Of a stretch of 35,246 bases of DNA, positions 1-35,246 are shown piece after piece. Within the stretch, counting starts at the first letter, position 1. Each line of letters starts with the position of its first letter. Location: contig JADGHL010000044.1 of assembly GCA_019686135.1 (NCBI GenBank), positions 1-35,246 of the forward strand, read 5' to 3'. Under the pieces are notes generated by a model. That model was not told where the DNA came from. It searched no databases and worked only from the letters and a program-made list of their open reading frames with translations. Origin of the DNA: Myxococcaceae bacterium (GTDB taxonomy: Bacteria; Myxococcota; Myxococcia; Myxococcales; Myxococcaceae). Both the position numbers and the translations under genes were made by a program.

Positions 1-438
1 CGCATCAGCGCCAGCGCGGTCGGCGGCGAGGGCGGGACGAATGCCTCCTCAGGTGGCGGCGGCGGCGGGAGCGGCGGGATGCTGCTGCTCGAAGCGGACG
101 AGGTGCGGATCGACGGCTCGGCGATCGTCACCGCGAACGGCGCCGGCGGCGGCGGCGGGGCGCTCGGCGCCATGGACGGGCGGGAAGGCGAGGAGGGCTC
201 GAGCGACGGGGCGATCGTCGCGCCCGGCGGAATGGGCGGCGGCGGGAGCGCGGGCACCGGCGGCAACGGCGCGGTCTTCTCCGGCACGGGCGGCGCGGGA
301 GAGAACGCCGGCTCCGGAGGCGGCGGAGGAGGCGGCGGAGGGATGGGAGTGATTTTCGTCCGCGGCGGCACCCGCGCCTGCATGATGGCGCCCACGGCGG
401 TGTTCAGCCCGCCGCCGGTGAAGCTGGAATGTCCCTGA
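1..438 (+). CDS. C-terminal part of a glycine-rich secreted protein (5' end outside window)
   Basis: The frame is open from base 1 to a TGA at 436-438, so this is the 3' part of a gene that begins upstream. The visible 145 residues are dominated by Gly, Ala and Ser, with several pure glycine runs, interspersed with short beta-like stretches (MLLLEADEVRIDGSAI). It ends in a more normal tail with two cysteines. Glycine-rich proteins of this look, with repeated hydrophobic strands ending in IDG, are common as large secreted or lipid-anchored hypothetical proteins in myxobacteria; that is family knowledge and no function is known to me. It converges on the histidine kinase gene with a 14-bp gap. 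The opposite strand is also open but has the composition of a shadow frame. Confidence 0.6.
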   Translation, partial: RISASAVGGEGGTNASSGGGGGGSGGMLLLEADEVRIDGSAIVTANGAGGGGGALGAMDGREGEEGSSDGAIVAPGGMGGGGSAGTGGNGAVFSGTGGAGENAGSGGGGGGGGGMGVIFVRGGTRACMMAPTAVFSPPPVKLECP

Positions 439-452
439 GCCTTCGGCGCCGT

Positions 453-1610
453 CTACGGCACCGCGGCGCGCAGGTGCACCCGGAAGGCGCTGCCTTCGCC
501 TACGCGGCTCTCCACTTCGATCCGCCCGCCCGCGCCCTCCACGATGCTGCGGCAGATCGACAGACCCAGGCCCGTGCCCACGCCCTGGGGCTTGGTGGTG
601 AAGAACGGTTCGAACAGGCGGGGGAGGTGCTCTTCGGGGATGCCCGAGCCGTTGTCGCGGATCTCCACCACCACGCCGCCCTCGGTGTCCCAAGTGGAGA
701 TGGTGACGAGGTTGGACGCAAAGTCGCGGGTGAGCGCCTGGGCGGCGTTGACCAGGAGGTTGATCACCACCTGCATCAGCCGCCCGTGATCGCCGATCGC
801 CGACTGCTGGGCCTTGTAGTTGCGGGCCACGCGGGTGCGCAGCTTGAGCTCGTGCGCGCACAGCGCGAGCGCGCCCTCCACCGCCTTGTGCACGTCCACG
901 CGCTGGTTGTCGCCGCTGCTGGTGCGCGAGAAGGTGCGCAGTTCGCCGATCAGCGCGCGGATCCGTTCGGCACCGGTCTGCGCGTCGTGCAGCGACGAGG
1001 ACAGCTTCTCGAGGTGCTCCGATGCCTGCGCAAGGCCCATCATCCGCAGCGCGTCCACCGACATCTGGGCCAGCTCGAGGTGGCCGGTGAGAAACGTGAG
1101 CGGATTGTTGAGCTCGTGCGCCAGCCCGGCGGTCATCCGCCCCAGCGTCGCCATCCGGTCCGCGTGGATGAGCGTGGGCATGTAGCGGTGGTCCTGCACC
1201 AGGGCCCGCCGCTCCAGCACCGTCTTGAGCCGCTGCGAGATGCCGGCGATCTCCAGCGGCTTGGAGAAGTAGTCCGCCGCGCCCAGCCGGAGCGCCTCCA
1301 CGGCGCTCGCCACGTTCGGGTAGCCGGTGATGATGATCGCGTCCGTCTCTGGCCACTTCTCGCGGATCAACGTGAGCAGGTCGATCCCGCTGTCGTTCCC
1401 GAGGTTCTTGTCGATGAGGGCGCATGCGTACCGCTCGCGCTCCAGCAGCTCCCGGGCCTGCGGGAGGGAGGGCGCGGTGTCCGCGGTGGCGCCGATGCGC
1501 TTGACCACTTCGGCGAGCACCCGGCGCGGCCCTTCCTCGTCATCGACCACGAGGACCCGCGGCGGAGGGGGAGACGACAGCGGGGTCGGTTCGGTGGGCT
1601 GTGCGGTCAT
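453..1610 (-). CDS. Receiver-histidine kinase fusion (two-component signalling)
   Basis: A 385-aa cytosolic protein. An N-terminal receiver domain (about 18-130) shows the acidic pair D23-D24, the phospho-acceptor D67, T95 and the conserved lysine K117. A kinase core follows: an H-box at about 163-170 with H165 (AHELNNP), an N-box (NLLVNAAQA), the G1 box (DNGSGIP), the F-box (FEPFFTTK) and the G2 box (GTGLGLSI). It has no membrane segment or PAS domain, so input should arrive by phosphotransfer to the receiver, making it an intermediate relay. I chose the ATG at 1610: the receiver fold begins soon after it, and the in-frame extension to 1718 looks non-coding. No clear Shine-Dalgarno site is present. 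No cognate response regulator lies in the window. Confidence 0.88.
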   Translation of the reverse strand: MTAQPTEPTPLSSPPPPRVLVVDDEEGPRRVLAEVVKRIGATADTAPSLPQARELLERERYACALIDKNLGNDSGIDLLTLIREKWPETDAIIITGYPNVASAVEALRLGAADYFSKPLEIAGISQRLKTVLERRALVQDHRYMPTLIHADRMATLGRMTAGLAHELNNPLTFLTGHLELAQMSVDALRMMGLAQASEHLEKLSSSLHDAQTGAERIRALIGELRTFSRTSSGDNQRVDVHKAVEGALALCAHELKLRTRVARNYKAQQSAIGDHGRLMQVVINLLVNAAQALTRDFASNLVTISTWDTEGGVVVEIRDNGSGIPEEHLPRLFEPFFTTKPQGVGTGLGLSICRSIVEGAGGRIEVESRVGEGSAFRVHLRAAVP

Positions 1611-1725
1611 CGGGGCGAACCGGAACTCTAGATCTCCCCGCGAAACGTCCGACAGGTGCGAAGCTGCGGACGTACGGCGACCGACGCTCGAAAAGTAGCC
1701 GTGTGTGCTCCCCCGCAAAGCAGAA

Positions 1726-1753
1726 GCCCGGCCTCCTCTTTGGAGCGCCGGGC
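1726..1753 (-). terminator. Hairpin terminator downstream of the cold-shock gene
   Basis: On the minus strand an 11-bp, nearly perfect stem (GCCCGGC plus GGAG/CTCC, one bulged base, 5-nt loop) lies about 45 bp after the cspA stop. It is followed by a modest T-rich stretch (TTCTGCTTTG). It sits between cspA and the kinase gene and should separate their transcripts. Confidence 0.6.
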
Positions 1754-1795
1754 CTCGCTTCCGGTCATCAACGACCGAAACTTCGCGCCGTCAGA

Positions 1796-1999
1796 CTAGA
1801 GCGGGCGAACGTTCTGGGCCTGCAGCCCCTTGGGACCGCGGGTCACGTCGAACTCCACCTTCTGACCCTCGGCCAGGCTCTTGAAGCCCTCCGCCTGAAT
1901 GGCGCTGAAGTGGCAGAAGACATCCTCGCCCCCGCCGTCCTGGGTGAGGAAGCCAAAGCCCTTCGCATCGTTGAACCACTTGACCGTACCAGTTGCCAT
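1796..1999 (-). CDS. cspA: Cold-shock protein (CspA family)
   Basis: A 67-aa single cold-shock domain, the usual family length. It binds single-stranded RNA and DNA and acts as an RNA chaperone. RNP1 is seen as KGFGFL (13-18) and RNP2 as DVFCHF (26-31), with W8 and F9 on the binding face. The second residue of the usual VFVHF is Cys29 here. The start ATG at 1999 follows a purine-rich AAGAAGAAG stretch and gives the canonical [10 protein letters not shown] start. The gene is monocistronic: a 185-bp leader with hairpins separates it from sucB, and a terminator follows. Structured leaders are typical of cold-inducible csp genes, but cold induction here is inference. Confidence 0.95.
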
Positions 2000-2025
2000 T
2001 TGCGTCTTCTTCTTTCGTGTCAAAC

Positions 2026-2044
2026 GGCCGGCAAAGCGCCGGCC
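2026..2044 (-). promoter_or_regulatory. Hairpin in the cspA leader
   Basis: A perfect 7-bp inverted repeat (GGCCGGC / GCCGGCC, 5-nt loop) lies 27 bases before the cspA start codon on its transcript. A second GC-rich partly self-complementary stretch follows at about 2050-2082. This fits a structured 5' UTR. Confidence 0.45.
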
Positions 2045-2091
2045 TGTTCCCCGGGCCCATACGGTCCGGCGAACTGCCGGGCCTTCTGACA

Positions 2092-2166
2092 GGTCCATGG
2101 AACGTAAGCAAGAACGGCCGACCCCGCGGAAAAACTTCCGCGGAGTTTCCGTCAGTCCCATGGACC
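2092..2166 (-). repeat. Inverted repeat with 9-bp arms in the sucB-cspA gap
   Basis: The arms GGTCCATGG (2092-2100) and CCATGGACC (2158-2166) are exact complements. They bracket the hairpin at 2124-2143. Together they could form a three-way structure, or serve as two half-sites upstream of cspA. The function is unknown. Confidence 0.4.
2124..2143 (-). terminator. Probable terminator of the sucAB operon
   Basis: A perfect 8-bp stem (CCGCGGAA / TTCCGCGG) with a 4-nt loop lies about 40 bp after the sucB stop. On the minus strand it is followed only by a weak T-rich stretch some 10 bases later (TTCTTGCTT). Its place between sucB and cspA supports termination. Confidence 0.5.
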
Positions 2167-2184
2167 GCCCGGTCCCCTGGCCGG

Positions 2185-3408
2185 TCAGACTTCGAGCAAG
2201 AGGCGCTCGGGCGCTTCGATGCACTCCTTGATGCGCACCAGGAACTGCACCGCCTCGCGCCCGTCGATGAGCCGGTGATCGTACGTGAGCGCGAGGTACA
2301 TCACCGGGCGGATGACCACCTGGCCGTCCCGCGCCACCGGGCGGTCGACGATGTTGTGCATCCCCAGGATGCCCACCTGCGGCGGGTTGAGGATGGGCGT
2401 GGAGAGCATCGACCCGAAGATCCCACCGTTGGAGATGGTGAAGGTGCCGCCCTGCAGATCGGCGAGCGTGAGCTTGTCGGTGCGCGCCTTCTGGCCGAAC
2501 TCGGCGATCGCCTTTTCGATCTCTGCCATCGACAGCCGGTCCGCGTCGCGGATCACCGGGACCACCAGGCCGCGGCTGCCGGAGACCGCCACGCCGATGT
2601 CGTAGTAGTGCTTGAAGATGACCGAGTCGCCTTCGATCTCCGCGTTGACCTGCGGGAAAGCCTTGAGCGCTTCGATCGCCGCGCGGACGAAGAAGCTCAT
2701 GAAGCCCAGCTTCACGCCGTGCTTCTTGAGGAAGCCGTCCGCGTAGCGCTTGCGCAGCGCGATCACCTCGCCCATGTCCACCTCGTTGAAGGTGGTGAGC
2801 ATCGCGGCGGTGGACTGCGCCTGGACGAGCCGTTCGGCGACGCGCTTGCGCAAAGGCGTCATCTTCACGCGCTCTTCGAGGTCCGCGCGCGGGCGGGGAC
2901 CGGCCGGCACCGGCGGCGTGCTCGGGCGGGCCTGGGTGGCCGGAGGCTGGTAACCCAGCACGTCCTGCTTCATCACCCGGCCAGCGGCGCCCGATCCCGG
3001 GATCTGCGTCACGTCGATGCCCCGGTCCTCGGCGACACGACGCGCGACCGGGGTGGCGAACACCTCCGCGGAGCCCAAAGCCGTGGACGGCTGCGGCGCC
3101 GGGGCCGGTGCGGCGGCCTGCGGCGCCGGCGCGGCGGCCTGGGTCTTCGAGGTGGCGACGGCGCCGGCGGCCCCCGCGGTGATCGATCCGATCACCTGGC
3201 CCACCTTCACCACGTCGCCCTCCTGCGCGGCGATCTTTTCGATCGCCCCGGCCGCAGGCGCCGGCACGTCGACGGTGACCTTGTCCGTCTCCAGGACCAC
3301 CACCGGCTCGTCCACGTTGACGGACTCGCCCACCTTCTTGTGCCACTTGCCCACCGTCGCTTCGGTGATCGACTCACCGAGCGCCGGCACCTTCAGCTCA
3401 ACGCCCAT
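2185..3408 (-). CDS. sucB: Dihydrolipoyllysine succinyltransferase, E2 of 2-oxoglutarate dehydrogenase
   Basis: A 407-aa E2 core protein that transfers succinyl from lipoate to CoA in the TCA cycle. The lipoyl domain spans about 2-77, with lipoylated K43 in ETDKV. An Ala/Pro linker follows (about 85-110), then the peripheral-subunit-binding domain (about 115-152, [15 protein letters not shown]) and the catalytic domain (about 180-407), which ends with the HxxxDG motif (H378, D382). Length and order are normal for SucB with one lipoyl domain. An AGAGGAAG site precedes the ATG. The start overlaps the sucA stop by 11 bp, so the two are translationally coupled. No E3 (lpd) gene is present in this window. 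Confidence 0.96.
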
Positions 3409-6250
3409 TCTTGCTTCCTCTGGTCATCGCCTGCTCGACGATGAGTGCCTGTTCGATGTCGTGCGCCTTGGTGAAGCCCGCCGCGGGACTGGCGGCCTCC
3501 ATGCGCCCGATGTAGCCGACCGTGAGCGACTTGTGGATCTGAGAAACCATCTCCTGCAGGTGCGGGAAGATGAAGCTCCACGCGCCCATGTTCTTCGGCT
3601 CCTCCTGGACCCAGAAGATCTCCTGCAGCTTCGGGTAGGACTTGAAGACCTCGACCAGCTCGTCCGCCGCGAGCGGATACAGCTGCTCCAGGCGGACGAT
3701 GGCGATCGTCTGGTCGCCGCGCTTCGCCCGTGCGTCGCGCAGGTCGTAATAGACCTTCCCGCTGCACAGGAGCAGCCGGCTGACCTTCTTCGGATCGATC
3801 GTCGGATCGACCTCGCGCAACAGCCGCCGGAAGCGGCCCTCGGCCAGCTCGTCGAAGGTGCTCTCCACGCCGGCGCGCCGGAGCATGCTCTTGCCCTGCA
3901 TCACGATGAGCGGCTTGCGCAGCGGGCGGAGCACCTGGCGCCGCAGCAGGTGGAAGATCTGCGCCGGCGTCGTCGGGTAGCAGACCTGCATGTTGTCCTC
4001 GGCACAGAGCTGGAGGAACCGCTCCAGCCGCGCGCTCGAGTGTTCGGGGCCCTGGCCCTCGTAGCCGTGCGGTAGGAGCATCACCAGCCCGGAGAGCCGC
4101 TTCCACTTGGTCTCCGCGGCCGCGATGAACTGGTCGATGATGACCTGCGCGCCGTTGGCGAAGTCGCCGAACTGCGCTTCCCAGATCACCTGCGCGTCCG
4201 GGTAGTCCAGCGAGTAGCCGTACTCGAAGCCGACGCAGGCGAACTCGGACAGAGGCGAGTTGTAGATGCGGAACGCGCCTTGATCCGGCGACAGGTGCTG
4301 CAGCGGCGAGTACTTCTGGCCGGTCTTTGCGTCCGTCCACACCGCCATGCGGTGGGTGAAGGTGCCGCGCTCCACGTCCTGGCCGGTGAGCCGGACGTCG
4401 TGGCCTTCGGTCAGAAGCGTGGCGTGCGCGAGCAGCTCGCCGGAGTTCCAGTCCAGGGGCTTATGGCCCGCCACCATCTCGCGGCGCTGCTCGAGCCAGC
4501 GCTCCAGCTGCTTGGTGGGGGTGAATCCCTCAGGCAGGGTGCAGATGCGCTGAAGCAGCGACACCAGCCGCTCCTTCGGGACGCCGGTCTCCGGCAGAGG
4601 GACGTCCCGGTCCGCGCCGCCGCGGTAGGTCTTCCACAGGCCCTCGAACGCGGAGGGTTCCTTGAGCAGATTCTCCGTCCGGGCGCGCTCGAGGGCGGCG
4701 TTGAGCTCGGCGAGGCACTTCTGCTTGATCGCCTCGGACTCCTCCTTCGGGATCCGTCCGCGCTGCGCGAGGTCCTCGGCGTAGAGTTCGGCGACCGGCC
4801 GGCGCTGGTCGATGAGCTGGTACATCACCGGCTGGGTGATGCGCGGTTCGTCGCCCTCGTTGTGGCCGTAGCGGCGGTAGCAGACGAGGTCGATGACGAC
4901 GTCGCTGTTGAACTCCTCGCGGTACTGCGTGGCCAGCCGCATCACGTGGACGCACGCCTCGGGATCGTCCCCGTTCACGTGGAAGACGGGGATGTCCAGC
5001 ATGTGCGCCACCAGCGTGGCGTAGGTGTTCGACCGGCCCTGCTCCGGATCCGTGGTGAAGCCGACCTGGTTGTTGATGACGATGTGGATGGTGCCGCCGG
5101 TGGTGTAGCCCTCGAGGTTGGCGAGGTTGAGCGTTTCGGCCACCACGCCCTGTCCGGCAAACGCGGCGTCGCCGTGGATGAGCACCGGGACGACCTGACG
5201 CCGGGTGCCGTCGCGGCTGCGATCCTGCTTGGCGCGGGTGCGGCCCTCCACCACCGGATCCACGGCCTCCAGGTGGGAGGGGTTGAACGCCATCGACAGG
5301 TGGATTTTCGCCCCCGAAGCCGTGGTGACGTCCGAGGAGAAGCCCATGTGGTACTTCACGTCGCCGCGGCGGAGGAACTGCTTCGGATCCTTCGGCCCCT
5401 CGAACTCGCTGAAGATCTCGTCCGGGGTCTTCCCCAGGATGTTGGTGAGGACGTTGAGGCGGCCGCGGTGCGCCATGCCGATCACGATCTCGCGCGTGCC
5501 CAGCTTGCCGGCTTCGTCCAACAGCGCGTCCATCATGGGGATGAGCGATTCGCCGCCATCGAGGGCGAATCGCTTGGCGCCGAGGTACTTGGTGTGCAGG
5601 AAGTTCTCGAACGTCTGCGCGCGGTAGAGGTAGGTGAGGATCCGCCGCTGCTCCTCCACCGACAGATTGGGCGTGTTGGCGCCGTGCTCCATCCGCGGCA
5701 TCAGCCAGCGCCGGCGGTTGGAGTCCAGGATGGTCATGTACTCCACGCCGACGTGCATCGAGTACGTCTGGCGAAGTCGTTCGAGGATGTCGCGCACCTT
5801 CGCCTTCTTCTGCGGGAACACGTCGCCCGAGTCGACGACCTGATCCAGCTCCTCGGGCGTGAAGAAGTTCGGGTCGATCAGCGCGAGGTCCGCCACGTTG
5901 TGCAGCGGCGGGCGCGGACGGCCCAGCGGATCGAGCTGCGCGCGCAGATGCCCGCGGAGCCGGAAGGCGTAGATGGCCTGCGCCACCTTCGCCTGCAGCA
6001 TCATGTTCGGCGTCGGCTCGGCACGGGCCAGAGGCGCAGCGGCGGCAGGCGCAACCGGCGTCGTCACGAAGTCGTCCGGCACCGCGCCGCGGCCGTTGAC
6101 GAAGATGGGCCGGCCGTCGCCCCTCTGCTGTTCGAAGAGGTCGCGCCAGCTCGGGTCGACGGAGCCGGGATCCTGGAGGTAGCGGTCGAAGAGCGCCTCG
6201 ATGAAGTCGATGTTCGACCCGGAGAGGAACGACTCGGATATGTTCGACAT
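3398..6250 (-). CDS. sucA: 2-oxoglutarate dehydrogenase E1 component
   Basis: A 950-aa thiamine-diphosphate enzyme that decarboxylates 2-oxoglutarate and passes succinyl to the E2 lipoyl arm. The N-terminal E1o signature ([18 protein letters not shown]) begins at about residue 8. Conserved E1 segments follow: [11 protein letters not shown] (258-268), [10 protein letters not shown] (359-368), INNQ (392-395), and the GDDPEA and [10 protein letters not shown] regions that form the ThDP/Mg site. The C-terminal transketolase-like domain ends with the usual EEPKNMGAW segment. The ATG at 6250 gives the standard start; an extra 20 codons upstream do not resemble the family. The ribosome site is weak. 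The gene is first in sucAB and divergent from fabI across 235 bp. Confidence 0.97.
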
Positions 6251-6456
6251 GGGTGATCGCACTTCTACTGCAACGCAGGCGGGGTGGCGCGGCTTTCTCC
6301 CCGGCGCCAACCTGCGCGTTCGGCTGCGCTACACGACGCACGCGGAGCGCAACTTCATTGACGTGTGAGCCGCGCTGATGGCGCGAACGGCGCGACAGGA
6401 GAGCGTCCCGCGCTTCGGCCGATCCAACGGTCGACCGGAGTTCGACTCTTCCGGCG

Positions 6457-6480
6457 GGGCGATCTGGTGGTAGATCGCCC
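6457..6480 (+). promoter_or_regulatory. Perfect palindrome immediately upstream of fabI
   Basis: A 9-bp perfect inverted repeat (GGGCGATCT / AGATCGCCC) with spacer GGTGGT ends 5 bases before the fabI ATG. It may be an operator for a dimeric repressor, or an RNA stem-loop. No other ribosome site is visible in the 5 bases left before the ATG, and the only purine-rich tract (GGTGG) lies in the loop. Confidence 0.6.
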
Positions 6481-6485
6481 GACCT

Positions 6486-7286
6486 ATGCTGCTCAAGGGC
6501 AAGAAGATCCTGATCACCGGTGTGCTGACGCCGGCCTCGCTCGCGTTCGGCATCGCCGAGCAGGCGCAGAAGGAGGGAGCGGAGATCATCCTCACCGGGT
6601 TCGGCCGCGCGCTCTCGCTGACCCAGCGCAGCGCCAAACGCCTCAACCCGACGCCGGAGGTCCTCGAGCTGGACGTCACCAACTCCGAGCACTTCAAGGC
6701 GCTGACCCGGTGGTTGAAAGACAAACAGGCAACGCTGCACGGCGTGGTGCACTCTATCGGGTACGCGCCGGAGGACGCGTTGGGCGGCAACTTCCTCAAC
6801 ACGCCCTGGGAGAGCGTCCAGACGGCGTTCCGGATCTCCACCTTCTCCCTCAAGGAGCTCGCCGTCGCCTGCCTGCCTGCGATGGCGGAGGGCGGCGCGG
6901 TGCTGACGCTGGACTTCGACAACCGCCAGGCCTGGCCGATCTACGACTGGATGGGCGTGTGCAAGGCCGGCCTCGAGGCCACCGTGCGCTACCTCGCGCG
7001 CGATCTCGGGCCGAAGAAGATCCGGGTCAACGCGCTCGCCGCAGGGCCTCTGGCGACCATGGCCGCCAAGAGCATCCCGGGCTTCAGCGAGCTCGAGCGC
7101 AACTGGGGCAAGCAGGCGCCGCTCGGCTGGGCCGCGAAGGATCACCACGCCTTCGTGGCGAAGACGGCGGTGGCGCTTCTGTCGGACTACTTCCCGTCCA
7201 CCACCGGAGAGATGGTGCACGTGGACGGCGGCTACCACGCCGTGGGCGCCGCGCCGATCGAAGCGTACGCCGAACGCAAGGAGTAG
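6486..7286 (+). CDS. fabI: Enoyl-ACP reductase, FabI/InhA type
   Basis: A 266-aa NADH-dependent short-chain reductase that performs the last step of each fatty-acid elongation cycle. The Gly-rich nucleotide site is ITGVLTPASLAFGIA (10-24). The SIGY motif (90-93) and catalytic Y153-x6-K160 are present. The residue nine before the catalytic Tyr is F144, as in mycobacterial InhA (Phe149/Tyr158), whereas E. coli FabI has Tyr at that place; that is from memory of the families. The MLLKGKKILITG start is canonical, which fixes the ATG despite the missing ribosome site. The 235-bp gap to divergent sucA carries the palindrome at 6457-6480. The stop is 5 bp from the convergent lipoprotein gene. Confidence 0.93.
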   Translation: MLLKGKKILITGVLTPASLAFGIAEQAQKEGAEIILTGFGRALSLTQRSAKRLNPTPEVLELDVTNSEHFKALTRWLKDKQATLHGVVHSIGYAPEDALGGNFLNTPWESVQTAFRISTFSLKELAVACLPAMAEGGAVLTLDFDNRQAWPIYDWMGVCKAGLEATVRYLARDLGPKKIRVNALAAGPLATMAAKSIPGFSELERNWGKQAPLGWAAKDHHAFVAKTAVALLSDYFPSTTGEMVHVDGGYHAVGAAPIEAYAERKE

Positions 7287-7291
7287 ACGCC

Positions 7292-9130
7292 CTACGGCGG
7301 CGCCAGCGCGACGACGTAGCTGTTCGTGAAGTCCACAAGGTACAGTGGGCTCTCCGGCACGTCGTGGACCAGCATCCCGCTGTAGCTCGGACGCGGGTAC
7401 GGGTACACCCACTCAAGCTGCAGATTCGCGTCGATGGCCACCACCGCGAGCCCGTAGGGGTGCGGGTGGGCGAGGTAGACGAACCCCCCATCGGGCAGGG
7501 CGACCACGTTGGAGGGCGTCGTCCAGTCTGCCTGGCCCGACAGCTCCGGCCATGGCGCGAGCGGGAAGGTGCCCGGGATCTGCACCGGGATGGTCTGGTT
7601 GGTCGGGGTGACGGCCGAGAAGTTGGTGTGGCCGTTGGCGGCGGTGACGACGATCACCTCACCGTTGTCCCGGCCCGCGAGGATCTGCCCGGGAGGGACC
7701 TTCCCCAGGGACGGATAGGTAGCGGTGGGCTGGCCACCCTCCACCCGCACCCCGGTGCCCTCCTCCTGCACGAAGAACGCGCCGCTTGTCCCGAACGGAA
7801 TGGCCCGGGTGACCTGCGCGCCGGATGGACCGGTCACGCCCCACTCGCCCACGTCCGTGGTGGAGGCGCCCGCGGTCACAAAGGAGAAGGTATCCGGGAC
7901 GCAGAAGCCCAGCGGATCGACGAAGTCGAACGCGAGAAACGTCTCGCCGCTCTGGACCACGTGCTGCGCCACACCGCCCGTCCATCTGTCGAAGATGAAG
8001 GCCGGCGGAGGCGTGGCGCTGGAGGGGATGCAGGTGAAGGTCCCGGCGGAGTTGAGCGGGCACGACCCCGAAGAGACCCACGTCTGCACGCAGGTCTTGT
8101 CGGAGAAGCGCATCAGCGCTCCATCCGGCAGGTGCGCGCCCGCCTCGGTCACGCCGTCGGGCGACACCGCCAGCGTCTGGCTCCCCGTCGGATCGTCCAC
8201 CAGCACGCGGCCGTCGTGGGAGAAGCCGCGCGCGGTGGCGCCGCTGGGGAGCGTCGGGGTGACGAAGGTGCCGTCGGCGCGGAGGAAGGCCGGCGTCCAG
8301 CCGGTTTCGCCTTCCGGCGCGAGCGCGAGCCACAGCCCATCCGGCGTGCTGCGGGGCACGAAGTTCTGTTCGTCCGTTCTGCCCGCTTCGGAGACCAGGT
8401 AGCCGGGGATGGGCCGTTCCCACAGCACGCGGGAGACCACCAGCGGGCGCGTCAGCCGGACCTCGTTCCCGTTGGGCGCCGCGGCGACGATCTCCACCGA
8501 GGCCTGATGCTCCGTCAGGTAGAAGTCCTCCACGCTGCTGCCGCCGGGCGGAGCGATCGCCGGCGCGGTGAAGGACACCGTGAAGTTCTGGAGCGCAGCG
8601 TCGCCCGTGACCGACGCGGGGTTCCCGTCCACCATGACCACGGGCAGCGCGCCGAGCGGCGACTCCGCGGCCATCGGAAAGGACACCGTCGCGCCGGGCG
8701 CCACCCGCGATGGGACCTGCGCGACCACCTTCGGCAGGCTCGGGTCCACTTGGACCGTGACGCTCACCGGCGCCGAGACCATGCCCAGCCCATCGGCCAC
8801 CACCGCATCCAGCGTGACGTCGGCGGCCGCGGCGGCGTTTGGTGGCAGGCAACGCGACAACTCGAGCTCTGCTTCATACGGCGGGCGGACCCACTGGAAG
8901 AGCACGGTGCCGTTGCAGGACAGCGTGGCCGCGGCGAGCCCGTCCGCGTCCTCGGCGGAGAGCGCCACGTGCCACCACAGCGGCAGCACGTCGCCGTCGT
9001 GCGGCGAGGTGAAGGCGACCACAGGCGGCGTGTTCTCCGCCTCCGGTTCGCGGTACGTCAGATCGCGGCAGCCGGTGAAAGACGAGACGACAGCGAAGGT
9101 TGCGGCCACAACGAGAGCGCGGTTGCGCAT
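7292..9130 (-). CDS. Predicted lipoprotein, Ig-like N-terminus and repeat-rich C-terminal half
   Basis: A 612-aa protein with a lipoprotein signal: MRNRALVV, a hydrophobic stretch, then the lipobox FTGC with acceptor C21. Asp at +3 does not help decide between inner and outer membrane. Residues about 35-130 look like an Ig-like or cadherin-like beta domain (PPVVAFTSPHDGDVLP, then SAEDADGLAAATLSC). The remainder is rich in beta strands and Gly/Pro turns; segments such as VVALPDGGFVYLAHPHPYG and PLYLVDFTNSYVVAL suggest a propeller-like ligand-binding domain, which is inference. I do not recognise a family. I chose the ATG at 9130 for the signal peptide; the frame extends further but antisense to the PEGA gene. 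It is divergent from that gene with only 52 bp between starts. Confidence 0.75.
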   Translation of the reverse strand: MRNRALVVAATFAVVSSFTGCRDLTYREPEAENTPPVVAFTSPHDGDVLPLWWHVALSAEDADGLAAATLSCNGTVLFQWVRPPYEAELELSRCLPPNAAAAADVTLDAVVADGLGMVSAPVSVTVQVDPSLPKVVAQVPSRVAPGATVSFPMAAESPLGALPVVMVDGNPASVTGDAALQNFTVSFTAPAIAPPGGSSVEDFYLTEHQASVEIVAAAPNGNEVRLTRPLVVSRVLWERPIPGYLVSEAGRTDEQNFVPRSTPDGLWLALAPEGETGWTPAFLRADGTFVTPTLPSGATARGFSHDGRVLVDDPTGSQTLAVSPDGVTEAGAHLPDGALMRFSDKTCVQTWVSSGSCPLNSAGTFTCIPSSATPPPAFIFDRWTGGVAQHVVQSGETFLAFDFVDPLGFCVPDTFSFVTAGASTTDVGEWGVTGPSGAQVTRAIPFGTSGAFFVQEEGTGVRVEGGQPTATYPSLGKVPPGQILAGRDNGEVIVVTAANGHTNFSAVTPTNQTIPVQIPGTFPLAPWPELSGQADWTTPSNVVALPDGGFVYLAHPHPYGLAVVAIDANLQLEWVYPYPRPSYSGMLVHDVPESPLYLVDFTNSYVVALAPP

Positions 9131-9182
9131 GGACCTGTTTCCCCCAGAGAACGGCCGCGGCCGAGTATAGAGTCTCGGGCCC
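9131..9182. promoter_or_regulatory. Compact divergent promoter region
   Basis: These 52 bp must hold the start signals for both the lipoprotein gene (minus) and the PEGA gene (plus) unless the promoters overlap the coding regions. A small palindrome (CGGCCGCGGCCG) and a TATAGAGT stretch are visible; the latter could be a -10 element for the PEGA gene. No firm assignment is possible by eye. Confidence 0.4.
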
Positions 9183-10322
9183 ATGACCAAGGGAATTCGC
9201 GCATGGGCCGTCGTCCTGGCCATCTGGGGGAGCGCGGCGGCCGCGGAGAACGCGCCCCGGCCCACCCTGGCGGTGATGGATCTCGAAGCGAAGGGCCCCC
9301 CGCCATTGCAGGTGGAGGCGGTGACCGCCGGCGTGGTTCGGGGCATCCGCGAGCTCGACGTGTTCAACGTGCTGGCGGCGGAGGACGTGCGGCAGCTTCT
9401 GGCGATCGAACGGTCGCGGCAGCTGCTCGGCGGCGACGCCTCGGCGAAGCTGCCCCTGGTCGACGTGCTGGGCGCGCGCGACACCGTGGTGGGAACCGTG
9501 CGCGGAACAGCCGATGCGCTCACCGTGGAGCTCCGGCTTCTCGACACCGCCTCCCAGAAGGTGCGGGCGGAGAAGACGCTGGGGCCTGCGCCGTTGCAGC
9601 AGGTGCTCAAGGACGTCGGAGGGATTGCGCAGGAGCTGCTTGGGCCGTTGTTGCAGGAGCAGCAGGGGCGGCTGGTGGTGCAGGCCTCCGAGGAGGGCGC
9701 CGAGCTCCGGGTGGATGACGTGCTGCGCGGATCCACGCCGCTCAAGGAGCCGCTGACGCTCCCGCGCGGGACGCACCGGTTGGAGGTGCGCAAGGACGGC
9801 TTCATCACGGCGATCGAGCCCGTGCAGATCCAGCCGGACGCGACCGCGGTGAAGGAGCTGCGGCTGGTCCCGTCCCCCGACTACGCCGAAGCGTGGAAGC
9901 AGCGGCACGGGCGCCTGCGCGTCGGCGCGTGGATCTCCACCGTGGTGGCAGTAGGAGCCATCGGCGGCGCGGTGTTCCTCGATCGCACCGCGGACACGGC
10001 GTATCGCCAGGAGTTCCTTCCCCGGAAGTACGCGCTGGACGGCACCGGCGGCAGCACCCTGAGCGACCCGGAGCAGCAACGCGTCTTCGCGCAGTGCCTG
10101 ACCGACCAGCGCACCGTCTGCACCGAACAGACGCGGGCGGTCGCCGGAGACATCGCCGCGCGGCAGTACGGGACGATCGGTCTGGCATCGCTGGGCGCCA
10201 TCGCCACTGGAGTGGCCGCGTACCTGTGGCTGACCGGCGAGGATCCGAACCGCTACTCGAAGCTCGTGGCAGGTGTGACGCTCGGATCGACGAACGGGTT
10301 CGCGGTCGCTGGATCGTTCTGA
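9183..10322 (+). CDS. Exported PEGA-domain protein
   Basis: A 379-aa protein with a Sec signal peptide (about 1-21, cut near AAAAEN). Residues 26-150 begin with RPTLAVMDLEAKG and resemble the alpha/beta fold used in CsgG/FlgO-like or TolB-N-like periplasmic proteins (inference). A PEGA domain (about 160-230: RLVVQASEEGAELRVDD, then LPRGTHRLEVRKDGF) follows; this family is typically surface or periplasmic and often binds carbohydrate or peptidoglycan. Two hydrophobic helices (about 246-266 and 328-350) flank a loop with two cysteines that could pair. Such PEGA proteins with C-terminal hydrophobic segments are common in myxobacteria. Function unknown. It is divergent from the lipoprotein and may act with it at the envelope. 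Confidence 0.82.
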   Translation: MTKGIRAWAVVLAIWGSAAAAENAPRPTLAVMDLEAKGPPPLQVEAVTAGVVRGIRELDVFNVLAAEDVRQLLAIERSRQLLGGDASAKLPLVDVLGARDTVVGTVRGTADALTVELRLLDTASQKVRAEKTLGPAPLQQVLKDVGGIAQELLGPLLQEQQGRLVVQASEEGAELRVDDVLRGSTPLKEPLTLPRGTHRLEVRKDGFITAIEPVQIQPDATAVKELRLVPSPDYAEAWKQRHGRLRVGAWISTVVAVGAIGGAVFLDRTADTAYRQEFLPRKYALDGTGGSTLSDPEQQRVFAQCLTDQRTVCTEQTRAVAGDIAARQYGTIGLASLGAIATGVAAYLWLTGEDPNRYSKLVAGVTLGSTNGFAVAGSF

Positions 10323-10326
10323 GCAC

Positions 10327-10510
10327 CGGCTCCAGCCCGCGCGGCCCCGCGGGGCACAGGACGCGCACACGCGAGACGCAAGACACGGGACTGACGACCC
10401 GCTCGAGGCTGGCACGTGTGCAACAAGCCGGCCGACGCACGACCGCCGCGGAGCGGCGGCTCCGGCCCGCGCGCCCGCGGGAACGCGCGCACACGACTCA
10501 CGACCAACGA
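10327..10510. repeat. Imperfect direct repeat in the gap between convergent genes
   Basis: Two related copies begin with CGGCTCC(A/G)GCCCGCGCG at 10327 and 10457, a spacing of 130 bp. Each continues through a CCCGCGGG core into a CGCGCACACG stretch and then an A/C-rich stretch. The intervening DNA is low in T on this strand. The 203-bp gap holds no gene I can support. Confidence 0.5.
10443..10459. terminator. Strong GC hairpin between convergent genes
   Basis: A perfect 7-bp stem (CCGCCGC / GCGGCGG) with a 3-nt loop lies between the stops of the PEGA gene and the MFS gene. There is no T-run, so it would be a bidirectional, non-canonical terminator at best. Confidence 0.35.
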
Positions 10511-10525
10511 GGCACCACCAACGCG

Positions 10526-11830
10526 TTATTCGCCCGAGCCGCCTGTCGCGGTGAGGCCCGCGGCGCGCAGCGATTCCATCCAGCGGCGCCTCGGTGCCGC
10601 AATCGCCATGTGGCCTGCGGCGATCAGCCCACACAGCCCGACGCAGGAGAGCCAGAGCGTGCGCGCTCCCAATTTCTCCATCACGAAGGAGCCCGCCAAC
10701 GGCCCGGCGAAGAACGCGAGTCCCCAGCACATCGAGAACACCGCCTGGTAGCGGCCACGGGCGTGCGTGGGCGACAGGTCTGCTACCAGCGCGGAGGCCA
10801 CTGGTGAGGAGGCGATCTCCCCCAGCGTCCACACCACCACGCCCAGGACGTACAGCGGGGCCGTGTGCGCCCACGCGTTGAGGCCGAAGCCGAACCCGAC
10901 CAGCACGGCGGAGACCGCGAGCACGTGCGACCGGCGGAAGCGGGTGAGTGTCCGCGCCACGAACGGCTGCACCAGGCAGATGAGGATGCCGTTGACCGCG
11001 ATGATCGCCCCGAAGCCCTGCGGGCCCAGCTCCCTGCGGATCTCCAGCGCGAGCGTGGAGTTGTGCTGGAAGAACAGCACCGCCAGCAAGAACGAGAGCG
11101 CACAGAAGCTGACGAACACGCCGTCGCGGACGATTTCCTGGTACCCGAGCCGCTCCCAGGTGCGCCGGACGAACCCCGGGAGGCTCGGACGAACGCCATC
11201 CGGAGCGGCCGCTGCCGGGATGTCCGATTCAGGCTTCGTCTCCGGCACCTTCCACAGCACCAGGAGCGCGTAGAGGAACGTCGTCGCCGCGTCGGCGACG
11301 AACAGCGCGGTGAAGCTGCGCGTGGCCATGAAGCCCGCAATCACGGGCGCGACGGAGAAGCCGAGGTTGGCGGCCCAGTAGAGCGCCGTGAATGCGGTGA
11401 GCCGGTGCTCGGGGCCCACGACGTCCGCGACCGTGGCGGAGACCGCGGGGCGGATGAGCTCGGTCGTGAAGCCCACCACGAAGGTCACCACGGCGATCAG
11501 CGCCGGCTCGCGCAGAAAGCCCAGCGTCAGCATCGCCGCCGAGGACGTGAACAGGCCGAAGAGCAGAGTGGCGCGCCGGCCCACGCGGTCTGCGAAATAT
11601 CCGCCCGTCGGACTGGACAACAGCGCGCCCAGACCGAACACCGCGACGATGCTGCCGGCCTCTCCGGTGGAGAGATGGCGCTGGTCGGTCAGATAGATGG
11701 CGAGGAACGGGACGACGAAGCTGCCGAGGCGGTTGATCAACGATCCCGCCCACAGGAACCAGAACGTCGAAGGAAGTCCCCGGGTCACCCGGCGGAGCGA
11801 GTCGGCCAGCACGGAGGTGGCGGATAGCAT
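10526..11830 (-). CDS. MFS transporter (DHA1-type drug/metabolite exporter)
   Basis: A 434-aa protein with about 12 hydrophobic segments in two halves separated by a charged loop (about 195-225). The MFS motif A (GYFADRVGRRATLLFG) follows TM2. The N-terminal half contains GFTTELIRPAVSATVADVV, typical of the multidrug-resistance-like DHA1 group, and the C-terminal half contains the equivalent SSPVASALVADLSPTHARGRYQ, with 20 or fewer residues conserved at a time. It probably exports a small molecule by proton antiport at the inner membrane; the substrate cannot be inferred. I chose the ATG at 11830; the in-frame extension to 11890 runs into the heptamer repeat and looks non-coding. The gene is separated from clpA by 165 bp and is probably a separate unit. 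Confidence 0.88.
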   Translation of the reverse strand: MLSATSVLADSLRRVTRGLPSTFWFLWAGSLINRLGSFVVPFLAIYLTDQRHLSTGEAGSIVAVFGLGALLSSPTGGYFADRVGRRATLLFGLFTSSAAMLTLGFLREPALIAVVTFVVGFTTELIRPAVSATVADVVGPEHRLTAFTALYWAANLGFSVAPVIAGFMATRSFTALFVADAATTFLYALLVLWKVPETKPESDIPAAAAPDGVRPSLPGFVRRTWERLGYQEIVRDGVFVSFCALSFLLAVLFFQHNSTLALEIRRELGPQGFGAIIAVNGILICLVQPFVARTLTRFRRSHVLAVSAVLVGFGFGLNAWAHTAPLYVLGVVVWTLGEIASSPVASALVADLSPTHARGRYQAVFSMCWGLAFFAGPLAGSFVMEKLGARTLWLSCVGLCGLIAAGHMAIAAPRRRWMESLRAAGLTATGGSGE

Positions 11831-11870
11831 GCGGTGGGCGTGGACGCCGACGTCGGTGGAAGGCTGACAT

Positions 11871-11993
11871 CCGTCTACCGTCTGCAGCAACCGGTGCTGC
11901 CTTCGGGCGTGGCGGCGGACTTCAGCGCGCGGATCGGCCTGTGCGCACTGGTCCCGGGCCTGCGGAAGACGGCAGACGGTTGACGGCAGACCG
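11871..11993. repeat. Heptameric AGACGG array with an inverted partner
   Basis: On the plus strand 11966-11993 is four heptamers: AAGACGG, CAGACGG, TTGACGG, CAGACCG. The complement (CCGTCTA, CCGTCTG) occurs at 11871-11884, so CCGTCTACCGTCTGC pairs with 11972-11986 at 14 of 15 positions around an 86-bp spacer. The inner GACGG-CAGA-CCGTC (11982-11995) also forms a small hairpin just past the clpA stop. The same heptamer family recurs at 27169-27196. Confidence 0.6.
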
Positions 11994-11995
11994 TC

Positions 11996-14263
11996 TCATC
12001 TCGCCGCCTCCGTCCGTACCGCCAGCTCCTCGCCCTCCACATCCACCTTCGCCACGCCACCGTTCTTCAGCGCGCCGAACAACAGCGCCTCGGCCAGCTT
12101 GCGCTTGATCTGGTTCTCCACCAGCCGCGCCATCGGCCGCGCGCCGAACGCAGGGTCGTACCCGTGCTTCGCCAGCCAGTCGCGCGCCGCACGGGTCACC
12201 TCCAGCTTCACGTTCTTCGGATCGAGCTGCTCCTGAAGCAGGCCGATCTCCTTGTCCACGACCTTGAGGATGATCTCGTAGGACAGCCCGCTGAAGAGGA
12301 TCCACCCGTCCAGGCGGTTGCGGAACTCGGGCGTGAACGTGCGCTCGATCGCCTTCTTCGCGCGCGACGTATCCACGCTCTCACCGCCGCCGAAGCCGAT
12401 CGACCGGGTCTGCATGTCGACCGCGCCGGCGTTGGTGGTGAGGATGAGGATGACGTTGCGGAAATCCGCCTTGCGCCCGTTGTTGTCGGTGAGCGTGGCG
12501 TGGTCCATCACCTGCAACAGGATGTTGAAGAGATCGGGGTGCGCCTTTTCGATCTCGTCCAGCACCACCACCGAGTACGGGTGCTTGCGCACGGCATCGG
12601 TGAGCAGCCCGCCCTGGTCGAACCCGACGTAGCCCGGCGGCGCGCCGATCAGCCGCGAGACGGTGTGCTTCTCCGAGTACTCCGACATGTCGTAGCGGAG
12701 GAACTCCACGCCGAGCGCTTTGGCCAGCTGCTTGGCCAGCTCCGTCTTGCCCACGCCGGTGGGCCCGGAGAAGAGGAACGAGCCGATCGGCTTGTCCGGC
12801 GTGCGCAGGCCGCTGCGCGCCAGCTTGATCGCCGCGGTCAGCTCTTCGATCGCCTTGTCCTGGCCGAAGATCACCGCCTTGAGCTGTTCCTCGAGATGCT
12901 GCAGCTGCTCGCCCTCGTTGGCGGAGACGCTGCGCGCCGGCACCTTCGCCATCTTCGAGACGACCTCCTCGACGTTCTTCTCGGTGACGACGCCAGTGCG
13001 CTGGCCCTCGGGCCGCAGGCGTTCGGCCGCGCCGGTCTCGTCCAGCACGTCGATCGCCTTGTCCGGCAGAAAGCGGTCGTTGATGTACTTGGCGGAGAGC
13101 TCGGCGGCGGCGCGGATCGCCGACTCCTCGTACTTCACCTGGTGGTGCGCCTCGTAGCGCGGCTGCAGCCCCTTGAGGATCTTCACCGTGTCCTCGATCG
13201 ACGGCTCGCCGACTTCGATCTTCTGGAAGCGGCGGGACAGCGCGCGGTCGCGCTCGAAGGCGGACTTGTACTCCTGGTACGTCGTGGACCCGATGCAGCG
13301 CAGGCTGCCCGACGCCAGCGCCGGCTTGAGGAGGTTGGACGCATCCATCGAGCCGCCGGTCGTCGCCCCCGCACCGACAATGGTGTGGATCTCGTCGATG
13401 AAGAGGATCGAGTTCGGGATCTTCTGCACCGCCTTGAGCACCGCCTTGAGGCGCTCCTCGAACTGGCCGCGGAACTTGGTCCCCGCGAGCAGCGCGCCCA
13501 TGTCGAGCAGGAAGACCTGCGCGTCCTTGAGCGCGTCGGGCACCTTGCCTTCGATGATGTGCAGCGCCAGGCCCTCGGCGATCGCCGTCTTGCCCACGCC
13601 GGGCTCGCCCACGTAGAGCGGGTTGTTCTTCCGGCGGCGGCACAGCACCTGGACGGTGCGCTCCAGCTCGAGCTCGCGGCCGATGAGCGGATCGATCCGC
13701 CCCGCCTTCGCCTCCTCGTTGAGGTTGGTGCAGTACGCCTTGAGCGGATCCTTCGCCGGCGCTTCGCCCTCCTCGCCCTCGCCGGCGGGCGCGGCCTCTT
13801 CGGCGTCCTCGTCGCTGCTCTCCTTGGTGATGCCGTGGGAGATGTAGTTGAGGATGTCGATCCGGCTGATGCCCTCCTCCTTGAGGACGAACAGCGCGTA
13901 CGACTCCTCCTCGCGGAAGAACGCCACCAGCACGTCCCCGCCGTCGATGGTCTTCTGTTCGGCGGAGAGCGCGTGGATCGCCGCGCGGTTGAGCACCCGC
14001 TCGACGCCGATGGTCTGCTGTGGATCGGACTCGTCGCCTTCGGGGAGCTGCTCCACCGTGTCCATCAAAAACGCGGTGAGCTTCTGCTCCATCCGCTTGA
14101 GGTTGCCGCCGCAGGCACGCAGCACCTCTGCCGAGCGCTTGTCCTTGAGCATCGCGAGCAGAAGGTGCTCGAGCGTCAGGTACTCGTGCCGCATCTTCTT
14201 CGCTTCAGCGCGCGCGGCGCGGAAGGTGGCCTGCAGCTCCTTGGCGATCGACGGGGGTGCCAC
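11996..14263 (-). CDS. clpA: ClpA, AAA+ unfoldase of the ClpAP protease
   Basis: A 755-aa two-ring AAA+ ATPase that unfolds substrates and feeds them to ClpP. The N-domain (1-145) is followed by an acidic linker (about 148-170). D1 has Walker A GEPGVGKT (219-226) and Walker B with D290-E291. D2 has Walker A GPTGVGKT (500-507) and Walker B with D569-E570. The ClpP-docking loop reads IGF at 622-624. There is no long coiled-coil middle domain, which excludes ClpB and ClpC. The start is a GTG, with GGAGGA nine bases upstream inside the end of clpS. Only 2 bp separate it from clpS, so the two are co-translated. No clpP is nearby. Confidence 0.97.
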   Translation of the reverse strand: MAPPSIAKELQATFRAARAEAKKMRHEYLTLEHLLLAMLKDKRSAEVLRACGGNLKRMEQKLTAFLMDTVEQLPEGDESDPQQTIGVERVLNRAAIHALSAEQKTIDGGDVLVAFFREEESYALFVLKEEGISRIDILNYISHGITKESSDEDAEEAAPAGEGEEGEAPAKDPLKAYCTNLNEEAKAGRIDPLIGRELELERTVQVLCRRRKNNPLYVGEPGVGKTAIAEGLALHIIEGKVPDALKDAQVFLLDMGALLAGTKFRGQFEERLKAVLKAVQKIPNSILFIDEIHTIVGAGATTGGSMDASNLLKPALASGSLRCIGSTTYQEYKSAFERDRALSRRFQKIEVGEPSIEDTVKILKGLQPRYEAHHQVKYEESAIRAAAELSAKYINDRFLPDKAIDVLDETGAAERLRPEGQRTGVVTEKNVEEVVSKMAKVPARSVSANEGEQLQHLEEQLKAVIFGQDKAIEELTAAIKLARSGLRTPDKPIGSFLFSGPTGVGKTELAKQLAKALGVEFLRYDMSEYSEKHTVSRLIGAPPGYVGFDQGGLLTDAVRKHPYSVVVLDEIEKAHPDLFNILLQVMDHATLTDNNGRKADFRNVILILTTNAGAVDMQTRSIGFGGGESVDTSRAKKAIERTFTPEFRNRLDGWILFSGLSYEIILKVVDKEIGLLQEQLDPKNVKLEVTRAARDWLAKHGYDPAFGARPMARLVENQIKRKLAEALLFGALKNGGVAKVDVEGEELAVRTEAAR

Positions 14264-14265
14264 TG

Positions 14266-14589
14266 TCAGTCGTCCTCCGGTTCCATCGAGAGCCGGAGCG
14301 GGAATTCGTTCTCCTGCGCCAGCTGCTCCACGAGGCGGATCTTCGTCTCCGCGACCTCGTATGTATAAACGCCCGCAACGCCGATGCCGTTGTAATGGAC
14401 GTGCAGCATGATCTGCACCGCGTCGGTCTCGGACTTGTGGAAGACCTCCTTCAGGATGGCCACCACGAAGTCCCGGGTCGTGTAGTTGTCGTTGTGCAGA
14501 AGCACCTTGTAGAGCTTCGGTCTCTGAAGCCGGACGTGCTTCTTCGTTTCGGTGGCGACATCACTATCGCCCTCGTACTTCCGAGGCAT
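14266..14589 (-). CDS. clpS: ClpS adaptor (N-degron recognition)
   Basis: A 107-aa adaptor that binds N-terminal bulky hydrophobic residues and delivers those substrates to ClpA. The ClpS core begins at about residue 23. N33, D34 and H65 match the residues that bind the alpha-amino group in E. coli ClpS (N34, D35, H66). The pocket stretch reads NDNYTTRD where E. coli has NDDYTPME, so the gatekeeper Met40 corresponds to R39 here. The C-terminal VAETK and ENEFPL segments are typical. An AGGTGA site precedes the ATG and overlaps the stop of the upstream acyltransferase gene, 6 bp away. I infer an operon of acyltransferase, clpS and clpA. Confidence 0.95.
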   Translation of the reverse strand: MPRKYEGDSDVATETKKHVRLQRPKLYKVLLHNDNYTTRDFVVAILKEVFHKSETDAVQIMLHVHYNGIGVAGVYTYEVAETKIRLVEQLAQENEFPLRLSMEPEDD

Positions 14590-14595
14590 GCCAGG

Positions 14596-15771
14596 TCACC
14601 TGCCTGCTTTCCAGACGTCTTCGCGCAACCCGCTCTCCTCGAGCCAGCGCGGCATACCCTCCCGGATCGCCGCGCGCTCCTGAACCAGGAAGTTTCGCAC
14701 GGCGCCATCCAGGCGCGGGTGGAAGATCCAGTGTGCGCTCCAGGTGAGCGAGGGCTCGAACCCGCGGACGAGCTTGTGCTCGCCGCCCGCCCCCGGCTCG
14801 AAGCGTCGTACGCCGCGGCGGATCGCCTCCTCGATCGAATGGTAGAGGCACACGTTGAAGTGCAGAAAGGGGTACTCCTCGAAGCATCCCCAATAACGTC
14901 CGTACAGCGTCGTGGCTGACGCGAGGTTGAGCGCACCCGCCACCAGCCGGCCGTCCTTGCGCGCCTCCACCAGTTCGAGACGGGAGCGCATCGACCGAAG
15001 CAAAAGCTCGAAGAAGCGGGGCGTCAGGTACCGGTGGCCGAAGAGGTACTTATCCACCGTGGACGCGTAGATCCGGAACACCGTCTCGGCGCTCACCTCC
15101 GAAAGCTCGTCCCCTCGGAGCGTCCGCAGACGGATGCCCTGCTCCCCCGGCGCGCGGCGCTCGCGGCGGAGCTGGGTGCGGCGCTTCGAACGGAAGGCGG
15201 TGAGGAAGTCGTCGAAAGAGCCGTAGCCGCGGTTGCGCCAGTGGTACTGGACACCGAGCCGGATCGCGAAGCCGTCCTCCTCCAGCGCCTGCGCCTCCTC
15301 TTCGGTGGGGAAGAGCACGTGCACCGACGAGAGCCCTTCGCTCCGCGCCAGCTCCACGGCGCCGCGGGCGAGCTCGCGGATCCGGGCGCGGCGATCTTCG
15401 CCCGGCGCGACCAGCAGCCGCGGACCGGTCGCGGGCGTCAGCGGCACGGCGAGCACCAGCTTCGGGTAGTAACGGAAGCCGAGGCGTTCGGCGGCGCTGG
15501 CCCACGTCCAGTCGAAGACGAACTCGCCATGGCTGTCGTCCTTCAGGTATGCGGGCGCCGCGGCCACCAGCCGCGTGCCCTCCCACACCGCCAGGTGCGC
15601 CGGCCTCCAGCCGCGTTCGGGCGTGATGCTGCCGGACGCCTCCAGCGCATGGAGCCAGTCCCACTCGAGGAACGGCACGGCCTCGGGCGGCACCAGCGCG
15701 TTCCACGTCTCCTTCGGAATGTCGGAGATCGCATGGTGGACGCGCAGGTTGGAGGGCAGGGGAGCGGACAT
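14596..15771 (-). CDS. Predicted N-acyltransferase, FemAB/GNAT-like (COG3146, DUF482 type)
   Basis: A 391-aa cytosolic protein matching the family of predicted N-acyltransferases whose fold resembles two GNAT domains, as in FemABX and leucyl/phenylalanyl-tRNA-protein transferase. Recognisable segments are VPFLEWDWLHALEASGS (about 28-45), a YYPKLVLAVP strand, the central basic KRRTQLRRERR stretch, and the C-terminal LYGRYWGCFEEYPFLHFNVCLY and RFEPGAGGEHKLVRGF blocks, which are family hallmarks. The substrate is not established for the family as far as I know. I chose the ATG at 15771; nothing upstream looks coding and no ribosome site is visible. The stop lies 6 bp before clpS, suggesting a shared role in N-terminal tagging of substrates (inference). 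Confidence 0.85.
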   Translation of the reverse strand: MSAPLPSNLRVHHAISDIPKETWNALVPPEAVPFLEWDWLHALEASGSITPERGWRPAHLAVWEGTRLVAAAPAYLKDDSHGEFVFDWTWASAAERLGFRYYPKLVLAVPLTPATGPRLLVAPGEDRRARIRELARGAVELARSEGLSSVHVLFPTEEEAQALEEDGFAIRLGVQYHWRNRGYGSFDDFLTAFRSKRRTQLRRERRAPGEQGIRLRTLRGDELSEVSAETVFRIYASTVDKYLFGHRYLTPRFFELLLRSMRSRLELVEARKDGRLVAGALNLASATTLYGRYWGCFEEYPFLHFNVCLYHSIEEAIRRGVRRFEPGAGGEHKLVRGFEPSLTWSAHWIFHPRLDGAVRNFLVQERAAIREGMPRWLEESGLREDVWKAGR

Positions 15772-15808
15772 GAATCTGCGATGGCGGCCTGATCCGTAAC
15801 ACGGGCCC

Positions 15809-15833
15809 GGGGGCGGCGCTCGCCTGCGCCCCC
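15809..15833. promoter_or_regulatory. Inverted repeat in the divergent promoter region
   Basis: GGGGGCG (15809-15815) and CGCCCCC (15827-15833) pair across an 11-nt loop in the 109-bp gap between the acyltransferase gene and the DJ-1-like gene. It could be an operator serving both genes. No clear -10 or -35 element can be assigned. Confidence 0.3.
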
Positions 15834-15880
15834 ATCGGGCGGCGCTCCGCCGGGCGCGCGTCGGTGCGCAGCTTTGGGGC

Positions 15881-16483
15881 ATGGGCATGGTGGCGTTCAT
15901 CCTCGACCGCACGTTCGACGATCGACAGCTGAACACGGCGCTGGATTGTCTGCGCCGCGCAGGACACGAGGTGGTCACGGTGGGCGCGCAGCGTGGGCTG
16001 GAGCTGGAGGGTCGCCACGGGATGCGCCTGATGGTGGAGCGGGACGTCGACGAGTCCGACCCGAACGCCTTCGATGCGGCGGTCGTCCCCGGGGGCATCC
16101 CGGTCAACCACCTGCGCACGCACGAGCGGCTCCTGAATTTCCTTCGCGACGTCTACGCGGTGGGCAAGCCGGTAGGTGTGATGCGCGACGTGGGCTTCGT
16201 CCTCACGCGCGCAGAGACGGACGTGGGGCGGATCCTCACCTGGCCGGCAGTGAAACGCGCGTTGCTGGTGGATTCGATCGCCACCATCGAGGACGACCTG
16301 CTCCGGCGCGACGAGCTGATCCTTTCCGAGGACGGGGACATCACCACCTTCTGCGACGCGCTCGTCGAGGAGCTGGGGCGGGGCCATCTGGGCGCCGCTC
16401 CCCGGCAATTGCATGAGCACGTCGACGTCCTCGACGAAGAAGTGGTGGACAGCGCGAGCGGCCCTGCGCCGACGTCGCTGTAG
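15881..16483 (+). CDS. DJ-1/PfpI-like protein lacking the catalytic cysteine
   Basis: A 200-aa protein with the class I glutamine-amidotransferase-like fold of the DJ-1/PfpI family: strand MVAFILDRTFDDRQL, then HEVVTVGAQ, AAVVPGGIP (67-74) and the nucleophile-elbow strand KPVGVMRDVG (96-105). In active members that strand reads KPVAAICHG, with Cys then His. Here the two positions are R102 and D103. The only cysteines, C23 and C158, are elsewhere, so protease, glyoxalase or deglycase chemistry by the usual route is not expected. The end matches the family's FCDALVEEL helix. About 20 extra residues follow. An in-frame ATG also occurs two codons later. It may be a binding or regulatory pseudoenzyme. 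Confidence 0.75.
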   Translation: MGMVAFILDRTFDDRQLNTALDCLRRAGHEVVTVGAQRGLELEGRHGMRLMVERDVDESDPNAFDAAVVPGGIPVNHLRTHERLLNFLRDVYAVGKPVGVMRDVGFVLTRAETDVGRILTWPAVKRALLVDSIATIEDDLLRRDELILSEDGDITTFCDALVEELGRGHLGAAPRQLHEHVDVLDEEVVDSASGPAPTSL

Positions 16484-16516
16484 GTCACCGCGCGTGTTGT
16501 CGGAAGCGCCCGACTG

Positions 16517-16860
16517 TTCGAGCTGAACGCACGACGGCACGACCATCCGACGGCGGAGGTGTGCACCGCACAGCTCGCCAGCGAGGCGGGCGCGCCGCAG
16601 CCGTGTCGTCGTCGTGATTCGGCGCATGTCAGCGGGGTGACTCAGGGGCTCGAGTTTGAACGCACGATGGCGCCGTCATCCGAAGACGCGGGGGCGCCGC
16701 CGTGGTGTCGTCGTCGTGATTCGGCGGATCGCAGCGGGCAGCTCGGCGGCTCGAGTTGAACGCCCGACGGCATCGCCATCCGACGACGCAGGTGCGCTTC
16801 GCACAGGTCGCCGGCGAAGAGGGTGTGCCGCTGCGGTGCCGTCGTCGACACAGGAACAGC
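16517..16860. repeat. Three imperfect tandem repeat units in a gene-free stretch
   Basis: Units start at 16517, 16649 and 16750, each with TTCGAGCTGAACGC or CTCGAGTT-GAACGC, then an ACGACGGC-type stretch, CATCCGA(C/A)G, and a GTCGTCGTCGTGATTCGGCG block (reduced in the third). The middle unit is about 31 bases shorter because it lacks the segment around GCACAGCTCGCCAGCGA. A partial unit may precede at about 16490. The gap 16484-16930 holds nothing else except a hairpin near its end. Confidence 0.7.
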
Positions 16861-16906
16861 TCTTCGATGCGGTGAAGGCCCAGCGGCGCGGAAGTCGAGG
16901 ACGATC

Positions 16907-16925
16907 GCGCGGCGCGGGGCCGCGC
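16907..16925 (-). terminator. Possible terminator of the opg operon
   Basis: A perfect 7-bp stem (GCGCGGC / GCCGCGC, 5-nt loop) lies 5 bases past the opgH stop on the minus strand. There is no T-tract. Confidence 0.35.
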
Positions 16926-16930
16926 TGTGG

Positions 16931-18958
16931 TCAGGATCGGACCTCGGCCGGGCCCGGGCGGCGCGCGCAGAGGATGCGGGCGTCCGACAGCGTCCGGGCG
17001 TCGAGCAGCACCGCGGCGCGCTCGGCGGTCGTCAGTGACTCGGTGCGGCCCTCCAGCAGCTTCCTTCGACCGGACGCGAGCGCGAGCGTCCCGATGGGAC
17101 GACCGGGTTGGTCCTCCAGCAGCGCGAGGTGGATGGCGTGGGCCTTCACATCCGTGAGCACGTGGTCGAGCGCGTCCTCCACGTCGTGGGCCTTAGTCGA
17201 TGCGGCGATCTCCTTCGCCCGGACCAGCACGGGGTCGGGTGCGGTCTCCTCGGGGATCAACAGGAGCCCGTCGGCCACGCCGGTGCAGGAGGTCCACACG
17301 GTCAGGGGAATCGACCACAGGAGCCCGCCGGCGATCGGCGCGTACCAGAGCAGCAGATCGTCCGACAGCTGCGCGGCGATCCACGCCAGAACTGCGCCGA
17401 GAATGGTGTGAGGCCACAGGCGCCGCGCGGCTTCGGCCCAGGGCAACGCCTCGTCTTCGCGCTGCTGGGTCGTCCAGCTCACGCGGTGACCGGTGATGGT
17501 TCCGACGACGAACCACGACTGGAACACCATCATCACGGGCGCCATCAGCGTGGTCAGGAGCGTCTCGAACACCACGCCGGCGATCAGCCGAAGCCGGCCT
17601 CCCATCCGCCGCGCCAGCGCGCCGTCCAGAAGCGCCAGCACCAGCGCCAGCGCTTTGGGCACGAACAACAGGCCCATCGACATCGCCATCAGGCGGAGCG
17701 CACCGGCCACGTCGAACACCGGCCAGATCGGAAACAGCGTCCGGTGATCGGGGAAGTAGTCCGGCTGCACGGTGCGATCGACCGCCGCGGCGATGAGGCC
17801 CATCAAAAGGAACGCCAGGAGCAGCGGCGAGGCGAGATACGACATCACGCCCATCAGGAAGTGGCCGCGGCTCATCGGGTGCAGCCCGCCGGCGGCGATG
17901 AGCCTCATGTGCTGCAGGTTCCCCTGGCACCACCGGCGATCGCGTTGCGCGTACGCGAGCAGCTCCGGTGGCGGCTGCTCGTAGCTCCCGCCGAGCTCGG
18001 GGACCAGCCACACCTGGTAGCCCCCGCGTCGCATCAGCGCCGCCTCGACGAAGTCGTGGCTGAGGATGTGTCCACCGAACGGCGCCTCGCCGGGGAGCAC
18101 CGGCAGCCCGCAGTGCTCGATGAACGCCTTCACCCGGATGATGGCGTTGTGGCCCCAGTAGTTCGACTCGCCCAGTTGCCACCACGCCATCCCGGCGGAG
18201 ATGAGCGGTCCGTACAGGCGTCCGGCGAACTGCTGCAGCCGCGCGAACAACGTCCTTCGCCCCACCGCCAGCGGCGGCGCCTGGAGGATCCCCACCTGCG
18301 GGTTGAGCTCCATCAGCCGCGCCATGGTCACCAGCGTCTCGCCGCGCATCAGGCTATCCGCGTCGAGCACCACCATGAAGTCGTTGCGGCGCCCCCAGCG
18401 CTCGCAGAACTCCTGCAGGTTGCCGGCCTTCTTGCCGGTGTTCTGGTGCCGGCGGCGGTAGAAGATGCGGCCCTGTCCGTTCACGCGGCGGCAGAGGTCA
18501 GCCCAGGCGAGCTCCTCGCCGACCCACGCCTCCGCGCGTGTCGAGTCGCTCAGCACGTAGAACTCGAACTGCCCAAGCTGTCCGGTCGCGGCGACCGACT
18601 CGTAGACCGCCTGCAGGTGGGCGAACACCGCCGCCGGATCCTCGTTGTGGATCGGCATCACCACGGCGGTGCGGCTGCGAAGCGGCTCAGGCCCTTCGGG
18701 CCACATGAGTCCGGGCAGGCGGCGGCGGAACAACAGGTGGAGGAACCCGGCCACCGACGTCCAGAACCACAGGGCGATCCACCCGAAGCACAGGCAGAAC
18801 AGCACCACCATCGCCCACGCGGGGACGGTCATGCCCTTCACGTCGAGGATCCGCCGCATCTCCAGCGTGGCGAGCGCGGTGGAGACCGCGGTGGGGGCCA
18901 GCACGAGGAAGCGGCGAACGCGCGCCACCTCGGCTTCGATCGGCAAGGCGTCGCTCAC
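16931..18958 (-). CDS. opgH: Glucan glucosyltransferase H, catalytic and membrane part
   Basis: A 675-aa inner-membrane GT2 enzyme that makes the linear beta-1,2-glucan backbone of osmoregulated periplasmic glucans from UDP-glucose. TM helices flank the cytosolic GT domain. Seen are TAVVMPIHNEDP, SDSTR, VVLDADS (the DxD motif), SHDFVEAALMRRGG and the QRDRRW motif, all standard for OpgH, followed by several C-terminal TM helices. It lacks the long (about 140-residue) cytosolic N-terminus of E. coli OpgH (847 aa, from memory). The start is a GTG that overlaps the preceding 143-aa ORF by 4 bp (GTGA), with no ribosome site. That ORF may encode the missing N-terminal part. Confidence 0.93.
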   Translation of the reverse strand: MSDALPIEAEVARVRRFLVLAPTAVSTALATLEMRRILDVKGMTVPAWAMVVLFCLCFGWIALWFWTSVAGFLHLLFRRRLPGLMWPEGPEPLRSRTAVVMPIHNEDPAAVFAHLQAVYESVAATGQLGQFEFYVLSDSTRAEAWVGEELAWADLCRRVNGQGRIFYRRRHQNTGKKAGNLQEFCERWGRRNDFMVVLDADSLMRGETLVTMARLMELNPQVGILQAPPLAVGRRTLFARLQQFAGRLYGPLISAGMAWWQLGESNYWGHNAIIRVKAFIEHCGLPVLPGEAPFGGHILSHDFVEAALMRRGGYQVWLVPELGGSYEQPPPELLAYAQRDRRWCQGNLQHMRLIAAGGLHPMSRGHFLMGVMSYLASPLLLAFLLMGLIAAAVDRTVQPDYFPDHRTLFPIWPVFDVAGALRLMAMSMGLLFVPKALALVLALLDGALARRMGGRLRLIAGVVFETLLTTLMAPVMMVFQSWFVVGTITGHRVSWTTQQREDEALPWAEAARRLWPHTILGAVLAWIAAQLSDDLLLWYAPIAGGLLWSIPLTVWTSCTGVADGLLLIPEETAPDPVLVRAKEIAASTKAHDVEDALDHVLTDVKAHAIHLALLEDQPGRPIGTLALASGRRKLLEGRTESLTTAERAAVLLDARTLSDARILCARRPGPAEVRS

Positions 18959-19386
18959 GGCGCGGGCGTGGTCTGCCAGATTCGGCGGAACAGCGCCGCC
19001 AGCGGGTTGAGCGTGAGCTGCTGCTCGGGCATCACGCAGCGGATCTCCTCGGGCGTTCCAACCGGCACCGCGGCCTTCAGGGCCTCCAGCGTCGAGGCGG
19101 AGAGCGCCACCTCGCCGGTGAGCACGCCCGCGCCGAGCCCGGCCAGGCCGCACTGAAGGAATGCTACGCGCCCGCGCACCAGGCCCACCGCGAGCGTCCG
19201 TTGGAACCACGCGTCCACGCGGTGGCGCGCCCGGGCGAGCGCGGCCTCGTTGTCACGGAAAGCGGCGCCCTCGAGGGCCCACGCGGCGAGCGTGGCGAGA
19301 TCGTCTTCTTCGGTGAAGCCGAGCGAGCGGAAGAGGGCATCCACCGCCTCGGGGCGGTGCACCGCGCGCAGGTCGGAAGCGGTCAC
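18955..19386 (-). CDS. 143-aa protein between opgG and opgH, possible detached OpgH N-terminal domain
   Basis: A 143-aa protein with no signal peptide and no clear TM helix, although about 65-85 is fairly hydrophobic. It overlaps opgG and opgH by 4 bp each (GTGA both times) and starts with GTG. Compared with E. coli OpgH as I remember it, it shares S/T-D-L/I-RAVH near the start (residues 4-9), an acidic EEDD patch, an LKA stretch, and an NP-x4-F/W-R end (NPLAALFRR) that in E. coli lies shortly before the first TM helix. Order and spacing are collinear, so I read it as the OpgH N-terminal domain encoded separately. A frameshift error at the junction would give the same picture. Otherwise unknown. 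Confidence 0.65.
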   Translation of the reverse strand: MTASDLRAVHRPEAVDALFRSLGFTEEDDLATLAAWALEGAAFRDNEAALARARHRVDAWFQRTLAVGLVRGRVAFLQCGLAGLGAGVLTGEVALSASTLEALKAAVPVGTPEEIRCVMPEQQLTLNPLAALFRRIWQTTPAP

Positions 19387-20936
19387 GGAATCCACAGGTA
19401 GCTCCAGGTTTCGCTGAGGGTGGTCGAACCGCTGCGCAGAAACGCGCGCAGCTCGATGGGAGAGGAGGTGTTGCCGTGCAGAAGCTCGAAGGAGGCGCGC
19501 CAGCCGCCGGTGGTCTCGTTCTTCTGCGCGGTGGCGTGGAGGATCCGCCCGGCCGAAGTGGAGACCACCACCTCCACCGGCGCGCCCGGCTCCGGCGCGG
19601 TCTGGCTGGCGGAGAAGTCGAGCACGAAGCGGCGCTGACCTTTCGCGGATCCCTTCGCCGTCCGGGTGCTCAGCACGCGCGCCGCGGTGATGGCGAAGGG
19701 CGGCGTCGAACCCCAGTGCAGCCGGTAGGCGATCCGAAGCTCGCGCCCCGGCTCCACGGGCGTCTGCGGGATCCACGCGGCGACGATGTTGTCGTGGATC
19801 TCCTCGTCGCTGGGGATCTCCACCAGCTGCACCGCGCCGGGCCCCCACTCGCCGATGGGCTCCACCCACAGCGACGGGCGGCGCTCGTAGTGGGCTTCGA
19901 GGTCCTCGTAGCTGGAGAGGTGGCGGTCACGCTGCTCGAGGCCGAACGCGCGCGGGCTGTCCGCCTGGAACGACGAGACGTTGAGCGTGCGCGGGTTCTG
20001 CAGCGGCCGGAAGAGCTGCTCGCCGTTGCGCAGCCAGAGGAACAGCCCGTCGGAGTCGTGGACCTCCGGCCGGAAGTCGTCGAACGCGCCCGGGTCGTTC
20101 TCGCCGAAGAGGTACATGCTCGTGAGCGGCGCCAGCCCGAGCTGCTTGACCGCCTTGCGCGGAAACAGCGACGCCTCCACGTCCATCCGCGTGGGCGTCT
20201 GGTCGGTGCCGGGGACGATGACGAACCGGTACGCGCCGGTGATCGACCGGCTGTCGAGCAGCGCGTGGACGACCACCCGGTCCGCGTTCGTGGCCGGCTT
20301 TTCGATCCAGAACCCGGTGAACGCGGGGAACTCCTCGCCGGAGGGCAGCGCGGTGTCGATCGCCAGGCCGCGCGCGGAGAGGCCGTAGACGTTCCCCTTG
20401 CCGAGCGCGCGGAAGTAGCTGGCGCCGAGAAACACCACCAGCTCGTCGAAGACGTCCGGGCGGTTGAGCGCGCAGTTCAGCCGGAAGCCGGCGAACCCGT
20501 CCGCGCCGCGGAGCTTCGCGGCGTCCACCAGCCGCCCGTAGGAGAACAGGTCGCTGGAGAAGGGGAGCGCGCGGACGCGGCCGTTCTCCACCACGTGCAG
20601 CGGCACCGTCTCCCGAAAGTAGAAGCCGGGGTGGAAGAACTGCACCTGAAAGGGCAGTTGCTCGCTGCGCCACACCGCGCGCTCGGGCCGGAAGCGGATG
20701 TCCCGGTACTGGTCGTAGGTGAGCTTCGCGAAGGTGTCGGGGACCGTCTTGCGCGGGGTGAACGGCCGCTGCGCGAGCGCGCGCGCCTCCTCCCGGACGG
20801 TCTCGGCGGAGAAGGGCGCGGGCGCCGCCGCTCCGAGCGCGGCCACCAGCGGAATCAGCAGAAGACATCGTGCGAAGAAGAGGGGGCGATGGACGCCCCG
20901 CCGGCCCCGGTACAGCGGGCGCTGAAGAATCCGCAT
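19383..20936 (-). CDS. opgG: Periplasmic glucan biosynthesis protein G
   Basis: A 517-aa exported protein of the MdoG/OpgG family, needed for periplasmic glucan synthesis and thought to act on the nascent glucan backbone. An N-terminal basic region and a hydrophobic stretch (about 22-40, CLLLIPLVAALGAAAPAP) form the signal peptide. Family segments include YDQYRDIRFRPERAVW (about 73-88), FQVQFFHPGFYF, GFAGFRLNC, GASYFRALG, YGLSARGLAIDT and the C-terminal WGSTPPF region. Family length is about 510 residues. The ATG at 20936 is the first good start and gives a proper signal. It heads the operon opgG, orf143, opgH; 164 bp separate it from the glycosyltransferase cluster upstream. Confidence 0.94.
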   Translation of the reverse strand: MRILQRPLYRGRRGVHRPLFFARCLLLIPLVAALGAAAPAPFSAETVREEARALAQRPFTPRKTVPDTFAKLTYDQYRDIRFRPERAVWRSEQLPFQVQFFHPGFYFRETVPLHVVENGRVRALPFSSDLFSYGRLVDAAKLRGADGFAGFRLNCALNRPDVFDELVVFLGASYFRALGKGNVYGLSARGLAIDTALPSGEEFPAFTGFWIEKPATNADRVVVHALLDSRSITGAYRFVIVPGTDQTPTRMDVEASLFPRKAVKQLGLAPLTSMYLFGENDPGAFDDFRPEVHDSDGLFLWLRNGEQLFRPLQNPRTLNVSSFQADSPRAFGLEQRDRHLSSYEDLEAHYERRPSLWVEPIGEWGPGAVQLVEIPSDEEIHDNIVAAWIPQTPVEPGRELRIAYRLHWGSTPPFAITAARVLSTRTAKGSAKGQRRFVLDFSASQTAPEPGAPVEVVVSTSAGRILHATAQKNETTGGWRASFELLHGNTSSPIELRAFLRSGSTTLSETWSYLWIP

Positions 20937-20993
20937 TGCGCGGCACGGCTACGCAAGGCGCGAGCCAGTTCCGGGGCGGAGTAGGGTCAGGAA

Positions 20994-21016
20994 AACCCAT
21001 TCGAAATCAATGGGTT
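20994..21016 (-). terminator. Intrinsic terminator after the glycosyltransferase operon
   Basis: A perfect 8-bp inverted repeat AACCCATT / AATGGGTT with a 7-nt loop lies 85 bp after the last glycosyltransferase stop. On the minus strand the stem ends in GGGTTTTCC. It is unusually AT-rich for this window and sits exactly between two operons read the same way. Confidence 0.6.
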
Positions 21017-21100
21017 GGACCCCCTTCGGCGCGAGCTTGGCCTGCCGGTCGTCCACGGAAGGGACAACGCCGGATGTGCCGGCGGCCGGCTGTCCCATTT

Positions 21101-22237
21101 TCACCCAGCAGGCGGTGACACCCGCGATTCGGCTGCGGCGGCGACCATCCGCTCGGGGCCGGCGGTGCCCTCCTTCGCCGCCACCGCGGAGACTGTCGGC
21201 GCGGACGGGGCAGCGGCCGGTGCAGGCACAGTGGACCGCCGGGCCGGCGGGGGCGAATGGGTGAGCGGCGGCGCGGGGGTGAACGCCTTGAGCGCTCCCC
21301 TCAACGTGCGACCGGCCAGCGCGCCCAGCGGCGTGGCCGCCACGTTCGCGGCGAGCGCCCACGGCTGCAGGAGGTGGCGGTCGCCCGGGCGTACCCGGTA
21401 GCGCGCGAGCAGCGTGGACGCCTCCTTCCACTGCCCCCAGTACGCGAGCATGCACGCGGTCTTCGACGCGCGGATGGACAACACCTGGCGCAACAGCGGG
21501 CGCAGCTCGCCGGGGCACGCGGACTCCAGCTCCTCCGGGTACTTGAGGAACGGCTCGATGGGCCGCGCGCGCCTGAGGTTTCTCGAGAGCGACGAGGCCT
21601 CGGTGTGGAAGCGCACGCGCGGCGCGAGCGTGAAGCGCACGCGCTCGTTGAGCAGCACCTTGAGCCACAGAAAAGCGTCCTCGCCATAGAGGCAGCGCTC
21701 GCGACCGAAGAACCCGCCGTGCCGGTGCAGCACGGGCGCGCGCACCACCGTGGCCCACGGGTTCATGTACGCGAGCAGGTGCACGAGCCGCGCGGGCGAT
21801 TCGTCCGGGCGGGCGCAGAAGATCTCCTCGCGCACGCCGCGCCGGCGCCACAGCCGCTCGCGCGAATGGCCGGACGGGTACTCCACATAGCCGCACACCA
21901 CCGCGGCCACCGCCGGTCCTGCCACCTCCAGCGCGCGCACGTTCTCATCGAGGAAGTTCGGCAGCCACTCGTCGTCCGCGTCGAGGAACGCGAGGAGCTC
22001 TCCCTTCGCTTCGGCGATGCCGCGGTTGCGCGCCGCCCCGGGCCCGGCGTTGTCCTGGCGCACCAGGCGGATCCGCCGATCGGGGTACGCGGCGACGACG
22101 TCTCCGCTCCCGTCGGTCGAACCGTCGTCGACGACGATCACCTCGAAGTCGCGGAACGTCTGCGCTGCGAGCGAGTCCAGCGACCGCTTCACCCAGGGCG
22201 CCTTGTTGTAGAGCGGTACGACCACCGACACCTTCAT
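21101..22237 (-). CDS. Family 2 glycosyltransferase
   Basis: A 378-aa protein. A GT-A fold N-terminal domain reads VSVVVPLYNKAPWVKRSL (3-20), VIVVDDGSTDGS (33-44) and NAGPGAARNRGI, then the DxD-containing FLDADDEW (84-91, with D86 and D88). The acceptor half includes YGEDAFLWLKVL. The last 60 or so residues are Pro/Ala-rich and probably disordered. No TM helix is clear. It transfers an activated sugar to an unknown acceptor, probably in surface polysaccharide or glycolipid synthesis. The ATG at 22237 is 5 bp after the stop of the preceding glycosyltransferase, so the three are one operon and this is the last gene. Confidence 0.88.
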   Translation of the reverse strand: MKVSVVVPLYNKAPWVKRSLDSLAAQTFRDFEVIVVDDGSTDGSGDVVAAYPDRRIRLVRQDNAGPGAARNRGIAEAKGELLAFLDADDEWLPNFLDENVRALEVAGPAVAAVVCGYVEYPSGHSRERLWRRRGVREEIFCARPDESPARLVHLLAYMNPWATVVRAPVLHRHGGFFGRERCLYGEDAFLWLKVLLNERVRFTLAPRVRFHTEASSLSRNLRRARPIEPFLKYPEELESACPGELRPLLRQVLSIRASKTACMLAYWGQWKEASTLLARYRVRPGDRHLLQPWALAANVAATPLGALAGRTLRGALKAFTPAPPLTHSPPPARRSTVPAPAAAPSAPTVSAVAAKEGTAGPERMVAAAAESRVSPPAG

Positions 22238-22242
22238 GCCCG

Positions 22243-23370
22243 TCACCTTCCTGGCGCTGATCGCGCCGTGCTCCCACGCTTCGACAGCGCAGGGACATAG
22301 ATGAGCCGCGCGTACCGCTCGGCCATCTGCTCCAACCCGTAGCCATGGCGCACCCGGGCCGCGGCGCGCTCGGAGGCAGCCGCCCGCGCACGCTCGTCGC
22401 GGAGCGCCTGTTCGAGCGCTGTGGCCAATGACCCCGGATCGCCCGGCTTCACGAGGAACCCGGCGCCGCCCTCCAGCATCGCGGGGAGCTCGCCCACCGC
22501 GCTCGCCACCAGCGGCCGCCCCGCGCACATCGCCTCCAGCCCGACCAGCGGCAGGCCTTCGGTGAGCGACGGCATCACGATCAGATCCGCCGCCGCGTAG
22601 ACGGCGCGCGGCCGTTCGAGAAAGCCCAGCCAGCGCACGTTCAGCCCGCGCGCGCGCGCTTCGAGATCCCGGCGCAGCGCTCCGTCGCCGGCGACCAGCG
22701 TGAGCGGACGCAACGCATCCGGCAGCCGCCACAGCGCCTCGAACAGCACCGCGTGGCCCTTCTCCTTCGAGAGCCGGCCGATCACCGCGATCACCGTCTG
22801 CGCGTTGTCGATTCCCAGCTCCGCCCGTGCGCGCTCCTTCTCCGCGGCGCCGCAGATGGGCCCCGGCCGGATCCCGTTCGGGATGTAATGCACGCGCGTC
22901 AGCGGCGCCCACCACCGGAGCTTCTTCGCCAGCGGCACCGAGACAGCGGCGACGGCGCGCGTCACGTTCCCCAGAAGCCGCGCCAGCGCTTCGTAGGCGC
23001 GCAGCGCCGCCGACGCGGCGGTGTCGCCGTGGAACGTGGCCACCACCGGAACACGCGCGCGCACCGACGCCAGCGCCGCGAGCGTCAGGCCCTTGTAGTC
23101 GTGGGCATGGAGCAGAGCGATCCGCTCGGCCCGGATCCGATCCACGAGCGCACGCGCGCTGCGGAGGTCGACCTTGCCCGCGCTCTCGATCCGCCAGGCC
23201 GGCAGCCCGCGGCGGCGCGCCTCCTCGAAGAGCGCGTCGTCCCGACTGGGCCGCACGATGCTGCCCACCGCCGCCTCGAACGGCGCCGGCGTCTCCGCGG
23301 CGAGGTCGAGCAGCGCGCGATCGGCGCCATAGAGTCCGCAGCTGGAGCGCAGGTGCAGAACGCGGTTCAT
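22243..23370 (-). CDS. Family 4 glycosyltransferase (GT-B)
   Basis: A 375-aa GT-B enzyme. The N-terminal domain begins with MNRVLHLRSSCGLYGADRA, a GGAE-like donor loop with GLYGADR in place of GG. The Rossmann C-domain shows VIGRLSKEKGH and the donor-binding PSLTEGLPLVGLEAM, with the EX7E motif in EGLPLVGLE. It transfers a nucleotide-sugar residue in the cytoplasm, target unknown. Its ATG overlaps the stop of the upstream glycosyltransferase (ATGA), and its own stop is 5 bp from the next gene. The arrangement fits stepwise assembly of one oligosaccharide. Confidence 0.9.
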   Translation of the reverse strand: MNRVLHLRSSCGLYGADRALLDLAAETPAPFEAAVGSIVRPSRDDALFEEARRRGLPAWRIESAGKVDLRSARALVDRIRAERIALLHAHDYKGLTLAALASVRARVPVVATFHGDTAASAALRAYEALARLLGNVTRAVAAVSVPLAKKLRWWAPLTRVHYIPNGIRPGPICGAAEKERARAELGIDNAQTVIAVIGRLSKEKGHAVLFEALWRLPDALRPLTLVAGDGALRRDLEARARGLNVRWLGFLERPRAVYAAADLIVMPSLTEGLPLVGLEAMCAGRPLVASAVGELPAMLEGGAGFLVKPGDPGSLATALEQALRDERARAAASERAAARVRHGYGLEQMAERYARLIYVPALSKRGSTARSAPGR

Positions 23371-24518
23371 GCCACCGCCCTTCGCACCCGTGACAGCGCG
23401 GACTTGAGGCGGGCCCGCGCCACGATGTCCCGGTAGACCTCGGCATACGAGCGGGCCATCGCTTCGATCGAAAAGCGCTGGACGTGCTCGCGCGCGTGCC
23501 GGCCCAGCCGGAGGCGGAGGTCGGGGTCATCCACCAGCCGGGTCATCGCCGGCGCGAAGGCGGGCTTCTCCGAAGGCGGCACCAGCAGCGCGGTCCGGCC
23601 GTCGAGGTGAATTTCGCGCACCGCCGGGAGCGCCTGCGCCACGGTGGGCAGCCCGGCCGCCATCGCCTCCAGCATGGAGAGCGAGCGCCCCTCGCGCCGC
23701 GAGGGCTGCACGTAGATGTCCAGCCCGGCGAGCAGCGAGGACGCGGAGAGGATCTCTCCGGTGAAGTGGATGCGCGCGCAGCCGCCACGGGCGTCGATGC
23801 GCCGCCGCAGCTCGGCCTCCAGCTGCCCCTTGCCGATCAGCACCAGGTGCACCGACCCGCGCGCCGCGAACGCGTCCAGGAACGCATCCACCAGAAGATC
23901 GACGCCCTTCTCCTCGTGGAGGCGACCCAGGTACCCGATGACCACCGCGTCCTTGGGCACCTCCATCCGCTGCCGGGCGGTGCGCCGGTCTTCGGGAGTG
24001 GGCGGCTGGCCGATGGGCACGCCGTTGCCGATGAGCTCCAGCCGCGCCCCCGGCGGCGCCCAGCTCTCCACGTTCGCCTTCACCTCGTGCCCGCAGGCGA
24101 TGAGCGCGTCCGAGATCAACCCGGCCGCGAGCGCCGCGGGCCGCTCCACTCCGGACGGCGTGGCGATCTGATGGAACGTGACGGCGGTGCGCACCCACGG
24201 TGCGAGCGCGCGCGCCGTCACCACGTTCAGCCACGGGCCGACGTCGTGCGCGTGCGCCACGTCGATGCGGTTCTCGCGCAGCGCGCGGGCGATGCCCCGC
24301 ACCGTCCCCGGCGTCATCCCGCGCACCGGGCCCAGGTACGACAGCGGGATGCGGTGCTGCTCCAGCACGTCCCGCATCGAACCGTCCGCGCCGAAGCTGA
24401 TGACATACGGGTCGATCCCCTCGGCCCGTCCGGCGTCGCACAGCCGGACGACGACCTGCTCGAGGCCACCCATCATCAGGCCGTGCATCACGTGCGCGAC
24501 CCGCAACCCTGCGCCCAT
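23367..24518 (-). CDS. Family 4 glycosyltransferase (GT-B), first of three
   Basis: A 383-aa GT-B protein. The start MGAGLRVAHVMHGLMMGGLEQ carries the GG(L/A)E donor loop. AHAHDVGPW lies in the N-domain, and the C-domain has IGYLGRLHEEKGVD and PSRREGRSLSMLEAM (EX7E). The start ATG at 24518 follows a GGGGGACGGA purine run, part of which can fold into a CCCCGG-TG-CCGGGG hairpin at 24525-24538. The 26-codon extension upstream lacks family similarity. It overlaps the next gene by ATGA. It is divergent from the cNMP-domain gene across 128 bp, so one regulator could serve both. Confidence 0.9.
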   Translation of the reverse strand: MGAGLRVAHVMHGLMMGGLEQVVVRLCDAGRAEGIDPYVISFGADGSMRDVLEQHRIPLSYLGPVRGMTPGTVRGIARALRENRIDVAHAHDVGPWLNVVTARALAPWVRTAVTFHQIATPSGVERPAALAAGLISDALIACGHEVKANVESWAPPGARLELIGNGVPIGQPPTPEDRRTARQRMEVPKDAVVIGYLGRLHEEKGVDLLVDAFLDAFAARGSVHLVLIGKGQLEAELRRRIDARGGCARIHFTGEILSASSLLAGLDIYVQPSRREGRSLSMLEAMAAGLPTVAQALPAVREIHLDGRTALLVPPSEKPAFAPAMTRLVDDPDLRLRLGRHAREHVQRFSIEAMARSYAEVYRDIVARARLKSALSRVRRAVA

Positions 24519-24646
24519 TCCGTCCCCCGGTGCCGGGGCGAAAGCTATGCACCGTTCGATGCGCGCCAACTGCCCACGCGGCGAAGTGCCCGCCATGGGT
24601 CGTCCGCGCCGCGCCCGGGCAGCGGAAGTGAACTAAGTATCCGGGA

Positions 24647-25693
24647 ATGGACAGCCCGAATCCGGCCCTCGAACAGTTCCTCAAGTCCATTCCCCTGTTC
24701 GCGCTGGTCGAACCCGCGGACATGGTGGACCTTCTGAGGCTGCTCCGGCCGGTGACGTTGGAGGCCGGACAGATCCTCTTCCGGCAGGGCGATCCGGGCA
24801 CCGCGATGTGGGTCCTCGGCCGGGACGTGGAGATCTCCATCACCGCCACGCGGAGCGACGGCGGGCGTCCGGTGGTGGTGGCGTACGCGAAGGAGGGCGA
24901 CACGGTCGGGGAGATGGCGCTGGTCGACGACTCGGCGCGGTCGGGCACGGCAGTCGTCGTACAGGGCGGGCCGGCACACCAGATCGATGCGATCGACTTC
25001 CAGGCGATCCGCGATGCGCGCTACCCGGCCGCGTACAAGGTGCTCCGGCGCATCTGCCTCGATCTCTGCCGCAAGCTTCGCGTGACCAACGACCGGATCG
25101 TCCCACCCTCCCTGGGCGTGCTGGTCGCGCCGCCGCTCGTGGCCTCCCGCCGCGCCGACGAGGCATTGATCGACGCGTTCCCACCCTTCCGGCCGCTCCC
25201 GCAGGTGGTGAAGCTGGCGCTGGCGCAGAAGCTCACGGCGATCGAGCTGGACGCGGTGCAGCCGATCGTCGGCGAGGGCGAACCGGCGGACGCGGCGTAC
25301 TTCATCGTGCGCGGAGAGGTGACGGTGGGCCGCAACGGCCGGACGCTGGCCACCCTCGGGCCCGGATCGATGTTCGGGGCGGTGTCGCTGATCGACCACG
25401 GCCGCCGCAGCGCCAGCGTCGTCTCCGCCGGCCCGGCGACGCTTCTGCGCCTGCGCGGTGAGGACTTCGACGCGCTCTTCGCGTCCGGCAATCGCTTTGC
25501 CTTCGAGCTGGTGGATCTGGTCGCGCGCCAGCTCGTTTCGCACCTGCGCGGCGCCAACGAGCTGTTGCCGCGCCCGGGCGCGGCCCCCCGCCCCACGGCG
25601 AGCGCCCCGGCCGCCGTGCAGGCAACCGCCGGCGCCATGCCGGAGCTGTTCGGCCCCCTCGACCTGGATCTAGAGCTGGGCACGCCGGCTTGA
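24647..25693 (+). CDS. Protein with two cyclic-nucleotide-binding domains
   Basis: A 348-aa cytosolic protein with two cNMP-binding (Crp-type beta-roll) domains, about 10-145 and 175-300, and a Pro/Ala-rich tail. It has no helix-turn-helix, kinase or cyclase domain, so it is an effector or adaptor. In the first domain the phosphate-binding cassette reads GEMALVDDSARSG, with E89 and R98 where the ribose and phosphate contacts normally lie. In the second it reads FGAVSLIDHGRRSA, with Ala245 in place of Glu, so binding there is doubtful. It is divergent from the glycosyltransferase operon. A TAAGTAT box lies 11 bases before the ATG but is too close for a normal leader. Confidence 0.85.
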   Translation: MDSPNPALEQFLKSIPLFALVEPADMVDLLRLLRPVTLEAGQILFRQGDPGTAMWVLGRDVEISITATRSDGGRPVVVAYAKEGDTVGEMALVDDSARSGTAVVVQGGPAHQIDAIDFQAIRDARYPAAYKVLRRICLDLCRKLRVTNDRIVPPSLGVLVAPPLVASRRADEALIDAFPPFRPLPQVVKLALAQKLTAIELDAVQPIVGEGEPADAAYFIVRGEVTVGRNGRTLATLGPGSMFGAVSLIDHGRRSASVVSAGPATLLRLRGEDFDALFASGNRFAFELVDLVARQLVSHLRGANELLPRPGAAPRPTASAPAAVQATAGAMPELFGPLDLDLELGTPA

Positions 25694-25699
25694 CGCGAA

Positions 25700-25744
25700 G
25701 GCCGCAGGCAGGCATTCGTGACGCGGTTGCGGCCACGCCTGCTT
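25700..25744 (+). promoter_or_regulatory. Mutually exclusive hairpins ahead of nfu
   Basis: GGCCGCA (25700-25706) pairs with TGCGGCC (25728-25734), while GCAGGC (25704-25709 or 25708-25713) pairs with GCCTGC (25737-25742). The pairings overlap, so they cannot both form. A CTTGTCCTT tail follows. This could be the terminator of the cNMP gene or a leader switch for nfu. Confidence 0.4.
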
Positions 25745-25777
25745 GTCCTTAGAGGAGAGTGCTGCGAGGAGTCCTGC

Positions 25778-26332
25778 ATGTCCGTGAACATCCAGCTCGA
25801 GTGGACGCCGAACCCGAGCACGCTCAAGTACGTCGTCGATCGCCCGCTGTTGCCCTCCGGCGCGGTCAACTTCACCTCCCGTGAGAAGGCCGAAGCGGAC
25901 AGCCCGCTGGCGAAGAAGCTGTTCGACATCAAGGGCGTGGTGGGCGTGATGATCGGCACCCGCTTCGTCACCGTCACCAAGGGTGACGAGGGCGAGTGGG
26001 ACGAGCTCAACGACGGCGTGATGCAGACGCTGGATGCGCACCTGTCGGCCAACGAGCCCATCATGAGCGCCGACTGGAAGCCGCCCGTGCCCGGCCAGGG
26101 GGGCGGCAGCGTGGAGCAGCGGATCCGCGAGATCCTCGATCAGGAGATCCGCCCCGCGGTGGCGCAGGACGGCGGTGACGTTCTTCTGGACCGCTTCGAG
26201 GACGGCATCGCCTATCTGATGATGCACGGCTCCTGCAGCGGCTGCCCCTCGTCGACGATGACCCTGAAGATGGGGATCGAATCCCGCCTCCGGGAGCTGG
26301 TGCCCGAGGTGCAGGAGGTCGTCCCCGTCTGA
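25778..26332 (+). CDS. nfu: Nfu-type iron-sulfur carrier protein
   Basis: A 184-aa protein that carries a [4Fe-4S] cluster to apo-proteins. The Nfu N-terminal domain (about 4-92) begins with the diagnostic TPNPSTLKYV. After a Gly-rich linker (103-112), the NifU C-terminal domain (about 112-184) contains RPAVAQDGGDV and the cluster ligands C153 and C156 in GSCSGCPSS. The architecture matches mitochondrial NFU1 and its bacterial relatives. The ATG at 25778 has an AGGAG site eight bases upstream. The stop TGA overlaps the probable CTG start of the methyltransferase, so the two are coupled. No isc or suf genes are in the window. Confidence 0.94.
   Translation: MSVNIQLEWTPNPSTLKYVVDRPLLPSGAVNFTSREKAEADSPLAKKLFDIKGVVGVMIGTRFVTVTKGDEGEWDELNDGVMQTLDAHLSANEPIMSADWKPPVPGQGGGSVEQRIREILDQEIRPAVAQDGGDVLLDRFEDGIAYLMMHGSCSGCPSSTMTLKMGIESRLRELVPEVQEVVPV
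26313..26318 (+). promoter_or_regulatory. Ribosome binding site supporting a CTG start
   Basis: AGGAGG lies near the end of nfu, ten bases before CTG at 26329. It decides the start of the following methyltransferase, which has no ATG, GTG or TTG in frame between the upstream stop at 26176-26178 and 26509. Confidence 0.6.
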
Positions 26333-27192
26333 GCCGGCGCCAGGTCAAAGGCAAGGCGGTCCGCCGCGAGCTGCTCCCCAACCAGTCGCCGGAGCTGCTG
26401 CGCGAGCTGCACCTGCTCACACGGGACGGCCACCTCAACGCCGACGCGCTCCGAAAGCTCAAGCAGGTCAACCACCTCGTCGGGCTGCTCACGCCCGCCC
26501 TGGAGGACGTGTTCGCGCGCTTCGCCAGGCCGGTGGTGGTGGACGCGGGCAGCGGCAACGCCTACCTCGGCTTCGTCCTCTACGAGCTGTTCTTCAAGAG
26601 CGCCGGCAAGGGTGAGCTGTGGTGCCTCGAGGCACGTCCGGAGCTGACCCAGCGGGCACAGTCGCGCGCGCAGACGCTCGGGTTCGACCGGATGAAGTTC
26701 GTCACCGCGCGCGTGGACGATCCGCAGGCGTGGCCGGAGCGGGTGAACCTCCTCGTCGCGCTGCACGCGTGCGACACCGCCACCGACGACGCGCTCGCGG
26801 CCGCCATCCGGCACCACGCGGATCACGTCGCGGTCGTCCCGTGCTGCCAGGCCGAGGTCGCCGCGCAGCTTAGGGAACGGCGCGCAGAGGTGGCGCCGGC
26901 GATGCGCGAGCTGTTCGCGCACCCGTGGCACCGCCGCGAGTTCGGTTCGCACCTCACCAACGTCATCCGCGCGCTGGTGCTCGAGTCGCACGGGTACCAG
27001 GTGACGGTCACCGAATTCACTGGCTGGGAACACTCGCTCAAGAACGAGCTCATCCTCGGCCGGCGCGTCCACCGCGAAAGCCGCGAGGCGAAGGCCCGGC
27101 TGGACGCGCTGCTCTCTGAGACCCACGTCGCGCCGAAGCTCGTCCGCCAACTCAACCCGGGCCCACAGCAGACGGAAGACGGTAGACGGTAG
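26329..27192 (+). CDS. SAM-dependent methyltransferase (Methyltransf_32-like), probable CTG start
   Basis: A 287-aa protein if begun at CTG 26329. Residues about 8-58 (RRELLPNQSPELLREL, then a KQVNHLVGLL helix) are clearly coding and family-like, so the GTG at 26509 is too late: it would leave only MFARFARP before the SAM motif VVVDAGSGNAYLG (about 66-78). Later segments are VVPCCQAE, HPWHRREFGSHLTN and EHSLKNELILGR, typical of the family that includes METTL25-like RNA or protein methyltransferases. The substrate is unknown. The CTGA overlap couples it to nfu. The last residues (QQTEDGRR) are encoded by the heptamer repeat, so the original C-terminus may have been altered by repeat insertion. 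Confidence 0.82.
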   Translation: MSRRQVKGKAVRRELLPNQSPELLRELHLLTRDGHLNADALRKLKQVNHLVGLLTPALEDVFARFARPVVVDAGSGNAYLGFVLYELFFKSAGKGELWCLEARPELTQRAQSRAQTLGFDRMKFVTARVDDPQAWPERVNLLVALHACDTATDDALAAAIRHHADHVAVVPCCQAEVAAQLRERRAEVAPAMRELFAHPWHRREFGSHLTNVIRALVLESHGYQVTVTEFTGWEHSLKNELILGRRVHRESREAKARLDALLSETHVAPKLVRQLNPGPQQTEDGRR

Positions 27193-27196
27193 ACCT
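27169..27196 (+). repeat. Second heptameric AGACGG array
   Basis: Four exact-register heptamers: CAGACGG, AAGACGG, TAGACGG, TAGACCT. The stop codon of the methyltransferase is within the fourth. The array lies directly beside the 3' end of a minus-strand gene, just as the array at 11966-11993 does, and both are followed by a CTCATC plus CTCGCCGC stretch. Confidence 0.7.
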
Positions 27197-27786
27197 CATC
27201 CTCTCGCCGCAGGCGGATGCACCGGCCGCCACCGCGCGCCCATCGCAATCAGCATCCCCGCGCGCAACAGCAGCTCCGCCCCGACGACCGCGCCCAGGAC
27301 CCACTTCTGCGTCCGCGGCCACGTCCACACCGCCACGATGCCGAGGCCGATCGACGCCACGCCGTATCCGACGCACCAGCGCCACTGCGGGAAGCGCTCG
27401 AGCAGCGCGACGAGGAAACGGAACGCGCCGCCGGCAAAGAGGAACATCACGACGATGACCGTCGCTCCGGCGATGCCCACGCCCGGCCGGGTGAACAGGT
27501 AGAGCCCGGTCAGGGTTGCCAGCGCGCCGCTGAGCGCGGTCCGCAGGCTCCGGCCCGGAACGCGGTTGGTCAGCCCGTCGGCCAGCTCGGTGAGGCCGCT
27601 CAGGAGCAGCACCAGCCCCTGGAGCTGGATCATCGTCCGCGGCCCGAAGAGAGTGCAGCCGAGCGCGGCCACGCCCAGCAACACGAACCACGTCCCCTCC
27701 GCGAGGAGGCGGGTCGCGAGCCGGTCCTTGATCCCACGCCAGAGCCCTCCGGCGTGGGACGCGTGCATTCCGTGGAGCACAGGCAT
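27196..27786 (-). CDS. HdeD-like (DUF308) integral membrane protein
   Basis: A 196-aa inner-membrane protein with about six hydrophobic helices in three hairpins, the HdeD/DUF308 pattern: WFVLLGVAALGCTLFGP, QLQGLVLLLSGLTELADGL, ATLTGLYLFTRPGVGI, GATVIVVMFLFAGGAFRFL, VASIGLGIVAVWTW, WVLGAVVGAELLLRAGMLI. HdeD in E. coli is linked to acid resistance at high cell density, but most family members are uncharacterised. A second ATG six codons in (MHASHAGG) may be the true start. The gene is convergent with the methyltransferase (3-bp gap) and lies 20 bp after the hemerythrin gene, in the same direction. Confidence 0.85.
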   Translation of the reverse strand: MPVLHGMHASHAGGLWRGIKDRLATRLLAEGTWFVLLGVAALGCTLFGPRTMIQLQGLVLLLSGLTELADGLTNRVPGRSLRTALSGALATLTGLYLFTRPGVGIAGATVIVVMFLFAGGAFRFLVALLERFPQWRWCVGYGVASIGLGIVAVWTWPRTQKWVLGAVVGAELLLRAGMLIAMGARWRPVHPPAARG

Positions 27787-27806
27787 CCTGTCTCAAGGAT
27801 GGGGTC

Positions 27807-28331
27807 TCACGCGCCCGGGTGCCGCCGCCGACGCACCTCGGCCACGATCTCCGCCTGCTCGCCGGCCGGCAGCGCGCGGACGAGCGGGAAGACGATCCGC
27901 TCTTCGTCCGCGAGGTGGTGGTCGAAGTCCCGCGCCAGCTCATCCGCGGCGTCGAAGAGCGCCCGGTGGCCTGCTGCGTCCCCCGGGCGCGCACGCACCG
28001 CGGACGACGCGCTCAGAAGCGCACGCAGCTTCGCCTCGTGTCCGGCGTGCTGGGCCGCCATCGCCTCCAGCGCGCGGTCGACCTCCACGGAGGTGCCGCG
28101 GAGCCGGGGCAGAAGGCTCTGTTCCTCATCGGCGACGTGGAGCGGCAGGGCCTTCGTGAAGTAGCGCTCGACGCGCTCGCAGGCGTCGACGATCTCCGCC
28201 GCCGTCGCGTCCGGCTGCTCACCGGCGCGCCGCGCGAGCGCGACGAAGGTGCGGATCCGTTCGTGGCATTCGAGCAGAAGCTCGACCGGCCCCTGCGCCG
28301 GCTGCTTCTGTCCACCGAGTTGAATCAGCAT
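27807..28331 (-). CDS. Hemerythrin-domain protein
   Basis: A 174-aa four-helix HHE protein, expected to hold a non-haem diiron site for oxygen, NO or iron handling. Candidate ligands are H23 (HERI), H65 and E69 (HVADEEQ), H98 and E99 (HAGHE), and H139 with E143 (HHLADEE). The length fits a single-domain member. It lies 19 bp downstream of the reductase gene and 20 bp upstream of the HdeD-like gene, all on the minus strand; I infer one transcript. Whether the reductase reduces this diiron centre is speculation. Confidence 0.9.
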   Translation of the reverse strand: MLIQLGGQKQPAQGPVELLLECHERIRTFVALARRAGEQPDATAAEIVDACERVERYFTKALPLHVADEEQSLLPRLRGTSVEVDRALEAMAAQHAGHEAKLRALLSASSAVRARPGDAAGHRALFDAADELARDFDHHLADEERIVFPLVRALPAGEQAEIVAEVRRRRHPGA

Positions 28332-28350
28332 CGTCCGCTCACGATGGCCA

Positions 28351-29229
28351 TCATCCCCACGACTCGCGCTTCACCTTCTTCGTGTCCACGCCGAGCGAAT
28401 GCAGGTGCTCGAGGATGGTCTCCAGAAAGCGCGGCGTGGCCTGCGACTTCGTCTCCATCGCCTTGCGCCGCTCCCAGCCGGTGATGGCCGGGCCGCAGAG
28501 GTAGAACAGCGCGCGATCGAGATCCGGCACGAGCTCGCGGATCGCCTCCGCGGTGATGCGGCCCTTGCGGACCTTCTCGCCGAAGTAGCGCGGATCCGTC
28601 TCGCGCGTGAGGAAGTGCACGACCTTCAGGCGTTCGGGAAAGTCCCGCTCCAGCTGTCGCAGCGGGTCCGCGTAGCAGATGTCCTGATAGGTCTTGTTGG
28701 AGAACAGGAGCGTGTGGCGATAGCGCCGGGTCACCCGCAGGTCTTCTTTGAGGATCGAGAAGTTGGGGACGATCCCGCTGCCGGCGCAGATGTGGACCAC
28801 GTGGTCACGCCCGGGCTCCGGTTCGTCCGGGAGGGTGTACGCGCCGGTGAAGCCTGTGACGATCATCCGCGTGCCCACCTGGGTCTGGTGCACGAGCAGC
28901 GGGGACAGAAGCGGGGGGTAGGCGCTGACCCCGGGGACGTAGGGCTCCTCCTTGACGGTGATGGAGATGAACGGCTCGTGTGGCGCGGAGCCGACGGAGT
29001 ACGCGCGGGGCGGTTCCTTGCGCTTCTTCAGGTCCTCCAGGAAGGAGGCGAAGCGGCCGAGCACCTTGAACTGGTGCACGTCGATGGTGAGGAACTGCCC
29101 GGCCTTGTAGTCGATGCGCTCGTTCCCCGTGAACAGGTCGAGCGTGACCGTGTCCGGGGTCTCCTGAATCACCCGCGAAACGACGACCTCGAACGGGCGC
29201 GGCTTGATGCGCACGGGGGCGGTGCTCAT
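28351..29229 (-). CDS. FAD/NAD(P)H oxidoreductase of the ferredoxin-reductase family
   Basis: A 292-aa two-domain flavoprotein. The FAD domain contains RAYSVGSAP (75-83), the usual RxYS isoalloxazine site. The NAD(P) domain contains AGSGIVPNFSIL (149-160) and FYLCGP (242-247). There is no 2Fe-2S ferredoxin domain, so it needs a separate electron acceptor. A charged insertion (LEDLKKRKE, 65-73) precedes RxYS. The C-terminus holds RFLETILEHLHSLGV. It resembles reductase components of oxygenases, but the specific partner is unknown. The ATG at 29229 gives a normal start. It is divergent from the THUMP methyltransferase across 57 bp and heads a likely operon with hemerythrin. Confidence 0.86.
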   Translation of the reverse strand: MSTAPVRIKPRPFEVVVSRVIQETPDTVTLDLFTGNERIDYKAGQFLTIDVHQFKVLGRFASFLEDLKKRKEPPRAYSVGSAPHEPFISITVKEEPYVPGVSAYPPLLSPLLVHQTQVGTRMIVTGFTGAYTLPDEPEPGRDHVVHICAGSGIVPNFSILKEDLRVTRRYRHTLLFSNKTYQDICYADPLRQLERDFPERLKVVHFLTRETDPRYFGEKVRKGRITAEAIRELVPDLDRALFYLCGPAITGWERRKAMETKSQATPRFLETILEHLHSLGVDTKKVKRESWG

Positions 29230-29286
29230 GCGCGGGTTCTCTAACGCAAACGGGGTTGCCGCGCCCGGCGAAGAGTGGCGTAAGTC

Positions 29287-30453
29287 GTGCCGGTGTCCGC
29301 TTCCGAAGAGCGCCTGTTCGTCTCCACCACGCCGGGCCTCGAGCCTGCGCTCGATCGCGAGCTGTGCGCGCTGGGGCTGGGGGTGCGCCGGGTCCCGGGT
29401 GGCGCCGAGGTGCGGGGACCGAAGGGGCTGCACCGGCGGCTGAATCTGTGGCTGCGGACGGCGTCGCGCGTCGTGCTGCGCGTGGCGGAGTTTCCCGCCC
29501 GGGACGTGCCGGCGCTCCAGCGCGGGCTGCAGGCGGCGGCGTTGTCGCCGTACTGGGACGGCCGGATGCCGCTGCGGATCGGCGTGGCCACGCACCGATC
29601 CCGCCTGCACCACACCGCGGAGCTGCGGCAGATCGCCGCGCGCGCGTGGAACGCGACTGTGGCCTCCGCGAACCCGAAGGCGGGGGACGGTGAAGAGGAG
29701 GGCGGGGCGCAGGAGCTGTTGGTCCAGCTTCGCATCGACCGGGACGTGTGCACGGTGAGCGTGGACACCTCCGGCGAGCTGCTCTACCGCCGCGGCTACC
29801 GGCAGGAGGTCTCGCGCGCGCCGCTCCGCGAGACGCTGGCAGCCGGGGTCCTGGGCCTGGCCGACTACCGCGGCGACGAGCCGTTGTGGGATCCGATGTG
29901 CGGCTCGGGGACGCTGCCGATCGAAGCGGCGTGGATCGCGCTCGGCCGCGCGCCGGGCCCTGGCCGCGAAAGTGGGTTCGCGTTCGAGCGCTTCCCCTCG
30001 CACGATAGGGAGGCGTGGCAACGCGAACGGGACGAGGCGCGGCAGAACGAGCGGCCCACGCCGCGCGCGCCCATCTACGCCAGCGACATCAACGCCGGTG
30101 CGCTCGGGACCGCGCGGCGCAACGCCCGGCGCGCCGGGGTGCAGCCGCACCTGAAGCTGGAGCGCAGCGACCTGTTGCGGCCCACGTTCGTGCCCACCGA
30201 GCGGCACGGTCTTCTGGTCGCGAACCTGCCGTACGGTGTGCGCGTGGGCGATCGTTCGGATCTGCCCGCGCTGTACGCCGCGCTGGGGACGATGCTGCGC
30301 GAACGGCTGCCCGGCTGGCGCGGCGCGCTGCTGGTGGCGGATGGGACGGGGGCCGAGCAGTCGCTCGGCCTGGAACTGGACGACGCCTTCGACGTGGAGA
30401 ACGGCGGCATCCGTTGCCGGTTGCTCCTCGTCCGCGGGCCCGTTCTGCGCTAA
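29287..30453 (+). CDS. THUMP-domain rRNA (guanine-N2) methyltransferase, RlmL-N-like
   Basis: A 388-aa SAM-dependent RNA methyltransferase. The N-terminal ferredoxin-like and THUMP region (about 1-165) bears [12 protein letters not shown]. The catalytic domain has motif [15 protein letters not shown] (202-215), IYASDIN (motif II, 263-269) and NLPYG (313-317), where most relatives have NPPYG. This matches the group that includes the N-terminal half of RlmL (m2G2445 of 23S rRNA) and YpsC; the exact site here is inference. The start is GTG at 29287. It is followed 13 bp later by the M20 peptidase gene and is probably co-transcribed with it. Confidence 0.9.
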
Positions 30454-30466
30454 GGCTCGGCGCCCC

Positions 30467-31861
30467 ATGGCGACCGACAAAGCACTGCAGCACTACGCCG
30501 CGAACCGCGGCGAGTACCTCGAGGATCTCAAGCAGCTCGTCCGCATCCCCTCCGTCTCCTTCCCAGGGTTCGATCCGGCGCAGGTCCGGAAGAGCGCGGA
30601 GGCGACCGCGACCCTGCTGAAGAAGCGCGGCTTCCAGAACGTGCAGCTCCTGGAGATCGAAGGCGCGCACCCGTACGTCTACGGGGAGATCCTCGCCGCC
30701 CCCGGCAAGCCGACGCTGCTTCTGTACGCGCACCACGACGTGCAGCCCGCCGGCGACGAGCACGCGTGGAAGTCGCTCCCCTTCGAGCCCACCGAACGCG
30801 GTGGCCGCCTCTACGCGCGCGGCGCCGCGGACGACAAGGCCGGCATCGTGGTGCACACCTCCGCGGTCGACGCGTGGCTGAAGGGCGCCGGTACGCTGCC
30901 GCTCAACGTGAAGGTGGTGATCGAAGGCGAGGAGGAGATCGGATCGGATCACCTCGAGGCGTTCCTCAAGGCGCACAACAAGCTGGTGCAGGCGGACGCG
31001 ATCGTCCTCACCGACACGACCAACTTCGAGACGGGCCTGCCGTCCATCACCACCGCGCTGCGCGGGCTGGTCTCGGTCGACGTGGAGGTGCGCGCGCTCA
31101 AGCAGTCTCTGCACTCGGGGATGTGGGGCGGCCCGGTGCCGGATCCGGTGATGGGCCTGGCGAAGATGCTCGCCTCGCTCACCCACCCGGACGGCAGCAT
31201 CGCCATCCCCGGGATCATGGAGAAGGTGCGGCCGCTCACGCCCGCCGAACGCGAGAGCATCGCGTCCCTCCCCGGTGACGAGGCGCATTTCCGCCGCCAG
31301 GCCGGGCTTCTGGATTCGGTGCATCTGCTCGGCGGCGGGCGCAGCCCGTGGGAGACGATCTGGCGTCAGCCCTCGCTCGCGGTGAACGCCATCCAGGCCA
31401 GCTCGCGCAAGGACGCGCGCAACATCATCTGCGAGTCGGCGTGGGCGCGGGTGGGCATCCGGCTCGTCCCGGATCTCGACGCGCACGAGGTGCAGCAGGC
31501 GCTGATCGACGCGCTGAAGAAGGCGGCGCCGTGGGGCCTGGAGGTGGAGATCAAGGCGGAGTCCGCCGCCAACCCGTGGTGGACGGATCCGTCGCACCCC
31601 GCGTTCGCCGCGGCGTTCCGCGCCCTGGAGAAGGGCTTCGGGACGAAGCCGGTGGCAATCGGCTGCGGCGGGTCGATCCCCTTCGTCGGCCCCTTCGCCC
31701 GCGAGCTGGGCGGCGTGCCCGCGCTGCTCATCGGCGTGGAGGACCCGTACACCAACGCCCACTCGGAGAACGAGAGCCTGCACCTCGGCGACTACGACAA
31801 GGCGATCAAGAGCGCCATCTACCTCTACGAGGAGCTCGCTCGGACGCTGACGCCGCGCTGA
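30467..31861 (+). CDS. M20-family metallo-dipeptidase
   Basis: A 464-aa cytosolic zinc dipeptidase-like enzyme of the CNDP/PepV group. Metal and catalytic residues are in order: HHDVQP (H89, D91), GAADDKAG (bridging D122), EGEEEIGS (catalytic E156, metal E157), TDTTNF (D183) and a C-terminal HSENE. The dimerisation (lid) domain spans about 200-370. It probably hydrolyses dipeptides or acyl-amino acids; the substrate is unknown. The ATG at 30467 opens the conserved [14 protein letters not shown] region, and the longer upstream frame overlaps the methyltransferase gene. A V4R gene follows after 129 bp. Confidence 0.93.
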
Positions 31862-31885
31862 CGGCGCCAGAAGAACCGGTCAGGT

Positions 31886-31913
31886 GCGACGCGCGCGGAT
31901 ATCGCCGCGTCGC
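31886..31913. repeat. Near-palindrome before the V4R gene
   Basis: GCGACGCG (31886-31893) and CGCGTCGC (31906-31913) are exact complements around a 12-nt centre that contains GATATC. It lies between the peptidase stop and the V4R start, with no T-run after it. It may be an operator or a weak terminator. Confidence 0.35.
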
Positions 31914-31990
31914 TGTGCGCGAGAAGGTCGCTTGCGTCCCACACGGGTGGGGATGCGACCATTCCACCGTCATCTTTCGATCGCGCACCC

Positions 31991-32593
31991 ATGACCACCG
32001 ACCTCTCCAAGCGTGTGCCCGCAGTGGTGCTGCGCATGATCCTTTCCGGCATCGAGGAGGTGACGGGCTCGCAATATGCACGCGTCCTGTCGCAGGCGGG
32101 GCTGATGCGCTACGCGGACGAGCCGCCGCCGGAGGATCAGTCGCCCACGATCACCGAGCCCGAGCTGAGCGCGCTGTACGGCGCCACCTACGACGTCATC
32201 GGCGAGTCGCTCACCCGGCTCTTCCTCACCCGCTACGGGCAGAAGCTCCCGGAGGCGATGCTGGCCGGGCCCGCCGGGCAGGAGATGCTCGCGCGGATGG
32301 CCGGGGTGCCCGAAGCCGAACGGCTCGGCACGGCGATCCGGTTGATCGCCGAGACCGGCACGAAGCTGTGGACGCCGATGCGCGCCACCGAGGACGACCA
32401 GGCGTACTACCTGGAGATCGAGAACTGCGCGATCTGCGCGCGGATCCACAACGCGCGTTCGCCGATCTGCGCCAACTCGGAGTTCTTCTACGGCGCGCTG
32501 GCGCGAGCGCTCACCGGGTTCCGGCTCACCGCGCTGGAGATTGAATGCGCCGCGGTGGGCGCGCCGAAGTGCAAGTACCGGATCCGCAAGTAG
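31991..32593 (+). CDS. V4R-domain ligand-binding protein
   Basis: A 200-aa cytosolic protein. The C-terminal half (about 100-198) is a V4R domain, a small-molecule binding fold related to haem-NO-binding and 4-vinyl-reductase (BchJ) proteins. Five cysteines are placed in two groups: C146, C149 and C160 (NCAICARI, then SPICANSEFF), and C186 and C194 (IECAAVGAPKCKYRI). V4R domains often bind Zn through such Cys residues. The N-terminal half (1-80) is helical and unassigned. No DNA-binding, kinase or cyclase domain is fused, so the partner is unknown. It stands alone between the M20 gene and the convergent Rsm22 gene (3-bp gap). Confidence 0.85.
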   Translation: MTTDLSKRVPAVVLRMILSGIEEVTGSQYARVLSQAGLMRYADEPPPEDQSPTITEPELSALYGATYDVIGESLTRLFLTRYGQKLPEAMLAGPAGQEMLARMAGVPEAERLGTAIRLIAETGTKLWTPMRATEDDQAYYLEIENCAICARIHNARSPICANSEFFYGALARALTGFRLTALEIECAAVGAPKCKYRIRK

Positions 32594-32596
32594 CGG

Positions 32597-33760
32597 CTAC
32601 GGCGACTCCCACGGCTCCGGCAGCCCCTTGCCCGCGGGGGCGATCACCTTCACCTCGCTGTCGGGGCGGAGCGCGAACCCGTCCCCCTTCTCCTCGGTGG
32701 CGCCGATCCGGATGACGTCGCCGCGACGCAGATGGAAGAAGGCCGCGTTCTTCGCCGTGCGGTGCTTCTCCTGAAGCGCCAGGCCCACGCGTCCCTCCGG
32801 GCCGCACGCCATGAACCGCTGACGCCCCTTGCCTTCCAACGGTTCGCTGACGATCCGCAGCACCCGCCCCTCGGGGGGGGCCCGCCACGCCTCGCCCTTC
32901 GGCGCCAGCGCGAGGTAGCTCATCTTCAGCGACTCCTTGTGCAGCTGGGCGGTGCGGGCCAGCTCCTCGACGGCGCGTGGCATCGTCCACTCGCGCTCGG
33001 CGTGGCACCAGTCCGACTCGCGGGCCAGCGCCGGGCAGTGGCCGCGGAACAGACACGGCGCCCGCACCGTGTAGCCGCGGTCGACCAGAAGGTCCCGGAC
33101 GCGGAGCAGCTGCCGGGAGGTGTCGCGCAGCGCCGGCTCGAGGATGACGACGGTGCCGCCCGGCTTCAGCCGCGCGAGCAGTTGCTCGACGAGGTCGGCG
33201 CGCTTCTTCAGCGCCGCATCGTCCATGCCGTAGAGCTCGTTGAGCACATGCCCCAGCGTGATGAGGTCGAACGTGCCGTCGGGGATGGACGCCTTCGAGA
33301 GCGGATCCCAGCTTCGGGTGGCGAGCGCCTCGCCGGCCTCCGCCGCCAGCTTCGTCGCCAGCTCGAGCGCGGGGCGGCTGCGGTCCGCCGCGGTGACTTC
33401 CACAGCGCCGGCATCCAGCGCGGCGAACGCCACCGGCCCCGGGCCTGCGCCGAGATCGAGCGCCTGGCGCGGACGGCGGGGCAGCTCGCCCAGCACCTGA
33501 CGCGCCTGCGCGTAGGACACCGGCCAGTAGAAGAGCAGGTACGCGCCGAGCAGCTTCGGGTCGTCCATGTACCGCGCCCCGGCGAGCCGGCGTTCGCGCG
33601 TCAGCCCGAGCGAGAGGGTGCGCACGCCGGCGGCGACCTCTCTGAGCTCCTGAGGCGTCAGGCGGTCGGGCGGGCCGCCGGCAGTTCCGCGGCGCGCCTT
33701 CCGCCAGACGGCGATCAGCCGCGGCATCCACCTCGCGAGGTCTTTGTCGTAGTTCGGCAT
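32597..33760 (-). CDS. Rsm22-family methyltransferase-like ribosome assembly protein
   Basis: A 387-aa protein of the Rsm22 (METTL17-related) family. The SAM fold shows LDLGAGPGPVAFA (101-113), VTAADRS and GHVLNELYG (170-178). Four cysteines (C236, C242, C252, C319; APCLFRGHCP and DWCHAERE) match those that hold a [4Fe-4S] cluster in METTL17, as I recall it. The C-terminus is a beta-rich domain. Its mitochondrial relatives act in small-subunit assembly; a similar role here is inference. The ATG at 33760 is conventional. An 8-base G-run (32873-32880) lies in the coding sequence. It is divergent from the ABC exporter across 61 bp. Confidence 0.85.
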   Translation of the reverse strand: MPNYDKDLARWMPRLIAVWRKARRGTAGGPPDRLTPQELREVAAGVRTLSLGLTRERRLAGARYMDDPKLLGAYLLFYWPVSYAQARQVLGELPRRPRQALDLGAGPGPVAFAALDAGAVEVTAADRSRPALELATKLAAEAGEALATRSWDPLSKASIPDGTFDLITLGHVLNELYGMDDAALKKRADLVEQLLARLKPGGTVVILEPALRDTSRQLLRVRDLLVDRGYTVRAPCLFRGHCPALARESDWCHAEREWTMPRAVEELARTAQLHKESLKMSYLALAPKGEAWRAPPEGRVLRIVSEPLEGKGRQRFMACGPEGRVGLALQEKHRTAKNAAFFHLRRGDVIRIGATEEKGDGFALRPDSEVKVIAPAGKGLPEPWESP

Positions 33761-33821
33761 CGGCGGAGCGCGCGTTTAATCCATCGCAACGGGCAGGGGA
33801 CCGGGTTAATTCGGGGCCCGG

Positions 33822-34814
33822 ATGATCTCGGTCCAGAACCTCCGCAAGCATTACAAGGTCCACAAGCGCGCGCCCGGGCTGGCTGCTGCCGTCCGCTCGC
33901 TCGTGCGCCGGACGTACTCCACCGTGAAGGCGGTGGACGGCATCTCGTTCGAGATCGCGGCCGGCGAACGGGTGGGCTTCCTCGGGCCCAACGGCGCGGG
34001 GAAGACGACCACGCTGAAAGTGCTTTCGGGCCTGCTCTACCCGAGCGACGGCGTGGCCACCGTGGACGGGCACACGCCCCACCGGCGCGAGGAGGCCTTC
34101 CTCAAGAAGATCATGCTGGTGATGGGGCAGAAGCAGCAGCTCATCTGGGATTTGCCGCCCAGCGACACCTTCGAGCTCAACCGCGCCATCTACGACGTGC
34201 CCATGGCGCAGTACCGGGAGACGGTGAGGGAGCTCACCGAGCTGCTCGAGCTGGGAGACTTGATCGACAAGCCGACGCGCCAGCTCTCGCTGGGGGAACG
34301 GATGAAGTGCGAGCTGGCGGCGGCGCTCATCCACCGCCCGAAGGTGCTGTTCCTCGACGAGCCGACCATCGGGCTGGACGTGGCGATGCAGGTCACCATC
34401 CGCAACTTCATCAAGGCGTACAACGAGCGCTACGGCGCCACGCTCATCCTCACCAGCCACTACATGGACGACGTGGTGGCGCTGTGCCCGCGGATCATCG
34501 TCATCGACAAGGGCCGGCTCTCCTACGACGGCGGGCTGGATGAGCTGGTGCGGAAGGTCCGCCCGGAGAAGCGGCTGGTGCTGACCTTCGGCAGCGAGGT
34601 GCGGCAGGACGCGCTCGGCGGGCTGGGCAAGGTGGTCTCGCAGAGTCCGCAGCAGGCCATCATCCAGGTGCCACAGGACGCGGTGAACCAGACCGTCTCG
34701 CGCGCGCTGGGCACCCTGCCGGTGGAGGACCTCACCGTGGAGAACGCGCCGCTGGAGGAGGTCATGAGCGAGCTGTTCAGCCGCAGCCGCGCGGCGCGCG
34801 AGGCGGTGTCGTGA
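33822..34814 (+). CDS. ABC-2 exporter, ATP-binding protein
   Basis: A 330-aa ABC ATPase. Walker A GPNGAGKT (55-62), signature LSLGE (155-159) and Walker B VLFLDEP (175-181) are all present. An insertion (about 15-37, basic) before Walker A and a C-terminal extension (about 240-330) are typical of the group that pairs with ABC-2 type permeases of the PF06182 kind. The Q-loop region reads MGQKQQL. It probably powers export of a lipid, antibiotic or polymer; the substrate is unknown. Its stop overlaps the permease start by 4 bp (GTGA). The ATG at 33822 follows GGGGCCCGG, a weak ribosome site. Confidence 0.93.
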   Translation: MISVQNLRKHYKVHKRAPGLAAAVRSLVRRTYSTVKAVDGISFEIAAGERVGFLGPNGAGKTTTLKVLSGLLYPSDGVATVDGHTPHRREEAFLKKIMLVMGQKQQLIWDLPPSDTFELNRAIYDVPMAQYRETVRELTELLELGDLIDKPTRQLSLGERMKCELAAALIHRPKVLFLDEPTIGLDVAMQVTIRNFIKAYNERYGATLILTSHYMDDVVALCPRIIVIDKGRLSYDGGLDELVRKVRPEKRLVLTFGSEVRQDALGGLGKVVSQSPQQAIIQVPQDAVNQTVSRALGTLPVEDLTVENAPLEEVMSELFSRSRAAREAVS

Positions 34815-35246
34815 GCCTGAGAGCCACGGCGAAGGCGCTGCCCACCGCGCTGAAGATCAGCTTCAGCGAGGCGATCGCCTACCGCGCGGAGATGCTGGTC
34901 TGGGTGCTCTCCACCACCATGCCCTTCGTGCAGATGGCGCTGATGACCGCCGTCGCGCGGGGCGGGCCGATCGGCGGGTACGGGCAGAAGGAGTTCGTGG
35001 CCTACTACCTCGGCACCTTCGTCGTGCGGCAGCTGTCGGGGTCGTGGGCGGCGTGGCAGATGAACTTCGAGATCCGGCAGGGGACGCTGTCGATGCGGCT
35101 GTTGCGCCCCTTCCCGCCGATCGTCTCCTGGGCGCTGGAGCACCTCGCCGCCATCCCCATGCGCATCGTGGTGGTGGGGCCGGCGGTGGCGGTGATGTTC
35201 CTCACCGTGGGCGGCGCGCAGCTGCCGGACTCGGTGGGGATGTGGG
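34811..35246 (+). CDS. ABC-2 type permease, partial (3' end outside window)
   Basis: 145 residues are visible from a GTG start that overlaps the ATPase stop (GTGA). The sequence MSLRATAKALPTALKISFSE and the downstream hydrophobic stretches (MLVWVLSTTMPFVQMALMTA, the AYYLGTFVVRQL segment and MRIVVVGPAVAVMFL) match the first helices of PF06182-type ABC-2 membrane proteins, including FEIRQGTLSMRLLRPFPP in the first cytosolic loop, the family hallmark. It forms the transmembrane half of the exporter. A second permease often follows in such operons but is not visible. Confidence 0.85.
   Translation, partial: MSLRATAKALPTALKISFSEAIAYRAEMLVWVLSTTMPFVQMALMTAVARGGPIGGYGQKEFVAYYLGTFVVRQLSGSWAAWQMNFEIRQGTLSMRLLRPFPPIVSWALEHLAAIPMRIVVVGPAVAVMFLTVGGAQLPDSVGMW

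What the first reader, a model, noticed from the sequence alone, without database searches (positions are those of the whole stretch)
14266..15771. A FemAB-like acyltransferase in one operon with clpS and clpA
The acyltransferase stop lies 6 bp before clpS, and clpS 2 bp before clpA, with the clpS ribosome site overlapping the acyltransferase stop. ClpS reads N-degrons. The known bacterial enzymes that create them (Aat, Bpt) have FemAB-related double-GNAT folds and are often near clpA. A predicted N-acyltransferase with no assigned substrate in this position is a good candidate for a new N-terminal tagging (or tag-blocking) enzyme. The linkage is seen; the role is inference.
Basis: partly seen in the sequence, partly recalled or inferred. 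Interest (0 to 1): 0.62.

Follow-up and report, generated by a model that had tools for sequence, protein, structure and literature searches.

The report
Third enzyme of a protein-degradation tagging pathway
A widespread bacterial enzyme family of unknown function sits, across at least three phyla, beside the genes that mark and read protein starts for destruction, so it is probably a third 'marking' enzyme of that pathway, but no chemistry has been tested.

Summary
In detail: a PF04339/COG3146 gene (14596-15771, minus strand) is followed after 6 bp by clpS and 2 bp later by clpA. It is not a local accident. PF04339 lies directly upstream of clpS in 59 of 107 PF04339-bearing genomes of the window's phylum and in 30 of 30 loci of another phylum. 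Elsewhere it takes other arrangements: fem>aat>bpt facing clpA-clpS in Gammaproteobacteria, aat>fem in distant Myxococcota, and fem facing clpA-clpS in Alphaproteobacteria. It co-occurs strongly with clpS and aat. The AlphaFold model (pLDDT 93.6) is a double GNAT whose best full-length matches are aminoacyl-tRNA-dependent transferases (FemX, streptothricin synthases), and the acetyl-CoA motif is missing. The best reading is a third aminoacyl-tRNA-dependent transferase of the ClpS/ClpA N-degron pathway, used beside Aat and Bpt. Sequence profiles show no homology to Aat or Bpt. In Alphaproteobacteria a RidA/GDPD/HIT context is a competing signal. Chemistry, substrate and sign (tagging or blocking) are inferred, not shown. 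I found no paper in the library linking this family to ClpS.

The parts
14596..15771 (-). PF04339/COG3146 FemAB-like double-GNAT transferase, first gene of the operon (391 aa)
   Evidence: Pfam E 3.5e-143; AlphaFold pLDDT 93.6; FemX and other aa-tRNA-dependent transferases are the best full-length folds
14266..14589 (-). clpS, N-degron adaptor (107 aa); keeps N34, D35, T38, M62, V65 and H66 of E. coli ClpS, but position 40 is Arg instead of Met
   Evidence: PF02617 6.5e-32; residue comparison
11996..14263 (-). clpA, unfoldase of ClpAP (755 aa, GTG start)
   Evidence: TIGR02639 equivalog 1127.8 bits, over its cut-off
14590..14604 (-). junction: AGGTGA ribosome-binding-like site overlapping the transferase stop, 6 bp gap, then clpS ATG
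   Evidence: read directly from the sequence
15772..15880 (.). 109 bp intergenic stretch between the operon start and a divergent DJ-1/PfpI gene; presumed promoter region, no sigma-70-type match found

Best explanation
The gene encodes a FemX-type, aminoacyl-tRNA-dependent transferase that works in the ClpS-ClpA(P) N-degron pathway. It would take an amino acid from a charged tRNA through its second GNAT domain (conserved basic helix, residues 195-206, and the invariant H332-K333...R336-G337 loop) and join it to an amino group. The most likely acceptor is the N-terminus of proteolytic fragments or misprocessed proteins that neither Aat (Lys/Arg starts) nor Bpt (Asp/Glu starts) accepts. ClpS would then recognise the new N-terminus and deliver the protein to ClpA. 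Shown here: the operon, its conservation, the co-occurrence and the predicted fold. Inferred: tRNA as donor, N-termini as acceptor, and tagging rather than blocking.
For: The operon is real. PF04339 is directly upstream of clpS on the same strand in 59 genomes of the window's phylum, across four families, and in 30 of 30 loci of another phylum. Other arrangements with the same partners: fem>aat>bpt in Thiogranum (two), Contendobacter and Competibacteraceae, followed by a facing clpA-clpS in both Thiogranum loci; aat>fem in three distant Myxococcota; fem facing clpA-clpS in Alphaproteobacteria. In 80 Pseudomonadota genomes with full-length PF04339, 24 have it within 10 kb of clpS or aat, where about 0.7 is expected for random placement. 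On a tree the arrangements sit in separate clades. Co-occurrence: 107 of 107 PF04339 genomes of the window's phylum have ClpS, against 25 of 38 without PF04339 (p = 5e-9); in Pseudomonadota 80 of 80 have Aat against 65 of 80 (p = 3e-5) (these p-values ignore shared ancestry). Fold: the best full-length matches are FemX (TM 0.54-0.56 / 0.61-0.64) and aa-tRNA-dependent Sbb17/Sba18 (0.65-0.68 by target length), followed by A-PGS; CoA-dependent tandem GNATs such as VipF and Eis2 score lower, 0.30-0.45. No [QR]xxGx[GA] CoA motif is fixed at the expected beta4-alpha3 site (1 of 40), while H304, F305, E325, G327, H332, K333, R336 and G337 are invariant. A positively charged helix in GNAT domain 2 and one key lysine are the features proposed for FemX-type tRNA users (PMC12945691).
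Against: No sequence homology to Aat or Bpt is detectable (hhalign probability 0.4 and 2.4), and FemX scores only E about 0.2 by profile. I could not map K333 onto FemX Lys305 by structure. In Alphaproteobacteria the gene more often shares its strand with RidA, GDPD and HIT genes than with N-degron genes, which suggests a further or different role there. Many genomes keep the gene away from clpS and aat (56 of 80 in Pseudomonadota; all 16 f2 genomes). The second copy in Myxococcaceae is unlinked. The f1 genomes that keep only an unlinked copy show the clpS-linked copy is dispensable. Co-occurrence is confounded by phylogeny and by genome reduction.
Confidence: 0.55

Rival explanations
1. It acts in the N-degron pathway but as an acyl-CoA-dependent N-terminal acyl- or acetyltransferase that blocks (or creates) degrons, controlling which N-termini ClpS can read.
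For: Same genomic context. PF13480 GNAT domain match. Public annotation reads 'GNAT family N-acetyltransferase', and the plant homologue At2g23390 is called acyl-CoA N-acyltransferase (PMC4488762).
Against: No conserved CoA pyrophosphate motif. CoA-using tandem GNATs are poorer structural matches than tRNA-using ones. The plant label rests on family annotation; I found no enzyme assay in that paper by the terms searched.
Confidence: 0.15
2. It is not an N-degron enzyme. It is a housekeeping FemAB-like transferase (small molecule, lipid or envelope amine) that happens to lie in a conserved housekeeping region.
For: In Alphaproteobacteria it follows RidA and GDPD and precedes HIT. Most Pseudomonadota copies are not near clpS or aat. 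PF04339 is labelled peptidoglycan biosynthesis/recognition. Silencing of a cotton homologue affected fertility and lipid and jasmonate genes (PMC4488762).
Against: A passive neighbour would not be expected to meet clpS, aat and bpt in four different arrangements, or to track clpS and aat presence.
Confidence: 0.17
3. It modifies or partners the machinery itself (for example aminoacylates ClpS or ClpA, or binds ClpS as a co-adaptor) instead of writing degrons on substrates.
For: The tightest and most common arrangement is with clpS and clpA, not with aat. Position 40 of Myxococcaceae ClpS is Arg instead of Met.
Against: In Gammaproteobacteria the gene runs in order with aat and bpt, the substrate-side enzymes, not with clpS. 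Arg40 also occurs in genomes without PF04339 (G119, G086) and Met40 in linked ones (G097, G068).
Confidence: 0.08
4. It replaces missing Aat and Bpt in genomes that lost them.
For: Three genomes of the window's phylum (G068, G007, G026) have ClpS and PF04339 but neither Aat nor Bpt. The window's genome lacks Bpt.
Against: The window's genome has Aat. 58 of 59 linked genomes have Aat and 52 have Bpt. Four loci carry all three genes in a row.
Confidence: 0.03

Closest known systems
PF04339 / COG3146 (FemAB_like, formerly DUF482)
   Same: Full-length member: E 3.5e-143, 366 of 391 residues covered.
   Different: The family itself has no established reaction. A pterin-related prediction for it was tested and failed (PMC3223725).
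FemX / FemABX non-ribosomal aminoacyl-tRNA transferases
   Same: Double-GNAT fold, best PDB match (E 6e-13, TM up to 0.64); basic helix in GNAT domain 2.
   Different: About 11% identity; sequence profile E about 0.2 only; genomic context is protein degradation, not cell wall.
Aat, leucyl/phenylalanyl-tRNA-protein transferase (PF03588)
   Same: Shares neighbourhood and occurrence; adjacent in Gammaproteobacteria and in three Myxococcota.
   Different: No profile similarity (probability 0.4); Aat is a separate gene in the same genome.
Bpt, bacterial leucyl transferase (PF04376/PF04377, ATE fold)
   Same: In one run with it in four gammaproteobacterial loci; weak collinear profile alignment over the C-terminal GNAT.
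   Different: Profile probability only 2.4; no ATE_N or ATE_C match; absent from the window's genome.
aa-tRNA-dependent peptide synthases of natural products (Sbb17/Sba18, DhpH-C; AlpO of argolaphos is assigned to COG3146)
   Same: Sbb17/Sba18 match the fold with TM up to 0.68; AlpO is named as a putative aminoacyl-tRNA ligase of COG3146 (PMC8976061).
   Different: They act on small antibiotics in secondary-metabolite clusters; AlpO is a weak COG3146 match (5e-7) and is not biochemically assigned.

Membership tests
PF04339 FemAB_like | full-length profile match above the curated cut-off | tested here: met
   477.7 bits against 27; profile positions 2-365 of 369
FemABX aminoacyl-tRNA-dependent transferases | double-GNAT fold resembling FemX over both domains | tested here: met
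   Foldseek E 6e-13, 375-382 columns, TM 0.54-0.64
FemABX aminoacyl-tRNA-dependent transferases | significant sequence-profile match | tested here: not met
   hmmsearch E 0.21-0.29 against FemX chains
FemABX aminoacyl-tRNA-dependent transferases | conserved catalytic lysine (FemX Lys305 equivalent) and tRNA-binding basic helix | tested here: inconclusive
   K333 invariant in 40 of 40 and basic helix 195-206 conserved, but superposition on FemX residues was not possible
FemABX aminoacyl-tRNA-dependent transferases | use of aminoacyl-tRNA | not testable with these tools
   needs biochemistry
acetyl-CoA-dependent GNAT | [QR]xxGx[GA] pyrophosphate motif at beta4-alpha3 | tested here: not met
   1 of 40 members at the expected place
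Aat (PF03588) | PF03588 match or profile homology | tested here: not met
   not among the Pfam matches; hhalign probability 0.4
Bpt/ATE (PF04376, PF04377) | ATE_N and ATE_C match or profile homology | tested here: not met
   not among the Pfam matches; hhalign probability 2.4
ClpS-ClpA N-degron pathway component | conserved genomic association with clpS, clpA, aat or bpt across phyla | tested here: met
ClpS-ClpA N-degron pathway component | effect on stability of N-degron substrates | not testable with these tools
   needs a mutant and reporter assay

The most novel reading that the evidence does not exclude
COG3146 is a third, previously unrecognised class of aminoacyl-tRNA-protein transferase in the bacterial N-degron pathway, with an N-terminal specificity different from Aat and Bpt. 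It would be shared by Alpha- and Gammaproteobacteria, Myxococcota and at least one further phylum, and perhaps by plant plastids through At2g23390, whose compartment has ClpS1.
Probability: 0.45. Interest if true: 0.85.

Novelty: new variant of a known kind. Interest (0 to 1): 0.68.

Why it matters
Only two bacterial enzymes that create N-degrons by aminoacyl transfer (Aat and Bpt) are described in the work I could find. A third, widely conserved writer would widen the set of N-termini that can become degrons. It would also give a function to a family annotated in public records only as a GNAT N-acetyltransferase. Plants have a homologue (At2g23390) reported in a soluble chloroplast proteome (PMC3531887), and a 2021 review says the rules of plastid and cyanobacterial N-degron pathways remain to be determined (PMC7966870). 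The idea is directly testable with a purified protein, charged tRNAs and peptide arrays.

Tried and rejected
Replacement of Aat and Bpt: rejected by their presence in most linked genomes. Sequence homology to Aat or Bpt: none. Solved close relatives: none by phmmer or profile. ClpS specificity change tied to the neighbour (Arg40): inconsistent across genomes. Viral structural library: only generic FemAB and N-myristoyltransferase folds. Plasmid homologues: P. aeruginosa and Sphingomonas copies have no clpS beside them. Cyanobacteria could not be surveyed by neighbourhood because no genome handle was reachable. Promoter scan: nothing.

Full report
What is there. On the minus strand of the window three genes follow one another: a 391-aa PF04339 (COG3146) protein at 15771-14596, clpS at 14589-14266 and clpA at 14263-11996. 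The gaps are 6 and 2 bp, and the ribosome-binding-like AGGTGA of clpS overlaps the transferase stop. The ClpA call passes the equivalog cut-off of TIGR02639. Upstream, 109 bp separate the operon from a divergent DJ-1/PfpI gene; a sigma-70 scan found nothing.

Is the linkage more than chance? I compared HMM positions of PF04339 and ClpS in 145 genomes of the window's phylum. The window's family is Myxococcaceae, because two same-family handles coincide with Myxococcus records: G102 and G189 have identical Bpt coordinates, as do G116 and G190. PF04339 is directly upstream of clpS, same strand, 74-197 nt between HMM ends, in 59 genomes: 53 of the same family, 4 of f3, 1 of f4 and 1 of f7. It is never so in the 16 f2 (Anaeromyxobacter-like) genomes with PF04339; in the two f2 loci read, clpS lies next to aat. 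In a different phylum reached through the seed record 'Deltaproteobacteria bacterium OFTM235', all 30 PF04339 loci read fem>clpS, with clpA following in 29; the last locus is cut at the contig end.

Other arrangements with the same partners. A scan of 84,980 genomes returned 80 loci, and 32 of them have aat, clpS or clpA nearby. In four gammaproteobacterial loci (two Thiogranum, Contendobacter, Competibacteraceae) the order is fem>aat>bpt; in both Thiogranum loci a facing clpA-clpS follows, and in L120 fem and aat abut without a gap. In three distant Myxococcota aat is directly upstream. In Alphaproteobacteria the gene faces clpA-clpS. A separate even sample of 160 Pseudomonadota genomes gave 24 of 80 full-length copies within 10 kb of clpS or aat, against about 0.7 expected for random placement. 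On a tree of 147 proteins the arrangements occupy separate clades: fem>clpS needs 4 changes and lies in two deep groups, and fem>aat is one clade. The tree is FastTree only, and several deep forks are poorly supported.

Co-occurrence. In the window's phylum 107 of 107 PF04339 genomes have ClpS, against 25 of 38 without PF04339. In Pseudomonadota 80 of 80 have Aat against 65 of 80, and 79 of 80 have ClpS. These tests ignore phylogeny and genome reduction, so they support the case but do not settle it.

Aat and Bpt. The window's genome (97% complete draft) has Aat and no detectable Bpt. Of the 59 clpS-linked genomes 58 have Aat and 52 have Bpt; G068 has neither.

Structure and motifs. The AlphaFold model from 18 homologues is confident (pLDDT 93.6, pTM 0.92). 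Foldseek against the PDB gives FemX first, with streptothricin aminoacyl-tRNA-dependent synthases and A-PGS/MprF among the best full-length matches; acetyl-CoA-using tandem GNATs are also found with similar E-values but align with lower TM-scores. Forty divergent members keep G291, R292, W294, G295, H304, F305, E325, G327, A328, G330, H332, K333, R336, G337, S345 and H347. A basic helix (195-206) is strongly conserved, and the CoA pyrophosphate motif is not fixed at its usual place. A 2026 review describes a positive helix on GNAT domain 2 and a single key lysine (FemX Lys305, DhpH-C Lys329) as the working parts of FemX-type tRNA users (PMC12945691). That K333 is their counterpart is my inference and was not superposed. 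By sequence there is no detectable homology to Aat or Bpt, so it is not a member of either family.

How it most likely works. A charged tRNA would dock on the basic helix of GNAT domain 2, and the amino acid would pass to an amino group held between the two domains. Given its neighbours, the acceptor is most likely a protein N-terminus; ClpS would read the product and hand it to ClpA. Operon, conservation, co-occurrence and fold are shown; donor, acceptor and outcome are inferred. An N-terminal blocking enzyme is possible but less likely. I put about 0.8 on membership of the pathway in some role and 0.55 on the tRNA-dependent tagging mechanism.

What speaks against it. In Alphaproteobacteria the same-strand neighbours are typically RidA, GDPD and HIT, with or without clpA nearby. 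Most Pseudomonadota copies are not near N-degron genes. Myxococcaceae carry a second, unlinked copy in its own clade, and some keep only that one. Plasmid copies have no clpS next to them.

Novelty. The family is long known but has no function. A pterin-related prediction was tested and failed (PMC3223725), the Arabidopsis homologue was found in a soluble chloroplast proteome (PMC3531887), and a cotton homologue was studied only as a predicted acyl-CoA N-acyltransferase (PMC4488762). Library searches for this family with ClpS or N-degron terms found nothing that links them. The library lacks most subscription journals, so absence there is not proof. I rate it a new variant of a known kind: a probable additional enzyme of a known pathway.

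Noticed in passing
14266-14589: The gatekeeper position of ClpS (Met40 in E. coli) is Arg in the window and in the linked Myxococcaceae ClpS examined. The one Myxococcaceae genome examined without PF04339 (G130, L058) keeps Met, but Arg also occurs in PF04339-less G119 and G086, and Met in linked G097 and G068. It may alter N-degron choice.
   Followed up: partly
L173:8935-11634; L228:5304-7113: In Alphaproteobacteria PF04339 commonly lies in a RidA-GDPD-PF04339-HIT gene run, independent of clpA distance; a second conserved context that the N-degron idea does not explain.
   Followed up: partly
L067:6940-8097 (G000:C70): A second PF04339 paralogue in the same genome, 55% identical, not linked to clpS, belongs to a separate well-supported Myxococcaceae clade; one neighbour is a family III CoA-transferase.
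   Followed up: partly
16931-20936: MdoH-like glucosyltransferase (16931-19210) and MdoG (19383-20936), i.e. osmoregulated periplasmic glucan genes, next to the operon in this Myxococcaceae genome.
   Followed up: no
16508-16847: Non-coding-looking stretch made of diverged direct repeats (107-nt pair 79% alike, 41-nt unit three times, 54-nt pair 85% alike) containing GTCGTCGTCGTGATTCGG-type units.
   Followed up: no
L227:7977-9101 (CP075839.1): Pseudomonas aeruginosa plasmids carry a PF04339 gene about 49% identical to the window's, annotated GNAT N-acetyltransferase, with no clpS or aat among the annotated neighbours.
   Followed up: partly
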